Part shown: positions 1-64,000 of the stretch, in pieces
How positions within the stretch are numbered: position 1 is the first letter of the stretch
Layout: each line of letters starts with the position of its first letter
Assembly: GCA_024743095.1 (NCBI GenBank)
Contig: JANSXF010000001.1
Coordinates: 62,001-126,000 of the forward strand
DNA: 64,000 nucleotides
Source: Flavobacteriaceae bacterium
GTDB lineage: Bacteria; Bacteroidota; Bacteroidia; Flavobacteriales; Flavobacteriaceae
Direction of reading: 5' to 3'
Translations under genes and position numbers: made by a program
Notes under the pieces: model-generated
Told to the model about the DNA's origin: nothing
The model's input: the letters and a program-made list of their open reading frames with translations, nothing else
The model's database searches: none

Positions 1-307
1 TCACTGGATCCATGATCATGCCACTCTCGGCACGCTTCACCTTCCGGACCTTCAACGCCTGTTGCTCAATGGTCATGTTTTTGTGCAAAACACCAATACC
101 CCCTTCCCTGGCCATCGCAATAGCCATTCGGGACTCGGTTACGGTATCCATGGCCGCAGAAACAATCGGCACATTTATGGTAATGTTCTTGGTAAATTTT
201 GATTGAATATTTACTTCTCGGGGAAGTACTTCGGAGTATGCCGGCACAAGAAGAACGTCGTCGTACGTAAGTCCTTCTCCAACAATTTTGTTCTGGTGAG
301 CTTCCAT
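1..307 (-). CDS. guaB: Inosine-5'-monophosphate dehydrogenase, N-terminal part (cut by window edge)
   Basis: IMP dehydrogenase oxidises IMP to XMP with NAD, the first committed step of GTP synthesis in the cytoplasm. Only about the first 102 residues are in the window; the gene runs off the left edge. The N-terminus shows the family signature [15 protein letters not shown] (about residues 11-25), then [12 protein letters not shown] and [11 protein letters not shown], which form the start of the (beta/alpha)8 barrel. The start ATG at 305-307 gives MEAHQNK, a start seen in flavobacterial GuaB. The CBS pair and the catalytic Cys loop lie outside the window, so an intact enzyme cannot be confirmed. 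Identity is secure from the N-terminal block. Confidence 0.95.
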
Positions 308-460
308 TGCAATTACGGATTAATTGCGTGCAAATATACCACTAATTTATTGGATTACCTCGCCGTGCCCATGTTACATTTTTTTCGACTTCCGGAATTT
401 TTGTTCAATTATTTAGAATCATTCTATATAATTATTATCTTTAGGGTTCAAATCTTTTTT

Positions 461-811
461 ATGTGTAGATTTTTGAATGTAATGAACCGGTCGAAAAATG
501 GTGTATTGACTTTCTGTGACCACACCAAATTATTTCAATTACTATATAACAACCTCTGTTTTGAGCTGTATGAATGGGAGCTCGACGCTTTAAGGGAATA
601 CATTGAGCAACTGGATATTCCCTATTGGGAAAAACACTTGAAAAACTGGAGCCATCAACGTAAAGTTCCCATCTCCGTGGGCAAAAAGCACTTCATCATC
701 TTGGTAAACAAGGAAGAAGTCAGCGAACTATTAAGCTTACTGTGCTTTGAAAAGCAAGGGGTCGAGTTATTAAGTCACGATGAAATCGACTATCAATTCA
801 TCGAGAACTAA
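461..811 (+). CDS. Small conserved Bacteroidota protein (DUF6686-like)
   Basis: A 116-residue cytoplasmic protein starting MCRFLNVMNRSKNG. The open frame extends back to 203, but that part is antisense to guaB and reads as low-complexity, so the ATG at 461 (or the one seven codons later) is preferred. It resembles a small flavobacterial family with a Cys near the N-terminus, a central block FNNL/YNNLCFEL and a C-terminal acidic stretch; the DUF6686 label is from memory and not certain. No signal peptide, membrane segment or catalytic motif is visible. Its last 14 bases overlap the convergent membrane gene 798-1316. Function unknown. Confidence 0.6.
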   Translation: MCRFLNVMNRSKNGVLTFCDHTKLFQLLYNNLCFELYEWELDALREYIEQLDIPYWEKHLKNWSHQRKVPISVGKKHFIILVNKEEVSELLSLLCFEKQGVELLSHDEIDYQFIEN

Positions 812-1316
812 TACCCAATATTTTGAATTTACTCGGAAATAAACATTGCCAAAGCACCAAAATTGCCGAGCCTGTATAGGTAATGGTCATCAAAATTCCG
901 GAAAAAATAACGATGTACCTAAACCAGCTTACCCCGGACCACATCACATAGATACCACCGAAGGTCAGGATAATAGAAAGAAATGGTTCTAATGTCAAAA
1001 ATAGCTTTAGTTTTTTGGGAGCTTTTGTAAGCCAAACTAATCCACCCAAAAGAAAAAATATGAGAGACATTGAGAGTACATGCGTGTGAACCACAGTTAA
1101 CATTTCCCGATTTCCTTTTTTAAATTTCATCACCTCGGCATCTTCATCCTCTTCATTGCCCAAGTAATTTTCTTCAATGCCAACCGGGCTGGTAGACTCG
1201 GTTTCTTGGATAAAAAGCAATCCCGTAAAATAGCCCACGGAGAGAACAATCACAAAAGTTGCAATAAAAACACGTAGTTCTTTGGGCAATGTGGGCAACA
1301 GACCGTTGTACTTCAT
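798..1316 (-). CDS. Predicted inner-membrane protein, four helices, unknown function
   Basis: A 172-residue membrane protein. Hydrophobic segments lie at about residues 15-35, 74-96, 104-125 and 131-160. A strongly acidic loop (NEEDEDAE, about 54-61) separates the first two. A His-Thr-His at 77-79 opens the second helix and could in principle hold a metal or haem, but nothing else supports that. The start ATG at 1314-1316 is the only reasonable one. It is convergent with and slightly overlaps the preceding gene. I do not recognise a named family. Confidence 0.65.
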   Translation of the reverse strand: MKYNGLLPTLPKELRVFIATFVIVLSVGYFTGLLFIQETESTSPVGIEENYLGNEEDEDAEVMKFKKGNREMLTVVHTHVLSMSLIFFLLGGLVWLTKAPKKLKLFLTLEPFLSIILTFGGIYVMWSGVSWFRYIVIFSGILMTITYTGSAILVLWQCLFPSKFKILGISSR

Positions 1317-1401
1317 AAGGGTGAATCATTGGAAGCATCAAATATATTAATTTAGATTTAATCTAAATAAATAGCAAATGATTTTATGGGATTGAAAACG
1401 T

Positions 1402-2265
1402 TTAGTGATACGCGGAGAACAACTCCGTGGCTTTATTGTAAGCCGCTTCAAAAACCATCCAGTTAACACCTGAATCTGCCTTTTCCGCTGTAAAATAGGA
1501 AAGCATTTTTTCCGTAGGCATGTTACCTGTTAATTCATCCTTGGCCATGGGACAACCACCAAAACCTTGCACGGCACCATCAAAACGGCGACAACCGGCT
1601 CTGTAAGCGGCATCAACTTTTTCGTACCATTTAGATGGCGTGGTATGCAAATGGGCTCCAAATTCAATTTCCGGATATTTGGGAATAAGATTACTGAATA
1701 AATAGTCGATTACTTCCGGTGTGGAACTGCCTATGGTATCCGACAGGGATAGAATTTTGGTTCCCATATCGGCCAATTTCTCGGTCCACTCCCCTACTAT
1801 CTCCACGTTCCATGGGTCGCCATATGGATTTCCGAACCCCATGGATATGTAGGTGACCACCTCCTTGTTGTTCGCATCCGCCAGTTCCAAGATTCCCTTT
1901 AGCGTTTCTACCGATTGGTCTATCGTCTTGTGTGTGTTCCGCATTTGGAAGTTTTCGGAAATGGAGAATGGAAAACCCAGATAATCTATAGCTTCGTGTT
2001 CACAGGCATCTTGAGCGCCTCGTACATTGGCCACAATGGCCAAAAGTTTACTTCGAGTGCGTGACAAATCCAATTTTGCCAAAACCTCTGCGGTATCCTG
2101 CATTTGTGGAATTGCCTTGGGCGAAACAAAACTTCCGAAGTCAATGGTATCAAAACCACAGCCCAACAAGGATTGTATATACTTTACCTTTTCATCGGTT
2201 GGGATAAAGGTTTTGATACCCTGCATGGCGTCCCGTGGACATTCTATGAGTTTAACTTTTGACAT
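1402..2265 (-). CDS. Hydroxymethylglutaryl-CoA lyase
   Basis: Cleaves HMG-CoA to acetoacetate and acetyl-CoA, the last step of leucine breakdown. The 287-residue protein has the HMGL-like TIM barrel: ECPRDAMQG near residue 7 (metal and substrate binding Arg-Asp), GSFVSPKAIPQMQD, the metal-binding HLH (FGAHLHTTP) and a C-terminal loop GFGGCPMAKDELTGN matching the Gly-Cys-Pro active-site loop of the family. I chose the ATG at 2263-2265 (MSKVKLIE); an in-frame GTG seven codons upstream only adds MLFLREP. It is the last gene of the pyrD-lysE-lyase operon, 21 bases after the transporter. A related homocitrate-synthase-like lyase specificity is possible but less likely. Confidence 0.88.
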   Translation of the reverse strand: MSKVKLIECPRDAMQGIKTFIPTDEKVKYIQSLLGCGFDTIDFGSFVSPKAIPQMQDTAEVLAKLDLSRTRSKLLAIVANVRGAQDACEHEAIDYLGFPFSISENFQMRNTHKTIDQSVETLKGILELADANNKEVVTYISMGFGNPYGDPWNVEIVGEWTEKLADMGTKILSLSDTIGSSTPEVIDYLFSNLIPKYPEIEFGAHLHTTPSKWYEKVDAAYRAGCRRFDGAVQGFGGCPMAKDELTGNMPTEKMLSYFTAEKADSGVNWMVFEAAYNKATELFSAYH

Positions 2266-2286
2266 AGGCTCCCGTAAAAATAGCAC

Positions 2287-2943
2287 TTATTTCTCCGACA
2301 GAAATAGATAAAGGGCAATCCCTACAAAAACAACTATCTGAACCCATTTTAGGTAAATCCCTACTTTATTATGTCGTGAAAGATATTTGGAAATTCTACC
2401 TGCCAATACAGCGATTGCACCAAAAACAATAAGGGCAGAAAACATAAAAAGCAATCCCAAAATGTAAAATTGGACTACGGTATTTAGACTATCACTGAAC
2501 AAAAAACCCGGAAAAAATGCCAAAAAGAAGATGGTTACCTTGGGGTTAAGAACATTCATGGTGAACCCAGTCCAAAAAAGTTTTCGGGGTGATTTAGCCG
2601 GGTTGTTTTCTTTATTCAAAAGTATAGAAGCATCACTACGATAAACCTGATACGCTAAGTACAGAAGGTATATTGCCCCAAACAATTTGATGGCAAAAAA
2701 CAACGTATCGCTTCGTTTGATAATTTGCGAAACCCCAAAAGCCAATAACGTGGTGTGGACCAAACAGCCAGCAACCAACCCAAAAACGGTGGCCAGACCA
2801 GATTTTGTCCCATTACTGATGCTTTGGGTAAGCACAAAAATATTATCCGGTCCCGGTGATAAGGCCAGAACCAAGGAAGACACTAAAAACGCGATCAATA
2901 CAGGTGAGTTGACGGTTTCCAGAAATAATATCAAACTGTGCAT
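2287..2943 (-). CDS. LysE/RhtB-family amino-acid exporter
   Basis: A 218-residue inner-membrane protein with about six hydrophobic segments. The family signature SPGPDN at residues 29-34 closes the first helix, followed by NGTKSGLATVFGLVAGC. The family exports amino acids such as lysine, threonine, homoserine or leucine; the substrate cannot be read from sequence. It starts 6 bases after the pyrD stop and ends 21 bases before the HMG-CoA lyase gene, so the three genes are probably one transcript. The link with a leucine-breakdown enzyme suggests, but does not show, export of a branched-chain amino acid. Confidence 0.88.
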   Translation of the reverse strand: MHSLILFLETVNSPVLIAFLVSSLVLALSPGPDNIFVLTQSISNGTKSGLATVFGLVAGCLVHTTLLAFGVSQIIKRSDTLFFAIKLFGAIYLLYLAYQVYRSDASILLNKENNPAKSPRKLFWTGFTMNVLNPKVTIFFLAFFPGFLFSDSLNTVVQFYILGLLFMFSALIVFGAIAVLAGRISKYLSRHNKVGIYLKWVQIVVFVGIALYLFLSEK

Positions 2944-2949
2944 ATGACC

Positions 2950-3990
2950 TTAATCCATTTTTCCCAAAATGGCCTTGTTGATTTTTTTGATAAGCACTGG
3001 GCCTTCGTATATAAAACCGGTGTAAAGTTGCACCAAATCCGCACCTGCTTCCAATTTTTCCAGTGCATCGGCTTCGGAATGTATGCCACCAACCCCTATT
3101 ATCGGGAATGCCTTTCTACTGTTGTCCGCCAGAAAACGAATCACCTCGGTACTCCTATTGGTCAAAGGTTTTCCACTTAAACCGCCAGCTTCCTCAGATA
3201 AGGTCAAATGCGATTTTAAATCGTTTCTTGCAATGGTAGTATTGGTCGCTATTACCCCTTCGATTTTTGTATCGGCAACAATTTCGATAATGTCCAATAG
3301 TTGGTCGTCCGTTAAATCAGGGGCAATCTTCAATAATATAGGTTTTTCTTTCTTGGACGTGCTCTTGGCCAGTTTTTTATTCTGACTTTTTAGCTTTTTA
3401 AGCAACTTGGTCAACGGTTCCCTATCCTGAAGTTCCCTCAAACCTGGCGTGTTGGGCGAACTCACGTTCACAACAAAATAGTCCACATGCCCGAACAGGG
3501 CTTCAAAACAGATGAGATAATCCTTTAAGGCATCCTCGTTGGGCGTAACCTTGTTTTTGCCAATATTACCTCCAACAATTACACGGTGCTTTTTTTTTAA
3601 TTGCTCAACAGCTTCAAAAACACCCTTATTGTTAAAGCCCATTCTATTAATAATGGCCTTATCGTCCTTTAATCGGAACAACCGTTTTTTGGGGTTCCCC
3701 GGTTGCGGTTTCGGGGTTACTGTCCCTATCTCAACGAATCCAAACCCAAAATCCGAAAACTCGTTGTAGAGTTTGGCATCCTTGTCAAAACCAGCGGCCA
3801 GACCGACCGGGTTTTTGAATCTAACACCGAATACTTCCCGCTCCAATCTTGGATCATCAACAACAAAAATATTGCGGAAGATCCCGCCCAAACCCAAACT
3901 TGAAAAAAACTTTATAGCCTTAAAAGAAAAGTGGTGCACGGCTTCTGGATCAAACAAAAAAAGTACCGGGCGAATAAGGATTTTGTACAT
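2950..3990 (-). CDS. pyrD: Dihydroorotate dehydrogenase (quinone), class 2
   Basis: Oxidises dihydroorotate to orotate with FMN and passes electrons to quinone in pyrimidine synthesis. The 346-residue length and the N-terminal amphipathic helix pair (about 1-40, with [16 protein letters not shown]) mark the membrane-associated class 2 enzyme. Motifs seen: [13 protein letters not shown] (60-72), NRMGFNNKG (115-123), the catalytic-serine block [15 protein letters not shown] (about 174-188), ATNTT and GVGGI. The N-terminal region is well preserved, so the ATG at 3988-3990 is trusted. First gene of the minus-strand group with the LysE exporter and HMG-CoA lyase. Confidence 0.97.
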
Positions 3991-4046
3991 TCAGAATGGA
4001 TTTTGGACAAAAATAAAAACTCTTAAAACAGTTCTTGACATTTCGG

Positions 4047-4466
4047 TCAATTTTCGTCAACAGACCTATTTATATAGATGGGGCGCAAGGTCATTTGATC
4101 ACATAACTTCAAATACCTGTCATATTGTGTTTGATTGAAGCTTTCCAACAGTCTCTTATCCATCATATGGACGTTTTTTGCCATGCTATCCATAAAAGAT
4201 TGATATTTTTTTGACACTTCCATCAGTACTTCGGGCGAGCTCTCTTGGTTTTGTCTCATCAAATATGCAGCCCTTTCCTTAAAAATATCGTTCCTGACTT
4301 TTAGTTCGGCGCTCCAATTTTTTAAGTTTTCCCGCTGCTCTTCCGTCAGCTCAAAAACTTTGGTAATGGTCTCGTTGTCGCGGCCACCTACACCCAAAAT
4401 ACAATCCATCTGGGCCGTTCCACAAAACCCAGAGATCAAAAAAAGAAAATATACCAGCGGTTTCAA
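4047..4466 (-). CDS. Small secreted protein of unknown function
   Basis: A 139-residue protein with a clear N-terminal signal peptide (MKPLVYFLFLISGFCGTAQ, cleavage expected after Ala-Gln near residue 19). The mature part is helical and charged (ELTEEQRENLKNW, SPEVLMEVSKKYQSFMDS), resembling the all-helical Spy/CpxP-like shape with its LTEEQ-type repeat, though identity with that family is only an inference. Two Cys in the mature part. It lies between pyrD and the divergent pepT with no operon partner. Confidence 0.6.
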   Translation of the reverse strand: MKPLVYFLFLISGFCGTAQMDCILGVGGRDNETITKVFELTEEQRENLKNWSAELKVRNDIFKERAAYLMRQNQESSPEVLMEVSKKYQSFMDSMAKNVHMMDKRLLESFNQTQYDRYLKLCDQMTLRPIYINRSVDEN

Positions 4467-4569
4467 GTGAAGTTGATTTTAATGGTTCTTGAAAGATACT
4501 TATTAATGCCCTTGATTTGCAAAATTACGTTTGAATAAGCATTATTTTTGATGAAATTCAACACCGACC

Positions 4570-5799
4570 ATGGAAAAATTATTGCCCAGATTTTTAGAGT
4601 ATGTGACCACTGATACCCAGAGCGACCCCTATTCACAGGCCACTCCAAGCACAGAAAAACAATGGGACCTTGCCAAAAAATTGGTGATGGAGCTGCACCA
4701 AATTGGTATGCAGGAGGTCTCCATAGATGCCAATGCCTACATTATGGCAACTTTGCCCAGCAACATAGACAAAAAGGTGCCTACTATTGGTTTTGTCTCT
4801 CATTTTGATACTTCTCCGGATTTTTCCGGTAGAAATGTAAAGCCACAGATCATTGAAAATTATGATGGGAAGGATATTATATTGAACAAGTTGAACAACA
4901 TTGTCCTATCGCCGGATTATTTTGAGGATTTAAAGGCCTACGAGGGACAAACTTTGATCACAACCGATGGCACGACCCTTTTGGGCGCTGATGACAAAGC
5001 AGGTATTGCCGAAATTATTACAGCAATGGAATACTTGATTCAACACCCCGAGATAAAACATGGGAAAGTTAGGATTGCCTTCACTCCTGATGAAGAAATT
5101 GGACGCGGTGCCCATCAATTTGATGTGGAAAAATTCGGAGCGGAATGGGCATATACGATGGACGGCAGCCAAGTGGGCGAGCTGGAATATGAAAACTTCA
5201 ATGCGGCCAAAGCCAAGATCACGGTTACGGGAAAAAGTGTCCATCCCGGATATGCAAAGAACAAAATGGTAAACGCCATTGGGATTGCCAACGACTATTT
5301 GACCCATTTGCCCCCGAGCGAAGTACCCGAGCACACTACCGGACGGGAAGGTTTTTTCCATGTGCACAAAATCAAGGGAGAAATTGAAAAGGCAGAAATA
5401 GAACTTATCATCCGCGACCACGATGCGGTGCATTTTCAGGCTAGAAAAGACCTTTTGAACGACATCAGGGACAAACTCAACAAAAAATATGGGGAGCACG
5501 TTAGCCTGACCATTGAGGACCAGTACAAAAACATGAAAGAGAAGGTAGAACCGGTCTTTCATATTGTAGAAATAGCGGAACAAGCGATGAAATCACTACA
5601 AATAGAACCGATCATCAAACCTATACGCGGGGGAACCGATGGTTCACAACTCAGTTTTATGGGACTGCCCTGCCCCAATATTTTTGCTGGTGGGCACAAT
5701 TTCCATGGCAAATACGAGTACGTTCCTTTGCAAAGTATGGAAAAAGCGGTGCTGGTTATCGCTAAAATTTGCGAACTTACCGCTAGTCAAATCAAGTAA
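4570..5799 (+). CDS. pepT: Peptidase T (tripeptide aminopeptidase)
   Basis: Cytoplasmic M20B zinc aminopeptidase that removes the N-terminal residue of tripeptides. The 409-residue length matches the family. The metal and catalytic motifs are visible: [11 protein letters not shown] (His78, Asp80), [11 protein letters not shown], and [10 protein letters not shown] carrying the catalytic Glu pair, then [19 protein letters not shown] and [26 protein letters not shown] near the C-terminus. The start ATG at 4570 yields [12 protein letters not shown]. The stop is followed after 2 bases by the DUF1801 gene, so the two are probably co-transcribed. Confidence 0.96.
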
Positions 5800-5801
5800 T
5801 T

Positions 5802-6332
5802 ATGGATAAATCCCAAAAACTGGAAGTGTATTACCAAAACGAACATCCCTTTAAGGAAGGAATTGTTTTTCTGAGGGAAATCGCATTAAAAACAGAAGCT
5901 GAAGAAAATTTTAAATGGAGTATTCCTGTTTACACTTGGAACAATAAGAATGTTTTTGGGATATGTAAGTTCAAAAAACATTTTGGGGTTTGGTTTTTTA
6001 ACGGGGTTTATTTGAAGGATCCAAAAAATGTACTGGAAAATGCACAAGAAGGAAAAACCAAGGGTATGCGACATTGGAAGTTCTACAATTTGGAAGAAGT
6101 CAACGAAAAGGCAGTACTTTCTTACATGAATGAAGCCCTGGAAAATCAAAAAAAGGGATTGGAAGTACAAGTCGAGAAGACCAAAAAGATCATCATTCCC
6201 GAATTATTACAAGCTAAATTGGACAACAACCCACAATTGAAGGTTGCCTTTGAAAATTTCACTCCATACAAACAAAAAGAATTCTGCGAGCACATTGCTG
6301 AGGCAAAACAAGAAAAAACCAAACTACGCTGA
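5802..6332 (+). CDS. YdeI/DUF1801-family protein
   Basis: A 176-residue cytoplasmic protein. The first two thirds match the DUF1801 fold (FKWSIPVYTWNNKNVFGICKF, then FGVWFFNGVYL and a GMRHWKF segment). The C-terminal part has the YdeI-like tail LDNNPQLKVAFENFTPYKQKEFCEHIAEAKQ, a region rich in Lys and Glu. The biochemical role of this family is unsettled. It begins 2 bases after pepT and is most simply its operon partner. Confidence 0.8.
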   Translation: MDKSQKLEVYYQNEHPFKEGIVFLREIALKTEAEENFKWSIPVYTWNNKNVFGICKFKKHFGVWFFNGVYLKDPKNVLENAQEGKTKGMRHWKFYNLEEVNEKAVLSYMNEALENQKKGLEVQVEKTKKIIIPELLQAKLDNNPQLKVAFENFTPYKQKEFCEHIAEAKQEKTKLR

Positions 6333-6454
6333 TTGCAAAAAATACTGCCTATGGTTCAGGGTGGAATAGGATTGAATGATGGATATCGTTGAACAAATTG
6401 CCGCAATTAAGTTATATTAAGGCCCATATTTGCATCATCAATCAAAAATCACCG

Positions 6455-7273
6455 ATGAAATTCTTGACCAGCGGAGAATACTATGGCGATAAACGTTCGG
6501 AGTTACGCCATGATGGTATAATGCTTTCAAAGTACAGGTATACCAAGGTAAAAACAGATTGGCACTATCATGAAAACCCCTATTTCATGTATGTGCTGCG
6601 GGGCAAAATGAAGGATTGCAACAAGCGAACAACCACCTTGTGCCCTTCCGCAAGCCTAATGTTCAATAATTGGGAAGAACCCCACTTTGGCTCAAAACAC
6701 TCTACCGACGCAGCCGGATTTCATCTGGAATTTGAAAAATCATGGCTGCAAAAGCATGATATTACCTTCACTGTTCTAGAAGGAAGTAAATTGATACAGC
6801 ATCCCAAAGTACATGTTCTGTTCGCCAAATTATATCGGGAACTTAACATGATGGACAACTATAGCGATGTAACCATTCAATCCTTATTGGTTCAAATATG
6901 TGATTCCCTTAAAACCGAGCAATCTGTTGAATCCAAGAAACGACCCGAATGGGTAGATGGACTAAAGGATTTACTTCATTTTGATGAAAATACCCTGAGC
7001 TTGGAATACCTATCGCAACAGTTAGGTGTTCATCCAGTGCATATTTCCCGGGCCTCTTCAAAATATCTGAATACCAGCTTGGGGGAATACATCAGACAAT
7101 GCAAATTAAAGGCCGCTATTCCTCTGTTATTACAGTCAAACTATACGCTTACCGAAATCGCATACCAGTCAGGTTTTTCAGACCAGAGTCATTTTAACCG
7201 CGTTTTCAAATCACATTTCAATATGACCCCAAAAGCCTATAGATATAGGTTGAAGACTAAATGCGGATGTTAA
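6455..7273 (+). CDS. AraC-family transcriptional regulator
   Basis: A 272-residue regulator. The N-terminal half is a cupin-like sensor (HYHENPYFMYVLRGKM, then a GxHxEF-like AAGFHLEFE). The C-terminal ~100 residues hold the two AraC helix-turn-helix units: LSLEYLSQQLGVHPVHISRASS and the signature LTEIAYQSGFSDQSHFNRVFKSHFNMTPKAYR. The first ATG is at 6455; the frame can be opened 22 codons earlier only at a TTG. It sits just upstream of and in the same direction as the lipoprotein serine hydrolase at 7332, a plausible target, but a promoter-like TACTTTTG lies between them so they need not be co-transcribed. Confidence 0.9.
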   Translation: MKFLTSGEYYGDKRSELRHDGIMLSKYRYTKVKTDWHYHENPYFMYVLRGKMKDCNKRTTTLCPSASLMFNNWEEPHFGSKHSTDAAGFHLEFEKSWLQKHDITFTVLEGSKLIQHPKVHVLFAKLYRELNMMDNYSDVTIQSLLVQICDSLKTEQSVESKKRPEWVDGLKDLLHFDENTLSLEYLSQQLGVHPVHISRASSKYLNTSLGEYIRQCKLKAAIPLLLQSNYTLTEIAYQSGFSDQSHFNRVFKSHFNMTPKAYRYRLKTKCGC

Positions 7274-7304
7274 TTTCATACAAGTTTTGGAATAATCGGG
7301 ACGG

Positions 7305-7312
7305 TACTTTTG
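7305..7312 (+). promoter_or_regulatory. Bacteroidota -7 promoter element (TAnnTTTG) before the serine hydrolase
   Basis: TACTTTTG fits the Bacteroidota -7 consensus TAnnTTTG. A TTTG at 7286-7289 lies 15 bases upstream, somewhat closer than the usual 17-23. The hydrolase ATG is 19 bases downstream. Assignment is by motif only. Confidence 0.45.
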
Positions 7313-7331
7313 TATTCAAAACATCAAGATA

Positions 7332-9047
7332 ATGCTTAAACAATGGATTCTATCAATAGTGTTACTATACTCTATGCTGTTGAGCTGTGCGCAGGAAAAG
7401 GAACACTCCTACTCAGGCGAATGGATTGGACATCTATCGGAAAAAACTAGTTTCAATTTTAAAGTTTCGCTGGAAAAACTGTGGAATAATAGTTATAATT
7501 TGATTATTGCGAACGATGACATCCTGATTGACAAAGAGATGGTATCTGAAAGTCGCGAAAATATAGTTTTCAGTGTTGGCGAAGGGCTATTTTTTGATCT
7601 GAAGTATGAAAAGAATGAAACTGAACTGACCGGATTTCTTAAGACCGGAAGATTTTTTTACCATATAGCCCTTGAAAAAGCTGATGACAACACCTACAAA
7701 GGAACGTGGAATCCTTTTATGTTCAATGATGGACTACAGAGCTCCGACATTATGCTGTACATGGAAGAAACCGATAATGGTCCAGTGGCCTATCCTTTTT
7801 TTGGCGACCAACGATTTAGAGGAGCATGGTCAAGCAATTTTGAACAAAATGGCAACTTACTGACCTTCAAGGATAGCAATACCGGGTTTAATTTTAGGGC
7901 CAATTTACAGGAAGATCATATAGATCTGGATATCCTTTTGGGTCAGTCCGTATTAACCTCGACCCGTTTGACGCATACTGATGATGGATGGGAGTACTCC
8001 TCTAATCCAAGGACCAAACCTCAGAGCACCAATACCCCGCCATTATTGAAAGATGGTTGGGAGGTGGCAAACATTAATGACCACGGTATTGACCAAGGTA
8101 AGCTTGAGGAGCTGATAGATGCATCCAATACCGGTGAGTGGATAAACATGCACAGTGTCCTCATTGCCAAAAGCAATAAACTGGTATTCGAGAGTTATTT
8201 TGGAGGTTACAATGTCCATGTTCCGCACGATTTGCGCTCTGCTTCGAAAAGTGTTTCTTCCGCCATGATAGGGATTGCTATTGATGATGGTCTGATCAAT
8301 GGTACAGAAGAGAAATTGTACGATTTTATTCCTGAAACCTATCAATATACCAAAGATTCCCTAAAAGCCAAGATAACGTTACAAGACCTTCTAACCATGG
8401 GTTCCGGGCTGGATGTGAACAATAATGCCGGGGAGGATTACTACCAAAACCCCAATAACCCCAGCAACTGGCTAAAAACCGTTCTAGAGGCACCAATGGT
8501 ACACCTCCCAGGCACTTACATGGACTACGGTTCCGCAAATCCATTCCTACTGGGTGTTTGTTTAAGTGAACGTTTAAAAACTCCTCTGGAGACCTATATG
8601 GACGAAAAGCTATTTGCGCCATTGGGCATTACCAACTACATCAACCAAACGGATGACACCGAGCAAAGGCCCTATTTCGGTGGCGGTATGCTGTTGACTT
8701 CCCGTAACCTTCTTAAATTCGGTCAATTGTACCTCAACAAGGGAACTTGGCAAGGAAACCGTATTATTTCTGAAAGTTGGGTGGAGGAATCCTTTAAAAA
8801 GTACGGTCGTTTACAGGACACCAAGGGTAAAAATGAATATGGTTATCTCTGGTGGCACGACACCTATGAGGTACACGGAAAAGAAATTAAATCCATTGAA
8901 GCCAGAGGCGCGGGCGGACAGTTTATCTTTATCCTTCCCGATTTGGATTCGGTGGTTGTAATTACTGCGGGCAACTTTAGGAACGGAAAAGGGAATCAAT
9001 CCAGGGATGTTCTCAAAACACATATCTTACCTGCATTGATACAATAG
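7332..9047 (+). CDS. Lipoprotein serine hydrolase (class C beta-lactamase fold)
   Basis: A 571-residue envelope protein. Residues 1-19 form a lipoprotein signal ending in lipobox LLSC (Cys19). Residues about 25-220 are a beta-rich region with repeated W-G/TW motifs, like the accessory domain seen in some serine hydrolases. The beta-lactamase/DD-peptidase domain follows: catalytic SASK (303-306, Ser-x-x-Lys), the Tyr of the second motif in DYGSANP (about 399), and a late glycine-rich ARGAGGQ in the place of the third motif. Members include peptidases and esterases; the substrate is unknown. It is likely anchored in the outer membrane or periplasm. The AraC regulator is next to it. Confidence 0.88.
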   Translation: MLKQWILSIVLLYSMLLSCAQEKEHSYSGEWIGHLSEKTSFNFKVSLEKLWNNSYNLIIANDDILIDKEMVSESRENIVFSVGEGLFFDLKYEKNETELTGFLKTGRFFYHIALEKADDNTYKGTWNPFMFNDGLQSSDIMLYMEETDNGPVAYPFFGDQRFRGAWSSNFEQNGNLLTFKDSNTGFNFRANLQEDHIDLDILLGQSVLTSTRLTHTDDGWEYSSNPRTKPQSTNTPPLLKDGWEVANINDHGIDQGKLEELIDASNTGEWINMHSVLIAKSNKLVFESYFGGYNVHVPHDLRSASKSVSSAMIGIAIDDGLINGTEEKLYDFIPETYQYTKDSLKAKITLQDLLTMGSGLDVNNNAGEDYYQNPNNPSNWLKTVLEAPMVHLPGTYMDYGSANPFLLGVCLSERLKTPLETYMDEKLFAPLGITNYINQTDDTEQRPYFGGGMLLTSRNLLKFGQLYLNKGTWQGNRIISESWVEESFKKYGRLQDTKGKNEYGYLWWHDTYEVHGKEIKSIEARGAGGQFIFILPDLDSVVVITAGNFRNGKGNQSRDVLKTHILPALIQ

Positions 9048-9251
9048 ACCGATATACATTTGTCCACCAGTGGGCAAATCTTAGAGATGTATATCCCCTT
9101 CGCGATAGCTTTATTGGAAAAAAAGCACATACCGAAATGAATCCGTCAACTGAAAAGGGGATTGGTTAATCTTAACTGCAGGTTTAACCTTGAAGCCACA
9201 TTTAACTATTCATTCACAGCTATTTACAGTCAAAATACATTATTTTGTTTC

Positions 9252-10238
9252 ATGACTAAATTTTCACTGACCCTTATTTTTATTGGCTGTCTTTTGTTTT
9301 CTGTCAAAAGTAAAGCCCAAGAAAACTACCTGAACTACCATTCCAAAGTACTTGAGTGTGAACAGCTAATTGCTGAAGGAAAATACACTTCCGCCATCGA
9401 TACATTTGATTCTCTATTTAAACAGTTTGATTTCTCCTTTCTAAGAGACATCAAAGTTGCAACCGAACTCAGTGCATATCAAAATGATTATCAATCAGGA
9501 TTACAGTTCACCAGACTGGGAATCAAAGCTGGTTGGACATTGAAAAGCATCAAAAAAAATGACAATTTACAGTCATTAAAAGAATCTTCGGAATGGTCAA
9601 AGCTTTTATCCGAATATGATTCACTCCATAAAACCTACATAAAAGGGCTAAACTTGCCACTAAAGGAACAAGTCCATGAAATGTTCAAAAAGGACCAGAA
9701 AAAAGCACTTGGGGCATTGTTCAGAATTGGACAAAAAGCCAAAAGGAGGTATTCTGAAAAAAAATTTGCCCCTCATAGCGAGCAGCAGTTAGAACAACTG
9801 GAGCAAATCTTAAAAGAGTATGGTTATCCAGGTGAACGACATACAGGGAATAATTTATGGGGCTCCGTGATTTTAAGTCACCATAATTCAATATCCGTAA
9901 ATTACAATTCGAAAGATACCATCTACGCTCATTTAAGACCAAAATTATTAAATGCACTGAAACAGGGTGAAATATCACCGTATGAATTAGCCCAAATAGA
10001 AGATTGGCGAACTGCCGGTTTAAATAATCATGAATCGACATCCTATGGTTTTCTTGGAGCCATTCCGGATAATGCAGCTTTGGAAACGGCAAATAACAAT
10101 AGAAATGTTATCGGATTACGAACCATTTCCCTTAGAAATGATTTAATTGATGTTGAAAATAAAACTGGAATGAACCTACACCTACCCAAAGGATGGCAGC
10201 ATGGAAAAATAACAGTTACCACAGACGCTGAACGGTAA
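9252..10238 (+). CDS. Secreted protein with DUF6624-like C-terminal domain
   Basis: A 328-residue protein starting MTKFSLTLIFIGCLLF with a signal peptide cut after KSKAQ (about residue 22). I chose the ATG at 9252 because the upstream 30 codons do not look coding. Residues about 30-120 look like tetratricopeptide-type helices (CEQLIAEGKYTSAIDTFDSLF, ELSAYQNDYQSGLQFTRLGI). The C-terminal part (NLWGSVILSHHNS, AHLRPKLLNALKQGEISPYELAQIEDWRTAGLNNHESTSYGFLG) resembles DUF6624, with its His-His and the late Tyr-Gly pair. Function unknown. It stands alone, convergent with the oxidoreductase gene. Confidence 0.65.
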   Translation: MTKFSLTLIFIGCLLFSVKSKAQENYLNYHSKVLECEQLIAEGKYTSAIDTFDSLFKQFDFSFLRDIKVATELSAYQNDYQSGLQFTRLGIKAGWTLKSIKKNDNLQSLKESSEWSKLLSEYDSLHKTYIKGLNLPLKEQVHEMFKKDQKKALGALFRIGQKAKRRYSEKKFAPHSEQQLEQLEQILKEYGYPGERHTGNNLWGSVILSHHNSISVNYNSKDTIYAHLRPKLLNALKQGEISPYELAQIEDWRTAGLNNHESTSYGFLGAIPDNAALETANNNRNVIGLRTISLRNDLIDVENKTGMNLHLPKGWQHGKITVTTDAER

Positions 10239-10284
10239 GTCGAGCTCCTTCAGTCACTATTAATTTCAACCAAAAACCTGTCTT

Positions 10285-11634
10285 TTACCCCATCTTCGGG
10301 AACTTCCATCCATTGTGGTATTGCTTAGCCGATAGAGCATCGGCTTCCGAGTGGTTAAACTTATGGTTTTCCGCATCCCAGAACAAGCGCTCCCCTGTTT
10401 TGTATGCAATGTTACCCATGTGGCTCACCACAGCGGCATCGTAACCGATTTTAATAGGTGCCTTCAAGATTGATTTATCCCTCGACTTTACTGCCTCCAA
10501 GAAGTTTTTGGTATGAAGTCCCAAACCTTGGCCAACACCCTGCTGTAACGGTACCGGCTCTATTTTTGGGCCTAAATCTTTATCCCAGTTAGGACGATCG
10601 TGCTCGGGTATTACCTCCCAACCACCTCGGTCGAGCACTAGAGTTCCATTGTTCCCGATAAAGGCAATACCATGGTTACGTCCGTAGTTACCGCCATCGA
10701 TTCCTGTAGCATGCTCCCACAAAAGGGAAAAATCACCAAAATCATAAATGGTTTGTAAAGTATCAGGAGTTTCGGCCGCATCATTCGGATAGGCAAACTT
10801 ACCGCCCATGGCCATCACAGATTTGGGCGAAGACGCCTTCATTCCGAAAAGAGCGTAATCAATCAAGTGTACGCCCCAATAGGTCATTAACCCACCTGCG
10901 TAGTCCCAGAACCATCTAAAATTAAAGTGAAACCTATTTTTATTGAAGGGTCTGTTCTCCGCTGGCCCCAACCACATATCGTAATCCACCCCAGCAGGTA
11001 CAGGGCTATTGGGCACCACGGGAACGGATGACATCCATCCTTGGTACGCCCATGTTTTCACTAGCCTTATCTGCCCCAGCTTACCGGAATGTACATAGTT
11101 GATGGCATCTACAAAATGGGGCTCGCTGCGTTGCCATTGCCCTATCTGCACCATTCTATCGCTTGCATTTACCTTGGCGAGCATGGCATCGCTCTCGGCC
11201 AGGGAATTGGCTATGGGCTTTTCACAATATACATCCTTATCAGCATCGATGGCATCGGTAAGTTGTAGGCAATGCCAGTGGTCCGGCGTTCCAATAATCG
11301 CGATATGAATATCCTTATCTTCCAACAGTTTTCGATAATCAGAATACCATTTAGGCTTTTTGATTCCTCCTTTTTCCAGCTCGGCAGTTTTTTCGCGAAG
11401 CACATTTTCATCCACATCGCAAAGGGCTACAACTTCGACCTCGCTGTTCTGCAGCATGGAACTCAAATCGGAAAAACCCATTCCTTTACAACCAATAAGG
11501 CCAACCTGAATTTTATCATTTGGACTGATGGTCCTTCTAATCGATGCCAACAACTCGGTTGGCAATATCATTGATGCTCCCATGGCCGCCGCTCCCAAAC
11601 TGCTCTGTTTTACAAACTGTCTTCTGGTTCCCAT
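10285..11634 (-). CDS. Gfo/Idh/MocA-family oxidoreductase with Tat signal
   Basis: A 449-residue NAD(P)-dependent oxidoreductase acting on sugars or sugar derivatives. The N-terminus has a twin-arginine export signal (RRQFVKQSSLGAAA, residues 4-17), so the protein is probably periplasmic, as in many Bacteroidota members of this family. The Rossmann fold begins at IQVGLIGCKGMG; IGTPDHWH and the CEKPIANS motif with the conserved Lys follow; the C-terminal domain has WDYAGGLMTYWGVHLIDYAL. The substrate cannot be told from sequence. A terminator-like hairpin separates it from yajC upstream. Confidence 0.9.
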   Translation of the reverse strand: MGTRRQFVKQSSLGAAAMGASMILPTELLASIRRTISPNDKIQVGLIGCKGMGFSDLSSMLQNSEVEVVALCDVDENVLREKTAELEKGGIKKPKWYSDYRKLLEDKDIHIAIIGTPDHWHCLQLTDAIDADKDVYCEKPIANSLAESDAMLAKVNASDRMVQIGQWQRSEPHFVDAINYVHSGKLGQIRLVKTWAYQGWMSSVPVVPNSPVPAGVDYDMWLGPAENRPFNKNRFHFNFRWFWDYAGGLMTYWGVHLIDYALFGMKASSPKSVMAMGGKFAYPNDAAETPDTLQTIYDFGDFSLLWEHATGIDGGNYGRNHGIAFIGNNGTLVLDRGGWEVIPEHDRPNWDKDLGPKIEPVPLQQGVGQGLGLHTKNFLEAVKSRDKSILKAPIKIGYDAAVVSHMGNIAYKTGERLFWDAENHKFNHSEADALSAKQYHNGWKFPKMG

Positions 11635-11665
11635 AATTCTTGAAATTTTGGGTAAAGTACAAAAA

Positions 11666-11703
11666 AAAACACCCCTTGGTTATCCTGTACCATGGGGTGT
11701 TTT
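11666..11703 (-). terminator. Rho-independent terminator after yajC
   Basis: Arms AAAACACCCC (11666-11675) and GGGGTGTTTT (11694-11703) form a perfect 10-bp stem. On the minus strand the stem is followed by a run of T (A tract 11661-11669 on the plus strand), placing it just after the yajC stop and before the oxidoreductase gene. Confidence 0.8.
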
Positions 11704-11726
11704 CACTTTTTATGAATTTTAAACGC

Positions 11727-12017
11727 TTACTTTTTTTCGTCGGGAGTATTTAATTTTTTGCTCATTTCCATGGAAATGGCGGAGCGGTCGAACTTTAATC
11801 GGCCTGCCATTGTCTCGATCACACAAGAAAAATCCTTGTCGTTCAATTCCACAATCTTGCCGTGCAAACCACTTTTGGTAATGATTTTATCTCCTTTCTT
11901 TAATTCCGAAGCGAATTTTTTCTCATCCTTCTGACGTTTGATCTGCGGGCGAATCATAAAAAAGTACGCCACGGCAAAAATCAATATCAGCGGTAAAAAC
12001 TGTTGTAAGTTTTCCAT
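11727..12017 (-). CDS. yajC: Preprotein translocase subunit YajC
   Basis: A 96-residue inner-membrane accessory protein of the SecDF translocase. It has one N-terminal membrane helix (about 6-23), then the family motif FMIRPQIKRQKDEKKF (about 19-34) and KKGDKIITKSGLHGKIVELNDKDFSCVIE. Length fits the family. It lies 14 bases after the DUF1573 lipoprotein gene and is probably in the nusB-DUF1573-yajC transcript, an order common in Flavobacteriia. Confidence 0.95.
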   Translation of the reverse strand: MENLQQFLPLILIFAVAYFFMIRPQIKRQKDEKKFASELKKGDKIITKSGLHGKIVELNDKDFSCVIETMAGRLKFDRSAISMEMSKKLNTPDEKK

Positions 12018-12031
12018 TTAGGTCTTTTAAA

Positions 12032-12508
12032 TTATTTTACAGGACCAGCTGGTGTAGCTTCAGGTGCCTGTACAAATGCTTTGATTCTTACGATTTCAGA
12101 ACCTTTGGCGGTGTTTGCCGTTACCGTAATGGTTTTGGTCACTTGGTTTTGACCAGAACCGTTGAACTTAACCAACAACTCTCCGGTCTCACCTGGAGCG
12201 ATAGGCTCCTTTGGAGGATTTGGTACTGTACAACCACAGCTACTTTTAGCATCTGTAATAATCAATGGAGCATCACCTGTATTGGTAAAGGTAAATACGG
12301 TTTCCTGAGGTGTTCCTCTTTGGATGGTACCGAAATCGTGCTCGGTTTTCTCAAAGGTCATTACAGGAACTTTCTTATCAGCCTCATCTCTGCTTACAGC
12401 GCTTTCAACATTGTCAGCAACTATCTTTTGCGATGCTTTGTCCTTGCATGATACACTGGTTAGGGCAACCACTGCGATCAAACTAAAAATTGTTGTTATT
12501 CTTTTCAT
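12032..12508 (-). CDS. DUF1573 lipoprotein
   Basis: A 158-residue lipoprotein. The signal MKRITTIFSLIAVVALTSVSC ends with a lipobox Cys at 21. The mature part is one Ig-like DUF1573 domain: EHDFGTIQRGTPQETVFTFTN, the SSCGCTVP motif and GETGELLVKFN. The ATG at 12506-12508 is preferred over an in-frame start seven codons upstream because it gives a normal signal peptide. DUF1573 proteins are envelope proteins of unknown role, very common in Bacteroidota. It lies between nusB and yajC in one direction. Confidence 0.88.
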   Translation of the reverse strand: MKRITTIFSLIAVVALTSVSCKDKASQKIVADNVESAVSRDEADKKVPVMTFEKTEHDFGTIQRGTPQETVFTFTNTGDAPLIITDAKSSCGCTVPNPPKEPIAPGETGELLVKFNGSGQNQVTKTITVTANTAKGSEIVRIKAFVQAPEATPAGPVK

Positions 12509-12546
12509 GATTAAAATTTGTTTTCCCAAAATTAAGGAATTATTGT

Positions 12547-13494
12547 TTATTGTAGACCTCTACCTATTTTTTGCAGCCTTCCATCCGATTTATACTCTTT
12601 TGCCAACTTATCCAACACCCCATTTATAAATATGCTGCTCTTTGGCGTAGAATACTCTTTTGCAATCTCCAAGTACTCATTCAAAGTCACTTTTTCTGGA
12701 ATGGACGGGAAGTTCAGCAACTCACATATCGCCATTTTAAGAACAATGGAATCTATCTCCGCAATACGGTCGTTGTCCCAATTTGGGGTCTTGCCCTCAA
12801 TCTCCTTTTCCCACTTGCCATCGTTGAGCAAAGTCTTGGTCAAAAGGTCATTGGCAAAGTCCATATCCTGCTGATCTTTGAGCAAGGATGGCAAAAAGAA
12901 ACGGTCCCCGGAATCTGGTTTTGCTTTTTTAAGCCGTTTCACCAAAAAGGTATTTACAATGGGAAAATCATCCACCCACGTAAGTTTATCATCCTCGAAG
13001 TAATCATAGATCTTTTCGTTGGGGGCAATGATTTCCTTAAAAAGCTGGATAACCACATTGCGGTCGTCCGCATAATCATCCTCGCCATTGAACATATATT
13101 CTTTGTAGATATCGCTTGCCAGAATTTCTTTATGAATGATTTTCACATACTCATCGTTCAAGTACCAATTATCCAATTTGCGCTTGGAGAGCTCGCTCTT
13201 AAGAGCTTCGTTGTTCACCAATTGCAACAACAATCTGTTTTTTACAAACTTTTGTGGGTTGGGGTAGTTATCCTCTTCGGTCGCCACATATTTTTTGGAA
13301 GCGTGGCTCACATGTTTTTCGGCCAAACGATGGAGTTCTGCCAAAAGGCTCAAAATCAAAAGATATAGAACGTACATGTTTTCTATACTTACTCTAAGGA
13401 ATTTTTCTTGTTTTTGCAATGAATCATCCTTGGATTGCACCAATGCATAAATACATTGCATCACTTTTACCCTAATGTGCCTTCTGGTTAACAT
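12547..13494 (-). CDS. nusB: Transcription antitermination protein NusB, long Bacteroidota form
   Basis: NusB pairs with NusE at boxA to support rRNA antitermination. This protein is 315 residues, roughly twice the E. coli size, as is normal in Flavobacteriia. The N-terminus MLTRRHIRVKVMQCIYAL matches the first NusB helix; the C-terminal third carries the conserved core (DNDRIAEIDSIVLKMAICELL, PEKVTLNEYLEIAKEYSTPKSSIFINGVLDKL). The middle insertion is charged and helical. First gene of the nusB-DUF1573-yajC group; the ABC exporter gene diverges from it. Confidence 0.94.
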   Translation of the reverse strand: MLTRRHIRVKVMQCIYALVQSKDDSLQKQEKFLRVSIENMYVLYLLILSLLAELHRLAEKHVSHASKKYVATEEDNYPNPQKFVKNRLLLQLVNNEALKSELSKRKLDNWYLNDEYVKIIHKEILASDIYKEYMFNGEDDYADDRNVVIQLFKEIIAPNEKIYDYFEDDKLTWVDDFPIVNTFLVKRLKKAKPDSGDRFFLPSLLKDQQDMDFANDLLTKTLLNDGKWEKEIEGKTPNWDNDRIAEIDSIVLKMAICELLNFPSIPEKVTLNEYLEIAKEYSTPKSSIFINGVLDKLAKEYKSDGRLQKIGRGLQ

Positions 13495-13547
13495 GTTTAA
13501 AGAACTTTTAAAGTCATTGTTTGGCTTTCACACCGCAAAAGTAATCT

Positions 13548-13555
13548 TATATTTG
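13548..13555 (+). promoter_or_regulatory. TAnnTTTG promoter element in the nusB/ABC exporter divergent gap
   Basis: TATATTTG matches the Bacteroidota -7 element on the plus strand. A TTTG 24 bases upstream (13520-13523) could serve as -33. A second TATATTTG lies at 13619-13626, closer to the ABC gene ATG at 13678; either could drive it. Motif evidence only. Confidence 0.35.
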
Positions 13556-13677
13556 AATCTTACCTATCAAACTTGTTTTCTTATCAGTTTTATAACATTT
13601 ACTTTGTGGGGTATGGTATATATTTGCGGGATTGTCCGCTTACATCGAAGCTAAAATAACCATCTTTTCTCCCTTTT

Positions 13678-15432
13678 ATGAAGGAACTGAAGCACTTAAA
13701 TAAATATTTTAAGAAATATTGGCTTAAACTGCTATTGGGTATTTTGATTACCATAATTGCACGTATTTTCTCCCTGGTGATGCCTTCCTACGTAAACAAA
13801 TCCATCCAAGCGGTCGAGGATTTTATGTCGGATGTGATTACCTTGTCGGATGCCAAGGGACTGCTGCTTCAATACATTCTTATTATTGTTGGAGCTGCCT
13901 TTTTATCAGGACTTTTTACTTTTTTGATGCGCCAGACCATCATCAATGTATCCAGATATATTGAATACGACCTAAAAAATGAGGTTTTTGACCACTACCA
14001 GTTTTTAAGTCTCAATTTTTACAAAAAAAATAGAATCGGGGATTTGATGAACCGAATCAGCGAGGACATCAACCAAGTTCGATTATACGGTGGTCCGGCC
14101 ATTATGTACGGCATACAGACCTTAACGCTTTTTGTTTGTTTGGTTCCTCTGATGTTTATAAAGGCCCCTACCCTAGCGGCCTACACCTTGCTTCCTCTGC
14201 CTATTTTGTCGGTTTTGATTTATCAAATCAGCAAGATAATCCATAAAAGAAGCACCAAGGTACAGGAATTTTTATCCACACTTTCCACCTTTACCCAAGA
14301 GTCTTTTTCTGGGATATCGGTAATCAAAGCATACAGTATAGAGCCACGTATCAATAATGAACTACGCAATTTAGCGCAAGAGGGAAAAGATACCAGTATG
14401 GCCCTGGCCAAAGTAAATGCTTGGTTCTTTCCATTGATGATTCTATTGATCGGGGTAAGTAACCTGTTCGTTATATACATTGGTGGGCGTCAATATATCA
14501 ACGGGGAAATCGAGACCATTGGAATCATTGCCGAGTTTATCCTGTATGTAAATATGCTCACATGGCCAGTGGCCATTGTAGGGTGGCTCACATCCATTGT
14601 ACAAAGGGCCGAAGCTTCACAAAAACGAATCAACGAGTTTTTGAACGAAGAGCCATCCATTCAAAACAAAATTTCGGGCCCAACACCTATTACAGGGGAT
14701 ATTGAATTCAAAAATGTGACATTTACCTATGAGGATACCAACATTACTGCCCTCAAAGATATTTCGTTTTCGATAAAGGCCGGACAGACGGCGGCCATTT
14801 TAGGGAAAACAGGTTCTGGAAAATCGACCATATTGGATTTGGTGGCACGTTTGTACGACACTTCCTCTGGTGAGGTATTGATTGATGGAATACCTGTTCA
14901 AAACCTAAATTTGAACAGTTTACGAAGTTCCATTGGAGCAGTACCGCAAGATGCTTTCCTGTTCTCGGACACTATAGAGAACAATATCCGCTTTGGCAAT
15001 GAAAACGCTACACATGATGAAATTGTGGAGGTAGCCAAAAAAGCAGTGGTCCATAAAAACATTGAAGGCTTTGCCAAAAAGTACGATACTATTTTGGGCG
15101 AGCGGGGCATCACCCTGAGCGGTGGCCAAAAACAACGCGTTTCCATAGCCAGGGCATTGTTAAAAGACCCCAAAATCTATTTGTTCGATGATTGTCTTTC
15201 CGCCGTAGATACCGAAACGGAAGAAGAGATACTCAATAACTTAAAAAGGGTTTCTGAGAGCAAGACCACTTTAATTGTTAGCCATAGGGTATCATCTGCC
15301 AAAAATGCTGACAAAATAATAGTTCTCGACAACGGAAGCATTATACAGGAAGGCACTCACGAAGAACTGAACAATACCGATGGGTATTACAAAGATCTCT
15401 ACATGAACCAGCTTTCGGGCAAAGAATCATAA
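13678..15432 (+). CDS. ABC exporter, fused permease and ATPase (MsbA/MdlB type)
   Basis: A 584-residue half-transporter expected to act as a dimer in the inner membrane. The permease domain spans about residues 15-320 with six helices. The ATPase domain has Walker A GKTGSGKST (about 382-390), Q-loop AVPQDAFLF, the signature LSGGQKQR, Walker B IYLFDDCLSAVD and the switch His in IVSHR. The family includes lipid, peptide and drug exporters; the substrate is unknown. It stands alone, divergent from nusB, with TAnnTTTG elements upstream. Confidence 0.93.
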   Translation: MKELKHLNKYFKKYWLKLLLGILITIIARIFSLVMPSYVNKSIQAVEDFMSDVITLSDAKGLLLQYILIIVGAAFLSGLFTFLMRQTIINVSRYIEYDLKNEVFDHYQFLSLNFYKKNRIGDLMNRISEDINQVRLYGGPAIMYGIQTLTLFVCLVPLMFIKAPTLAAYTLLPLPILSVLIYQISKIIHKRSTKVQEFLSTLSTFTQESFSGISVIKAYSIEPRINNELRNLAQEGKDTSMALAKVNAWFFPLMILLIGVSNLFVIYIGGRQYINGEIETIGIIAEFILYVNMLTWPVAIVGWLTSIVQRAEASQKRINEFLNEEPSIQNKISGPTPITGDIEFKNVTFTYEDTNITALKDISFSIKAGQTAAILGKTGSGKSTILDLVARLYDTSSGEVLIDGIPVQNLNLNSLRSSIGAVPQDAFLFSDTIENNIRFGNENATHDEIVEVAKKAVVHKNIEGFAKKYDTILGERGITLSGGQKQRVSIARALLKDPKIYLFDDCLSAVDTETEEEILNNLKRVSESKTTLIVSHRVSSAKNADKIIVLDNGSIIQEGTHEELNNTDGYYKDLYMNQLSGKES

Positions 15433-15507
15433 AAAAGTTGCTGAATTAGCTTTTTTTTTACATTTTTGGTAACATATTTCAACATAGTACCAAATACACT
15501 ATACCAT

Positions 15508-15885
15508 ATGGGCCAGAAAGATACAATGGATCAGGAAGAGATTTATTCGAAAGTCTTAAGAGCAGGGAGAAGAACCTATTTTTTTGACGTTAGAAGTACC
15601 AAGGCCGGTGACTACTACCTTACCATAACCGAGAGTAAAAAGTTTACTCACGACGATGGTTCTTTCCACTACAAAAAGCACAAAATTTATCTTTATAAGG
15701 AGGATTTTAGTGCTTTTCGTGAAATTATGGAAGAAATGATGGACTACATTATTGATGAAAAAGGAAGTGAAGTCATCTCCGAACGCCACCAAAAGGATTT
15801 TAAAAAGGAAGAAGAAGAAAGTTTTAGTGAAAACGGAACCGAGACCGGTAGCAATTTTACCGATGTAAGTTTTGACGACATCTAA
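15508..15885 (+). CDS. DUF3276 (PUR-domain) nucleic-acid-binding protein
   Basis: A 125-residue protein with the bacterial PUR-alpha-like fold: SKVLRAGRRTYFFDVRSTKAGDYYLTITESKK, then HYKKHKIYLYKEDFSAFREIMEEMMDYI. The family binds single-stranded DNA or RNA in Bacteroidota and spirochaetes. The frame extends 14 codons upstream, but the ATG at 15508 (MGQKDTMDQEE) matches the usual family start. The C-terminal 30 residues are acidic and disordered. A strong terminator follows. Confidence 0.88.
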   Translation: MGQKDTMDQEEIYSKVLRAGRRTYFFDVRSTKAGDYYLTITESKKFTHDDGSFHYKKHKIYLYKEDFSAFREIMEEMMDYIIDEKGSEVISERHQKDFKKEEEESFSENGTETGSNFTDVSFDDI

Positions 15886-15907
15886 AAGACAATTCCTTTA
15901 ATAATTT

Positions 15908-15939
15908 AAAACGACCTGTATTTTTGCAGGTCGTTTTTT
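15908..15939 (+). terminator. Rho-independent terminator after the DUF3276 gene
   Basis: Stem arms AAAACGACCTG (15908-15918) and CAGGTCGTTTT (15927-15937) enclose an 8-base loop, followed by more T. It lies 22 bases after the stop. Confidence 0.88.
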
Positions 15940-15984
15940 ATTTTTGCCATATGTGGTTATTACCAAAACAAAAAATCGATAAAA

Positions 15985-16545
15985 ATGGCTAGGACACCCA
16001 GCAACATGCTACCCTTGGGCACCAATGCTCCGAATTTTGAACTTCTGGATACCGTTTCCGGTACATCCATATCGTTGAACGCTGCAAAAGGAGAAAAAGG
16101 CACGGTAATAATGTTCATATGCAACCACTGTCCCTTTGTAATCCACATAAACCCAATGATTGTTGAATTGACCAAGGAATACCAAGAAAAAGGTATTGCC
16201 TTTGTTGCCATATCCAGTAACGATGTGGAAAACTACCCTCAGGACTCACCAGACCTTATGAAGCTAAAAGCAAAAGAAGAGGGGTATACATTTCCATATT
16301 TATATGATGAGACCCAAGAGGTCGCCAAAGCCTACGATGCGGCCTGTACACCGGACATTTATCTTTTTGACCCCCAACTAACCTTGGTTTACAGAGGACA
16401 ACTTGATGGCTCCAGACCAGGAAATGATGTTCCGCTGACTGGAAATGACCTCAGAAAAGCCTTGGATGCTGTTATTGCTGGAAAAGAGGTTGACCAAGAT
16501 CAAAAACCGAGCTTGGGCTGTAATATTAAATGGAAAAACACATAA
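15985..16545 (+). CDS. Thioredoxin-family protein (AhpC/TSA fold)
   Basis: A 186-residue cytoplasmic protein without a signal peptide. It opens with the peroxiredoxin-like LPLGTNAPNFELLDTVSG and has the redox site ICNHCPFV (Cys-x-x-Cys, about residues 46-49), then FVAISSNDVENYPQDSP and a conserved CTPDIYLFDP. This subgroup of the AhpC/TSA fold (CNHCPFV) is widespread and its substrate is undefined. Its stop overlaps or nearly abuts the GNAT gene. Confidence 0.88.
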   Translation: MARTPSNMLPLGTNAPNFELLDTVSGTSISLNAAKGEKGTVIMFICNHCPFVIHINPMIVELTKEYQEKGIAFVAISSNDVENYPQDSPDLMKLKAKEEGYTFPYLYDETQEVAKAYDAACTPDIYLFDPQLTLVYRGQLDGSRPGNDVPLTGNDLRKALDAVIAGKEVDQDQKPSLGCNIKWKNT

Positions 16546-17093
16546 CAGGGATGAATTTTGCTGTTTTGGACAATACCGTAACATTGGTTCCAGTCATCCA
16601 CGACAATCTTGAAGTATATTTGACCGTTGGGGTAAAATCCTATTGTGAAAACTATCTGCATTTATGGGAAAATGACGACCCAGCCCCTTACCTATCCAAT
16701 GGTTTTACAAAGGAGGTAGTAGAACGTGAACTACAGGACCCCAATACGTTGAATTTTTTGATCAATTTGGGTGAGGCACCCGTCGGAATCCTAAAACTGG
16801 TGAAAAATTGCAGAATCGATGAGATTTCAGCTACCGATGCGCTAAAAGCCGAGAAAATCTATTTATTGAAAGAGCATTCCGGAAAAGGAATTGGCAAACA
16901 ATTGCTTCAATTTATTGAAAAGACGGCCAAAGCACTAAACAAAGAGATAGTCTGGCTTGATACCATGCAAAAAGGCAAGCCGGTTCATTTCTATCAAAAA
17001 AATGGATTTGTCATAAAGCGGGAAAGCGAGGTAGTCCTGCCAAATGTAAGACCAGAAGAGAAGCCCATGTATATTCTCACCAAGAAACTTTAG
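16530..17093 (+). CDS. GNAT-family N-acetyltransferase
   Basis: A 187-residue enzyme expected to move an acetyl group from acetyl-CoA to an amine. The GNAT core is visible: EAPVGILKLVKN, then the acetyl-CoA pyrophosphate loop LLKEHSGKGIGKQLLQF (about 112-128; consensus R/QxxGxG/A), and the C-terminal VHFYQKNGFVIKRE. The start at 16530 overlaps the previous gene by 16 bases; the ATG at 16551 would leave a 5-base gap and is equally possible. Substrate unknown. Confidence 0.87.
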   Translation: MEKHITGMNFAVLDNTVTLVPVIHDNLEVYLTVGVKSYCENYLHLWENDDPAPYLSNGFTKEVVERELQDPNTLNFLINLGEAPVGILKLVKNCRIDEISATDALKAEKIYLLKEHSGKGIGKQLLQFIEKTAKALNKEIVWLDTMQKGKPVHFYQKNGFVIKRESEVVLPNVRPEEKPMYILTKKL

Positions 17094-17094
17094 C

Positions 17095-17637
17095 TTACCA
17101 TCCTTTCCTTTTCACCAAGTTATTGATATGCGCATAGTGGTGATTGCTATGCCATGCATAACGGGCAATGTTCTCTTGTAAAGATGTTTCCTGATTACCA
17201 TCGGGATGGACAAAACTCCGCTGTAAATCCTCTTGCGAAAGTCCTTGCAACAAATACACCAACTTGGCGTGTACGGCACCTAAATGGTATAATGACATCA
17301 ATATGGGTGCCGTTCGGGCATCGAACAGTTCTGCCCAAGCCTTTTCATTATATGCCTTGATGGTAGGGATATCCTCCGTTAAGGCCCACTTAAATCGAAC
17401 ATAACTGTTATGGTGGCTATCGGAAATGTGATGTACCAATTGGCGAACAGTCCACCCTCCGGGACGGTAAGGAGTCTCGAGCTGCTCATCGGAAAGCGGG
17501 GTGACCAAATCGCTCAACCGTTGAGGAAGTGTTTCCAAGTCAGTGATCCACTTTTCGAGATCGGCACTTGTAATAGTATCAGGAATCTCAAATTTTCCGA
17601 TCGGATAGCGCAGTTGTTCCAAGGTTTCATTTTCCAT
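17095..17637 (-). CDS. YfiT/DinB-family metal-dependent protein (bacillithiol transferase-like)
   Basis: A 180-residue four-helix DinB-fold protein. The start RYPIGKFEIPDTITSADLEKWI and the block PYRPGGWTVRQLVHHISDSHHNSYVRFKWAL match YfiT, with the metal-binding His in VHHISDSHHN and a second pair in the C-terminal AWHSNHHYAHI. YfiT/BstA proteins conjugate bacillithiol to electrophiles or hydrolyse unknown bonds; which applies here is not visible. It is convergent with the GNAT gene (1-base gap) and divergent from the peroxiredoxin, giving a small redox-flavoured neighbourhood. Confidence 0.85.
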   Translation of the reverse strand: MENETLEQLRYPIGKFEIPDTITSADLEKWITDLETLPQRLSDLVTPLSDEQLETPYRPGGWTVRQLVHHISDSHHNSYVRFKWALTEDIPTIKAYNEKAWAELFDARTAPILMSLYHLGAVHAKLVYLLQGLSQEDLQRSFVHPDGNQETSLQENIARYAWHSNHHYAHINNLVKRKGW

Positions 17638-17739
17638 ATACTAAAAATAATAACTTTTCGACAATAATACACTTCATCAAAAAAGCCGTATTTTAATACA
17701 CTTTTAACTGATTTACAACCAGACAACCAAATAATCTAG

Positions 17740-17747
17740 TAATTTTG
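17740..17747 (+). promoter_or_regulatory. TAnnTTTG promoter element before the peroxiredoxin gene
   Basis: TAATTTTG matches the -7 consensus and lies 36 bases before the peroxiredoxin ATG, in a very AT-rich divergent gap. No clear TTG/TTTG at -33 was found. Confidence 0.4.
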
Positions 17748-17783
17748 TAGAGTATTAATTTATAACCCTAAAAATTAAAATAT

Positions 17784-18422
17784 ATGGCAACTTTAAGATT
17801 GGGAGATACCGCTCCGGATTTTACTGCGGTTACTTCGGAAGGAACACTGAATTTTTATGAATATCTTGGGGATAACTGGGGCATTTTGTTCTCCCACCCT
17901 GCCGATTTCACCCCCGTTTGTACGACCGAATTGGGTACCGCAGCCAAGTTCAAGGACGAGTTTGAGAAAAGAAATGTGAAAATGATGGCCCTAAGTGTCG
18001 ATGGTGCCGCCTCCCACTTGGAATGGATAAAGGATATCAACGAAACACAAAGCACTGAAGTCAACTTTCCGATAGTTGCTGATGTGGAACGAAAGGTATC
18101 CGACCTTTATGATATGATCCATCCAAATGCGGACAATACGTTGACCGTTCGTTCTGTTTTTATCATCGATCCGGACAAAAAAGTAAAACTTACACTGACT
18201 TATCCTGCCTCTACCGGACGTAATTTTTACGAATTGCTAAGAGTTGTGGATTCTTTACAATTGACAGCAAATCATAAAGTGGCCACTCCCGCCAACTGGA
18301 AAAATGGTGAAAAAGTGGTAGTTAGCCCCGCTATTCCAACAGAAGAAGCGAAAAATATTTTCACAAAGGGCGTGGAAGAAGTAAAACCATACCTACGTTT
18401 GACGCCCGATCCAACGGCATAA
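17784..18422 (+). CDS. Peroxiredoxin (1-Cys/Prx6 type)
   Basis: Reduces hydrogen and organic peroxides in the cytoplasm. The 212-residue protein has the peroxidatic site FSHPADFTPVCTTELG (Cys about residue 47), preceded by a typical LRLGDTAPDFTA start. Length and the long C-terminal dimerisation arm (NGEKVVVSPAIPTEEA, VKPYLRLTPDP) place it in the Prx6 group, which uses one catalytic Cys and an external thiol. It has its own upstream promoter-like element and diverges from the YfiT gene, which could supply or use a low-molecular-weight thiol. Confidence 0.95.
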   Translation: MATLRLGDTAPDFTAVTSEGTLNFYEYLGDNWGILFSHPADFTPVCTTELGTAAKFKDEFEKRNVKMMALSVDGAASHLEWIKDINETQSTEVNFPIVADVERKVSDLYDMIHPNADNTLTVRSVFIIDPDKKVKLTLTYPASTGRNFYELLRVVDSLQLTANHKVATPANWKNGEKVVVSPAIPTEEAKNIFTKGVEEVKPYLRLTPDPTA

Positions 18423-18466
18423 TTATTTTATTTGAAGAAAAAAACTGATTGCCAATAAATTAAACG

Positions 18467-18474
18467 TACCTTTG
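18467..18474 (+). promoter_or_regulatory. TAnnTTTG promoter element before the cold-shock gene
   Basis: TACCTTTG matches the -7 consensus, 29 bases before the csp ATG; a TTG at 18449-18451 lies 15 bases upstream. The implied leader of about 23 bases is short for a cold-shock mRNA. Confidence 0.45.
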
Positions 18475-18503
18475 GAGCCAATTTAATTTTTTCAATTTAT
18501 ATT

Positions 18504-18698
18504 ATGAGTAAAGGAACAGTAAAATTCTTCAATGATTCTAAAGGTTACGGATTTATCACTGAAGATGGTTCAAACACAGATCACTTCGTACACATTTCAG
18601 GTTTAATCGATGAAATTAGAGAAGGTGATGTTGTAGAGTTCGAACTACAACAAGGTAAAAAAGGATTGAACGCCGTCAATGTACAAATTGCGGAATAA
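18504..18698 (+). CDS. Cold-shock protein
   Basis: A 64-residue single CSD protein that binds single-stranded RNA and DNA. It has both RNA-binding motifs: KGYGFIT (RNP1-like) and DHFVHISG (RNP2-like; usual VFVH is DHFVH). The start MSKGTVKFFNDSKGYG is typical of the family. A strong terminator follows, then two tiny membrane-protein genes. Confidence 0.95.
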   Translation: MSKGTVKFFNDSKGYGFITEDGSNTDHFVHISGLIDEIREGDVVEFELQQGKKGLNAVNVQIAE

Positions 18699-18723
18699 GT
18701 TATATAAACTTTTTTTCTAGACT

Positions 18724-18753
18724 AGTCTGGGCTGCGGCCCAGACTTTTTTTTT
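18724..18753 (+). terminator. Rho-independent terminator after the cold-shock gene
   Basis: Arms AGTCTGGGC (18724-18732) and GCCCAGACT (18737-18745) enclose a 4-base loop and are followed by a run of nine T. It separates csp from the small genes downstream. Confidence 0.92.
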
Positions 18754-18840
18754 GCTTTTTTTTCTGAATTTACGCAACCATTCCAAAATTTACTATCTAA
18801 CGAATAAACACTGTTCCCCATAACCATAAACCTAATATAA

Positions 18841-18927
18841 ATGAATACCTTTTTCGGAGTACTTTCGTTTTTATTGATTGTTAATGCCTTACTATTGGTA
18901 TGGAGTGTCAATGGCTCAAAAAAGTAA
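18841..18927 (+). CDS. Tiny single-helix membrane protein (28 residues), family copy 1
   Basis: The reading frame ATG 18841 to TAA 18925-18927 encodes a 28-residue peptide that is almost all one hydrophobic helix (FFGVLSFLLIVNALLLVW) ended by SVNGSKK. The pattern helix-Asn-Ala-x2-LL-x2-SVN-G/R-A/S-K recurs in the next gene (19000) and in the gene at 63525, which is why I consider it real. The short polar C-terminus after Val-Asn would face one side of the inner membrane. No known family recognised. It starts about 90 bases after the csp terminator, so it needs its own promoter. Confidence 0.55.
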   Translation: MNTFFGVLSFLLIVNALLLVWSVNGSKK

Positions 18928-18999
18928 CAAAAAAGTCCTTGCGGGCAATAGGTAGGGTTTTTTACCGTTGAACTGTTACCTAATAAACACCTTACGACC

Positions 19000-19083
19000 A
19001 TGACCACTTTTTTAAGCATTCTTGTTGCCCTACTTGCGCTTAACGCCTGTTTATTATTTTTGAGCGTAAACCGGGCCAAATAA
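19000..19083 (+). CDS. Tiny single-helix membrane protein (27 residues), family copy 2
   Basis: ATG 19000 to TAA 19081-19083 encodes 27 residues: an N-terminal MTTFLSIL, a hydrophobic helix with ALLALNACLL and the tail SVNRAK. It aligns without gaps with the 63525 protein over its whole length (MTVFLSIL, LLAINAILL, SVNGAK) and with the 18841 protein. The three share Phe4, the helix Asn near residue 15, and the Ser-Val-Asn end. It lies 72 bases after copy 1. A TAAACAC word occurs upstream of both 18841 and 19000. Function unknown. Confidence 0.55.
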   Translation: MTTFLSILVALLALNACLLFLSVNRAK

Positions 19084-19105
19084 AAAAGCCTTCATTTCTG
19101 AAGGC
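19082..19105 (-). terminator. Rho-independent terminator for the cyclophilin-FKBP gene
   Basis: Arms GCCTTCA (19088-19094) and TGAAGGC (19099-19105) with a 4-base loop; on the minus strand a run of six T follows (A tract 19082-19087). It lies 30 bases after the minus-strand stop at 19135. Confidence 0.75.
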
Positions 19106-19134
19106 CTTCCTAAATACTTTGACGTAAAATTTTC

Positions 19135-20067
19135 TTATTTCACGTTCATCAATTCCACATTAAAAATTAATGTTGCATTAGGTGGGATGACACCTCCAGC
19201 CCCAGCGCTTCCATAAGCCAAATGGGAGGGAATTACAAAACGTGCCTTATCTCCGACCTTCAGCAAACTGATACCTTCATCCCAACCGGGAATCACCTGT
19301 CCAATACCCAATGAAAAATCTATAGGTTGCTTTCTTTTATAAGATGAATCGAATACTTGACCATTCGTCAAAGCTCCTTCGTAGTGCACGGATACAGTTT
19401 TGCCCTTTTCTGCTTTGGCACCGCTACCTTTTTGAATAATCTTATAACGAAGCCCACTATCGGTCTTATCAAAACCGGCAGCCAACTTTTCCATCTCGGC
19501 CTCTGCAGCAGCCTTTTGCTCGGCGATACGCTTTTCTCTTGCACCTTCAAATGTGCGGAAAGCCTCAATTGCGTTCCATTTCTGGGCCTCTTCACCCACC
19601 CTAACAATTTCCAAGGTTTCAATCGCATCTCCTTGAGAAATGGCATCCACGACATCCTGACCTCCTTGAACATGGCCGAATACCGTATGCTTATTATCCA
19701 ACCACGGGGTAGCTACGTGAGTGATAAAAAATTGACTCCCATTGGTACCTGGCCCTGCATTGGCCATGGATAGCACTCCAGGTCTATCATGCACCAAATC
19801 TGGATGAAACTCATCATCGAACTTATACCCAGGGTCACCTGTCCCCGTTCCCGACGGACATCCGCCCTGAACCATAAAGTCGGCAATTACCCTATGGAAC
19901 TTTAGTCCATCATAATACGGTTTTCCCTGTGGTTTAACACTGTTCTCCATATTCCCTTCTGCCAGTGCAACAAAATTGCCCACTGTCCCAGGTGTTTTAT
20001 CATGCGTAAGCTTCACCAATATTTCACCTTTGGAAGTATTGAACTTTGCGTAGATTCCGTCTTGCAT
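19135..20067 (-). CDS. Cyclophilin-FKBP fusion peptidyl-prolyl isomerase
   Basis: A 310-residue protein with two unrelated prolyl-isomerase domains. Residues about 1-150 are a bacterial cyclophilin: [36 protein letters not shown], then [20 protein letters not shown] and [11 protein letters not shown], so the Arg, Gln and Phe catalytic positions are present. A charged helical linker (about 160-195, [14 protein letters not shown]) joins it to an FKBP domain (about 196-310) with [45 protein letters not shown] and a C-terminal [13 protein letters not shown]. There is no signal peptide, so it is cytoplasmic. Dual-family isomerases of this kind are reported from Flavobacteriia and apicomplexans; here the order is cyclophilin first. 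Confidence 0.93.
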
Positions 20068-20283
20068 TATATATGATTAATAGATTATCAGAAAATTGGA
20101 TTCTAGTTTTTTGAAGCGCAAAGATACGGGTTTATGGGCAAGGTAAAAAAGTTGGTAAATGCTTTGAAGAATTAAGTTTGAAAAACATACTTGCTCAATG
20201 GACAATCAGCCTTAACAGGATTACAAAACAAGAATTTCCATGAAATGGAATCCAAACAAGAAACCAAGGCTTAAATTAGTAGT

Positions 20284-22203
20284 ATGAAAAATACCATATC
20301 CGAGCGGATTGCCGACTTTTTAAAAAACTACCCCCCTTTCAATACCATGGAGGTTGAACAGTTGGAGCAATTGTCCATTGAAGTTACCATCATCCACAAA
20401 GAGACAAACACCGTAGTTTTCTCACAAGGGGAAGGTCCTCACGAGAATTTTTATGTAGTGAATAAAGGTGCCGTAGCTCTTTCCAAAGCAGGTTCAAGTC
20501 AAATCTTGGACATTTGTGATGAAGGCGATGTGTTCGGATTACGTCCGCTATTGGCCAACGAAAGTTACAAATTGGAAGCAAAGGCCTATGAAGAAACCAT
20601 CCTCTATGCCATTCCCATCAAAGATTTTAAACCTCTTGCGCTTGAAAACAAACGTATCGGAAATTTTTTGATAGAAAGCTTTGCTTCCAACACTGGAAAC
20701 CCGTATTCCATTAAACACCGTGGCAAGCTGTATGGTGAGGGAAGTGATTCCAATCAATATTCCAGCGACAAAATGTTGGAACTACAGCCCGTTAAATATT
20801 CAACCAAACTCATTACCTGCAAAGAGGGGACGCAGATAAAGACCATCGCCAACAAAATGACCGAACATAATGTAGGCTGTATGTTGGTGGTTCGGGAAGA
20901 CCTTCCTGTTGGCATCATTACGGACAAGGATATCCGGAAAAAAGTGGCAACAGGACTGTATCCGATTACTGCCTCGGCCCAATCTATAATGTCATCGCCG
21001 ATCATCACCTATCCCAAAGGACTCACCTTGGCACAATCGCAAATGGCCATGATGAAGAGCGATATAAGCCATTTGGTGCTCACCGAGGACGGTACTACGG
21101 ATACAAAAGTGGCAGGTATCTTATCCAAACATGATATAATGGTAGCCGTCGGAAACAACCCCGCTGTACTTTTACGAGCCATAAAGAGGGCCTCCAATGC
21201 AAAAAGGTTGCGGGGCATTCGACATGGAATCATGAATCTGCTTCAAGGTTATTTGGAACAGAACATTCCGTTGGGACTTGTTTCCAAAATCATTTCAGAA
21301 CTCAATGATGCCTCCACGAAGCAGGTGGTAAAAATCGCATTATCGAAAATGGAAAACGAACCATCGGTAAAATTTACTTGGCTGAGTATGGGCAGCCAAG
21401 GTCGCGGTGAACAATTGTTGAACACCGACCAGGACAACGCTATTATTTTTGAGGATGTTCCAGAGGAAAACTTGGAAGCGACCAGAGCCTATTTTTTAAA
21501 ATTGGGCGAACGGACCTCCAAAATGCTGAACACCATCGGTTTTGAATATTGTCCGGCAGACATGATGGCCTCAAACCGTTCGTGGTGCCATAGCCTTAGT
21601 GAATGGAAAGATGTAACAAGGCATTGGATACATAACCCTGGGCCAGATGAAATACTTTTATCATCCATATTTTTTGATTACAATGTTACCTTTGGGGACA
21701 AGGCATTGGCCGATGATCTCTCACAAAGCATTTTTGATAATGTGCAGGGCTATCCCCTATTCTTCACCCATTTGGCCAGCGGCGCACTGCAAAACCCATC
21801 ACCTTCAGGTTTTTTTAGAGATTTTCTAGTAGAGCAAGATGGGGAACACAAAGATTTTTTCGATTTAAAACTACGTGCCCTTATGCCCATTATAGATGCT
21901 GCACGGGTACTGATATTGTCACATTCCATCAAATCTATCAACAATACAGCGGAACGTTATGAAAAACTCGCTGAACTAGAACCGAACAACAAGGAACTGT
22001 ATCTAGCCTGTTCCTATGCCAGCAAGGCTCTTCTCAAATTCAGAACAAGACAAGGGCTGCTTCATAACGATTCAGGCCGATATATTGCTCTGGATAAATT
22101 GAATAAGGAAGAAAAAATCAAACTAAAAAGGACCTTTAAGACCGTTAAGGAAATCCAATCTTTGATCGAGGTCAGGTTTCAAGTAAAAAACCTTTTGCGC
22201 TAA
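20284..22203 (+). CDS. cNMP-binding/CBS/DUF294 putative nucleotidyltransferase
   Basis: A 639-residue regulatory protein. Domain order: a cyclic-nucleotide-binding-like domain (about 15-130, VVFSQGEGPHENFYVVNKGAVALSK), two CBS motifs (about 168-290, TIANKMTEHNVGCMLVVREDLPVGIITDKDIRKKV), then DUF294 (nucleotidyltransferase-like) with WLSMGSQGRGEQLLNTDQDNAIIF, which retains the GSxGRxE...DxD pattern, and a C-terminal DUF294 helical domain. This is the GlnD-like architecture known beside acetate genes. Its stop overlaps the start of the exonuclease gene by one base (TAATG). The neighbouring convergent acs, symporter and DUF4212 genes point to control of acetate uptake. Confidence 0.9.
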   Translation: MKNTISERIADFLKNYPPFNTMEVEQLEQLSIEVTIIHKETNTVVFSQGEGPHENFYVVNKGAVALSKAGSSQILDICDEGDVFGLRPLLANESYKLEAKAYEETILYAIPIKDFKPLALENKRIGNFLIESFASNTGNPYSIKHRGKLYGEGSDSNQYSSDKMLELQPVKYSTKLITCKEGTQIKTIANKMTEHNVGCMLVVREDLPVGIITDKDIRKKVATGLYPITASAQSIMSSPIITYPKGLTLAQSQMAMMKSDISHLVLTEDGTTDTKVAGILSKHDIMVAVGNNPAVLLRAIKRASNAKRLRGIRHGIMNLLQGYLEQNIPLGLVSKIISELNDASTKQVVKIALSKMENEPSVKFTWLSMGSQGRGEQLLNTDQDNAIIFEDVPEENLEATRAYFLKLGERTSKMLNTIGFEYCPADMMASNRSWCHSLSEWKDVTRHWIHNPGPDEILLSSIFFDYNVTFGDKALADDLSQSIFDNVQGYPLFFTHLASGALQNPSPSGFFRDFLVEQDGEHKDFFDLKLRALMPIIDAARVLILSHSIKSINNTAERYEKLAELEPNNKELYLACSYASKALLKFRTRQGLLHNDSGRYIALDKLNKEEKIKLKRTFKTVKEIQSLIEVRFQVKNLLR

Positions 22204-22853
22204 TGTGGCCGTTCTCCAAGAAAAGACCGTTGGAACTTCCTGATTTTTGGTGGGCCTACCAAGAACATTTCAAAGAAAAACTTCCAGAAGAGGTCCATGA
22301 GAATATTTTTGTAGTACTCGATACCGAAACCACAGGTTTTAGTCTAACGCGAGATAGGATGTTGTGCATCGGCGCTTTGAAACTGTTGGATAATAATATC
22401 GCTGTAAAAGAAAGTTTGGAGGTCTATATTCAACAGGAACACTACGATTCCGAAAGCGCTGAAATCCATGGAATTCTCAAGAAAAGCAAAAAAAATACCA
22501 TTACCGAACTTGATGCTTTAAAGCAATTTTTAGAATATGCCAAAAACTATGTGTTGGTAGGGCACCACGTAATGTTCGATGTAAATATGATCAATGCCGC
22601 TCTAACAAGAAATGGACTTCCCAAGCTTAAGAACAGGACACTTGACACTGAGTCCCTCTACATCAGAACACTTTTAATTTCGTCCGTAGTCCATAAAAAG
22701 GAAAGATACTCTTTGGACGACCTTGCCAAAAAGTTCAGTATCTCCAGAAAAGATAGACATACGGCCTTGGGCGACGCTTTTATTACGGCCATAGCTTTTT
22801 TAAGAACCATTGAAAAACTAAAGCCAAAAAAGCTAAAGGACCTCCTTGGATAA
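22203..22853 (+). CDS. DnaQ-like 3'-5' exonuclease
   Basis: A 216-residue protein with the DEDDh exonuclease motifs: FVVLDTETTGFSLTRDRMLCIGALK (Exo I, Asp-x-Glu), VGHHVMFDVNMINAAL (Exo II), and KDRHTALGDAFITA (Exo III, His and Asp). It resembles the PolC/DnaQ-type domain often linked with the DUF294 protein in acetate gene clusters. Translation is coupled to the upstream gene through a TAATG overlap. The substrate (DNA, RNA or small oligonucleotides) cannot be told. Confidence 0.9.
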   Translation: MWPFSKKRPLELPDFWWAYQEHFKEKLPEEVHENIFVVLDTETTGFSLTRDRMLCIGALKLLDNNIAVKESLEVYIQQEHYDSESAEIHGILKKSKKNTITELDALKQFLEYAKNYVLVGHHVMFDVNMINAALTRNGLPKLKNRTLDTESLYIRTLLISSVVHKKERYSLDDLAKKFSISRKDRHTALGDAFITAIAFLRTIEKLKPKKLKDLLG

Positions 22854-22863
22854 AGAGGTCCTT
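22836..22863. terminator. Hairpin between convergent exonuclease and acs genes
   Basis: Perfect 9-bp stem AAGGACCTC (22836-22844) and GAGGTCCTT (22855-22863) with a 10-base loop, across the exonuclease stop. A short T run exists only on the minus side, so it may serve acs mainly. Confidence 0.55.
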
Positions 22864-22887
22864 CGTTATGTATTGACCTAAAAAGAA

Positions 22888-24795
22888 TTAAAGGCTTTCT
22901 TTCATTATGGATTCCACGATTTCCGGGTTCAACAAAGTTGATGTATCCCCTAGGTTGCTTGTATCCTTGGAGGCTATCTTTCTAAGGATCCTCCTCATGA
23001 TCTTGCCGCTTCGTGTTTTGGGCAGCCCATCAACAAACTGAATCTTGTCCAATTTGGCGATTGGCCCAATATGTTCGGTGATCAATTGATTGATTTCCTT
23101 TTTCAGGTTATCGCGGTTACGGGTTTCACCGGTTTCTTTCAGGATTATGTATCCGTACAGTGCATTTCCTTTGATGTCGTGCGGGAAACCGACAATTGCG
23201 GATTCGGCCACGGCTGGATGCTCGTTTATGGCATCTTCGATGGGTGCTGTTCCCAAATTATGACCGGACACGATGATAACATCATCTACCCTACCCGTGA
23301 TTCGATAGTAGCCGACCTCATCTCTGAGTGCTCCATCCCCAGTGAAATATTTTCCTTCAAAAGCAGAAAAATAGGTGTCCTTATAACGTTGATGGTTTCC
23401 CCAAATAGTTCTTGCTATGGATGGCCATGGGTATTTTATACAAAGCCTTCCATCTACCTGATTACCCTTGATCTCCACCCCGTTTTCGTCCATAAGCGCA
23501 GGTTGAATGCCAGGCATGGGCAAAGTAGCATAAGTCGGTTTTGTTGGTGTGGAAAAAGGAATTGGTGATATAAGGATACCTCCTGTTTCCGTTTGCCACC
23601 AAGTGTCCACAATTGGACATTTCTTTTCACCTACATGATCATTATACCAGTGCCATGCTTCTTCATTGATCGGCTCTCCCACGGTACCCAGAACTTTAAG
23701 GCTGGAAAGATCATGATTGGTCACAAAATCCAGATTCTCTTTGGCCAATGCCCTTATCGCCGTAGGTGCCGTATAAAATTGTGTGACCTTATGCTTTTGC
23801 ACCACATCCCAAAAGCGTCCAAAATCAGGGTAAGAAGGAACACCTTCAAATATTACCGTTGTAGCCCCGTTGGCCAATGGCCCATAAACAATATAAGAGT
23901 GTCCAGTAATCCATCCTATATCAGCAGTACACCAATACACGTCCTCTTCGCGATATTGGAACACATTTTTAAAGGTGTAGGCAGTGTAAACCATATAACC
24001 TCCAGTGGTGTGCACCATCCCTTTGGGCCTACCTGTAGAACCTGAAGTATATAGAATAAATAATGGGTCTTCGGCATCCACTATTTCTGGGTCGCAATCC
24101 GAATATGCTTTATCCAATAAAGGTTGTATCCAAATATCCCTGCCTTCTTTCATGCTGACTTCTCCACCGGTTCGTTTTGATACCAACACGGTTTTCACAT
24201 CAGGGCAACTTTCCAGAGCTTCATCCACGATTGCTTTTAGATCAATAACCTTTTTGCCACGGTAAGAACCATCAGATGTAAGTACCATTTTGGCTCCACA
24301 ATCATTAATCCTAGTAGCCAAGGCAGTTGACGAAAACCCTGCAAAAACTACAGAGTGAATGGCTCCAATACGGGCACAGGCCAAAAGAGAGATGGCCAAA
24401 TCAGGAATCATTGGCAAATAAATAACCACCCTATCCCCCTTTTCAACACCTTGCTCCTTCAGCACATTCGCATATTTACAAACACGCTCATGCAATTGGC
24501 TGTACGTTATATGCTCTGCTTCCTCATTAGGGTCGTTAGGCTCAAAAAGAATGGCCGTTTTATCTCCCCTTATCCGAAGATGGCGGTCAATACAGTTCTC
24601 GGTAATGTTCAATTTGGCCCCTTTAAACCAGCTGACCTCTGGTTTTGAAAAATCCCATTCCAAAACCGAATCCCATTTTTTACGCCAATGAAAGTGCTCC
24701 TCTGCTACTTCTTCCCAAAATCCCTCAGGGTTTCTCACGGATTTTCGATACACCTGAAAATACTCCTCCAAGTGTTTAATGTGGTAGTTACTCAT
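22888..24795 (-). CDS. acs: Acetyl-CoA synthetase (acetate-CoA ligase)
   Basis: Activates acetate to acetyl-CoA through acetyl-AMP. The 635-residue length fits. Motifs: the P-loop LFILYTSGSTGRPKGMVHTTGGY, DTWWQTETGGILISP, YFTGDGALRDEVGYYRITGRVDDVIIVSGHNLGTAPIEDAI, and the C-terminal KTRSGKIMRRILRKI whose first Lys after Ser-Gly is the acetylation-controlled catalytic residue. The ATG at 24793-24795 (MSNYHIKHLEEYF) is preferred; the frame can open three codons earlier at a TTG. It is directly followed upstream by the symporter and DUF4212 genes on the same strand (acetate uptake and activation). Confidence 0.97.
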   Translation of the reverse strand: MSNYHIKHLEEYFQVYRKSVRNPEGFWEEVAEEHFHWRKKWDSVLEWDFSKPEVSWFKGAKLNITENCIDRHLRIRGDKTAILFEPNDPNEEAEHITYSQLHERVCKYANVLKEQGVEKGDRVVIYLPMIPDLAISLLACARIGAIHSVVFAGFSSTALATRINDCGAKMVLTSDGSYRGKKVIDLKAIVDEALESCPDVKTVLVSKRTGGEVSMKEGRDIWIQPLLDKAYSDCDPEIVDAEDPLFILYTSGSTGRPKGMVHTTGGYMVYTAYTFKNVFQYREEDVYWCTADIGWITGHSYIVYGPLANGATTVIFEGVPSYPDFGRFWDVVQKHKVTQFYTAPTAIRALAKENLDFVTNHDLSSLKVLGTVGEPINEEAWHWYNDHVGEKKCPIVDTWWQTETGGILISPIPFSTPTKPTYATLPMPGIQPALMDENGVEIKGNQVDGRLCIKYPWPSIARTIWGNHQRYKDTYFSAFEGKYFTGDGALRDEVGYYRITGRVDDVIIVSGHNLGTAPIEDAINEHPAVAESAIVGFPHDIKGNALYGYIILKETGETRNRDNLKKEINQLITEHIGPIAKLDKIQFVDGLPKTRSGKIMRRILRKIASKDTSNLGDTSTLLNPEIVESIMKESL

Positions 24796-24860
24796 TATGT
24801 TCAATTAAATTTTTAAGCTGCCTTAAAAATAAGGAAAAACGGAGTGATTTCACAGCTATT

Positions 24861-26576
24861 CTAATGTTCAATTGCCTCTCCCGCCCCACTGGGAACACGA
24901 ATATTCTCTACGATTTGCTGAACTTCCTCAGGAGGATCGGCCGTAAACAGGTTAACAATGATGGCCACCACAAAATTGACAATCATGGCGATACTTCCAA
25001 ATCCCTCCGGTGAAACTCCAAACCACCAATTTTCCTGTAGGCCAGCCACTGCTTCTTGACCTCCATCAAATATTCCAAATTTGAATTTGAGCATGTAGAA
25101 AAGCATTAAGCAAAGACCTATGATCATTCCGGACACTGCTCCTTTGCTATTCATCTTTTTATAAAAAATCCCAAGAATGATGGCCGGAAAGAACGATGCC
25201 GCGGCCAAACCAAAGGCCAATGCTACCACGGCAGCAACAAAGCCGGGTGGGTTTATTCCAAAATAACCAGCCACCACAACTGCTACCGCAGCCGAAAGTC
25301 GGGCCGCCCATAGCTCTCCTTTTTCCGAAAGATCTGGTTTAAGGACGTTCTTTATCAAATCATGGGAAACCGAGGAGGATATCACCAACAACAACCCTGC
25401 AGCGGTAGACAGTGCTGCAGCCAATCCTCCGGCGGCAATCAAACCAATGACCCAAGCAGGAAGGTCGGCAATCTCCGGGTTGGCCAGTACCATAATGTCA
25501 CGATCAACTGTAAGTTCGTTTATTTCAGGTGAAGCTACATATTGAATCTTGCCATCACCATTTTTATCTTCGTGACCGATCAAACCGGTTTTTTCCCATC
25601 GGCTAAACCATTCCGGCATATCATTATATTCCTTTCCGCTTACCGTTTCGATAAGATTGGTTCTCGCAAATACAGCGACCGCAGGTGCTGTGGTATAGAG
25701 TATAGCAATGAACAGCAGGGCCAATCCCGCCGATTTCCTGGCATCTCGGACCCGTTTCACTGTAAAAAAGCGAACGATTACGTGGGGCAGTCCTGCCGTA
25801 CCAACCATTAATGCAAGGGTAATCGCAAAAACATCAATGGTACTTTTAGAGCCATCGGTATATGCTGCAAAACCCAATTCCTCTGACAGACCGTCCAATT
25901 TATCCAAAAGATATGTCCCTGAACCATCGGATAGGGTATCTCCAAAACCTAACTGGGGTACAGGGTTGCCCGTCATTTGGATAGAGATAAATATAGCGGG
26001 CACCATAAAGGCAAATATCAAAACACAATATTGGGCAACTTGGGTATAGGTAATTCCTTTCATACCACCAAGAACTGCATAGAACAAGACAATCACCATT
26101 CCGATGACCACCCCGGTATTGATATCAACTTCCAAATATCTTGAAAAAACGATACCTACACCTCTCATTTGCCCGGCAACATAAGTAAACGAAACGATAA
26201 GAGCACAAATAACGGCCACTATACGGGCTGTTTTGGAATAATAGCGTTCCCCAATAAAATCGGGTACGGTAAACTTCCCGAATTTTCGCAAGTAAGGTGC
26301 CAACAGTAAGGCCAAAAGTACGTAGCCGCCTGTCCACCCCATTAGATATACGGCGCCATCGTAACCGGCAAACGAAATGATTCCTGCCATGGAAATAAAG
26401 GATGCTGCTGACATCCAGTCCGCTGCAGTGGCCATACCATTGGCCAAAGGGGACACTCCCCCTCCAGCGACATAAAATTCTTTGGTGGAACCGGCACGGG
26501 ACCATATAGCGATTCCTATATATAGCCCAAAGGACAACGCGACCAATGCATAGGTCCAAATTTGAACATCACTCAT
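24861..26576 (-). CDS. Sodium/solute symporter, acetate (ActP-like) type
   Basis: A 571-residue SSS-family transporter with about 13 hydrophobic segments. It opens with WTYALVALSFGLYIGIAIWSRAGSTKEFYVAGGGV and GMATAADWMSAASF, typical of ActP/MctC monocarboxylate symporters. A charged periplasmic or cytoplasmic insert around KNGDGKIQYVASPEINELT (about 320-345) resembles the extra loop of DUF4212-linked symporters. Linkage with acs and a DUF4212 gene makes acetate the most likely substrate. Confidence 0.9.
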   Translation of the reverse strand: MSDVQIWTYALVALSFGLYIGIAIWSRAGSTKEFYVAGGGVSPLANGMATAADWMSAASFISMAGIISFAGYDGAVYLMGWTGGYVLLALLLAPYLRKFGKFTVPDFIGERYYSKTARIVAVICALIVSFTYVAGQMRGVGIVFSRYLEVDINTGVVIGMVIVLFYAVLGGMKGITYTQVAQYCVLIFAFMVPAIFISIQMTGNPVPQLGFGDTLSDGSGTYLLDKLDGLSEELGFAAYTDGSKSTIDVFAITLALMVGTAGLPHVIVRFFTVKRVRDARKSAGLALLFIAILYTTAPAVAVFARTNLIETVSGKEYNDMPEWFSRWEKTGLIGHEDKNGDGKIQYVASPEINELTVDRDIMVLANPEIADLPAWVIGLIAAGGLAAALSTAAGLLLVISSSVSHDLIKNVLKPDLSEKGELWAARLSAAVAVVVAGYFGINPPGFVAAVVALAFGLAAASFFPAIILGIFYKKMNSKGAVSGMIIGLCLMLFYMLKFKFGIFDGGQEAVAGLQENWWFGVSPEGFGSIAMIVNFVVAIIVNLFTADPPEEVQQIVENIRVPSGAGEAIEH

Positions 26577-26596
26577 AATAAAGTTTTATTGATTGG

Positions 26597-26860
26597 TTAA
26601 TCCTCGTTGTAGCCGTATTTTTTGTCCAACTTGTTCATGAGCCGAACGTATACAAAAATGAGAATGACAAATACATAGATAGCACCCTGCTGGGCAAACC
26701 AAAACCCCAATTTGAAACCTCCTATCCGAACTGAATCCAATGCGTCCTTAAAGAGAATGCCTGCTCCATAGGAGACCAAGAACCATATGACCAGTAAAAT
26801 CGTCAAATATTTAAGGTTCTCCCTCCAATATGCGGTTGCTTTTCTTTGTTTTTCTGACAT
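26597..26860 (-). CDS. DUF4212 small symporter subunit
   Basis: An 87-residue membrane protein with two helices (about 19-40 and 52-72). The start KQRKATAYWRENLKYLTILLVIWFLVSYG and GFKLGFWFAQQGAIYVFVILIFVYV match DUF4212, which is found beside SSS acetate transporters and is thought to be their accessory subunit. It lies 20 bases upstream of the symporter gene in the same direction. Confidence 0.92.
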   Translation of the reverse strand: MSEKQRKATAYWRENLKYLTILLVIWFLVSYGAGILFKDALDSVRIGGFKLGFWFAQQGAIYVFVILIFVYVRLMNKLDKKYGYNED

Positions 26861-26945
26861 GGTTGTTGGTTTGTTTAGTTAATTCGTTTGTGCCATGTCA
26901 ATATATCAATTTAGTTTTAAGATTTATTACTATTGAGGTAATAAA

Positions 26946-26970
26946 AAAGGGAATTCACAGAATTCCCTTT
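26946..26970 (-). terminator. Rho-independent terminator after purC
   Basis: Perfect 11-bp stem AAAGGGAATTC (26946-26956) and GAATTCCCTTT (26960-26970) with a 3-base loop; on the minus strand it is followed by T. It separates purC from the DUF4212 gene. Confidence 0.85.
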
Positions 26971-27002
26971 AATTTATTAGTCAGGTAACAAGTAATCGAT
27001 AC

Positions 27003-27956
27003 TTATTTTGCCAAGTATGATGTTAGATTGGATAAAATTCTTTCCTGTAGGTCCGAGATATCACTTTTTACAAATCTCTCTCCCGTGATATTTTCATATA
27101 GTTCGATGTACCGATTGGAAACAGATTCAATATATTCATCGGACATTTCCGGAACAGTTTGCCCTTCCAATCCTTGGAACCCGTTGGAAATCAACCATTG
27201 TCTAACAAACTCTTTGGACAATTGTTTTTGTGGCTCACCTCTTTCTTGACGCTCCTTGTAACCCTCAGCATAAAAATAACGTGATGAGTCAGGGGTATGG
27301 ATCTCATCGATCAACACAATCTCACCCTCTTTGGTCTTACCGAATTCGTATTTGGTATCCACCAAAATAAGACCTCTTTTGGCTGCTATTTCGGTTCCTC
27401 TTTGGAATAGGGCCTGTGTGTATTTTTCCAAGACTTCGTAATCCTCTTTGGATACAATACCTCGCTTCAAAATATCCTCTTTGGAAATGTCCTCGTCATG
27501 ATCTCCCTTTTCCGCTTTGGTAGCCGGCGTGATGATAGGCTCTGGAAACTTATCGTTCTCTTTCATTCCTTCGGCCATTGGCACCCCGCAAAGGAATCTT
27601 TTCCCTGCTTTATACTCACGAGCGGCGTGACCGGACATATAGCCCCGGATCACCATTTCCACTTTAAAGGGCTCGCAAGCCTTTCCCACTGCTACGTTGG
27701 GGTCGGGAGTGGCCATGAGCCAATTGGGAACAATGTCCTCGGTATCCTTCATCATTTTGGTCGCAATTTGATTTAGAATCTGACCTTTATAGGGAATTCC
27801 CTTGGGCATCACCACATCAAATGCAGAAAGGCGGTCTGTGGCCACCATCACCAAAATATCGTTGTCCAACGTATAAACCTCTCTTACTTTACCTTTGTAA
27901 ATAGATTTTTGCCCAGGAAAGTTAAAATCCGTGGACATCAGCGTATTCATTCCCAT
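27003..27956 (-). CDS. purC: Phosphoribosylaminoimidazole-succinocarboxamide synthase
   Basis: SAICAR synthetase of purine synthesis. The 317-residue protein shows [60 protein letters not shown] and [31 protein letters not shown]. The start [11 protein letters not shown] has three Met within seven codons; the first (27954-27956) is listed but a later one is possible. It lies 6 bases after phoH in the same direction. Confidence 0.96.
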
Positions 27957-27962
27957 AATTTT

Positions 27963-28922
27963 TTAGTATTGATTTTGGTGCTCTATGTTTTTATAGGCAT
28001 CAATCACCTTTTTCACCAATTTGTGCCGTATCACATCTTTATCATCCAAGTAAATGATACTGATACCCTCAACATTTTTCAGAATGAGCAAAGCCTCCTT
28101 CAAACCTGATATCACACGTCTCGGTAAATCAATCTGCCCCGGATCACCTGTTAATAAAAATTTGGCATTCTTTCCCATACGGGTCAAAAACATTTTCATT
28201 TGGGCATGGGTGGTGTTCTGGGCCTCGTCCAAAATCACAAAGGCATTATCCAAAGTACGCCCGCGCATAAAAGCCATAGGGGCAATTTGAATGGTACCGT
28301 CCTCGATATATTTTTCCAACTTTTCGGATGGAATCATATCCCGCAGAGCATCGTACAAAGGTTGCATGTAAGGGTCGAGCTTCTCTTTAAGATCGCCTGG
28401 AAGAAAACCTAAGTTTTCCCCTGCTTCAACAGCGGGTCGCGTAAGAATTATACGCCTCACTTGTTTTTCTTTCAAGGCTTTTACGGCCAAGGCAACCCCG
28501 GTATATGTCTTACCGGTACCCGCAGGACCAATGGCAAAAACCATGTCGTCCTTTTTACACGCATCCACCAATCTTCGCTGATTGGCGGTCTGGGCCTTTA
28601 TCAATCTGCCACTGACACCGTGCACCAAAACATCACCACTACTCTTGGAAGATGTATATTCCTCCTTGCTACTACTGGTAAGCACTCGCTCGATCATGTT
28701 TTCATCAAGCTTGTTGTACTTGGCAAATTGACTGGTAAGTTCATCAAAGCGTTTGTCGAACTCTTCCAGTAGTTCTTCATCACCAAATACCTTGATCTTG
28801 TTGCCCCTAGCTACAATTTTTAGCTTTGGAAAATACTTTTTGAGCAACTCGATATTAGAGTTTTGTTGCCCAAAAAATTCCTGAGGACTGATTTCTGTAA
28901 GTTCAATTATTAGTTCGTTCAA
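27963..28922 (-). CDS. phoH: PhoH-like ATPase
   Basis: A 319-residue ATPase (KH-like N-terminal domain plus PhoH P-loop domain) linked to RNA metabolism. Motifs: IGPAGTGKTYTGVALAVKAL (Walker A) and FVILDEAQNTTHAQMKMFLTRMG (Walker B), then LTGDPGQIDLP. The start is the TTG at 28920-28922, giving LNELIIELTEISPQEFFGQQN, which matches the usual family start; a longer frame to 28991 also begins at a TTG and overlaps a TAAGTTTG promoter-like word, so it is not favoured. Co-transcribed with purC. Confidence 0.9.
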   Translation of the reverse strand: MNELIIELTEISPQEFFGQQNSNIELLKKYFPKLKIVARGNKIKVFGDEELLEEFDKRFDELTSQFAKYNKLDENMIERVLTSSSKEEYTSSKSSGDVLVHGVSGRLIKAQTANQRRLVDACKKDDMVFAIGPAGTGKTYTGVALAVKALKEKQVRRIILTRPAVEAGENLGFLPGDLKEKLDPYMQPLYDALRDMIPSEKLEKYIEDGTIQIAPMAFMRGRTLDNAFVILDEAQNTTHAQMKMFLTRMGKNAKFLLTGDPGQIDLPRRVISGLKEALLILKNVEGISIIYLDDKDVIRHKLVKKVIDAYKNIEHQNQY

Positions 28923-28988
28923 AAATTGTGAGGTGTTACAGTTGTTTTTGAAGAATTTAATTCTTTCTTTTTTGACTAATTTTACAAA

Positions 28989-28996
28989 CAAACTTA
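28989..28996 (-). promoter_or_regulatory. TAnnTTTG promoter element before phoH-purC
   Basis: On the minus strand TAAGTTTG matches the -7 element about 66 bases before the proposed TTG start of phoH. It lies inside the upstream extension of the reading frame, supporting the shorter protein. Confidence 0.4.
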
Positions 28997-29041
28997 ACTA
29001 AAAATCAATTTGAACACGGAAAAACATATCAACAGTATTGT

Positions 29042-29872
29042 ATGCCAATCATAACCCTAACTACCGATTTTGGATACAAGGACCACTTTGTGGGTGCTGT
29101 TAAAGGGGCACTGTTGGGGAACCTCCCAGATATTAGCATTGTTGATATTTCGCACGCCATTAGTCCTTTCAACATTCAAGAATGTGCCTATATCCTAAGG
29201 AACGCCTATCGTTCGTTCCCAAAGGGAACAGTTCATATTGTGGGGGTTGATTCGGAAATTTCACCAGAAAACGAACATATTGTCGTTCAGGTTGATGGAC
29301 ATTATTTTGTAAGTGCCAACAGTGGTGTTATTTCCTTGATAACTTCTGAGGTCCAGCCGGAAAAAGTTGTGGAAATCAATCTGCCCAATGCGGAAGCTGG
29401 CGCTTTTCCCGTACTTAATATTTTTGTTCAGGTTGCCTGCCATATTGCGAGAGGGGGGAAACTCGAAGTTATAGGCCGACCTTTCCAAAATTTGAAGGAA
29501 CTACGTGATTTTGAACCACGGATTACCAATGAGGGCAAATCTATCACGGGCAATGTTATTTATATAGACAACTACGGAAACGTTGTAACCAACATCCAAA
29601 AAAGTCTTTTCGAGGCCTACCGTAGCGGTCGTGATTTCGAGATCATTGCACGGACCACCAAAATACGACAGGTACACCAGAGTTATAACGGCATCATAAA
29701 TTATGATTTGGAACGGAACCAGCGGAAAGGTCCCGGCGATGCCTTGGCCCTGTTCAATTCCGCAGGCTATATTGAACTTGCCATTTATAAAAGTGATCTG
29801 AATTCCGTTGGAGGGGCCTCCTCCCTTCTTGGACTAAATTATAGGGACACGGTAACCATAGATTTCCTGTAA
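29042..29872 (+). CDS. SAM hydrolase (SAM hydroxide adenosyltransferase, DUF62)
   Basis: A 276-residue member of the fluorinase/chlorinase family that in most bacteria hydrolyses S-adenosylmethionine to adenosine and methionine. It has the signature start ITLTTDFGYKDHFVGAVKG (substrate-binding Asp), VDISHAISPFNIQECAYILRNAYRSFPKGTVHIVGVD, FVSANSGVIS, and the C-terminal barrel motif YIDNYGNVVTNI. The length and lack of halogenase-specific features suggest the hydrolase form. Its stop abuts the start of the next gene, and gldFG follow in the same direction. Confidence 0.92.
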   Translation: MPIITLTTDFGYKDHFVGAVKGALLGNLPDISIVDISHAISPFNIQECAYILRNAYRSFPKGTVHIVGVDSEISPENEHIVVQVDGHYFVSANSGVISLITSEVQPEKVVEINLPNAEAGAFPVLNIFVQVACHIARGGKLEVIGRPFQNLKELRDFEPRITNEGKSITGNVIYIDNYGNVVTNIQKSLFEAYRSGRDFEIIARTTKIRQVHQSYNGIINYDLERNQRKGPGDALALFNSAGYIELAIYKSDLNSVGGASSLLGLNYRDTVTIDFL

Positions 29873-30175
29873 ATGTTGATACGGATTGTAAAACTGACTT
29901 TTAAACCCGAAAATATTGCTAGTTTTGAGCGAATCTTTGAAGAAAGCAAAAATAGCATTCTCGCTTTTCACGGTTGTAATATGGTAGAATTGTATCAGGA
30001 CATTACAAATTCCAACATATTTTTCACCTATAGTTTTTGGGATACGGAAGCGCACCTGAACAGCTACAGGAATTCAGATTTCTTCAAAGAGGTTTGGGAC
30101 AACACCAAAAAGTTGTTCGCTGACAAGCCCGAAGCATGGAGTGTTCATAAAATTCAATCAACAAACCCATCTTAA
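29873..30175 (+). CDS. Antibiotic biosynthesis monooxygenase-like (ABM-fold) protein
   Basis: A 100-residue dimeric alpha/beta barrel protein: LIRIVKLTFKPENIASFERIFEESKNSILAFHGCNMVELYQD, then FTYSFWDTEAHLNSYRNSDFFKEVW. This fold includes quinol monooxygenases and haem-degrading enzymes; which applies is not visible. The start is directly after the DUF62 stop (TAA-ATG) and its own stop overlaps the gldF start by one base, so it belongs to the DUF62-ABM-gldF-gldG transcript. Confidence 0.82.
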   Translation: MLIRIVKLTFKPENIASFERIFEESKNSILAFHGCNMVELYQDITNSNIFFTYSFWDTEAHLNSYRNSDFFKEVWDNTKKLFADKPEAWSVHKIQSTNPS

Positions 30176-30906
30176 TGTTCGCAATATTTAAGAGAGAGGT
30201 ACGGTCCTTTTTTACATCGCCCATCGGCTATTTGATCGTGGGGTCCTTTTTATTGCTCAACGGGCTCTTTCTTTGGGTGTTCAAAGGCGAATACAACATT
30301 TTCGATTACGGCTTTGCCGATTTGAGCAACTTCTTTTTGCTGTCGCCATGGGTTTTTATCTTTTTGGTTCCCGCCATCACCATGAAGAGCTTTTCCGAAG
30401 AACGAAAAGTGGGAACGCTGGAATTATTGCTGATCAAACCCATCTCCGTTTGGAAATTGGTCCTCGGTAAATTTTGGGGCGCATTTCTATTGTGCGTCAT
30501 CGCCGTGATTCCGACAATCGTATATGTTTTTGCCATCTCGGGATTGGGTATGGCCGAAGGTAATTACGACCTCGGGGTGATATTGGGTTCTTACTTTGGA
30601 TTATTGTTTTTAATGGCATGTTATACGTCCATCGGTATATTTGCCTCTACCCTTTCAGACAATCAAATCATTGCATTTCTAGTGGGCATTTTGGTCTGTT
30701 TTCTGATTTTTAACGGGTTTGATGCTTCCGCCTCCTTGTTTTCAAACGGAGAGATACAGCAAACCATACAATCACTCGGGGCAAAAGCACATTTTGATAG
30801 TATTTCAAGAGGTGTGATAGACACAAGGGATCTGGTCTACTTTATCTCATTGACCCTTTTGTTTCTGTACCTCACACTTCAACGTTTAAAACAATTGCCA
30901 AGATAA
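30175..30906 (+). CDS. gldF: Gliding-motility ABC transporter permease GldF
   Basis: A 243-residue permease with six hydrophobic segments, starting MFAIFKREVRSFFTSPIGYLIVG and containing FSEERKVGTLELLLIKPISVWKLVLGKF, the ABC-2 motif. In Flavobacterium johnsoniae GldF with GldG and the ATPase GldA is needed for gliding and type IX secretion-related motility. It overlaps the preceding ABM gene and the next gene gldG by one base each. Confidence 0.95.
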   Translation: MFAIFKREVRSFFTSPIGYLIVGSFLLLNGLFLWVFKGEYNIFDYGFADLSNFFLLSPWVFIFLVPAITMKSFSEERKVGTLELLLIKPISVWKLVLGKFWGAFLLCVIAVIPTIVYVFAISGLGMAEGNYDLGVILGSYFGLLFLMACYTSIGIFASTLSDNQIIAFLVGILVCFLIFNGFDASASLFSNGEIQQTIQSLGAKAHFDSISRGVIDTRDLVYFISLTLLFLYLTLQRLKQLPR

Positions 30907-32570
30907 TGGGAAAGTTTTTTGTATCCATTTTAAAAGTGATTGTATTGGTTGTGGCAATCAACCTGGCAGCCAATTTTGTGTACATCCGGTTCGACCTTAC
31001 CGAGGATAAAAGATATACCCTTTCGGAACCTGCAATAGCGGTAGCGCAAAAATTTGAAACCCCTGTGATTGTTGACGTACTATTGGACGGAAACATTCCC
31101 TCAGAGTTCGCCAAATTGAAAACAGAGACCATTCAATTATTGGAATCCTTCGGGTCCAAGAACAGTAACATCAAATATAATTTGGTGGACCCGATGGAGG
31201 ATAGCGAAAATCCACAGGAAATGGTTGCCCAATTGCAAAGTTTGGGCTTACAGCCAGCCAACGTTACTGTTGAGGAAAACGGAAAGGTATCCAATGAGCT
31301 GGTTTTTCCCTGGGCCATGGTAAATTACAACGACCAGACCGTAAAAGTGCCATTGCTCAAGAACAAATTAGGTTCTTCGGCCGAGGAACGCATCAATAAT
31401 TCGGTTCAGCAATTGGAGTACGCCTTTGCGGATGCATTTACCAAATTGAGCATCCAAGAAAAAAAGAGCATCGCCGTAATCAAAGGAAATGGTGAGCTTG
31501 ATGATATCTATATCGCGGATTATCTCACTACCATTCGGGATTATTATAATATTGGAGCCATTACATTGGATTCCGTAGCCAGCAATCCTCAAAACGTTTT
31601 TGACCAATTAAAAGACTTTGACCTTGCTCTAATTGCAAAGCCTACGGAGGCATTTACTGACCAAGAAAAATACCTAATGGACCAATATATGGTCCAAGGT
31701 GGCAAATCCATTTGGATGATAGACCAGGTGAACATGGAAATGGATAGTATTTATGCAGGTGGCGGAGAGGCCATTGCTGTCCCCAGAGATTTGAACCTAA
31801 AAGATTTGTTCTTCAAATATGGGGTGCGAATCAATCCAGTTTTGGTAAACGACCTTTACTTCACCCAAATTGTTTTGGCCACCGGAGAAGGAAATGATTC
31901 GCAGTACAATCCGCTTCCTTGGTTTTATTACCCGATGGTTTTTTCACAGAACAACCACCCCATCAACACCAATATTGAAGCGGTACGGTTTCAGTTTACC
32001 AGTCCTATGGACGTATTGGAAAACGATTATCAAAAAACCATCCTGTTGCAGAGTTCGCCGCTTTCCAAAACAGATGGAATTCCTAGAGTGGTCAGTTTGG
32101 ATATCATCAACCAACAACCCGATGAAGCAAGCTACAATAATGGTGGTTTGCCCTTGGCCCTGTTGATTGAAGGAAGTTTTACATCGATGTACAAGAACAG
32201 GGTCAAACCGTTAAAACTTCAAAATGCCTTGGAAGAAGGCCCGGAAAACAAGATGATTGTAATCTCTGATGGGGACGTCATCAAAAACCAATTGCGCAAT
32301 GGCAGACCGCTGGAATTGGGGTACGATAAATGGACCAACAACCGCTATGGGAACAAGGAATTTTTGATAAACAGCACAAATTACCTTTTGGACAACACAG
32401 GGCTTATTAACATTCGAAACAAGAAAGTAACCATCCCGTTATTGGATGTAAAAAAAATTACAGAGCAAAAAACTAAATGGCAGCTTGTAAACATAGGATT
32501 ACCAGTGGTTTTGACCTTATTCTTCGGGCTGTTCTTCGGTTACTACAGAAAACGCAAGTTTACCTCGTAA
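30906..32570 (+). CDS. gldG: Gliding-motility ABC transporter substrate-binding protein GldG
   Basis: A 554-residue membrane-anchored protein: an N-terminal helix (about 8-28), a large extracytoplasmic ABC-type domain (FDLTEDKRYTLSEPA, then SIAVIKGNGELDDIYIADYL), and a C-terminal helix followed by YYRKRKF. It is the partner of GldF. A one-base overlap couples translation with gldF. The GldA ATPase is not in the window, which is common. Confidence 0.95.
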   Translation: MGKFFVSILKVIVLVVAINLAANFVYIRFDLTEDKRYTLSEPAIAVAQKFETPVIVDVLLDGNIPSEFAKLKTETIQLLESFGSKNSNIKYNLVDPMEDSENPQEMVAQLQSLGLQPANVTVEENGKVSNELVFPWAMVNYNDQTVKVPLLKNKLGSSAEERINNSVQQLEYAFADAFTKLSIQEKKSIAVIKGNGELDDIYIADYLTTIRDYYNIGAITLDSVASNPQNVFDQLKDFDLALIAKPTEAFTDQEKYLMDQYMVQGGKSIWMIDQVNMEMDSIYAGGGEAIAVPRDLNLKDLFFKYGVRINPVLVNDLYFTQIVLATGEGNDSQYNPLPWFYYPMVFSQNNHPINTNIEAVRFQFTSPMDVLENDYQKTILLQSSPLSKTDGIPRVVSLDIINQQPDEASYNNGGLPLALLIEGSFTSMYKNRVKPLKLQNALEEGPENKMIVISDGDVIKNQLRNGRPLELGYDKWTNNRYGNKEFLINSTNYLLDNTGLINIRNKKVTIPLLDVKKITEQKTKWQLVNIGLPVVLTLFFGLFFGYYRKRKFTS

Positions 32571-32609
32571 GTGTTGATAAATTTGTTTCTCTGCTAAATC
32601 CATTTGGGA

Positions 32610-32617
32610 TATATTTG
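32610..32617 (+). promoter_or_regulatory. TAnnTTTG promoter element before dnaN
   Basis: TATATTTG matches the -7 consensus, with a TTTG at 32582-32585, 24 bases upstream. The dnaN ATG at 32691 is 73 bases downstream. Confidence 0.4.
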
Positions 32618-32690
32618 TTTTTATTGATTTTACAGGCCGTAAAACGCTAATTAATTGCACAAAAAGCAACTATACTAAAGTATTTCGTTG

Positions 32691-33809
32691 ATGAAATTTA
32701 TCGTATCCAGTACATATTTATTGAAACAATTGCAGGTTTTGGGAGGAGTTATCAACAATAGTAACACCTTACCCATCCTGGACAATTTTTTGTTCGACCT
32801 TAAAGAAAGTAAGTTAACGGTTTCTGCATCCGATTTGGAAACCACAATGAGTTCGGTTTTAGAGGTAGATTCCGATTCCGAAGGAACCATTGCCGTTCCC
32901 GCTCGTTTGCTTTTGGATACTTTAAAGACCTTTCCCGAACAACCGTTGACTTTTGTTGTTGAGGACAACAATACGGTAGAAATCAGTTCCAACCACGGTA
33001 AGTATGCCTTGGCATATGCCGATGGTGCTGAATTCCCAAAAGCAGTGGAAGTCTCCAACCCGAGCTCCACTACCCTCTTGGGTGATATTTTGGCAACAGC
33101 CATCAACAAAACAATCTTCGCTGCAGGAAACGACGACCTTCGCCCAGTAATGAGTGGTGTGTTTTTTCAGTTTTCTCCAGAGAATTTGACCTTCGTGGCC
33201 ACCGATGCCCATAAATTGGTAAAGTATCAACGTCAGGATGTAACGGCTTCCGAAGTGGCGGAATTCATCATGCCCAAAAAACCATTGACATTATTGAAAG
33301 GTATTTTAGCGGGTTCCGAATCCGAAGTAACCATCGAATATAACGATAGCAATGCCAAGTTCTATTTTGACAGCACAGAACTTGTTTGCCGTTTGATCGA
33401 TGGAAAATACCCGAACTACGAGGCGGTAATCCCAAAGGAAAATCCAAACAAACTTACGATAGCCAGAAATCAATTCCTTAGCTCTGTTAAAAGGGTTTCC
33501 ATTTTCTCCAACAAGACCACACACCAGATACGATTAAAAGTTGCTGGCGCTGAACTGAATATTTCAGCGGAAGATGTAGATTATAGCAATAAGGCAGAAG
33601 AAAGGCTATCATGTTCCTACCAAGGGGATGATATGCAGATTGGTTTCAACTCTAGGTTCCTTTTGGAAATGTTGAACAATTTGTCTTCCGATGAAGTTTC
33701 CTTGGAAATGAGCTTACCGAACAGAGCAGGTATCCTTACCCCAATCGATGGTTTGGACGAAGGGGAACACGTAACCATGCTGGTAATGCCAGTGATGCTG
33801 AACAATTAA
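32691..33809 (+). CDS. dnaN: DNA polymerase III sliding clamp, beta subunit
   Basis: A 372-residue clamp of three repeated domains: KFIVSSTYLLKQLQVLGGVINNSNTLPILDNFLFDL, then ATAINKTIFAAGNDDLRPVMSGVFFQF and a C-terminal LLEMLNNLSSDEVSLEMSLPNRAGILTPID. The ATG at 32691 is chosen; the frame also opens one codon earlier at TTG. The clamp tethers the replicative polymerase. Here it lies outside the dnaA region, as in many Flavobacteriia. A strong terminator follows. Confidence 0.97.
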   Translation: MKFIVSSTYLLKQLQVLGGVINNSNTLPILDNFLFDLKESKLTVSASDLETTMSSVLEVDSDSEGTIAVPARLLLDTLKTFPEQPLTFVVEDNNTVEISSNHGKYALAYADGAEFPKAVEVSNPSSTTLLGDILATAINKTIFAAGNDDLRPVMSGVFFQFSPENLTFVATDAHKLVKYQRQDVTASEVAEFIMPKKPLTLLKGILAGSESEVTIEYNDSNAKFYFDSTELVCRLIDGKYPNYEAVIPKENPNKLTIARNQFLSSVKRVSIFSNKTTHQIRLKVAGAELNISAEDVDYSNKAEERLSCSYQGDDMQIGFNSRFLLEMLNNLSSDEVSLEMSLPNRAGILTPIDGLDEGEHVTMLVMPVMLNN

Positions 33810-33831
33810 ACTGACTATTCATTCAACCATA

Positions 33832-33864
33832 AAAAAGGCTGGAGCAAAATGTTCCAGCCTTTTT
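33832..33864. terminator. Bidirectional terminator between dnaN and the DUF4870 gene
   Basis: Arms AAAAAGGCTGGA (33832-33843) and TCCAGCCTTTTT (33853-33864) pair perfectly over 12 bp. A/T runs on both sides suit it to both convergent genes; the minus-strand gene stop is at 33869. Confidence 0.9.
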
Positions 33865-33868
33865 GTTT

Positions 33869-34255
33869 TTATGATATAAACCGAATCGTCATAAAATGCG
33901 ACGGGGATTCTCCATTTGCAGCTTTTACCGCATTTACAATAGGTAGAATAAAACCGATGATTCCCACCCCTATCAAGCCCAATATGCCCAAGCCCAGAAG
34001 TAAAATGGCAGGAATACTTATTACAATATAAAGGATAAGGCTAATCTGAAAATTGACAATGGCCTTTCCATGTTGGTTCATACCCTCAACCCTATCTTTA
34101 GAAGACAACCAAATGATTAAGGGAACTATCAAGCTACCAAAGCCCGTTACGTAAGATAACAGTTGCGTAAGATGTGTTACAGCCAACAAAGTGTTGTCCG
34201 TCCTAACTACTTTTTGATTTATAACTTCCATTTTTGATTGATTTTGATGATTCAT
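33869..34255 (-). CDS. DUF4870 (Tic20-like) membrane protein
   Basis: A 128-residue membrane protein with three to four helices. The block THLTQLLSYVTGFGSLIVPLIIWLSSKDRVEGMNQHGKAIVNFQISLILY is the DUF4870 signature. The ATG at 34253-34255 (MNHQNQSKMEV) is taken; an upstream TTG would add five residues. Function unknown. It diverges from mnmE. Confidence 0.88.
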   Translation of the reverse strand: MNHQNQSKMEVINQKVVRTDNTLLAVTHLTQLLSYVTGFGSLIVPLIIWLSSKDRVEGMNQHGKAIVNFQISLILYIVISIPAILLLGLGILGLIGVGIIGFILPIVNAVKAANGESPSHFMTIRFIS

Positions 34256-34304
34256 GATATTAGTAGTCAAAACCGTAAAAATGTTACAGACAGCTATGAA
34301 TTCG

Positions 34305-34312
34305 TACTTTTG
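34305..34312 (+). promoter_or_regulatory. TAnnTTTG element just before mnmE (possible leaderless start)
   Basis: TACTTTTG lies only 5 bases before the mnmE ATG at 34318. If it is the -7 element, transcription would begin at or within a base or two of the ATG, making a leaderless mRNA. The same octamer precedes the genes at 7332 and 63525. Confidence 0.4.
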
Positions 34313-34317
34313 TCCCT

Positions 34318-35688
34318 ATGTCGTACACAGATAACATCGTAGCCTTGGCAACAGCTTCTGGAACAGGGGCCATCGCAATAATCAGGGTCTCTGGACCAGA
34401 TGCAATTACCTTGACGGACAAATTGTTCAAATCCATCAAAGGCAAGGCATTGGCCCAACAGAAAAGCCACACTATTCATTTAGGAAATATTGTTGATGGC
34501 GATAAGATACTGGATGAAGCCTTGGTTTCCATTTTTAAAGGGCCACATTCCTATACGGGTGAAAATGTTGTGGAAATCTCTTGTCATGGATCACCATTCA
34601 TCCAACAACAAATAATTCAACTATTGTTGAGGAACGGTTGTCGTTCCGCATCAGCGGGAGAATTTACGCTTAGAGCCTTCCTTAATGGGAAAATGGATTT
34701 AAGTCAAGCCGAAGCCGTGGCCGACCTTATTGCCAGCGACAATGAGGCTGCACACGATATTGCCATGCAACAAATGCGTGGCGGGTTCAGCAACGAAATT
34801 CAAGAATTGCGACAAGAACTACTGAATTTTGCATCATTGATTGAACTGGAGCTCGATTTTTCCCAGGAAGATGTGGAGTTTGCCGACAGAACCCAATTCA
34901 ACGAGTTGCTCAGCCGCATCAGTACCGTTCTTAAAAGGTTGATTGATTCCTTTGCACTTGGCAATGTCATCAAAAATGGAATACCCGTGGCCATTGTGGG
35001 CCAGCCGAATGTGGGAAAATCAACCTTGCTCAATGTTCTGCTCAATGAAGAAAGAGCCATTGTAAGTGAAATTGCCGGTACTACCCGAGATACAGTCGAG
35101 GACCATATCAGTGTCAAAGGAATTAATTTTAGGTTTATTGATACTGCGGGAATCCGTGAAACTGTGGATGTAGTGGAAAAAATAGGAATCGAGCGTACTT
35201 TCGATAAAATTGAAAAAGCACGACTCATTATCTATTTGTTCGATGGAATGAATTTTGACATGTCAGATTTGGAACAAATCCAAAACCGTTACCCGAACAA
35301 ACAATTGTTGCCCATCTGCAATAAAATGGATTTACTAAATCCTGATCAAGTTGAAAAAATAAAAGAAGAAATCCCTAATGTGCTATTGTTGTCCGCCAAA
35401 TTTAAAGAAGGAATTCCTGAGTTGGAAGCAAAACTGCTTTCCTTGGTGGATTCGGGAGCCTTGAGCGGCGATACTACAATTATCACCAATAGCAGGCATT
35501 ACGATGCTCTATTAAAAGCGCTTGAAGAAATTCAAAAAGTAAAAGAGGGATTGGATATGGAACTGTCCAGCGATTTGATGGCAATCGATATTCGTCAAGC
35601 CTTATTTCATTTAGGTGAAATAACGGGAAGTGTCACAACGGATGATTTATTGGGCAATATTTTTTCCAATTTCTGTATCGGCAAATAG
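34318..35688 (+). CDS. mnmE: tRNA uridine-5-carboxymethylaminomethyl GTPase MnmE (TrmE)
   Basis: With MnmG this GTPase modifies U34 of several tRNAs. The 456-residue protein has the N-terminal formyl-THF-binding domain (DNIVALATASGTGAIAIIRVSGPDA), the G domain (GQPNVGKSTLLN, GTTRDTVED, NKMD) and the C-terminal FCIGK-stop, whose Cys is the conserved catalytic residue. The last 18 bases are also the left attachment site of the inserted element, and the gene end is intact after insertion. Confidence 0.97.
   Translation: MSYTDNIVALATASGTGAIAIIRVSGPDAITLTDKLFKSIKGKALAQQKSHTIHLGNIVDGDKILDEALVSIFKGPHSYTGENVVEISCHGSPFIQQQIIQLLLRNGCRSASAGEFTLRAFLNGKMDLSQAEAVADLIASDNEAAHDIAMQQMRGGFSNEIQELRQELLNFASLIELELDFSQEDVEFADRTQFNELLSRISTVLKRLIDSFALGNVIKNGIPVAIVGQPNVGKSTLLNVLLNEERAIVSEIAGTTRDTVEDHISVKGINFRFIDTAGIRETVDVVEKIGIERTFDKIEKARLIIYLFDGMNFDMSDLEQIQNRYPNKQLLPICNKMDLLNPDQVEKIKEEIPNVLLLSAKFKEGIPELEAKLLSLVDSGALSGDTTIITNSRHYDALLKALEEIQKVKEGLDMELSSDLMAIDIRQALFHLGEITGSVTTDDLLGNIFSNFCIGK
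35671..35688. other. attL: integration site at the 3' end of mnmE
   Basis: The last codons of mnmE (Phe-Cys-Ile-Gly-Lys-stop) contain CTGTATCGGCAA at 35673-35684. The same 12 bases occur at 47607-47618, where they again read Cys-Ile-Gly-Lys-stop. The two copies also agree around the core as TTYCTGTATCGGCAARTAR. The integrase gene starts 140 bases to the right. Use of the trmE/mnmE 3' end as att site is known for the SGI1 group of islands; that this unrelated element does the same is inferred from the repeat. Confidence 0.85.
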
Positions 35689-35787
35689 ATTAGGAAATCA
35701 AAGGACATTAAAAGAAGCTAAAATACACTAAATCAATTATTTACTTATTTTTTGTTTTTCCATTATTTCCTTTTTCTGTACTTTTAT

Positions 35788-35840
35788 TGTGTCTCATGTG
35801 TGTCTCGTATCTATAAGAGACACAAAAAATGTGTCTCATG
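35788..35840. promoter_or_regulatory. TGTGTCTC repeat cluster over the integrase start
   Basis: TGTGTCTC occurs at 35788-35795, 35799-35806 and 35830-35837, and inverted (GAGACACA) at 35817-35824. The first and last extend to the 11-mer TGTGTCTCATG. The last copy overlaps the integrase start codons. Such a cluster could bind the integrase, an excisionase or a repressor. Confidence 0.6.
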
Positions 35841-36995
35841 GTAAAAGTTCATCTCAGAAAGAAAAAACTAAAAACAGGTAAATTGAGTATTTATATTGAG
35901 TACTATAAGGGAGCTACTCAAATGGCCAATGGTAAAACCAAGCATCATAGAGAATACGAATATTTGCAACTTTATTTATTGCAAAAGCCAAAAACCGCGG
36001 CCGAAAGAAAAAAGAACAAAGAACAGTTGGAACTGGCGGAAAAAATCCTGGCCATTCGTAAAGCCGAAGTCTATCAAGGCAAGTACGATATCCAAAACGA
36101 CCATAAAGGGAAAACCCGATTTTTGGAATACTACGAACTCAAAAAGGAGGAACGTTATCAAACCAAAGGCAACTATGACAATTGGGATGCTGCCCAGAAG
36201 CATTTGGAAGCCTATTGTCCAAGACACATCACATTCAACGATGTGGACCTTGATTTTGTCAAGGGATTTAAAAAGTACTTGGATACCGTGGCCGTTACCA
36301 AAAGTCGCAAAAACCTATCGCAGAATACCAAGCACACCTACTACAACAAATTCAAGGCCTGCCTTAATGCTGCCTTTGAGGAAGGTTTTTTAAATGAAAA
36401 CTTGAATAAAAAGGTCAAGGGCTTTAGTATGGGGGAATCTACTAGAGAATACTTGACTTCTACAGAACTCCAGCGACTGTCCAAAACGCCCTGTGAGATT
36501 CCGATTTTGAAAAATGCCTTTCTTTTTTCTGTTTTGACCGGTATTCGATGGTCCGATATCAATAAATTGAAATGGTCGGAAGTAAGGGATGAGGGTGTCG
36601 ACGACACTGGCAACCCTGTTTACCGTATCGTGTTTAAACAAAAGAAAACAGATGGTGCCGAATATCTTTACATCTCCCAACAAGCCCGACAATTACTTGG
36701 AACACGAAACGATTCCAAAGAAAGGGTATTCAAAGGATTGAGATACAGTGCCCATATGAACCTGAAACTACTTCGGTGGTGCATGCATGCCGATATTAAA
36801 AAACACATCACCTTTCATTCGGCCAGGCATACCAATGCGGTACTGCTCCTTGAGAACGGAGCGGATATTTATACGGTTTCGAAACGGTTGGGGCATCGGG
36901 AAATAAGAACCACTGAAATCTATGCCAAAATCGTTGATCAGAAAATGAAGGAGGCGGCTAATATGATTCCTGAATTGGACATGGGAGAAATCTAA
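35829..36995 (+). CDS. Tyrosine-type site-specific recombinase (integrase)
   Basis: A 388-residue phage-type integrase expected to insert and excise the element at mnmE. It has the Bacteroidota Arm-DNA-binding N-terminus (VKVHLRKKKLKTGKLSIYIEYYKG), a SAM-like core-binding domain (about 105-200) and a catalytic domain with Arg in LTGIRWSDINKLKW, His-x-x-Arg in FHSARHTNAVLL, the second His in KRLGHREIRTTEIYAKI and the nucleophile Tyr in TEIYAK. Start is ATG 35829 or the ATG three codons later; both lie in the TGTGTCTC repeat cluster. Confidence 0.94.
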   Translation: MCLMVKVHLRKKKLKTGKLSIYIEYYKGATQMANGKTKHHREYEYLQLYLLQKPKTAAERKKNKEQLELAEKILAIRKAEVYQGKYDIQNDHKGKTRFLEYYELKKEERYQTKGNYDNWDAAQKHLEAYCPRHITFNDVDLDFVKGFKKYLDTVAVTKSRKNLSQNTKHTYYNKFKACLNAAFEEGFLNENLNKKVKGFSMGESTREYLTSTELQRLSKTPCEIPILKNAFLFSVLTGIRWSDINKLKWSEVRDEGVDDTGNPVYRIVFKQKKTDGAEYLYISQQARQLLGTRNDSKERVFKGLRYSAHMNLKLLRWCMHADIKKHITFHSARHTNAVLLLENGADIYTVSKRLGHREIRTTEIYAKIVDQKMKEAANMIPELDMGEI

Positions 36996-37210
36996 AAAAC
37001 TTTATCTTATTTATTTCCAAAAGTGTCCCTTAAAAGGTCTATTCACGAAACTACTAAATGAGACCAGGAATGGGACGTACAAACAAAATATTCAGCTTTT
37101 TCTGAAATAGTCCTATAAAATGGGCATTAGGTAGAATCCTATGTTAATAAAACAAATGCTTAACTTGACAAATAAGAATCAAAAAACAAGTAACGGAATT
37201 TTTAAAGCAA

Positions 37211-37789
37211 ATGGAGTTAGGGAAAATTGAAAATATTATTGTTGGTGTAAAACAGAAGTATCCAATGTCTTATAGTTCCATCAACGAATTGTCAAGCAAC
37301 ATGGTCGAACACAACCTTCAAAAACATCATATACTGGCAAAACCAGGAATAAGGGATAATTCCATTTATTTTATTGAAAAGGGAATCGCCCGCTCTTACC
37401 TGCTTATTAAAGGCAAAGAGATTACGAACTGGTTCACTAAGGAAGGGGACGTTGTTTTTTCGTCCAACGCTCTGTATTTCGGTAGCCCCGGATTTGAATA
37501 CATTGAGATTTTGGAGAATTCAAGGATATATTCTATTTCGATAAATAAAATGAATAAGATGTACGAATCCAATATCGAAATTGCAAATTGGTCCAGATGC
37601 CTTCACCAAGAAGTATTGTTGAAAATGCAAGCACTACATATTGACAGGTTCGCACTTTCTGCTAAAGAGCGATATGAAAAGTTTTTAAAAGAGTCTCCAA
37701 ATTTAATTAATCGGGTAAATCTGGGGCTTATAGCATCTTATCTGGGAATGACACAACAACATTTGAGCAGCTTAAGGGCAGCGATATGA
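37211..37789 (+). CDS. Crp/Fnr-family transcriptional regulator
   Basis: A 192-residue regulator with a cNMP-binding-like N-terminal domain (LAKPGIRDNSIYFIEKGIARSYLLIKGKEITNWFTKEGDVVFS) and a short C-terminal helix-turn-helix (LGLIASYLGMTQQHLSSLRA). The Arg and Glu that contact cAMP in Crp are not evident, as in most Bacteroidota members of this group. It heads the cargo group (regulator, SemiSWEET-like gene, HAD phosphatase), all on the plus strand, and may control it. Confidence 0.88.
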   Translation: MELGKIENIIVGVKQKYPMSYSSINELSSNMVEHNLQKHHILAKPGIRDNSIYFIEKGIARSYLLIKGKEITNWFTKEGDVVFSSNALYFGSPGFEYIEILENSRIYSISINKMNKMYESNIEIANWSRCLHQEVLLKMQALHIDRFALSAKERYEKFLKESPNLINRVNLGLIASYLGMTQQHLSSLRAAI

Positions 37790-37856
37790 TTTTAAGATAT
37801 ATGAAAAGAATTGTTCGATTATTTGTCGTAATTGGTCCCATAAAAAATACTCAGTT

Positions 37857-38150
37857 ATGGATTATTTTATGTCAATCCCAGGTTCTTTTTTTGAGTTCAT
37901 TGGTTTAATTGCTGGTTTCTCGGCTTGTTTTGTTGTGCTTGTTCAGATTATCAAAGAATATAGATCGAATGAACGAAGTAGCCTATCGACCACATTCTTG
38001 ATGGGGTGGTTATTAATTTATACTTTTTGGTTACTGTACGGCATTCGATTTGAGACCAGGGCACTATGGCTTACAAATGCCCTGGCTATTGTTTTACAAA
38101 CAACACTTTGTATAGTTGTGTTCACAAAGAATCAAAAGAAAGCACTATGA
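37857..38150 (+). CDS. SemiSWEET-like (PQ-loop/MtN3) membrane protein
   Basis: A 97-residue protein with three helices (about 10-30, 42-62, 70-90): FIGLIAGFSACFVVLVQIIKEYRSNERSSLSTTFLMGWLLIYTFWLLYGI and TNALAIVLQTTLCIVVF. This is the size and pattern of bacterial SemiSWEETs, which dimerise to move sugars. The Pro-Gln of the PQ motif is replaced by Val-Gln here (VLVQII), so transport activity is uncertain. It follows the Crp-like gene by 67 bases within the element. Confidence 0.72.
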   Translation: MDYFMSIPGSFFEFIGLIAGFSACFVVLVQIIKEYRSNERSSLSTTFLMGWLLIYTFWLLYGIRFETRALWLTNALAIVLQTTLCIVVFTKNQKKAL

Positions 38151-38311
38151 GTTGCTTTTATGGTACTTTAACGTGGAGGTTAGACTATGGAAAAATGGAT
38201 TAATGGCAAGGACGATTTGATAGGAATACTTAATTCAAAGAACTGATTTGTGGCCAATTGACCATGAGAGACAATTTAGTGAGCAAACAAACTTGAAATA
38301 ACCGTTTTAAA

Positions 38312-38959
38312 ATGAAAAAAATAAAGGTCGTAATCTTTGATTTGGATGGAACAATTGCCAATACCTTGCCTCTTTGTATCCGGGCATTTCGTGAATCCAT
38401 CGAGCCCCTGATCCATCGTCCGTTATCAGATTCGGAAATCATAGCGACTTTTGGCCCTTCGGAGGAAGGAACCATTATGGCTTTAGCTCCAAATCACTAT
38501 GAAGAAGGAATTAAGGATTATCTACGGTTCTATGAAGATTTGCATGACATGTGCCCATCTCCCTTTGACGGAATTGAAAATATACTTGAAGTACTTAGGA
38601 ATAAAAGCGTTCATACTTCAATGGTGACCGGAAAGGGAAAGCACAGCACAAAAATTTCTTTAGATCGTTTTGGGCTTGCACATTTTTTTGAGGTTGTTGA
38701 AACGGGGTCACCCAAAGGGCCTAGAAAGGTTGAAGCTATTCAGCGCATATTAAGTTCCTTAAAAAATATCAAAAGCTATGAAGTCATCTATGTAGGGGAT
38801 TCCCCAAGTGACATTATATCATCAAGAAATGCTGGGGTTCCGGTTATTGCCGCAGCTTGGGCAGAAACGGCGGAAAAAGAAAACTTGCTGAAATTGAACC
38901 CTAATAGGATGTTCGATTCTGTAAATAAGTTTGCAGAATGGTTATTTGATAGAGTTTAG
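38312..38959 (+). CDS. HAD-superfamily phosphatase (Gph-like)
   Basis: A 215-residue haloacid-dehalogenase phosphatase. Motif I is VVIFDLDGTIANTLPL (nucleophile Asp10 and Asp12), motif II SMVTGKG, motif III Lys in SPKGPRKVEA and motif IV VYVGDSPSDIISSRNAG. The helical cap after motif I fits subfamily I phosphoglycolate or sugar-phosphate phosphatases. Next to a SemiSWEET-like gene this could act on a sugar phosphate, which is inference only. Confidence 0.88.
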   Translation: MKKIKVVIFDLDGTIANTLPLCIRAFRESIEPLIHRPLSDSEIIATFGPSEEGTIMALAPNHYEEGIKDYLRFYEDLHDMCPSPFDGIENILEVLRNKSVHTSMVTGKGKHSTKISLDRFGLAHFFEVVETGSPKGPRKVEAIQRILSSLKNIKSYEVIYVGDSPSDIISSRNAGVPVIAAAWAETAEKENLLKLNPNRMFDSVNKFAEWLFDRV

Positions 38960-39272
38960 TTTTTAAAGCGAACTGAATCTTCGATAATATCTTAAAAATA
39001 GAGTCCAGTGTTGTTTCCTGTTCAATAAAACAAACCTTTTTCGGCACTACAATCTATTTTCAAAGATAGTTTCATTCCCGAGCCCTTGAGGAAGTCGGAA
39101 AATTTTTCAGTTTTCCGATATCCTTTGGGCCGCACGAAAGCAAAAGGGAGCTATGCTCCTTTGTACTTTCTTCTCCCTGCCCACACATATACTACTTAGA
39201 GAATTATCGCGAAAAAGTTAGTTTACATCCAAAAACTGTGATTTTGTATTGATAAAATGCTAAATTCAAAGC
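38960..39272. other. Non-coding stretch with short hairpins in the element
   Basis: No convincing gene. It holds an 8-bp hairpin (TCGGAAAA 39095-39102 with TTTTCCGA 39111-39118) and a second imperfect one around 39148-39168 (GGGAGC/GCTCC). It lies between the cargo genes and the decayed duplicates and may contain regulatory or transfer-origin DNA, but nothing shows this directly. Confidence 0.4.
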
Positions 39273-39425
39273 ATGGTGCTCATTATCAAGTATTTGCTCC
39301 TTGCCCTTTTCTGTTATGTTATTGTCGGACCGATGATGCCCTGAATAGCCATTTTTGCCAGGTTCATGTTCAATGAACCTTTTAGATGGGACAAGTATGT
39401 AGAAAAATCCAGATTGGTCATGTAG
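39273..39425 (+). pseudogene. Decayed N-terminal copy of the 39641 membrane gene
   Basis: Reading from ATG 39273 gives MVLIIKYLLLALFCYVIVG, a stop at codon 24, then ARFMFNEPFRWDKYVEKSRLVM and a second stop. The second block aligns with the intact downstream protein (ILFMLNEPTKWDKQIDKPRLLF, about residues 30-51). So this is a truncated, stop-interrupted paralogue. It lies just before an integrase remnant, pointing to loss of part of an older element copy. Confidence 0.65.
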
Positions 39426-39485
39426 AGTAGCGGACTATTATTGATACAATCATTTTGTTCAACTATATTCGGATGTGACATTGAA

Positions 39486-39640
39486 TCATGCGGGATTCTT
39501 ATTTTGTATTGAAAACGGAGCGGATAGTTATACAGTTTCGAAACGGTTAGGGCACCGGAAATTAGAACTACTGAAATCTATGCCAAAATCGTTGATCAGA
39601 AAATGAAAGAGACTGCTAATCTAATACCTCATTTAAGCTT
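39486..39640 (+). pseudogene. Remnant of a second integrase gene (3' end only)
   Basis: From about 39511 the sequence matches the 3' end of the intact integrase (36856 onward) at roughly nine bases in ten, including a 38-base identical run over the catalytic Tyr region. A one-base deletion in the Leu-Gly-His-Arg region breaks the frame. It ends at the start of the 39641 gene, so the older element probably had integrase directly followed by that gene. It forms a direct repeat with the intact integrase. Confidence 0.75.
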
Positions 39641-40378
39641 ATGATTATGGATAAGGCGTTCATCGTTAAGGGGATTATTGTTGCCATCTGTGCATACTTC
39701 GCAATTCGATTGTTTTTGCGGTATGGCGTTATGTTTATTTTGTTCATGCTAAATGAGCCAACGAAATGGGACAAACAAATTGACAAACCTCGCTTGCTAT
39801 TTCATATTATTGGCCTTATTCTTTTAGCCTCACCTTTCTATTCCAACGGTATTCAACAGCTTGTACATTCCGAAGGCTTACTGGTTCAACTTAGCTATTG
39901 GATGCCATTTTTGGCCGGGGCCTTTATCATACAACTTTCCTGGACTTCAAAATTCAAGAATGTTTATGGGGGAATCAAAAAGAAAATTAGTCCGTTCCGA
40001 AACCTTGAAACTACATTTTCATCGGAAGCCGAGGCGACCAAAATATACGAACGCTTTAGCCAAGAGGGATATATCAAGACCGATATCGTTGCTTTTATGG
40101 CATTCGTGAACCTGAAAACACCCATTAAACGAATCATTTGGCAAGATAAAATAGCAAGACAGCCAAAACGAATCAACCGACAATCCCTTATTGAGTTTGT
40201 AAGTAACCTGGTCATAGGCTTCGAATCATTGGAAAACAAGCAGATTATCGCCCTTATTGACCGTTATTTTTGCAATCCCTCTCAGCAATCCATTAAAATT
40301 TCCTCAAAAAATGTAACCGACTGGAGGAACAACGATTCAGCTTATCTCCGAAAAATATCCAATCTCATTAAGGCGTAA
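39641..40378 (+). CDS. Membrane-anchored protein of unknown function in the element
   Basis: A 245-residue protein with three hydrophobic segments (about 8-35, 52-66 and 82-98) then a cytoplasmic domain of about 140 residues (SEAEATKIYERFSQEGYIKTDIVAFMAFVNLKTPIKRIIWQDK, IGFESLENKQIIALIDRYF). Start is ATG 39641 or ATG 39647. A decayed partial copy lies at 39273-39425. It comes before the excisionase-like gene, so a role in element maintenance or transfer is possible. Family not recognised. Confidence 0.65.
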   Translation: MIMDKAFIVKGIIVAICAYFAIRLFLRYGVMFILFMLNEPTKWDKQIDKPRLLFHIIGLILLASPFYSNGIQQLVHSEGLLVQLSYWMPFLAGAFIIQLSWTSKFKNVYGGIKKKISPFRNLETTFSSEAEATKIYERFSQEGYIKTDIVAFMAFVNLKTPIKRIIWQDKIARQPKRINRQSLIEFVSNLVIGFESLENKQIIALIDRYFCNPSQQSIKISSKNVTDWRNNDSAYLRKISNLIKA

Positions 40379-40456
40379 TTACATTCTATTTACATTTACG
40401 CTATTCTCTCCACTTGCTTTTTTACGGACATTCGTTTCCGTTAACAAAGAAACAGC

Positions 40457-40472
40457 AACAAAGCGCTTTGTT
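40457..40472. promoter_or_regulatory. 16-bp perfect palindrome upstream of the HTH gene
   Basis: AACAAAGCGCTTTGTT is a perfect palindrome 29 bases before the ATG of the excisionase-like gene. Its position suits an operator for autoregulation. Confidence 0.5.
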
Positions 40473-40501
40473 CATTTTTTAACCTTAATAACTATGAAAA
40501 A

Positions 40502-40786
40502 ATGGACACAATTCAACTGGCAGAAAAGCTGGATCGTATCGAAAAACTACTACTTGGTTCAAAAAAAGTATTGAATCTAGAGGAAGCGGCGGAATACACG
40601 GGTATTTCCAGAAGCTATCTCTACAAATTGACATCACGGGGCATTATACCACATAGTAAACCCAATGGTAAAATGATATTTCTTTCGAAGGATTTACTGG
40701 ATGACTGGTTACTGACCAATCGCAGGAAATCTTCTTTGGACCTTTCAAGGGAAGCCAACAGCTACGTACTGAAGAACAGAAAATGA
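40502..40786 (+). CDS. Helix-turn-helix (excisionase/MerR-like) protein
   Basis: A 94-residue DNA-binding protein: VLNLEEAAEYTGISRSYLYKLTSRGIIPHSKPNGKMIFLSKDLLDDWL is a MerR-type winged helix of the excisionase group. Such proteins in Bacteroidota mobile elements lie just upstream of the VirE/VapE helicase gene, as here (7 bases). It may direct excision or control replication genes. N-terminal 20 residues form a coiled helix. Confidence 0.88.
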   Translation: MDTIQLAEKLDRIEKLLLGSKKVLNLEEAAEYTGISRSYLYKLTSRGIIPHSKPNGKMIFLSKDLLDDWLLTNRRKSSLDLSREANSYVLKNRK

Positions 40787-40793
40787 GTTCCCC

Positions 40794-41999
40794 ATGAAAG
40801 TTGATAACAAAACGGGGCTATACACGGTAAGAAACCCCAAAAAGAAAACCATCTACGACTATACCCATGAGTATTTGGTTGAAAAGTACGATATCATGTA
40901 CAACGAGATATCGCACGATTTTCAAATTTCATTGCAAGGCCAAAAAAACTGGCATTATCTCAATTTGAACTCATTGATCATTGAACTGGCCAAAGCCAGC
41001 ATCGATATCAGTACGGCCAAACTGGAAATTCTCATAAGGTCGGAACTAATCCGCAAATACAATCCAATCAAGGAATATTTTGAAAATTTACGGCCCTGGG
41101 ACGGTGTCGGCCATATCGAAAAACTGGCCTCTTATGTGCCTACCTACGAGCATGAAGCCTTTGTATATCATTTTCGAAAATGGCTGGTACGGGCCATAAA
41201 ATGTGCCTTGGAACCGAACTATTTCAACAAGCAGGCCCTCATTATAAGCCATAAGGGGCAAAGCTCGGGAAAATCGACTTGGTGCCGTTTTATCTGTCCC
41301 CCGGAACTATCGGAGTACATGGCGGAGGATATCAGCAACGACAAGGATGCCAGGATCCAGTTATGCCGGAACTTCCTTTACAATCTGGACGAACTTGCAG
41401 TTTTGTCCAAGAAGGATGTAAACGCCTTAAAGGCGTTTTTTTCAAAGACCTTTATCAACGAACGGCTACCTTATGATAGGAAGAATACGACCTTGCCCCG
41501 CATCTGCTCCTTTATCGGCTCCACCAATATGTCATCATTCCTGAATGACGAAACGGGTTCCGTGCGGTGGCTCTGTTTTGAACTCATGGACAAAATCGAT
41601 TTTGACTATTCAAAGCAGGTCAAAATTTCGGATGTCTGGTCGCAAGCCTACCATTTGGCCTATCACGAGAAAGGATTCAATCCGGAATTGACCATTGGGG
41701 ACATCGCCAAGAACGAAGAGCGGAACAAAAAATATACCCAGCTGACCACGGAACAGGAACTGGTGGCGAAGTACTATGAAAAATCAAACGACTTGGAAGA
41801 TTTTGTCACGGCGGCCGATATACAAATCAAATTGTCTTGCTTGAACCTACGGCTGAACAAAATCAATCTGGGGAAAGCTTTGTCGGGTTTCAACTTTCAA
41901 AGGGTGAAGCACCCCAAACGGCAAGTGTACGGTTATTTGGCAAAAGCCAATTTCACCGATACCCCTTGGGAACTGGAAATACCTAGTAAACGAAAATAA
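40794..41999 (+). CDS. VapE/VirE-domain P-loop ATPase (putative replication helicase)
   Basis: A 401-residue protein of the virulence-associated E group. The N-terminal part (about 1-110) has YLVEKYDIMYNEISHDFQIS and IKEYFENLRPWDGVGHIEKLASYV; the ATPase part has Walker A SHKGQSSGKST (about 152-162), NFLYNLDELAVL (Walker B-like Asp-Glu), and a sensor-like GSTNMSSFL, followed by GSVRWLCFEL. These proteins act as helicases in mobile-element replication. It is followed by the repeat-rich stretch and the primase gene. Confidence 0.88.
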   Translation: MKVDNKTGLYTVRNPKKKTIYDYTHEYLVEKYDIMYNEISHDFQISLQGQKNWHYLNLNSLIIELAKASIDISTAKLEILIRSELIRKYNPIKEYFENLRPWDGVGHIEKLASYVPTYEHEAFVYHFRKWLVRAIKCALEPNYFNKQALIISHKGQSSGKSTWCRFICPPELSEYMAEDISNDKDARIQLCRNFLYNLDELAVLSKKDVNALKAFFSKTFINERLPYDRKNTTLPRICSFIGSTNMSSFLNDETGSVRWLCFELMDKIDFDYSKQVKISDVWSQAYHLAYHEKGFNPELTIGDIAKNEERNKKYTQLTTEQELVAKYYEKSNDLEDFVTAADIQIKLSCLNLRLNKINLGKALSGFNFQRVKHPKRQVYGYLAKANFTDTPWELEIPSKRK

Positions 42000-42003
42000 G
42001 GCC

Positions 42004-42175
42004 TACCTACTTACCTATTGGCCAATAACAGCCGATAAGGAAAGGGAAATCTTTAGGTAGGATGGATAACCCCCAAGTTACCTAGAGATTACCTAACCTA
42101 CCTAAAATGTTGTTTTAGGTAGGTGGAGAAAGAAACTTACCACACCGGAATACCCCGAAAATAGGGCTTTAGGTA
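42004..42175. repeat. TACCTA/TAGGTA hexamer cluster, candidate replication origin
   Basis: TACCTA occurs at 42004, 42012, 42079, 42090 and 42099, and its complement TAGGTA at 42054, 42116 and 42170: eight copies in 172 bases where about 0.1 is expected by chance. At the centre, CCTACCTAAAA (42097-42107) and TTTTAGGTAGG (42113-42123) form a perfect 11-bp hairpin with a 5-base loop. The cluster lies in the only gap between the helicase and primase genes, as an iteron-type origin would. Confidence 0.65.
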
Positions 42176-42189
42176 ATGAGGTAAGCGGA

Positions 42190-43065
42190 ATGAACAAAAA
42201 TAAAATACTGATGAAAGAAAAAAGAATGACCTGTGAAAGAGCCCGCAACGTTTGCCTCGTCGAGACGTTGGCAAAGTTGGGGCATTTACCCAGCAAGGAA
42301 TCGGAAAAAGAAGCTTGGTTTCCAAGTCCGTTCCGGTCGGAAACCCAAGCCTCTTTTAAAGTCTCCAAAACCCTGAATCGGTGGTACGACCACGGGGAAG
42401 GAATCGGGGGCAATGTTATCGATCTGGTCTGCAAACTTAAAAAGGCCACCGTGAAGGAAGCTTTGGAATTTTTGAACGACAACGGAAATCCTTTTTCCTT
42501 TCATCGGCAGCCTTTTTTAAGGCCATCCTCAAAACTTGAGATACGTAATGTACTTTCGGTACGGCATCCGGCATTGCTGGAATATCTCTCAAAAAGACGG
42601 ATACCCACGACCCTTGCCAAAGCGTATCTAAAGCAAGTCCATTTTACCATAAACTCGAAAAGTTACTTCGCACTGGGATTACGCAACGATGGGGGCGGGT
42701 GGGAGCTAAGAAACAAATTCCAAAAATATTGTTGTTCCCCCAAGGCAACTACGCATATTAAAAAGAATGGCTCCAATATTACCCTGGTCGAAGGGATGTT
42801 CGATATGCTATCGCTAATCGTTGAAAAACCCGAGTGGTCGGAACAATCCGATATCCTTGTACTGAACTCCCTGGCCTTTGCAAGCAAAGTCCAAAACAAA
42901 CTGAACGGGTACGGCTCGATTTATTTGCTGTTGGACAACGATGCCGCCGGAGACAAAGCGACACGGGAATTGTTGAATGCACATCCCAATGCCATCGATA
43001 AAAGAAGCCTGTACCAAGGTTATAAAGATTTAAACGAAAAACTAATGGGCCATGAGACTAAGTAG
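42190..43065 (+). CDS. Toprim-domain DNA primase of the mobile element
   Basis: A 291-residue primase-like protein. The N-terminal part (WFPSPFRSETQASFKVSKTLNRWYDHGEGIGGNVIDLVCKLKKATVKEAL) corresponds to the DnaG zinc-binding domain but lacks the Cys/His ligands. The C-terminal part is a toprim domain: ITLVEGMFDMLSLI (catalytic Glu) and IYLLLDNDAAGDKATREL (Asp-x-Asp). Together with VapE it would start replication of the excised circle. Starts at 42190 or 42211 are both possible. Its end overlaps mobC by 14 bases. Confidence 0.85.
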   Translation: MNKNKILMKEKRMTCERARNVCLVETLAKLGHLPSKESEKEAWFPSPFRSETQASFKVSKTLNRWYDHGEGIGGNVIDLVCKLKKATVKEALEFLNDNGNPFSFHRQPFLRPSSKLEIRNVLSVRHPALLEYLSKRRIPTTLAKAYLKQVHFTINSKSYFALGLRNDGGGWELRNKFQKYCCSPKATTHIKKNGSNITLVEGMFDMLSLIVEKPEWSEQSDILVLNSLAFASKVQNKLNGYGSIYLLLDNDAAGDKATRELLNAHPNAIDKRSLYQGYKDLNEKLMGHETK

Positions 43066-43729
43066 AAGATTCGACCCCAGAAAAAGAAAACTGGACACCC
43101 ATGAATTGGAACTGGAACGCAAACGAAAAATCGAACGGGAACTCCAACGGCGGTCAGAGCTTGAACATGATTTCAACCGGGAACCGAAAAGGAGCAACCT
43201 ACACGAACTTGGTCACTATGGGGAGCCAAATTTGGAGTTACCCGTAGAGAAACTCTCCCTTTCTTCCTTACTTCAACAGAAAGCTTTAACGATTTCTTCC
43301 AAAACACGAATAGATGATTTGGAGGAAATCGATAGTAATTCTGATAAGAATTCGAGATGTGTGCCTGTGGCCACAGCCGGCACAATCTCGCCTGCTCCCG
43401 ATGGTCGCAGGGCAAAAAAAGAGCGGTTTAAGGGGAAAAGCCAAATCATCAAATTCAGGTGTACCACCTATGAGAAAAAACTGCTGCAGGCCAAGGCCAA
43501 ACGCTGCGGTATTTCGTTGAGCGATATGCTCAGAAAAACGGCCATGGAACAGAGCCTGACCGAACGCTTTTCGGGTGAGGAAATAGAACTCTACAAGATG
43601 TTGGTGAAGTACCACAACAACTTCAAGTCCATCGGCAATATGTTCAAAAAGAAAAGTCCAAACCTGACCCAATTGGTCTATGAAACGGCAAAAGAAATCA
43701 AGATGCACCTAAAAAAGTTCAAGACATGA
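43052..43729 (+). CDS. mobC: MobC-family relaxosome accessory protein
   Basis: A 225-residue mobilization protein. The first 130 residues are charged and probably disordered (ELERKRKIERELQRRSELE). The C-terminal part has the ribbon-helix-helix MobC core: IIKFRCTTYEKKLLQAKAKRCGISLSDMLRKTAM, then YKMLVKYHNNFKSIGNMFKKKSP. It binds the transfer origin and helps the relaxase. Its stop overlaps the relaxase start (ATGA), so they are translationally coupled. Confidence 0.85.
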   Translation: MRLSRRFDPRKRKLDTHELELERKRKIERELQRRSELEHDFNREPKRSNLHELGHYGEPNLELPVEKLSLSSLLQQKALTISSKTRIDDLEEIDSNSDKNSRCVPVATAGTISPAPDGRRAKKERFKGKSQIIKFRCTTYEKKLLQAKAKRCGISLSDMLRKTAMEQSLTERFSGEEIELYKMLVKYHNNFKSIGNMFKKKSPNLTQLVYETAKEIKMHLKKFKT

Positions 43730-44583
43730 TCGGGAAAGGGAAATCCATATCGCATACCCGGGCCAGTATGAGCTACGGTTGGGACCAAGATAATAGTGCC
43801 GAAGTGGTCTTGCGACAAAATATGGTCGGTGAAAATCCAAAGGAGCTTACCCAAGAATTTAAGCGTATTCAGAACCTGAACCAAAATTGTCAACGCAATA
43901 CCTTGTCCTTTGTCATCAGCCCGACCATACAGGACGGGCAACGGCTGGGAACCGAGGAACTGAAAAAAGTGACGGCCAAGTTCATGGAGCGGATGAAACT
44001 CGGCGACCGGCAGGCCATTGCCTTTGTACACCGGAACAAGGAACATACCCATATCCATTTGTATGTGAACCGTATCGATTTTCAGGGCAGGGCCTATCAG
44101 GACAGCTTTATCGGAAAAAGGAGCCAACAAGCCGCAGCGAAAGTGGCCGAGGAAATGAAACTGACCACGGTAAAACAGGTACAGTTCGAGCGGGATTTTG
44201 ACCTCAAGGAACTAAAAGCGGAAATAAAACGGCGGCACGACCTGACCATGGCCCAGTTCAGGCCCAAGGATTTTGACCAATATATCGAAACCATGCGGGC
44301 CAACGGGGTGAAAGTACTTCCCTCCATCAACAAACGGGGCGAGCTTCAGGGCTTTCGTTTTTCCTTTAACGGACAAGACTTTAAAGGCAGTGAAGTCCAC
44401 CGGAAAATGGGCATGGGCACCATCGGGAAGGACATACAGCGGAACGCCCCCTATAGAAAACTGCTATCCCCTGGGAACAAGGTAGCCCTATTGGGAAAAC
44501 TTGTTCCCGTGCCCAAAAAAATGGCCCTATCCCTGGCCAAGACCGTTATCAAAAAATCCATTCGATTGGGAATGGGCATTTAA
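43726..44583 (+). CDS. Relaxase/mobilization nuclease (BmgA/MobA-like)
   Basis: A 285-residue relaxase expected to nick the transfer origin. The metal-binding His triad is AFVHRNKEHTHIHLYVNRID (His-x-His-x6-His region, with HTHIH), and an N-terminal MSYGWDQ carries a candidate nucleophile Tyr. The length is that of small Bacteroidota relaxases (MOBP-like). No coupling protein or mating-pair genes are nearby, so transfer would be by a helper. The gene and its neighbours are GC-richer than the flanking core. Confidence 0.9.
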   Translation: MIGKGKSISHTRASMSYGWDQDNSAEVVLRQNMVGENPKELTQEFKRIQNLNQNCQRNTLSFVISPTIQDGQRLGTEELKKVTAKFMERMKLGDRQAIAFVHRNKEHTHIHLYVNRIDFQGRAYQDSFIGKRSQQAAAKVAEEMKLTTVKQVQFERDFDLKELKAEIKRRHDLTMAQFRPKDFDQYIETMRANGVKVLPSINKRGELQGFRFSFNGQDFKGSEVHRKMGMGTIGKDIQRNAPYRKLLSPGNKVALLGKLVPVPKKMALSLAKTVIKKSIRLGMGI

Positions 44584-44595
44584 AACCGAAACGTC

Positions 44596-45042
44596 ATGAG
44601 CAAACTGGAAACCATTACCGAACTCTTGGTCAACGAACTGACCGACTTCGAGAAGAACGTAAATCAATTGGGCCACGAAATAGAGCGGGCCGAATCCCTA
44701 CGGGTAAAATTTGATGTTTATCCCATAAAAGGCTTGATCTCAAAATTGGAAGAATTTGGCAGACGTGAAACCGAAAGGCGAGACCAGTATCTACATAGGC
44801 TGGAGCGCAACATTGAAGAGGCCAAGATCTACCCGAAGTGGGCCGTTATTGCCTTTATGATCTTCTTTGGCTTTTCATTGTGTACGGGATTTTATGCCTA
44901 TATGTTAAAATCGGGATTAGAGAATGAAAAGAAGGTGGCTTATGAGAAAGGCATTGACGATTATTCAAACTATATCAACACTTTTTTTGTTGAAAACCCA
45001 GATAGTAAAGGAAAATTTGAAGCCTGGAAACAGAAAAAATAG
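44596..45042 (+). CDS. Mobilization-associated membrane protein (DUF6730-like)
   Basis: A 148-residue protein: a helical N-terminal part (about 1-80, coiled-coil-like, ESLRVKFDVYPIKGLISKLEEFGRRETERRDQYLHRL), one membrane helix (about 83-104, WAVIAFMIFFGFSLCTGFYAY) and a short charged tail. It lies 12 bases after the relaxase gene, as in other Bacteroidota mobilizable elements. The DUF6730 label is from memory. It may anchor the relaxosome at the membrane. Confidence 0.7.
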   Translation: MSKLETITELLVNELTDFEKNVNQLGHEIERAESLRVKFDVYPIKGLISKLEEFGRRETERRDQYLHRLERNIEEAKIYPKWAVIAFMIFFGFSLCTGFYAYMLKSGLENEKKVAYEKGIDDYSNYINTFFVENPDSKGKFEAWKQKK

Positions 45043-45155
45043 TACTTTTTCATCATCAACATCTCCTTGATCTCACAAAGATTTCTTGGTGCCTAGTGCC
45101 ACTATAAGGGGAAATCGAAAAAAAAGTAAAGTTTCAGTCAAACCTAAAAAAGCCC

Positions 45156-46133
45156 TTAGAATATTACCTCCCATTTTACATGGTACAATCGGCTAGTTAC
45201 CTTTAAAATCGTAGTCAATACTCCCTCTTCCTTGGGCAGCTCCCCGTAAACCAAAAATTTAAATTCATTCATATAGGTATCTTTAAGCTGGTTCCAAGTC
45301 TCTTCTGCGCTTTTGAAAATCAATGCCTCTTTTGGGTGGTATCGTAACCAATCGTTATTGTTCTTAAAACTTTGCACATCGTCATGGGCCACTTTTAGGA
45401 GCATCGAATCAAAATCTTCTGAATTGAAAAAATTTTGAACCGTTTCATCTTTCAACAACTGATGAATGTCGTACACATGCCTGATTTTAGCATTTAGGTC
45501 GATAATTGGTTTTTCGGTATGTGAGAACCGTACCAAGCTCATTATCTTTTCGCAAAGCGTTCTTTTCACATCCAGCACCAGTACTTCAAAGGGCAACAGT
45601 CCATATTCCTCGGCCAGTTGTGGTTGATTGGCATCCATCATCATGTCATGGATATAGGTATTCAGGGCTCGCTTAGTATGTGGTTCAAAATAGCCCAACC
45701 ATGTAGCCTCTATGATAATAGCATCCCGTACCTGTCCGTAATTTCCTTTAAAAATTTTAGGGTAGTTATATGCTATCTTTCGAATCATTCCCATTTTGTT
45801 GGTAATCCCTGCCATTTCTACCTCTACGAATGGCGCAGTTATTTCCTTAGTAATTTTTTTGAGCTTGGTCTTTAATTGGTTCCCAGTCTCCCCCTCTTTT
45901 CGTATTACCACCAAATCTATATCCTCGGAAAAACGTTCGATGAATTTATAACACTTTGACAAGGCCGTACCTCCCTTGAATATGACTTCATCTTTGATCG
46001 CACTATCAAAGATTAGTTTTAAGGCATAGCATACCCAATAGTCCTTTTCGATGTAGATATCCGAAATACCCATCTGCTGTGCGGTCGCTTGTACCGCTTG
46101 TCTGAAAAGTTGTTCGTTTTCGTGCAGCTTCAT
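45156..46133 (-). CDS. AbiEii-type nucleotidyltransferase toxin
   Basis: A 325-residue toxin of the AbiE type IV toxin-antitoxin and phage-abortive-infection family. It has the nucleotidyltransferase site FKGGTALSKCYKFIERFSEDIDLVV (Gly-Gly...Asp-x-Asp), then RTLCEKIMSLVRFSH and a C-terminal helical part. Members act as nucleotidyltransferases on RNA. Its start overlaps the AbiEi stop by 4 bases. It stands antisense to the mobilization genes at the right end of the element. Confidence 0.9.
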   Translation of the reverse strand: MKLHENEQLFRQAVQATAQQMGISDIYIEKDYWVCYALKLIFDSAIKDEVIFKGGTALSKCYKFIERFSEDIDLVVIRKEGETGNQLKTKLKKITKEITAPFVEVEMAGITNKMGMIRKIAYNYPKIFKGNYGQVRDAIIIEATWLGYFEPHTKRALNTYIHDMMMDANQPQLAEEYGLLPFEVLVLDVKRTLCEKIMSLVRFSHTEKPIIDLNAKIRHVYDIHQLLKDETVQNFFNSEDFDSMLLKVAHDDVQSFKNNNDWLRYHPKEALIFKSAEETWNQLKDTYMNEFKFLVYGELPKEEGVLTTILKVTSRLYHVKWEVIF

Positions 46134-46861
46134 TTTATGTTCCAGTATTTGGCATTTGACAATACCTTTTCGGAAATACCAAGGTTATAAATCGTAATGG
46201 GGTTTAAACTATCTTGAAGGTCTCTTATTTCAGTCTCTGTCTTGCAACCGATCTCACTTAATAGTGCACCCAATAAAGCTCTGGTTGAGGGGGAATATTT
46301 AAAAGCCAATTTTATAAGTTTGATCTGTTCGTTAGTTTTCAATTCGCTCAACAATGCCATCAATCGGATGCAACTTTTTTCAATGGTGGTATCGGGTATT
46401 TTCTTGATGTAGCGTATGGCATCCAACAATCGTAATAAAGGAATATTCTCCTTATTAATAGTATTCTTTTGTTTGATGAACGAAATCCTGAAACGACCTC
46501 TTTTAAAAGAGGGGCGTATCTCCCGCTTGCCTATCTGTATCGTGCTACTTACTTGTGTGGTAAGTCCTAGGGAATTATAAACGCTATACCCCGTAATGTA
46601 CCCCACAAGTTTGCCATCTTCCTCCAACAAGTCTTTTACAATTTGGTGTTGATCGGGCAATAAAGTACCAAATACGGTTTCTTGCGGCTTGAAGTATTTA
46701 CCTTTGGATAGTTTATTTATCTTACCGGAAGAAGCCATTCTATTCAGATGTTTAATGATGGCCTCCTTCTTAGTCACCTCGTTCATAAAATCCATATAGG
46801 TAAACACATACCCTTTAGGCAGCTTATTAATCTTATCTTCAATGTATTCAGAGGTTTTCAT
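46130..46861 (-). CDS. AbiEi-type antitoxin and transcriptional regulator (DUF6088)
   Basis: A 243-residue antitoxin. The N-terminal winged helix (INKLPKGYVFTYMDFMNEVTKKEAIIKHLNRMASSGKINKLSKGKYFKP) is the DNA-binding domain; the C-terminal part (VGYITGYSVYNSLGLTTQVSSTIQIGKREIRPSFKRGRFRISFIKQK) matches the AbiEi core (DUF6088). AbiEi proteins bind inverted repeats in their own promoter; such a repeat is present 30-61 bases upstream. Gene order antitoxin then toxin is the usual one. Confidence 0.88.
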   Translation of the reverse strand: MKTSEYIEDKINKLPKGYVFTYMDFMNEVTKKEAIIKHLNRMASSGKINKLSKGKYFKPQETVFGTLLPDQHQIVKDLLEEDGKLVGYITGYSVYNSLGLTTQVSSTIQIGKREIRPSFKRGRFRISFIKQKNTINKENIPLLRLLDAIRYIKKIPDTTIEKSCIRLMALLSELKTNEQIKLIKLAFKYSPSTRALLGALLSEIGCKTETEIRDLQDSLNPITIYNLGISEKVLSNAKYWNIK

Positions 46862-46890
46862 TAGAATCTATTTATACGAAGGTATTTAAA

Positions 46891-46922
46891 ATGTCCAGTT
46901 TATTTATTAAAAAACTGGACAT
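46891..46922. promoter_or_regulatory. Candidate AbiEi operator (11-bp inverted repeat)
   Basis: ATGTCCAGTTT (46891-46901) and AAACTGGACAT (46912-46922) are exact inverted repeats with a 10-base spacer, 30 bases before the AbiEi ATG. AbiEi antitoxins repress their own operon through such sites. A similar arm (GTCAAGTTT) recurs in the 28-bp palindrome at 47090. Confidence 0.7.
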
Positions 46923-46960
46923 ATTTTGGTGAGTACTGATAACTTTAGTTGTATTGTTTA

Positions 46961-47015
46961 TGTAACCTTTTTACCTTGCGGGCTTCTTAATTGCCCGCAA
47001 GGTAAAAAGGTTACA
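46961..47015. repeat. Perfect 23-bp inverted repeat with 9-base loop
   Basis: Arms 46961-46983 (starting TGTAACCTTTTTACC) and 46993-47015 are exact complements; the loop is TTCTTAATT. The stem holds GCGGGC and would be very stable. There is no T tract and no gene ending nearby on the plus strand, so it is not an ordinary terminator. It lies between AbiE and the right attachment site. Confidence 0.75.
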
Positions 47016-47089
47016 GTACAGTATCGTTTTGTTTATTCGCAAACTACCCATTCAATTCTTTCTTCCGAAACTTGAATAAATGCCAACAA

Positions 47090-47117
47090 GTCAAGTTTTT
47101 TGCGCAAAAAACTTGAC
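47090..47117. repeat. Perfect 28-bp palindrome
   Basis: The halves GTCAAGTTTTTTGC (47090-47103) and GCAAAAAACTTGAC (47104-47117) match exactly with no spacer. Arms share GTC-A-AGTTT with the AbiEi operator candidate (GTCCAGTTT). It may be a second regulator site or a recombination-related structure at the element end. Confidence 0.7.
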
Positions 47118-47245
47118 ATTTAAGTTTAAAAGTATTCCAATCACTGGATAGCTGGGTTAATGCCAAAAAAAATCGCAAGGCTATTTCAAACTTACCTTAG
47201 TAAGTGTCATTTAAATATATCCATATTCGCTAAATATCATTGTAA

Positions 47246-47536
47246 ATTACACCTTTAACATTATAAAACGTTAAAAATGACCTTCAAGAAATTTATGATT
47301 TTGGAATTTATAAGTTCGGTCATTTTTAAGCTACCGAATATTTGGAGGGAATTCAAATACATTTTGAAAAAATGTCTAAAAATCCGGATATTGGAAAGCA
47401 CAGGAATGAAATAAAACTAGAATTATTTGGTCTTCCATGTATGTCGCACATCATTTTTTATCGAATTTTACCCGACCGTATTAGGATTGTGAGGGTTTTA
47501 CATGGCCGACATGATCTTGCAAAATACTTAAAATGA
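47246..47536 (+). pseudogene. Broken ParE/RelE-family toxin gene
   Basis: In one frame from 47246 the text reads NVKNDLQEIYDFGIYKFGHF, stop (TAA 47327-47329), ATEYLEGIQIHFEKMSKNPDIGKHRNE, then HIIFYRILPDRIRIVRVLHGRHDLAKYL. This is a ParE toxin: the stop sits where a Gln is usual (CAA to TAA), and another in-frame TAA at 47264 falls near the N-terminus. The C-terminal 64 residues remain open from 47342. No ParD gene was found upstream. Confidence 0.7.
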
Positions 47537-47603
47537 CGTACAAATTTTTACACCTCATTTACGCCCCATACAACCTAAAGTCCCGTAAACAGGGGATAGT
47601 TAC

Positions 47604-47622
47604 TTCCTGTATCGGCAAGTAA
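47604..47622. other. attR: displaced mnmE 3'-end copy, right end of the element
   Basis: CTGTATCGGCAA at 47607-47618 repeats the left site. In frame it reads Ser-Cys-Ile-Gly-Lys-stop, matching the mnmE C-terminus, although no gene precedes it. Differences from the left copy are mostly silent or flanking (T/C, A/G), as expected if one copy came with the element. Confidence 0.82.
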
Positions 47623-47773
47623 GACCTCTACGGCAATTCCACTTGCATTATCATAATGATTTAGAGTCAATCATAATTTTTCAAGTATGGTTTAGCTCTG
47701 TTTTTCAACAAAATGTATCTTTACCCCTGTTGCGCCGACCCCGTTGTTCTAATAAACACAAATACATCTATTG

Positions 47774-48105
47774 ATGAAAGCAACCATTACGTCCATTGAA
47801 TTAAGGGGACCGTTCAAATTCTTTGCACTATCGGCAACAGCATTGAAAATTCTAAAACAACTAAAATCGACCCATTGCAAGGAATTCAAAAAAAAGGGGT
47901 CTGGACCACACATTATACCATGACACTCTGGAACACAGAAGAGGAGTTGAAGGAATTTGCCCGCAACGGTGCACACCTTGAAGCCATGAAAAACAGCGGA
48001 AAGATTGCTAAGGAAATACGTACCATTACGATTGATGCCGAGGTACTTCCCAATTGGTCTGCAGCAAAAAAACTGCTTGAAGGAGGAAAAGTGTGGAAGT
48101 TTTGA
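47774..48105 (+). pseudogene. Small conserved gene split by a frameshift at an A8G4 run
   Basis: ATG 47774 opens MKATITSIELRGPFKFFALS, reading to Lys-Lys-Lys at 47888-47896, then running into a stop. The remainder (GVWTTHYTMTLWNTEEELKEFARNGAHLEAMKNSGKIAKEIRTITIDAEVLPNW) is in the -1 frame and closes at 48105. Joined, it is about 110 residues and resembles a small alpha/beta-barrel-like protein common in Bacteroidota (name not certain). The junction contains A AAA AAG in the zero frame, a classic -1 slippery heptamer, so programmed slippage, real decay or a sequencing error must be separated. It is the first chromosomal gene after the element. Confidence 0.65.
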
Positions 48106-48324
48106 AAAATTACGGAAAAGTAACTTGCACTACCCTTTCTTGATGTATGGGCCGAATTGACCGTGGGTGTATTCGCCACCCCATTTGCAGATTAAGGTTC
48201 TTCTAGCTTAGGATCATTACATTCAAAAATTTATGTTAAATACGGGCTTGTTCCCTAAAATCGGGTGGAAACACACATTATCCTTCCATAAATTTAATGA
48301 TCTTTAGGATTTTTAACAGGACGA

Positions 48325-48885
48325 ATGGGCAAAAGGAAGAAGCAAGCCAAAGTATTACGCATATTTAGAAAAGTACACCGAACCACAGGAGCACTATTAT
48401 TCATATTTTTCTTTTTTATTTCCATATCCGGACTCATTTTGGGATGGAAAAAGAACTCTAACGGATATATTCTTCCAAAAACACAAGTGGGCACTACTGC
48501 CGATTTAAAAAAGTGGCTGCCCGTTGACAGTCTTCATACCATCGCCATCAATACAATTCAAAATGAATTTACAGACAGAGCTTTTGAAGTTGACCGTATT
48601 GATATCAGAAAAGAAAAGGGCTCCGCAAAGTTCATTTTTGTAGACTCTTTTTATGAAGTCCAGCTGGATGGATCAAATGGAAGTGTACTATCCATTGGAA
48701 AAAGAAGGTCCGATTTTTTGGAAAACGTTCACGACGGTTCCATTGTGGACGATTATCTTGGTACCGATGGATATATTAAATTGGCCTATACCACGGTAAT
48801 GGGTGTTTCCTTGTTTATTTTTACCGTTACAGGTTTTTGGCTCTGGTACGGACCTAAACGAATGAGAAAAGCCAATAAAGCGTAA
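48325..48885 (+). CDS. PepSY-domain membrane protein
   Basis: A 186-residue inner-membrane protein with two helices (about 24-40 and 154-173): HRTTGALLFIFFFFISISGLILGW at the start and TTVMGVSLFIFTVTGFWLWYGPKR at the end, the typical frame of PepSY_TM proteins. The region between holds a periplasmic PepSY-like domain (DRIDIRKEKGSAKFIF, EVQLDGSNGSVLSIGKR). Such proteins are linked with siderophore or haem uptake; no such gene is adjacent, so the role is open. Confidence 0.85.
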   Translation: MGKRKKQAKVLRIFRKVHRTTGALLFIFFFFISISGLILGWKKNSNGYILPKTQVGTTADLKKWLPVDSLHTIAINTIQNEFTDRAFEVDRIDIRKEKGSAKFIFVDSFYEVQLDGSNGSVLSIGKRRSDFLENVHDGSIVDDYLGTDGYIKLAYTTVMGVSLFIFTVTGFWLWYGPKRMRKANKA

Positions 48886-48948
48886 ATCTATTCCAAAAGA
48901 AAACTGTCCAAATCTGATATTTGAACGGTTTACCTTAATTTGTGTGCT

Positions 48949-50346
48949 TCATCCCTTGATTTTTTTGATTGGAACCGTACCGTATTTATCGATAAGGTAC
49001 ACAAGACTGGCCATGGTTGCCGCACCCAGTTCCAGCTCTCGCTTGTTCACGTGTTCAAAAGTATCATTTTCTGCATGGTGATGGTCAAAATAGCGTTGGG
49101 TATCAGGTCTAAGCCCTGCCAAGACCATTCCCTCATCCTTTAATGGGCCAATGTCCGCACCGCTACCTCCTTCATAAAACATATGAATTAAATACGGCTC
49201 GAACAGGTCTCGCCACCCTTGGATCTGCTTTAGGTTTTCTTCCGAAGCATCTATGGAAAAACCTCTCGGAGTAAACCCTCCCGAATCACTTTCTAGGGCA
49301 AATATGTGGTCTTCCCCTTTATTTCGGGCTACCTCGGCATACTTATTACCGCCCCGCATACCATTTTCCTCGTTCATAAACAGCACCACACGCAAGGTTC
49401 GCTTTGGTTCATAACCTGTTTCCTTTAATAGTCTAAGAACATCCATACTCTGCACGCACCCTGCACCATCGTCATGGGAACCATCCCCCAAATCCCAAGA
49501 ATCCAAGTGCCCCCCAACCACCATTATTTCATTTGGGTAAGTACTTCCTTTGATCTCTCCGATAACATTATAGGATTGCACATCTTCCAATTGCTTGCAG
49601 TTTTGCTTAAAGTAGAACTTGGCATTCGGATTCAACTTAATCGTCGCACTCAACAGTTCGGCTCCATTGGTACTTATTGCTGCAGCAGGTATTCGTTTGT
49701 CAACCGGAGTATCTCCATATCCCATGGAACCTGTATGCGGATAATCGTCCAAACGAAGGTTCATAGAACGAACAATTACACCGAGTGCACCATATTTTCC
49801 GGCCTCAGCAGCACCTGAATAACGTTGGTCCACACACCCGGAATAGGCAGAAAACGTATTGATCAAGGTAGGGTCCATTGGACGGTTGTAGAATACGATC
49901 TTTCCTTCTATCTTATCCCGACCCAGTTTTTCCAGGTCTTCAATACCCTTTACCTCTATTACACTAGCTTTTAATCCCCCGGAAGGTGTAGCCACAGAAC
50001 CTCCAAGTGCACAAATGGGCACATTGGTGGTCAATCCTGGCTTGTTTTCAATGTAGGCGAACTCAGGAACTCCCCTTACCCATTTGGGTACCATTACGGG
50101 TTGCAGCCACACCTTGTCAAGTCCCAACGAATCCAATTGGGCCTTGGTATAGTCAACGGCCTGCTGCGCCTGCACGGACCCGGAAAGACGCCCACCAATT
50201 TGGTTGGACAAATAATTGAGCCAATCATAGGCCTTGCCATTGGTCAATGCCTCGTCATAAATTGCTTTTAATTGTTTTTCATCCTCTGTCTGAGAAAAAA
50301 ATGGGGTGCTGACCAACAAAAAGGCCAAAATCAGAGCAGTTCTCAT
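48949..50346 (-). CDS. Secreted M28-family zinc aminopeptidase
   Basis: A 465-residue exported peptidase with signal peptide MRTALILAFLLVSTPFFS (cleavage near residue 18). Residues about 20-250 include a PA-like insertion (GLTTNVPICALGGSVATPSGGLKASVIEV). The M28 zinc core follows: VVGGHLDSWDLGDGSHDDGAGCVQSMDVLRLL (His, Asp), VLFMNEENGMRGGNKYA (Glu-Glu), LESDSGG (Asp) and RYFDHHHAENDTFEHVN (His). It may act on dipeptides or acyl-glutaminyl substrates in the periplasm. The gene overlaps PPK2 by 4 bases. Confidence 0.93.
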   Translation of the reverse strand: MRTALILAFLLVSTPFFSQTEDEKQLKAIYDEALTNGKAYDWLNYLSNQIGGRLSGSVQAQQAVDYTKAQLDSLGLDKVWLQPVMVPKWVRGVPEFAYIENKPGLTTNVPICALGGSVATPSGGLKASVIEVKGIEDLEKLGRDKIEGKIVFYNRPMDPTLINTFSAYSGCVDQRYSGAAEAGKYGALGVIVRSMNLRLDDYPHTGSMGYGDTPVDKRIPAAAISTNGAELLSATIKLNPNAKFYFKQNCKQLEDVQSYNVIGEIKGSTYPNEIMVVGGHLDSWDLGDGSHDDGAGCVQSMDVLRLLKETGYEPKRTLRVVLFMNEENGMRGGNKYAEVARNKGEDHIFALESDSGGFTPRGFSIDASEENLKQIQGWRDLFEPYLIHMFYEGGSGADIGPLKDEGMVLAGLRPDTQRYFDHHHAENDTFEHVNKRELELGAATMASLVYLIDKYGTVPIKKIKG

Positions 50347-51227
50347 GTGGTTTCTTTTTCCAGTTCTTGTTTAAAGGTTTCTAAATTAGCCTTTATTTCA
50401 TCGTCCAGCTCGGGTTCCTCTATATCTTTATACTTTTTTAACGCTTCCATCATTATGGATGCCACGATTACCCTAGCTGCTTTTTTATTGTCCGCAGGGA
50501 TTACGAACCATGGCGCATGTTCCTTGGATGTTTTGCTCAAGGCCTCTTCGTAACAGGCTTCATATTTCTTCCAAAGTTTTCGCTCTTCGAGGTCTCCTGG
50601 GGAGAATTTCCAATTCTTTTGTTTTAATCTGATTCTTCGTAAAAGACGTTGTCGCTGTTCTTCTTTGGATAGATGTAGAAAAAACTTGAAGATTATGGTT
50701 CCATTATTGGAGATATGTTTTTCAAAATCATTGATTTGACTGTAACGTTTTTCCCAAAACTCCTGATCAATATCATCTACCGAATCAATTTTTGGAATGT
50801 TCTCGCCCAAAATATATTCTGGATGTACCTTGGTGACCAAAACATTCTCGTAATGAGTGCGGTTGAATACGGAAAATTTACCTCTTTCCGGTAATGCTAT
50901 ATAATGGCGCCATAGATAATCATGCTTCTTTTCTTTGGTAGATGGTACCTTAAAACTGTGCACCACTACGCCCCTAACATTAAAATCCTTGAAAACTTCA
51001 CGAATTAAGCTATCCTTTCCTGCAGTATCGATGCCCTGCAAACAGACCAATACGCCATATTTTCCGTGGGCATACATGGTATCTTGAAAATCCCCAAGGT
51101 CCTTTCTGATACTTTTCAGCTCTTTCTTCAGCTTTTTATCCGATTCATTAAAATCTTCGTGCGTATCAATTTCGGACAACTTTACTGTACCGGTCACCCG
51201 ATAATCTTCTGTGTTGATATCTTTCAT
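50343..51227 (-). CDS. ppk2: Polyphosphate kinase 2 (PPK2 family)
   Basis: A 294-residue PPK2-family enzyme that moves phosphate between polyphosphate and nucleotides. Walker A is CLQGIDTAGKDSLIREVF; the family motifs FKVPSTKEKKHDYLWRHYIALPERGKFSVFNRTHYENVL and FFLHLSKEEQRQRLLRRI follow, with the C-terminal WFVIPADNKKAARVIV. The preferred nucleotide (ADP, GDP, AMP) cannot be told. Its stop overlaps the M28 peptidase start by 4 bases, so the two are co-transcribed. Confidence 0.92.
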   Translation of the reverse strand: MKDINTEDYRVTGTVKLSEIDTHEDFNESDKKLKKELKSIRKDLGDFQDTMYAHGKYGVLVCLQGIDTAGKDSLIREVFKDFNVRGVVVHSFKVPSTKEKKHDYLWRHYIALPERGKFSVFNRTHYENVLVTKVHPEYILGENIPKIDSVDDIDQEFWEKRYSQINDFEKHISNNGTIIFKFFLHLSKEEQRQRLLRRIRLKQKNWKFSPGDLEERKLWKKYEACYEEALSKTSKEHAPWFVIPADNKKAARVIVASIMMEALKKYKDIEEPELDDEIKANLETFKQELEKETT

Positions 51228-51409
51228 AGGATTGAATATAATTCTTTTTGATCACTCATTCAACCAACCGATTCCCTAAACATGTAGTTCATCGATACTT
51301 TGACCGCTTATACCTTAATATGATGATTTAATCGATCTATTTGTCCAATTGAGGCTTTAAAATTTAACTTTATGGAAATCAATACGCAAAGTCCCAAATC
51401 CTAAGCGTT

Positions 51410-52120
51410 ATGAAAGGCAAAAAGATTACCCTACTTATGGTCTTTGCCATTGGCCTACTTGGCCTATGGCTCATGGCTTCCTTCAGCACCCCAGCAAATG
51501 CTTGTCAATACGCAAGTTCCAATTTAGAGTATATCAAAAGTAAAATTGAAGAGGCGGTCATGGCCAAAGATTTGAACTTGGCCAAATACCATGCATACAA
51601 AGCATTGAACGGCATAGAAAAGACTAAAGGCAATTTTATGGATTGTGGTTGTGAAGGTGCAATAGAAAGCCTGGAATCAACACTTGACTATTTAAAAACA
51701 GCCACCAAAACCGGTGCTTTGACCAAAGCAAAACCCCTACTCCATAAAGCCTTGGAACGAACAATTATAGGAATTAATGTGCTTCGGGAGTTTGAAGAGG
51801 AAACATCTAGCGATTATGGAAGCAATGTATTGGTGATGAACACCACTGATGTGCTTGATTTTAACAACGGTATGATGTTGACCCAAGGCGCTACCATTAA
51901 AAAACAAGTCCACCAGTGCTTATTGAGCTTTGAATCTTCTTTGGACAAAGTGGTCTCCGATGTGGACTGCGAAGATGCCCGCCGATTTGTTACCAATATT
52001 TATGAAGAAGCACGCTTGACATTGTTGAATACCAATTTGTCACAACATAAAAAGGAATATCACCAAAGGGTAAAAATCTTGGCAAAGGAAGCCTTGGAAA
52101 GTCTTGGAAATTGCAATTGA
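51410..52120 (+). CDS. Exported helical protein of unknown function
   Basis: A 236-residue protein with an N-terminal hydrophobic segment (about 6-29, ITLLMVFAIGLLGLWLMASF) ending near PANAC, so it is exported. The mature part is helical (LEYIKSKIEEAVMAKDLNLAKYHAYKALNGIEKTKGNFMDCGCEGAIESLES) with several Cys (about 32, 77, 79, 168, 186, 235) that could form disulfides or bind metal. No family recognised. It stands between PPK2 (divergent) and the response regulator gene (convergent, 0-base gap). Confidence 0.6.
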   Translation: MKGKKITLLMVFAIGLLGLWLMASFSTPANACQYASSNLEYIKSKIEEAVMAKDLNLAKYHAYKALNGIEKTKGNFMDCGCEGAIESLESTLDYLKTATKTGALTKAKPLLHKALERTIIGINVLREFEEETSSDYGSNVLVMNTTDVLDFNNGMMLTQGATIKKQVHQCLLSFESSLDKVVSDVDCEDARRFVTNIYEEARLTLLNTNLSQHKKEYHQRVKILAKEALESLGNCN

Positions 52121-53284
52121 TCATTTACTGGCAAACAGCTTTACGTCCTCTTCGGACACTTCTTTACCGCCCAATATGATCAATCGCTCCACTACATTGC
52201 GAAGTTCACGAACATTACCGGTCCAATCATAACTTTTGAGTAATTCCACTGCTTTTTTGGAAAAACTCTTTTGTCCGGCACCCTGTTCTGCGGCGATTTT
52301 ATTGGAAAAATGTTCTATGAGCAAAGGAATGTCATCACGTCTATCGTTCAAGGCCGGGACCTTTATCAAAATTACCGCTAAACGATGGTAAAGGTCTTCG
52401 CGGAACTTTCCATCCTCTATTTCCTTTTTTAGATCTTTATTGGTCGCGGCCAGTACACGAACATCTACTTTAATATCTTTATCGGAACCAACACGCGAAA
52501 TCTTGTTCTCCTGCAATGCCCTTAGCACTTTGGCCTGGGCCGATAGGCTCATGTCCCCTATCTCGTCCAAAAATATGGTTCCCTTGTTGGCCGCCTCGAA
52601 CTTACCGGCCCTATCTTTTACAGCAGAAGTAAATGCTCCCTTTACATGACCGAACAATTCACTCTCGATCAATTCCGAAGGAATCGCGGCACAGTTAACC
52701 TCTACAAAAGGAGATGAGGAACGTGGGCTTTTTTGATGGACCCAATGCGCAACCAGTTCCTTACCTGTCCCATTGGACCCCGTTATCAGAACCCGTGCAT
52801 CGGTAGGCGCCACTTTTTCAATCATTTCCTGAATGGCGGCAATTTCCTTGCTCTCCCCGATCATTTCATAATTTTTGGAAATCCTTTTCTTGAGTACTTT
52901 GTTCTCAACGGCCAATTCTTTCCTATCCAATGCATTTCTTACCGTTGTTAGCAATCGGTTCAAATCCGGCGGTTTGGAAATATAGTCATACGCTCCCAAT
53001 CTCATGGTATTTACGGCCGTATCGAGATCGCCATGGCCAGAAATCATAATAAAAGGGATCTCGGGTTTTATTTTTTTTGCGGCTTCAAGAACTTCGACCC
53101 CATCCATCTTTGGCATTTTTATATCACAGAGCACAAGGTCAAAATCCTCTTTTTTGATGATATCCATTCCCGCTAGGCCATCCTCTGCTTCGACCACATT
53201 GTAGCTATCGTTCTCCTCGGCCAGTATTTTGACCAATACTCTTCTAATCGCCGATTCATCTTCTATTACCAAAATTTTTGACAT
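52121..53284 (-). CDS. Sigma-54-type response regulator lacking a DNA-binding domain
   Basis: A 387-residue NtrC-family protein. Receiver domain (about 1-120) with the phosphate-accepting Asp in LVLCDIKMPKMDG; AAA+ domain (about 140-375) with Walker A GSNGTGKE, the loop GHVKGAFTSAVKDRAGKFE and Walker B GTIFLDEIGDMS. The loop reads GAFTSA where the sigma-54-contacting motif is normally GAFTGA. The protein ends at EVSEEDVKLFASK, just after the AAA+ domain, without a Fis-type helix-turn-helix. No histidine kinase is next to it. It is the last gene of a five-gene minus-strand operon (ABC ATPase, permease, mscS, OM protein, this gene; 12-base gap to the OM gene). Confidence 0.88.
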   Translation of the reverse strand: MSKILVIEDESAIRRVLVKILAEENDSYNVVEAEDGLAGMDIIKKEDFDLVLCDIKMPKMDGVEVLEAAKKIKPEIPFIMISGHGDLDTAVNTMRLGAYDYISKPPDLNRLLTTVRNALDRKELAVENKVLKKRISKNYEMIGESKEIAAIQEMIEKVAPTDARVLITGSNGTGKELVAHWVHQKSPRSSSPFVEVNCAAIPSELIESELFGHVKGAFTSAVKDRAGKFEAANKGTIFLDEIGDMSLSAQAKVLRALQENKISRVGSDKDIKVDVRVLAATNKDLKKEIEDGKFREDLYHRLAVILIKVPALNDRRDDIPLLIEHFSNKIAAEQGAGQKSFSKKAVELLKSYDWTGNVRELRNVVERLIILGGKEVSEEDVKLFASK

Positions 53285-53296
53285 ATGCTGCTTTTT

Positions 53297-54118
53297 TTAA
53301 AATATTCCGATTTTGAAGCCTGTCCTAATATAAAAATTTGGGTCTTTATTGAACAAAAACACTTCTCCTCTTTCTTTGTTTCGTAATTTTCCTTCTTGTA
53401 TCAGGGTAGTCCCTGCTATTGCAAAAAAGGAAATACTTTCCGTAACATTATACTGATACCCCAAACTTCCGACCAAGGTATTGAACGATATACGTGATGC
53501 CACCAATCCATTGTCCAAAATAATATCGTTTTGCAGATTCATAAAATAACCATCCAAGAACGATGCCAACTCAAAACTATGTTTTTTATCCAGATGGTAC
53601 TTTAAGTTGGATTTTGGTACCCCGAGCACAAATGACCAATCTGGATGGAACCTTCTGTAATAATGTATAAGTGGCAATGGAACTGGTACTCCAGCCGTAC
53701 TATTGTAGGTCAACCCCAAGACTATCCTGAAAGGCTTATCCGCCTTGGGTTTTTCCTTCCAAAAGGCTGCCGAGGCATTCATGAAAAAATCTTCTTTGAT
53801 TACCCCATCCAATAAATTGGATGCAATCCGAGGGGTCAAAATTGTCACCAAGTTCCAATCTTCGTTCCATTTCTTTATCAGCCCCAAATTGAAATCTATG
53901 ATATGAAACCGAATCATCTCCTTTTTATCAAAAGGCAGATCTGCCGTATACCCCATATCAAAACGGTTATATTCACCGCCTACGGCCAAATACTCCTTCT
54001 TTTCGTTGAGCTTTATGGGCAAATTAAAAAGAGCTTTGTACCGCTGGGTTTTCACCCCGCTTTCGTTTTCCGGGATGTTTAAATATTCCAGCCTAAAAAT
54101 ATCCGTGCTTTGCGCCAA
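53297..54118 (-). CDS. Outer-membrane beta-barrel protein (DUF6268-like); start codon uncertain
   Basis: A beta-barrel protein of 273 residues in the longest standard-start frame (TTG at 54116-54118, MAQSTDIFRLEYLN). The frame continues upstream through a perfect signal peptide (KNSIYHIAIWKWFAFVVIL, CSQGLLAQ) with no ATG, GTG or TTG at its head; the codon at the expected start (54191-54193) is ATA. So initiation at ATA/ATT, or coupling from mscS whose stop is 2 codons further upstream in the same frame, is likely. The barrel part shows alternating strands (GGEYNRFDMGYT, ASAAFWKEK) and the aromatic end FYIRTGFKIGIF. Function unknown. Confidence 0.75.
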   Translation of the reverse strand: MAQSTDIFRLEYLNIPENESGVKTQRYKALFNLPIKLNEKKEYLAVGGEYNRFDMGYTADLPFDKKEMIRFHIIDFNLGLIKKWNEDWNLVTILTPRIASNLLDGVIKEDFFMNASAAFWKEKPKADKPFRIVLGLTYNSTAGVPVPLPLIHYYRRFHPDWSFVLGVPKSNLKYHLDKKHSFELASFLDGYFMNLQNDIILDNGLVASRISFNTLVGSLGYQYNVTESISFFAIAGTTLIQEGKLRNKERGEVFLFNKDPNFYIRTGFKIGIF

Positions 54119-54199
54119 TAATCCCTGGCTACAAAGTATTACAACGAAAGCGAACCACTTCCAAATTGCAATATGGTAAATTGAGTTTTTTATATCTGT

Positions 54200-55087
54200 C
54201 TATTGTTTTGGCTGAATAATATGTATATCGCGTTGTGGGAATGGTATACTAACATTGTTTTCCTTGAATTTGGAATTGATTTTATAGCGCATTTCACTTT
54301 TTATCCGAGGGTCGCGGAAGGTATCATTGGTAAAAAAGTAAATGGAGAACATTAGGGCAGAGTCTCCAAAATCCTCGAACAACACAAATGGCTTAGGATT
54401 TTTGAGCACTTGTTTTTGTGTGTTGGCCACTTCTTCCAAAATTTTGGTGACCAAGTCTACATCGCTGCCATAGGCCACGCCCACACTCACTTTTTCACGG
54501 GTGGTCCTATGGTTTTGGGTATAGTTGTAAACAATGTCGCTTATAAATTTATGGTTTGGAAGGATCAGCACCTTATCATCCCGGGTTATGGCGCGTGTGG
54601 TACGGAGCTTGATTTCGAACACCTTGCCCACTTTGCCATCGACTTCTACCACATCGCCGACCTGCAGCGATTTATCCACTATAATAAAAATGCCCCCAAG
54701 GATGTCCTTGAACAATTCCTGCAAGGCAAGGCCCAAACCAACAAACAATGCCGCTGATGCCGTAATCACCAAAGTGATGTCCACTCCGGCCGCACTGAGC
54801 GTGACCAAAACAGCGATAAGGTAAATCACATAATTAATGAACTTAAAAACGCTGGTGAACTTATGCTTGTCCTCTTGCTCCATTTTGCGCGTAAATATTT
54901 GGCGCAACCACTTTAACAAGAACTTTGTTACCACAATGGTAATGGTCAACATCAACAAAAGCCCTATGGTAAGATCTATGGACTTTTCACCTTGGCCAAT
55001 ATGGAACCCCAGATTCAAGAAATCCTTTATGGACCCCCAAAGATCTTCTGTGATAATTTCCTTTATTTCTTCTGCACCGTCTTGCAT
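54200..55087 (-). CDS. MscS-family mechanosensitive channel
   Basis: A 295-residue small-conductance channel protein. Helices at about 42-62, 85-105 and 107-135; the pore-lining helix has ASAALFVGLGLALQELFKDILGGIFI, the beta domain follows (KSLQVGDVVEVDGKVGKVFEIKLRTTRAITRDDKVLILPNHKFI) and the C-terminal alpha/beta domain closes the protein. It lies 6 bases after the ABC permease gene. It would protect cells from osmotic downshock. Confidence 0.93.
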   Translation of the reverse strand: MQDGAEEIKEIITEDLWGSIKDFLNLGFHIGQGEKSIDLTIGLLLMLTITIVVTKFLLKWLRQIFTRKMEQEDKHKFTSVFKFINYVIYLIAVLVTLSAAGVDITLVITASAALFVGLGLALQELFKDILGGIFIIVDKSLQVGDVVEVDGKVGKVFEIKLRTTRAITRDDKVLILPNHKFISDIVYNYTQNHRTTREKVSVGVAYGSDVDLVTKILEEVANTQKQVLKNPKPFVLFEDFGDSALMFSIYFFTNDTFRDPRIKSEMRYKINSKFKENNVSIPFPQRDIHIIQPKQ

Positions 55088-55093
55088 ATTATT

Positions 55094-56428
55094 CTAATAT
55101 CTTAACCATTTTATCAATTCCTTGTAGGTTGGTTTTTTACCATACATCAGAATACCTGTCCTGTAAATTTTTGCTGCTAAGGATACGATACCCAAAAAGG
55201 TAACGATCAAAAGAAAAACGGACAACAAAAACTGCCACAAAGGCACTCCACCTTCACCGATTCCGCCGGGCAAACGCATCAACATAACAATGGGCGACGT
55301 TAACGGAAACAACGAAAAACCTACAGCTATTGGGCCATGAGGGTTGCTAAAAACGGAAAAGAACCCGACATAAATAGCCAACATTAAAGGTAATATAATA
55401 GGAAAGATAAATTGTTGTGTATCTGTTTCGTTATCAACAGCAGCTCCGATTGCAGCATAAATAGAGCTATAAATAAGGTAACCCAGCACAAAATAGATAA
55501 AGAACGATACGATGAGCAACCCCCACGGAATATCATAGATTTCCTTGGCGTACATTACCATATCACTGTCCATTCCACCCAACTGAGACATACCTACTGC
55601 CCCGGGCGCTGCACCATCGTTTGAAAGTGCGGTCAAATCGATGCCAAAAATCAGCACGGCCATAAACAGTAAGGCTGAAGCCGAGATGATCCAGATGGAA
55701 AACTGGGTAATTCCTGCCAAGGAATTGCCAATGATCTTTCCGAGCATCAATTGGAACGGTTTTACCGATGAAATTATAACTTCGATAATTCTACTTGTTT
55801 TCTCCTCGATAACGCTTCGCATCACAAAACCTCCATAAATAATAATGAACATCATAATCGCATAGCCGAATCCACCCCCGATAAAAGCTTTGATCTCGTT
55901 AATCCCCCGCATGCTTTTTTCTCCATCAAATGTGGAAAGATTGATTTCGAACGGTTTTTCCACCGTGGAAAACTGTTCGGAGGTGACCCCCAATTTTTGG
56001 AGTCTATCTTGCCTTAACTGATTTTGAAAAACATCTTCCAGCTCCCTGGTAACGGATGTACTTGGATTATCCTTGGTAAACAGATAGGCAGAACGGGACA
56101 CCTCTTCCACTGTTTTCCCTTCGGGAATGTAGAGCAATCCATAATACTCCAACGAATTGGTTGAATCTTTGGCCATCTCCAAGCTCAAATCATCCATATG
56201 GACGTAGGAGATATTCTTGGAAGGGTAAAAATCACTCCGAAAAAAGGCACTTTGGTTCAAAATGGTGACCACTCTGGTCTCATCATCATTTACCTTGGCC
56301 AAAAAGGCGATCAGTACAATCATCCCTACCATTAAAAGAGGACTCAAAATGGTCATTACAATAAAGGAACGGTTGCGCACCTTGGCCAAATATTCTCTTT
56401 TTATGATCAACCCAAGTTTACTTGCCAT
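55094..56428 (-). CDS. ABC-2 permease (NatB/YhaP-like)
   Basis: A 444-residue inner-membrane permease. It starts MASKLGLIIKREYLAKVRNRSFIVMTILSPLL (first helix 22-45), has a large extracytoplasmic domain (about 50-190) and five C-terminal helices, with IEEKTSRIIEVIISSVKPFQLMLGKIIGNSL, the ABC-2 signature. It overlaps the ATPase gene by 11 bases. The pair resembles NatAB sodium exporters; substrate unknown. Confidence 0.9.
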   Translation of the reverse strand: MASKLGLIIKREYLAKVRNRSFIVMTILSPLLMVGMIVLIAFLAKVNDDETRVVTILNQSAFFRSDFYPSKNISYVHMDDLSLEMAKDSTNSLEYYGLLYIPEGKTVEEVSRSAYLFTKDNPSTSVTRELEDVFQNQLRQDRLQKLGVTSEQFSTVEKPFEINLSTFDGEKSMRGINEIKAFIGGGFGYAIMMFIIIYGGFVMRSVIEEKTSRIIEVIISSVKPFQLMLGKIIGNSLAGITQFSIWIISASALLFMAVLIFGIDLTALSNDGAAPGAVGMSQLGGMDSDMVMYAKEIYDIPWGLLIVSFFIYFVLGYLIYSSIYAAIGAAVDNETDTQQFIFPIILPLMLAIYVGFFSVFSNPHGPIAVGFSLFPLTSPIVMLMRLPGGIGEGGVPLWQFLLSVFLLIVTFLGIVSLAAKIYRTGILMYGKKPTYKELIKWLRY

Positions 56429-57356
56429 TGTCCTTGTTGTTTACGGTTTGAATGAATATATCGTTAGCGGATGGTATGGTCTCTTCAAATCTGTTGATGT
56501 TGGCGACTTTGGATAGTTCCGTTAAAATATCACCTGTGTGTGATGATGTCAGCTGTACTCTAAAATTCAATTGATTTTCAATAGGGTCAATTTCCGAAGA
56601 AAGAATATTGAATTTGTCCTCCAAAGATTTTAGAAAGTCCCGAGCATCTTTTTGCACCTGCACACCAACATTGAAAATATTGTTCTTATATGCTTTTTTG
56701 ATGTCTGACAATTTTCCATCCAAAATTTTCTCTGATTTATGGATCAGGGCAATGTACTCACAAAGCTCTTCCACGGATTCCATCCGGTGCGTGGAAAAAA
56801 TAATGGACGTTCCATTCTCCTTTAACTGAAGAATCTCGTCCTTGATGATGTTGGCATTTATGGGATCGAAACCGCTAAAGGGCTCATCAAAAATCAATAG
56901 TTTGGGCTCGTGGAGTACCGTAACAATGAACTGGATTTTTTGAGCCATCCCCTTGGAAAGCTCCTGTATTTTTTTGTCCCACCAATCACCAATGTTCAAA
57001 CGGTCGAACCAGTATTTGAGTTTCTCCTTGGCTTCATTTTTTGACAATCCTTTCAGCTGTGCCAAATACAATGCCTGTTCGCCTACTTTCATGCTTTTGT
57101 ATAGTCCCCTCTCCTCGGGCAAATAACCGATAGATGCAATATGTTTTGGAGCCAAGGGTTCGCCGTTCAACAAAATTTCGCCGGAATCCTGATGCGCAAT
57201 TTGATTGATTATCCTAATGAAAGACGTTTTGCCCGCACCATTGGGGCCCAAAAGTCCGTAAATGCAATTCTTCGGAATTTGAAGTGAAATGTTGCTCAAT
57301 GCAGTGTGGTCACCGTATGTTTTGGTCACATTTTTGGCAACAAGGATATAATCCAT
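56418..57356 (-). CDS. ABC transporter ATP-binding protein (NatA-like)
   Basis: A 312-residue ATPase with Walker A GLLGPNGAGKTSFIR (about 34-48), signature ELSKGMAQKIQF, Walker B LLIFDEPFSGFDP and His-loop STHRM, plus an accessory C-terminal domain. It starts the five-gene operon ABC ATPase-permease-mscS-OM protein-response regulator. Function by partner: drives the NatB-like permease. Confidence 0.92.
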   Translation of the reverse strand: MDYILVAKNVTKTYGDHTALSNISLQIPKNCIYGLLGPNGAGKTSFIRIINQIAHQDSGEILLNGEPLAPKHIASIGYLPEERGLYKSMKVGEQALYLAQLKGLSKNEAKEKLKYWFDRLNIGDWWDKKIQELSKGMAQKIQFIVTVLHEPKLLIFDEPFSGFDPINANIIKDEILQLKENGTSIIFSTHRMESVEELCEYIALIHKSEKILDGKLSDIKKAYKNNIFNVGVQVQKDARDFLKSLEDKFNILSSEIDPIENQLNFRVQLTSSHTGDILTELSKVANINRFEETIPSANDIFIQTVNNKDNGK

Positions 57357-57417
57357 GTAAACTATTTTTTCAAAGATATGTAATTGCTAGATACCTGTTT
57401 TACCATAAAAACAAAAA

Positions 57418-57444
57418 CCCACCCTCAACAAAATCAAGGATGGG
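57418..57444 (-). terminator. Terminator after dnaJ
   Basis: On the minus strand CCCATCCTTGA and its near-complement (one G-T wobble) form a hairpin at 57444-57418 followed by a T-rich tract (57417 down to 57400). It separates dnaJ from the ABC operon. Confidence 0.6.
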
Positions 57445-57538
57445 AAAAAAATTGCTATGAAAAAGAAAATTAGATATCGGTTACCCAACATCAGTTCCAA
57501 ATATACGTTTTTTATTTAAACAGAAGATTTTTTTTCTT

Positions 57539-58654
57539 TTAAGAGAACATATCTTTCACTTTCTCAAAAAAGGATTTGTCCGATTTTTCAGGTCTTGGGA
57601 CAAAGTTTTCATCATCCTGCATACGCTCAAAAAACTCCTTTTGCTCTTTATTTATGCTCTTTGGCGTCCATACATTCACATGTACCAACAAGTCTCCGGC
57701 ACCATAACCGTTTAGGCTATTGATACCTTTGCCACGAAGCCTTAAAATTTTACCGGATTGCAGGCCTGGCTCCAATTTTATACGGACTTTTCCTCCTATG
57801 GCATCAATTTCTTTGGAACTGCCAAGGACCGCCTCGGGTATACTAATATACAAGTCGTAATGTAGGTTATCCCCTTCGCGCTTTAAAGTGTCATGCTCTA
57901 CCGTTTCGATGGCCACAAGCAAATCTCCGGCAATACCATTTCCGGGGGCATCGTTACCTTTTCCGGTAACTTTAAGCTGCATTCCATCCTCAACCCCTGC
58001 TGGAATTTTGATCGATACTGTTTCTTCCACCACCTTGAGACCTTGCGCATCAGCATCGGAAGGTTTTTTATCGATAGATTGACCGGCTCCACCGCAAGTG
58101 GTACAAGTGGTCGCTGTTTGCATTCTACCTAAGATGGTATTGGTAATTTTTGCAATCTGTCCGGTACCGTTGCAAGTTGGACAGGTTTTATAGGTTACCC
58201 CATCGGCTTGCAGCTTGCGACGCACCTTTACCTTTTTCTCCACCCCATTGGCAACCTCTTCCAAGGTCAACTTTACGCGAATACGCAGATTACTGCCCTT
58301 GGCCCTGCGCTGTCCGCCACCAAATCCGCCAAATCCACTAAATCCGCCACCAAAGGCTCCCCCAAAAATATCACCGAACTGACTGAAGATATCGTCCATA
58401 TTCATACCTCCACCGCCGAATCCGCCGCTGCCATCGAAAGCCGCATGGCCAAATTGGTCATACTTTGCCCTTTTGTCAGGATTGCCCAACACCTCGTAGG
58501 CCTCCGCAGATTTCTTGAACATTTCCTCTGCCTTGACATCTCCCGGATTTTTATCCGGATGATATTCGATGGCCTTTTTCCGATAGGCCTTCTTGATTTC
58601 TACAGCTGAAGCTCCTTTGGAGACTCCTAATATTTCGTAATAATCTTCCTTCAT
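57539..58654 (-). CDS. dnaJ: Chaperone DnaJ with shortened zinc domain
   Basis: A 371-residue Hsp40. J domain (1-70, with HPDKN), Gly/Phe-rich region (about 75-115, [17 protein letters not shown]), substrate-binding domains and C-terminal DIL-type tail. The zinc region has only two CxxCxGxG units (CPTCNGTGQ about 157-165 and CTTCGGAGQ about 184-192), instead of the four in E. coli DnaJ, so only one zinc centre is possible, as in other Flavobacteriia. It follows grpE by 6 bases. Confidence 0.95.
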
Positions 58655-58660
58655 ACAACT

Positions 58661-59236
58661 TTAGTTTCCAACAACAACTTTAGGGTGTCTTATGATGCGG
58701 TCACCCAGTTTAAACCCTTTTTCCACGACATCTATGATTTTTCCTTTCATTTTCTTATCGGGCGCGGGGATTTGGGTGATGGCATCGTGCACTTCGGCAT
58801 CGAATGTATCCCCTGGTTCAGCTTCAACTTGCTCCAGACCTTTGTTTTTAAGGGTTTCCCTAAATTTATTACTGATGAGTTCCACTCCTTTGAACATTTC
58901 TTTGTCCTCGGATTTGGAAAGTTCCTTCAAGGCACGGTCAAAATCATCCAAAACGGGAAGCATGGCAACCATGACTTCTTGTCCCGCAGTCTTGAACAGA
59001 TCCATACGCTCTTTGGAAGTCCTGCGCTTGTAATTTTCAAATTCCGCGAAAAGCCTCAAGAATTTCTCTTTTTCTTTGGCCAAATCTTCGCGCAATTTCT
59101 CCTCTTCCGAAAGCTCCTCCTTGTTTTGTTCTGCGTTCTCGGCCCCTATATGTTCTTCGTTCAGCTCAGTACTCTCTTCAGTTTGCCCTTTTTTTGGCTC
59201 ATCTTCCATTTCCTCAACCTTACCTTTATTGCTCAT
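58661..59236 (-). CDS. grpE: Nucleotide exchange factor GrpE
   Basis: A 191-residue GrpE. The acidic disordered N-terminal part (EDEPKKGQTEESTELNEE, about 8-45) precedes the long coiled coil (about 50-90, EDLAKEKEKFLRLFAEFENYKRRTSKERMDLF) and the beta domain ending in GYxxGDRIIRHPKVVV (FKLGDRIIRHPKVVVGN). I chose the ATG at 59234-59236 (MSNKGKVEEM); the frame opens 15 codons earlier only at GTG/TTG type codons. It is the first gene of grpE-dnaJ. Confidence 0.95.
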   Translation of the reverse strand: MSNKGKVEEMEDEPKKGQTEESTELNEEHIGAENAEQNKEELSEEEKLREDLAKEKEKFLRLFAEFENYKRRTSKERMDLFKTAGQEVMVAMLPVLDDFDRALKELSKSEDKEMFKGVELISNKFRETLKNKGLEQVEAEPGDTFDAEVHDAITQIPAPDKKMKGKIIDVVEKGFKLGDRIIRHPKVVVGN

Positions 59237-59371
59237 GTTGTATTGTTTTATTCTGATTTGAAGTGGCAAAAGTACTGCCAATTGTATAAAAATGTCAAAA
59301 TGTCACCGCAAAACATAAAAAAAGCCGCCTAAGCGGTCTTTACGTATTCACAACATGTTGAACAAACCAGA

Positions 59372-60316
59372 CTAAGCCTCAATGGATGCAGGAACCCCTT
59401 CCTCTTGCGAAACATATAAGTTTTTTAATGCCTGACATATATTGGCATATTGAAAAACAAAACCTTCGTCTTCGATTTTTTTGCCGCTTACCCTCTGACT
59501 TGCCAACAAAAGCACAGACATTTCACCCAATAATGCTTTTAAAATAAAAGCGGGTACATTGGGTAACCAAAGGGGACGGTCCAAAACCTTTGCCAATTCT
59601 TTGGTAAGTTTTGTATTGGTTACCGGATTTGGAGCTACAGCGTTATATGTCCCAGTAAGATTATTCTCTACCGCAAAGACAAACATTTGGGCCAAATCTT
59701 CGATATGCACCCAAGATTGCCATTGGTCTCCAGTTCCAATGGGCGCGCCCATAAAATTTTTGACCGGAATGGCCATTTTTGGCAAAGCACCCCCATCAGA
59801 AGAAAGAACAAGACCTATCCTTATTTTGGCCACATCCATTCCAAACTTCTTAAAAGTGCTTGCCTCAGCTTCCCATTTCGTTACAACATCGGCCAAGAAT
59901 CCATCATCTATTTTTGTAGTATCCTCACTGTAATACTCACACACGGAATTTGGATAAATACCAATCGCCGACGCGGAAACCAAGCATTCCACTTCTCTGT
60001 TGCCAGACCTTTCCAAACCCTCCCTTAAGGTCTGAAGACTATTGATTCTACTGGTAAGTACTTTCTTTTTATGTTGGGGAGTCCAACGTTTGGCTATACT
60101 TGTACCCGCCAAGTTAATGATGGCCTGTACATCACGAAAACATTCCAAATCGATTTCCCCTTTGTTGGGATTCCAATAAAACCCTTGGAAATCTTCCGAA
60201 GAATCTATCTTACCCTTGCTTGTAGTCAAATAATTTACTGGAATGCCTTTTTGGTGCAACACCTTTACTATGGCTTGCCCCACTAGTCCAGTAGCTCCTG
60301 TTATCAACACCTTCAT
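59372..60316 (-). CDS. NAD(P)-binding epimerase, TIGR01777 family
   Basis: A 314-residue protein of the atypical SDR group. The Rossmann motif is KVLITGATGLVGQAIVK (1-17), and CLVSASAIGIYPN, YYSEDT and the KFGMDVAKIRIGLVLSSDGGALPKM region are the TIGR01777 hallmarks, including the Tyr-x-x-Lys-like site. Its C-terminal half holds the RVSGKKIEDEGFVFQY segment typical of the family. Function is undefined in the family; it stands alone. Confidence 0.9.
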   Translation of the reverse strand: MKVLITGATGLVGQAIVKVLHQKGIPVNYLTTSKGKIDSSEDFQGFYWNPNKGEIDLECFRDVQAIINLAGTSIAKRWTPQHKKKVLTSRINSLQTLREGLERSGNREVECLVSASAIGIYPNSVCEYYSEDTTKIDDGFLADVVTKWEAEASTFKKFGMDVAKIRIGLVLSSDGGALPKMAIPVKNFMGAPIGTGDQWQSWVHIEDLAQMFVFAVENNLTGTYNAVAPNPVTNTKLTKELAKVLDRPLWLPNVPAFILKALLGEMSVLLLASQRVSGKKIEDEGFVFQYANICQALKNLYVSQEEGVPASIEA

Positions 60317-60442
60317 ATATCATCCTTTTGCACAAAGTTATAGGTTTAATCGACTGTTTATGAGACGTTAATTTAGGTTTAACATATTTGTTTAAACTTT
60401 AGATCTATTTATGATATCAAAAGGGCAAAACTTAACAGGTCA

Positions 60443-61114
60443 TTAGCTGTTAAGAGGTTTTATGGCCCTGAGCATTTCCCTTTTGCCTGGAGGTCCGGGC
60501 AATCGCTCCACGATAAAACCCACAGCCTGCATGGCCCTGCGAACGCTGCCTTTGGCAGCATATGTAACCAAAACGCCATCGACCGTAAGTGCTTGGTACA
60601 TTTTTGAGAAGATTTCTTCTGTCCAAAGCTCTGGCTGCACACGGGCACCAAATGCATCAAAATAAATAAGGTTGAACAAATCTTGCTGGTCGATTTGCTT
60701 AAAATCCTTTTTTTGTTTTAAAAGAGAGAAATCGGTTGTAATAGAAATGGCTTCCTCCCATGCCGAACTATGCATTTTTTGAAATGTTTGCTGCAAACCT
60801 TCAAGACCCAACTGCTCACAATAGTCGAGCTGATTCACTTCTTCCATGGAAACAGGAAATGCCTCAACACCGACATAGTCTATTTGTAGTTTTTGGCTCA
60901 CTGCTTCATGAAGCGTAATAAGCGTATTGAGTCCCGTTCCAAAACCTATTTCCAGTAGATGGATCTTTCTATTTTTAAACAACCGCAGACCATGCTCAAT
61001 AAAAACATGGTAGGCCTCTTGAACTGCACCGTGTTTGGAGTGGTACTGTTCGTCCCAGTCTTCAATTTGGATGGTCTTTGAACCATCACCGGTAACGATT
61101 ATTTTTCGCTTCAA
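60443..61114 (-). CDS. mnmD: tRNA (5-methylaminomethyl-2-thiouridylate) methyltransferase MnmD
   Basis: A 223-residue stand-alone MnmD-type SAM methyltransferase. The SAM motif is IGFGTGLNTLITL; VEAFPVSMEEVNQLDY, NLIYFDAFGARVQPELWTEEIFSKMYQ and a C-terminal GSVRRAMQAVGFIVERLPGPPGKREMLRA match the family. It finishes the mnm5 modification that MnmE starts, without the fused oxidase of MnmC. It overlaps the DUF4920 gene by 4 bases. Confidence 0.92.
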   Translation of the reverse strand: MKRKIIVTGDGSKTIQIEDWDEQYHSKHGAVQEAYHVFIEHGLRLFKNRKIHLLEIGFGTGLNTLITLHEAVSQKLQIDYVGVEAFPVSMEEVNQLDYCEQLGLEGLQQTFQKMHSSAWEEAISITTDFSLLKQKKDFKQIDQQDLFNLIYFDAFGARVQPELWTEEIFSKMYQALTVDGVLVTYAAKGSVRRAMQAVGFIVERLPGPPGKREMLRAIKPLNS

Positions 61115-61587
61115 GGTTGGTTGGCGATCAGTACTCCGTCCGCTTCAAACCTCAATGTTTTCTTGGGGGCGGTAATTTGGGACAATTCGTCTTCGGATGC
61201 GCCTTCGTCCTCTGCGTAGTGTCGTTGGTCCTCAACGGACATTTCTTCAAAAAAGGCCGCACCGTTCATTACCACTTTTTTTCCAGCAGCGTCCTTTGGC
61301 ACAAAGAACCCATAATCCTTAAAGCGAACGAAAACCTCATCATTGGATTCCAATTTCACCTTCATCCAACAACCTTTGGCTTGGCAAACTTCCTTGATCT
61401 CGCCGACTATTTGGGTCCGCAACGAATCCTTGCCCGAGATTTCATCAAATGGAGCGGATGTTTTGGAAGCCTCTCCGGATACTTTGAATTCCTCTCCAAA
61501 ATAATCGCCTTTAAAGGTTTCTTGCTTACATGAAACCAGCATTATACCGAGTAAAATAATTGAAGCAAAAGTGTTAAAAATTCTCAT
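61111..61587 (-). CDS. DUF4920 lipoprotein
   Basis: A 158-residue protein with lipoprotein signal (MRIFNTFASIILLGIMLVSC, Cys20). The mature part has FGEEFKVSGEA, EVCQAKGCWMKVKLESNDEVFVRFKDYGFFVPKDAAGKKVVMNGAAF, the DUF4920 pattern with a Cys in CQAKGCW. The ATG at 61585-61587 is used; one four codons upstream is possible. It is co-transcribed with mnmD. Function unknown. Confidence 0.85.
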   Translation of the reverse strand: MRIFNTFASIILLGIMLVSCKQETFKGDYFGEEFKVSGEASKTSAPFDEISGKDSLRTQIVGEIKEVCQAKGCWMKVKLESNDEVFVRFKDYGFFVPKDAAGKKVVMNGAAFFEEMSVEDQRHYAEDEGASEDELSQITAPKKTLRFEADGVLIANQP

Positions 61588-61693
61588 TTTCGATAACATT
61601 TAAGTATTTGTGGGTCAAGTCTAATATTTAGATTTGATAAACGTCCAAAACTAACAATAAATAGCTAATTTTATCCCTGTAAATGTAAGTGAT

Positions 61694-62761
61694 ATGGAAA
61701 CATTAGCGAATAAAATAGCCATAGAGAGGGCAAAAAGCTCAAAAATCCATGATGTGGATTTTGATAATCTTTCCTTTGGAAGTGTTTATTCCGACCACAT
61801 GTTGGTCTGTGATTATAAGAATGGTGAGTGGTCCGCTCCCAAGGTGGTTCCTTACCAGCCGATTACCCTGGACCCTTCGGCAAAGATTTTCCACTACGGA
61901 CAATCTATTTTTGAAGGAATGAAAGCCTACAAGGACGAGAACGGCAAAGTGTGGCTTTTTAGACCTGAAGAAAACTGCAGACGATTGAACAGGTCCGCTG
62001 AGAGACTTGCCATTCCACAAATACCCGAAGCTTATTTCATGGAAGGGCTCAACGCGCTTATCCAAGTGGAAAGCGATTGGATTCCACAAAACCCTGGAAG
62101 CTCCCTGTACATTAGACCATTCGTTTTTGCTTCAGGAAACGGATTTCATGCCTCTCCTGCAAACGAGTATAAATTCATAATCGCATGCGCGCCATCTGGG
62201 TCCTATTTTTCTGGCAAGGTGAAGGTTTTGATCGAAGAAACCTATTCACGAGCCGCAAACGGTGGCGTAGGTTACGCCAAAGCAGGTGGTAACTATGCCG
62301 GACAGTTTTATCCAACAAAGTTGGCAGCGGATAAGGGGTATCAACAAGTAATCTGGACAGACGATAATACACACGAATTTATTGAGGAGGCAGGAGCAAT
62401 GAATGTTTTTGTTCGAATCAACGATACATTAATGACCGCCCCTACCAGTGATCGCATCTTGGACGGAATTACCAGAAAGAGCATTTTGGACATTGCCAAA
62501 GATGAAGGCATTAAGATCGAAGTTCGCAAAATATCCGTCCATGAATTGGTCGAAGCTGCGGAAAACGGCTCATTGAAAGAAATGTTCGGTGCAGGTACCG
62601 CAGCGGTAGTTTCTCCAATTTCTGGTTTTGGATATCACGGAAAGGATTATGATCTGCCAGATTTGGACGAAAGCTATGCCTCTTTGTTGAAAAAAAGAAT
62701 GACAGACATTCAATATAATCGAGCAGAAGACAAATTTGGATGGCGACACGAAGTCATCTAG
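61694..62761 (+). CDS. ilvE: Branched-chain amino-acid aminotransferase
   Basis: A 355-residue class IV PLP aminotransferase of leucine, isoleucine and valine metabolism. It shows HYGQSIFEGMKAYKDENGKVWLFRPEENCRRLNRSAERLAIPQIPE, RPFVFASGNGFHASPANEYKFII, VGYAKAGGNYAGQFYPT (PLP-binding Lys region), EEAGAMNVFVRI and the end FGAGTAAVVSPI. Length fits the BCAT type found in Bacteroidota. Divergent from DUF4920-mnmD. Confidence 0.96.
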   Translation: METLANKIAIERAKSSKIHDVDFDNLSFGSVYSDHMLVCDYKNGEWSAPKVVPYQPITLDPSAKIFHYGQSIFEGMKAYKDENGKVWLFRPEENCRRLNRSAERLAIPQIPEAYFMEGLNALIQVESDWIPQNPGSSLYIRPFVFASGNGFHASPANEYKFIIACAPSGSYFSGKVKVLIEETYSRAANGGVGYAKAGGNYAGQFYPTKLAADKGYQQVIWTDDNTHEFIEEAGAMNVFVRINDTLMTAPTSDRILDGITRKSILDIAKDEGIKIEVRKISVHELVEAAENGSLKEMFGAGTAAVVSPISGFGYHGKDYDLPDLDESYASLLKKRMTDIQYNRAEDKFGWRHEVI

Positions 62762-62768
62762 AACAAAC

Positions 62769-62794
62769 AAAAAGGCGCCAGTGGCGCCTTTTTT
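62769..62794. terminator. Bidirectional terminator between ilvE and the MazG-like gene
   Basis: AAAAAGGCGCC (62769-62779) and GGCGCCTTTTT (62783-62793) pair perfectly with a 3-base loop. It serves ilvE on the plus strand and overlaps the stop of the convergent MazG-like gene at 62793. Confidence 0.92.
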
Positions 62795-63179
62795 ATTTAT
62801 CAATTATGGTTTGAATATCAGGTTTAAAATAGTTCGGCCCCTTTAACACCTTCCCGTCTTCACGGTAAATAGGTTTTCCATCTGCACCGAGTTTACTCAT
62901 ATTGCTCCGCTGAATCTCCTCGAAAACTTCTTCAATCTTATATTGCATGCCATGCTCCAATATGGTTCCACATAAAATATAGAGCATATCCCCAAGGGCG
63001 TCCGCAACTTCCACCAAATCATTGTTGTTGGCAGCTTCCAAATATTCGCGGTTTTCCTCGTCCATCAAATTAAACCTGAGTTTGTTCTTTTCTGCACCCA
63101 AGTCCGCTTTGGGTTTTTGCAAGACTCCCAGACCAAATGAATTGTGGAAGAGTTCCACAGCTTTAATTTTACCTTCCAT
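62793..63179 (-). CDS. MazG-like nucleotide pyrophosphohydrolase
   Basis: A 128-residue all-helical protein with the MazG/HisE-type acidic core LMDEENREYLEAANNNDLVEVADALGDMLYILCGTILEHGM (Glu-Glu-x2-Glu then Glu-x2-Asp) that binds Mg and nucleotide. The C-terminal part KPIYREDGKVLKGPNYFKPDI matches phosphoribosyl-ATP pyrophosphohydrolase-like proteins of this type. Probably hydrolyses a nucleoside triphosphate; substrate unknown. Confidence 0.82.
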   Translation of the reverse strand: MEGKIKAVELFHNSFGLGVLQKPKADLGAEKNKLRFNLMDEENREYLEAANNNDLVEVADALGDMLYILCGTILEHGMQYKIEEVFEEIQRSNMSKLGADGKPIYREDGKVLKGPNYFKPDIQTIIDK

Positions 63180-63218
63180 TACTTTATTTTGATTTAGCTT
63201 TGCATAAAAATATAAAAT

Positions 63219-63407
63219 ATGTTCACCACAGGACAGGTAATTTTTGCAGCTTTATTCTTTATTGTCTTTGTCGCGATTATCGCTTCATCCTACCGAAAGG
63301 ACAAAAAACTGCACAAAAAGAATTATAAAGGAGTTATTTGGATACTCGCTTCCTTTATAACTTTCATTCTCATTCTGTTCCTTATTAAATACTTCCTTAA
63401 AAATTAA
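63219..63407 (+). CDS. Small two-helix membrane protein
   Basis: A 62-residue protein with two hydrophobic helices (about 7-24 and 42-59) joined by a basic loop (SSYRKDKKLHKKNYKG). The start ATG at 63219 is preceded by AT-rich DNA. No family recognised; it lies close to another small membrane gene at 63525. Confidence 0.6.
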   Translation: MFTTGQVIFAALFFIVFVAIIASSYRKDKKLHKKNYKGVIWILASFITFILILFLIKYFLKN

Positions 63408-63488
63408 CTGTTTAATTACAGTTGCCACAAAAATAATCAGTTTCACAACAATAGTAGCCCTTAGATTTCGTTCTTATAAGAAAAGCCG

Positions 63489-63496
63489 TACTTTTG
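63489..63496 (+). promoter_or_regulatory. TAnnTTTG promoter element before the 63525 small gene
   Basis: TACTTTTG, identical to the octamer before the genes at 7332 and 34318, lies 28 bases before the ATG at 63525. It could drive the small gene and crcB. Confidence 0.4.
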
Positions 63497-63524
63497 TATT
63501 AACATTAATTTAGCATTAACCTAA

Positions 63525-63704
63525 ATGACTGTATTTTTAAGTATCCTTTTTGTTTTACTTGCAATTAATGCCATTCTATTGATTTTCAGCGTAAACGGGG
63601 CCAAAGAAAGATTCTCAAAACCGATTCAACGGATTTCAGAAATCTCAACCACCAAAATTTTACCTCGTGAGACTGTTGAAACCGAGTATAAAGAAGCGGT
63701 TTAG
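63525..63704 (+). CDS. Small single-helix membrane protein (59 residues), family copy 3
   Basis: ATG 63525 to TAG 63702-63704 encodes 59 residues. The first 26 (MTVFLSILFVLLAINAILL, then IFSVNGAK) match the two tiny proteins near 19 kb position by position; the last 32 form an extra charged tail (ERFSKPIQRISEISTTKILP). This tail shows the helix is the conserved unit. It lies 16 bases before crcB and may share its transcript. Function unknown. Confidence 0.6.
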   Translation: MTVFLSILFVLLAINAILLIFSVNGAKERFSKPIQRISEISTTKILPRETVETEYKEAV

Positions 63705-63720
63705 TTTGTACCTTTAAGGT

Positions 63721-64000
63721 ATGAAACAAGCTTTACTTGTCTTTTTAGGTGGGGGATTAGGAAGTGTTTTACGCTACCTGATCTCTAAACCGCTCAACCC
63801 TCTTTTCCATAATTTTTTTTTAGGGACATTCTTGGCAAATATTATTGGGTGTTTGTTAATAGGTCTTTTTCTAGGGTTGTCGGCCAAAGGCAATATACTG
63901 AACTACAACAACACCCTATTTCTTGCCACCGGGTTCTGTGGTGGCTTCACTACATTCTCCGCCTTTGCCTTCGAAAAACATTCACTATTAAAAAGTGGCG
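63721..64000 (+). CDS. crcB: Fluoride ion exporter CrcB/Fluc (cut by window edge)
   Basis: CrcB/Fluc exports fluoride as a dimer. About 93 residues are present: FLGGGLGSVLRYLI (helix 1), FFLGTFLANIIGCLLIGLFLG with the pore Asn, and TGFCGGFTTFSAFAFE with the Phe-box Thr/Ser region. The gene runs off the right edge. Start MKQALLVFLGG at ATG 63721. Confidence 0.93.
   Translation, partial: MKQALLVFLGGGLGSVLRYLISKPLNPLFHNFFLGTFLANIIGCLLIGLFLGLSAKGNILNYNNTLFLATGFCGGFTTFSAFAFEKHSLLKSG

Follow-up and report, generated by a model that had tools for sequence, protein, structure and literature searches.

A Flavobacteriaceae family of single-helix membrane miniproteins with a putative link to ECF-type promoters

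In enterobacteria, the one-helix stress proteins MgrB, AcrZ, MgtS, and SafA act on membrane partners, and YohP is reportedly another enterobacterial single-helix small protein under stress. To our knowledge, Bacteroidota carry many ECF sigma factors, the targets of which are mostly unknown. Two ECF systems of this phylum are among the known systems closest to the locus described here. According to the parts of PMC13088901 used here, the Das/Dma system of Bacteroides pairs an ECF21 sigma factor with a dual membrane-spanning anti-sigma factor, and Dma1/Das1 act through nigD1 on vesicles. For F. psychrophilum, the parts of PMC9723704 available to us describe SM6, an ECF-type set that contains an ECF/anti-sigma pair, the rhodanese YceA, Rfp11, and T9SS genes and for which a CGT box is given as the -10 motif. 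Among the papers listed from the open-licence PMC literature, none has a title or abstract start on the peptides or the P1 element presented below.

The window, i.e., the whole 64,000-nucleotide stretch of DNA that was analyzed, had been read from its letters alone as encoding a new family of tiny single-helix membrane proteins. That sequence-only reading placed two frames within 18841-19083 and a longer third frame at 63525, and all three were found there (Table 1). The alignment of ORF1, ORF2, and ORF3 is gapless over the first 27 residues, and 13 of 28 columns hold one residue throughout, F4, N15, S22, V23, N24, and K27 among them. The common pattern that had been proposed, with a helix Asn and a Ser-Val-Asn end, is borne out. 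Judged by this alignment, ORF3 is a paralogue of ORF1 and ORF2. Pfam and NCBIfam searches with the three frames returned no family match, the sole hit (0.011, with ORF2) being far below the cut-off. Genes of 27 and 28 codons are under the size reach of most gene finders. A hairpin-like sequence after ORF2, as in the window, was also seen by eye in most of the relatives' 3' flanks that were inspected; the window's hairpin was not flagged by the strict terminator scan.

Table 1. Positions of the peptide genes, their putative control elements, and their neighbors in the window
Feature	Position	Strand	Evidence or sequence
cspA-like cold-shock gene, separate transcription unit	18504..18698	+	NCBIfam cold-shock families, below curated cut-offs
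Intrinsic terminator between cspA and the peptide genes	18724..18745	+	z -4.4
P1, putative ECF-type promoter element of ORF1, ACGCAACC-N15-ATCTA	18772..18799	+	sequence
ORF1, 28-aa single-helix membrane peptide (predicted)	18841..18927	+	protein MNTFFGVLSFLLIVNALLLVWSVNGSKK
P2, promoter-like element of ORF2, GTAGGGT-N15-TGTTA	18952..18978	+	sequence
ORF2, 27-aa single-helix membrane peptide (predicted)	19000..19083	+	protein MTTFLSILVALLALNACLLFLSVNRAK
Hairpin immediately 3' of ORF2, probable transcript end	19088..19105	+	z -3.2
PPIase gene, convergent, next after ORF2	19135-20067
TACTTTTG, upstream of ORF3, matches housekeeping -7 box TAnnTTTG	63489..63496	+
ORF3, 59-aa paralogue with the same helix and a conserved tail; adjoins crcB	63525..63704	+
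crcB fluoride channel gene, 16 nt past ORF3, leaves the window	63721..64000	+

By hydropathy, each peptide has one hydrophobic helix (peak of 2.4 to 3.0 in a 19-residue window), in keeping with the description of tiny single-helix membrane proteins. The predicted model of ORF3 likewise contains one helix, with a mean pLDDT of 93 to 95 over residues 1 to 20 and a poorly defined tail. Charges in ORF1 and ORF2 are positive only, and all are C-terminal. Because positive charges mark the cytoplasmic side of a membrane protein (the positive-inside rule), we infer that both peptides would be inserted in the membrane with the N terminus out and the C terminus in. We then tabulated residues over a 150-member set (150 of 166 hits, with a minimum of 12 bits; nine duplicate loci were taken out, and frames longer than 130 aa were skipped). 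L11 is present in 149 members, N15 in 150, L18 in 145, S22 in 148, and N24 in 132; since the search and the anchoring partly select for N15 and S22, the counts are descriptive and no proof. Reasoning from their spacing, L8, L11, N15, L18, and S22 would share one helical face with heptad periodicity, much like a leucine zipper that lies in the membrane and contains a polar Asn.

The source genome groups with Allomuricauda/Flagellimonas/Muricauda: 25 of the 28 named loci that match ORF3 bear those names, and the best named match has 90% identity. A search with the 59-aa protein recovered ORF3 in 23 of 23 genomes of the same genus. Pair regions fetched from 23 same-genus genomes contain ORF2 in all 23 and ORF1 in 22; in the remaining genome (G003, locus L035), ORF1 is absent and a degenerate P1-like site is left. 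With the window included, ORF1 is 28 aa long in 22 of 23 sequences and ORF2 is 27 aa long in 22 of 23. Heterozygosity at codon positions 1, 2, and 3 was 0.25, 0.09, and 0.47 for ORF1 and 0.30, 0.11, and 0.50 for ORF2 (23 sequences, window included, L035 omitted), and none of 20,000 column permutations matched the observed excess at position 3. The pN/pS ratio over 22 sequences (L035 and L038 omitted) was 0.19 for ORF1 and 0.22 for ORF2, with synonymous sites near saturation and dS usable in 116 (ORF1) and 94 (ORF2) of 231 pairs. By these measures, ORF1 and ORF2 are under purifying selection. Conservation of frame and sequence in close relatives and selection at synonymous sites (pN/pS of about 0.2) were among the checks that had been suggested, and both came out on the side of genes. 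Chance frames are ruled out by the presence in relatives together with the position 3 excess, and the earlier view that these are made proteins gains support, in that selection argues for their being made.

A three-row profile matched 147 of 199 sampled Flavobacteriaceae genomes at an E value of 1, a loose threshold at which many matches are weak. The genomes G094, G158, and G202 carry a peptide pair and a third member about 15 to 16 kb away. When 295 genomes of the class were searched, 26 matched at an E value of 0.05 or better, and nothing convincing was found among them outside Flavobacteriaceae, where the best match (8.3e-4) was a fragment of 17 positions. In the genomes sampled, the family thus appears limited to Flavobacteriaceae, with no convincing member elsewhere. 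The claim of a new family agrees with this spread across Flavobacteriaceae and with the Pfam and NCBIfam results.

The best pointer to function, which the sequence-only reading had not mentioned, comes from two putative ECF-type promoter elements, P1 ahead of ORF1 and P2 ahead of ORF2. The pattern ACGCAACC-N15/16-ATC[TC] precedes ORF1 in the window and in 21 of 22 ORF1-bearing relatives; the lone exception is L045, where a contig end cuts the region. Across 93 peptide loci (375,026 bases, both strands), which were fetched for the peptide and not for P1, ACGCAAC-N15..17-ATC[TC] has 54 sites, each of which is followed within 70 nt by a family ORF (22 sites belong to the genus and 32 to loci elsewhere). 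The spacing is N15 or N16 in every one of the 54. Outside the genus, P1 and a peptide occur together at the Prx-CspA-PPIase site, at the NTPase-mp62 site (which is the place of ORF3 in the window), and elsewhere. Sorted by strict patterns, the 150 members comprise 54 with P1, 40 with P2, 42 with TAnnTTTG (a loose pattern, a few of whose 42 members are short peptides), and 14 with none; near-matches to P1 were seen by eye for members without the strict form at L063, L070, L080, L120, and L132. A 35-aa branch, most members of which have an acidic tail (FSCND...), lies behind P1 at L078, L081, L084, L085, L112, L113, L121, and L123, at a different genomic place without a match to any window gene.

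P1 recurs at an ECF operon. The genome of the window has two sites of ACGCAACC-N13..17-TCTA, one at ORF1 and one at locus L140, and none of the reversed pattern. The L140 site lies directly ahead of an operon next to recA that encodes a probable lipoprotein of 147 aa, an ECF sigma factor of 176 aa (Sigma70_r2, r4_2), and a protein of 486 aa. Strict P1 (ATCTA) has 32 sites in 15 genus genomes: ORF1 and the ECF operon account for 14 each (every operon site was confirmed by tblastn), and 4 are near recA, versus 2 sites for the reversed-pattern control. The sites near recA belong to G008, G009, G010, and G020, and the three that were viewed, L176 (G009), L193 (G020), and L196 (G010), are all at the 5' side of recA. 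At L176 and L196, the gene for the rhodanese TrhO starts about 200 nt beyond the P1 site, trhO being on the far side. An orthologue of the ECF sigma factor was found in 30 of 30 tested genomes from 25 genera, which were chosen as peptide carriers; P1 stands ahead of the ECF operon in all 30, 29 times in exact form and once with a single change in its -35 box. Homologues of the 486-aa protein come after the sigma gene in all 30 loci. This protein has a charged N terminus (residues 1 to 44, without a Pfam hit), a helix near residues 45 to 63 (best hydropathy window from residue 45, mean of 1.98), a polar tether (16% LIVFMWY over residues 70 to 270), and a C-terminal barrel (PF13568, OMP_b-brl_2, residues 275 to 452, 28.9 bits versus a cut-off of 27), and it looks like an anti-sigma factor of the Dma type, that is, a dual-membrane-spanning sensor. 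From its bipartite form, fixed spacing, and occurrence at the ECF operon, a pattern of autoregulation, we infer that P1 is an ECF-type promoter.

The converse was examined in 13 Flavobacteriaceae genomes without a detected peptide, taken from the unmatched rows of the three-row profile search. P1 is present in 11 of them, with 36 sites versus 5 for the reversed pattern. Thirty of the 36 sites were viewed, and 22 of these lie within 60 nt of the start of a frame of at least 123 aa whose N terminus looks like that of a secreted protein or lipoprotein (by eye). The ECF orthologue is found behind P1 in 9 of the 13 genomes, at one locus each. P1 in these genomes mostly precedes lipoprotein genes, so that the peptide is not the sole kind of target, and these results favor P1 as an envelope-type class of ECF promoters. 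They also speak against an indispensable role of the peptide. The P1 circuit thus seems able to exist without the peptide; it is also possible that these genomes hold a diverged peptide overlooked by the weak three-row profile. Loci L293, L299, and L301 contain, at the 5' side of recA and downstream of P1, 30-aa frames ending in CKxDGG (...SSCKTDGG, ...SGCKLDGG, and ...GNCKADGG), and the helix peptide was undetected in those three genomes. These frames may encode another small peptide of the P1 regulon.

ORF2 has an element of its own, P2. In a looser regex form, it stands ahead of ORF2 in all 23 relatives, and 16 loci from other genera have it before a family peptide. The 93 peptide loci contain 41 P2 sites, 39 of which are followed by a family ORF; one of the other two, at L080, precedes a diverged 29-aa member that is absent from the profile matches. 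As a genome-wide pattern P2 was dropped, since the counts of GTAGGGT-N13..16-TGTTA were like those of the reversed control and showed no excess over it (2 versus 16 reversed in the window's genome). Twelve P2 loci, picked by eye and partly for similar spacers, were viewed: in 5 of the 12, P2 lies 23 nt before the same FecR-family gene (PF04773, PF16344), and in 11 of the 12, a frame of at least 40 aa starts within 60 nt. At L209, P2 lies between a FecI-like sigma gene and fecR, and further P2 sites precede lipoproteins or small secreted proteins. Both L090:1501-1527 (G000:C105:28912) and L211 have a P2-like site 58 to 59 nt before a small secreted protein (MRL...), which looks common to two genus members and is a possible further member of the P2 regulon. 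ORF2 is probably read by an ECF sigma factor of the FecI/FecR type via P2, an assignment that is clearly weaker than that of P1 and that rests on recurrent positions in hand-picked loci. The two elements are also stacked. The lone peptide of L122 has P2 (a regex match) upstream of P1, a looser P2-like sequence is placed likewise by eye at L127, L130, L132, L133, and L134, and L138 has the looser P2 only. Because P2 and P1 precede lone peptides as well as split pairs, two promoter types appear to converge on the peptide family, either divided between the two genes of a pair or placed in series before a single gene.

The TAnnTTTG match upstream of ORF3 fits the consensus given for the housekeeping -7 box in the part of PMC9723704 used here and points to a promoter of the housekeeping type. 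We rejected crcB as a partner of the family: it adjoins ORF3 in many loci and not ORF1 or ORF2, and it is sometimes farther away or undetected. ORF3 and its crcB neighborhood show no obvious tie to the stress circuit. Just before ORF3, a 62-aa membrane protein is encoded on the + strand (63219-63407); it occupies the same spot in many loci of other genera, and its Pfam matches are only below the cut-off. The gene before it is presumably NTP pyrophosphohydrolase-like.

Taken together, these observations make it reasonably likely, in our judgment, that ORF1 and ORF2 are envelope-stress-induced inner-membrane miniproteins, which probably dock helix to helix on a membrane partner. The ECF sigma factor of the recA-linked operon, itself autoregulated, would transcribe ORF1 from P1, and ORF2 would be transcribed from P2 by another ECF sigma factor, probably of the FecI/FecR type, and additionally by readthrough from P1. 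Once inserted N-out/C-in, the peptide would use its heptad face (L8, L11, N15, L18, and S22) to bind a second copy of itself, a paralogue, or the transmembrane helix of a partner. Docking on a protease, a transporter, or the anti-sigma factor's own helix could adjust that partner during envelope stress, in the manner of small proteins like MgrB or AcrZ in enterobacteria. ORF3 would be a longer paralogue under a housekeeping-type promoter. The regulation in this proposal is read from sequence, and the biochemical action is hypothesized. A broader version is possible, and we hold it tentatively: throughout Flavobacteriaceae, the peptide would be a central output of an envelope stress circuit. 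As a one-helix messenger, it would join two independent sigma pathways that sense the outer membrane, one of the Dma type and one of the FecI/FecR type, through a tandem pair in which each gene has one promoter or through a single gene that has both, and it would relay the condition of the outer membrane to an inner-membrane target.

The position of the pair after a cold-shock gene, which had been pointed out and which was confirmed, raises the question of whether cspA and both peptides form one cold-induced unit, and cspA does adjoin the pair in most of the genus and also in several genera outside it. However, a strong terminator (Table 1) lies between them, and ORF1 and ORF2 have promoter elements of their own. 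Furthermore, the peptides are present where CspA was undetected beside the pair (L035, L036, L038, and L055; the pair region of L045 is cut by a contig end), and in other genera the peptide can occupy a different locus. On the terminator and the comparison of loci, we reject a cold-shock operon and assign it next to no probability, and the hint of a cold-shock role is left unsupported, as cspA stops at its own terminator and the peptides are kept without a detected cspA. A sigma-70 consensus scan gave one match, which overlaps the cspA start and is below the shuffle mean of 2.7, and Rfam gave 11 subthreshold matches, none at the gathering score, several of which span the hairpin after cspA. 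Type I toxins can be stress-induced, and the size, hydrophobicity, and tandem arrangement of the peptides would suit toxins in the style of Ldr, Ibs, or TisB, each held down by an antisense RNA. On the other hand, a conserved reverse-strand TAnnTTTG box, the mark of a consensus-type promoter for such an RNA, was not found: 5 of 23 regions have one, at scattered positions, although an antisense promoter of nonconsensus type is possible. The leaders have no structure beyond that of shuffles, and one paralogue has a housekeeping-type promoter, which also speaks against toxins. Because there is no conserved antisense promoter of this type and the peptides are syntenic and under purifying selection, a toxin is distinctly unlikely.

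A different possibility is that the RNA is the active entity, with the frames serving as leader peptides or belonging to a small regulatory RNA. They are short and flanked by conserved noncoding elements, and independent transcripts of such size would pass as sRNAs; the parts of PMC9723704 used here list one comparable case in F. psychrophilum, Rfp11, a short RNA under an ECF-type promoter (Table 2C). Yet the conserved elements are promoter-like and do not resemble RNA structure (z of -0.13 and -1.6, with nothing in Rfam at the gathering score), and the clear selection on amino acids argues against an RNA. A role as leader is improbable, because the gene next to the pair is convergent, both in the window and wherever the PPIase was detected beside the pair, and because the leaders are unstructured beyond shuffles. 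Somewhat less doubtful, and still unlikely, is a specific feedback in which ORF1 binds the helix of the Dma-like anti-sigma factor and ORF2 that of FecR. Strict P1 in the genus is nearly confined to the peptide and the sigma operon, which is the layout expected of a feedback element, and the Dma-like anti-sigma factor has a hydrophobic helix, as the FecR-family protein has a hydrophobic stretch (by eye). Nevertheless, this support is purely positional, 9 of the 13 genomes in which no peptide was detected have the sigma operon behind P1, and ORF3 lacks a link of this kind. Docking on a membrane partner under envelope stress is the reading that we prefer to these four.

Promoter conservation can expose genes that annotation omits: all 54 P1 sites in the fetched loci led to peptides, and a P2 site revealed a diverged member overlooked by the protein profile. 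ORF1 is the one target besides the sigma operon at which P1 recurs in nearly all genus genomes (14 of 15, strict), and it gives a direct entry to testing a whole ECF regulon. An unannotated part of the envelope stress response thus becomes testable through ORF1 and ORF2.

Compared with the systems already described, the P1 operon is like Das/Dma in that an ECF sigma factor is followed by an anti-sigma factor composed of a helix, a polar tether, and a beta-barrel and is accompanied by a small lipoprotein-like gene, but the sections of PMC13088901 used here describe no single-helix peptide. SM6 is similar in that P1, too, is found at an ECF operon and, at other sites, with recA on one side and the rhodanese gene trhO on the other, whereas P1 has ATCT and not the CGT box and SM6 includes T9SS genes; as far as the available parts of PMC9723704 describe it, SM6 may be this circuit as it exists in F. 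psychrophilum. As in FecI/FecR pathways, P2 precedes a FecR-family gene and at one locus (L209) sits between sigma and FecR; in contrast to them, it is also ahead of a 27-aa peptide away from such an operon, a link made by motif position. The peptides share small size and a membrane helix with the enterobacterial MgrB/AcrZ class, with stress induction and action on a partner being proposed here, but they differ from that class in forming a paralogous pair with two sigma elements, and no sequence relation is shown. One-helix stress proteins are a known kind; among the open PMC papers listed, none describes this family, its spread in Flavobacteriaceae, or its putative double sigma wiring.
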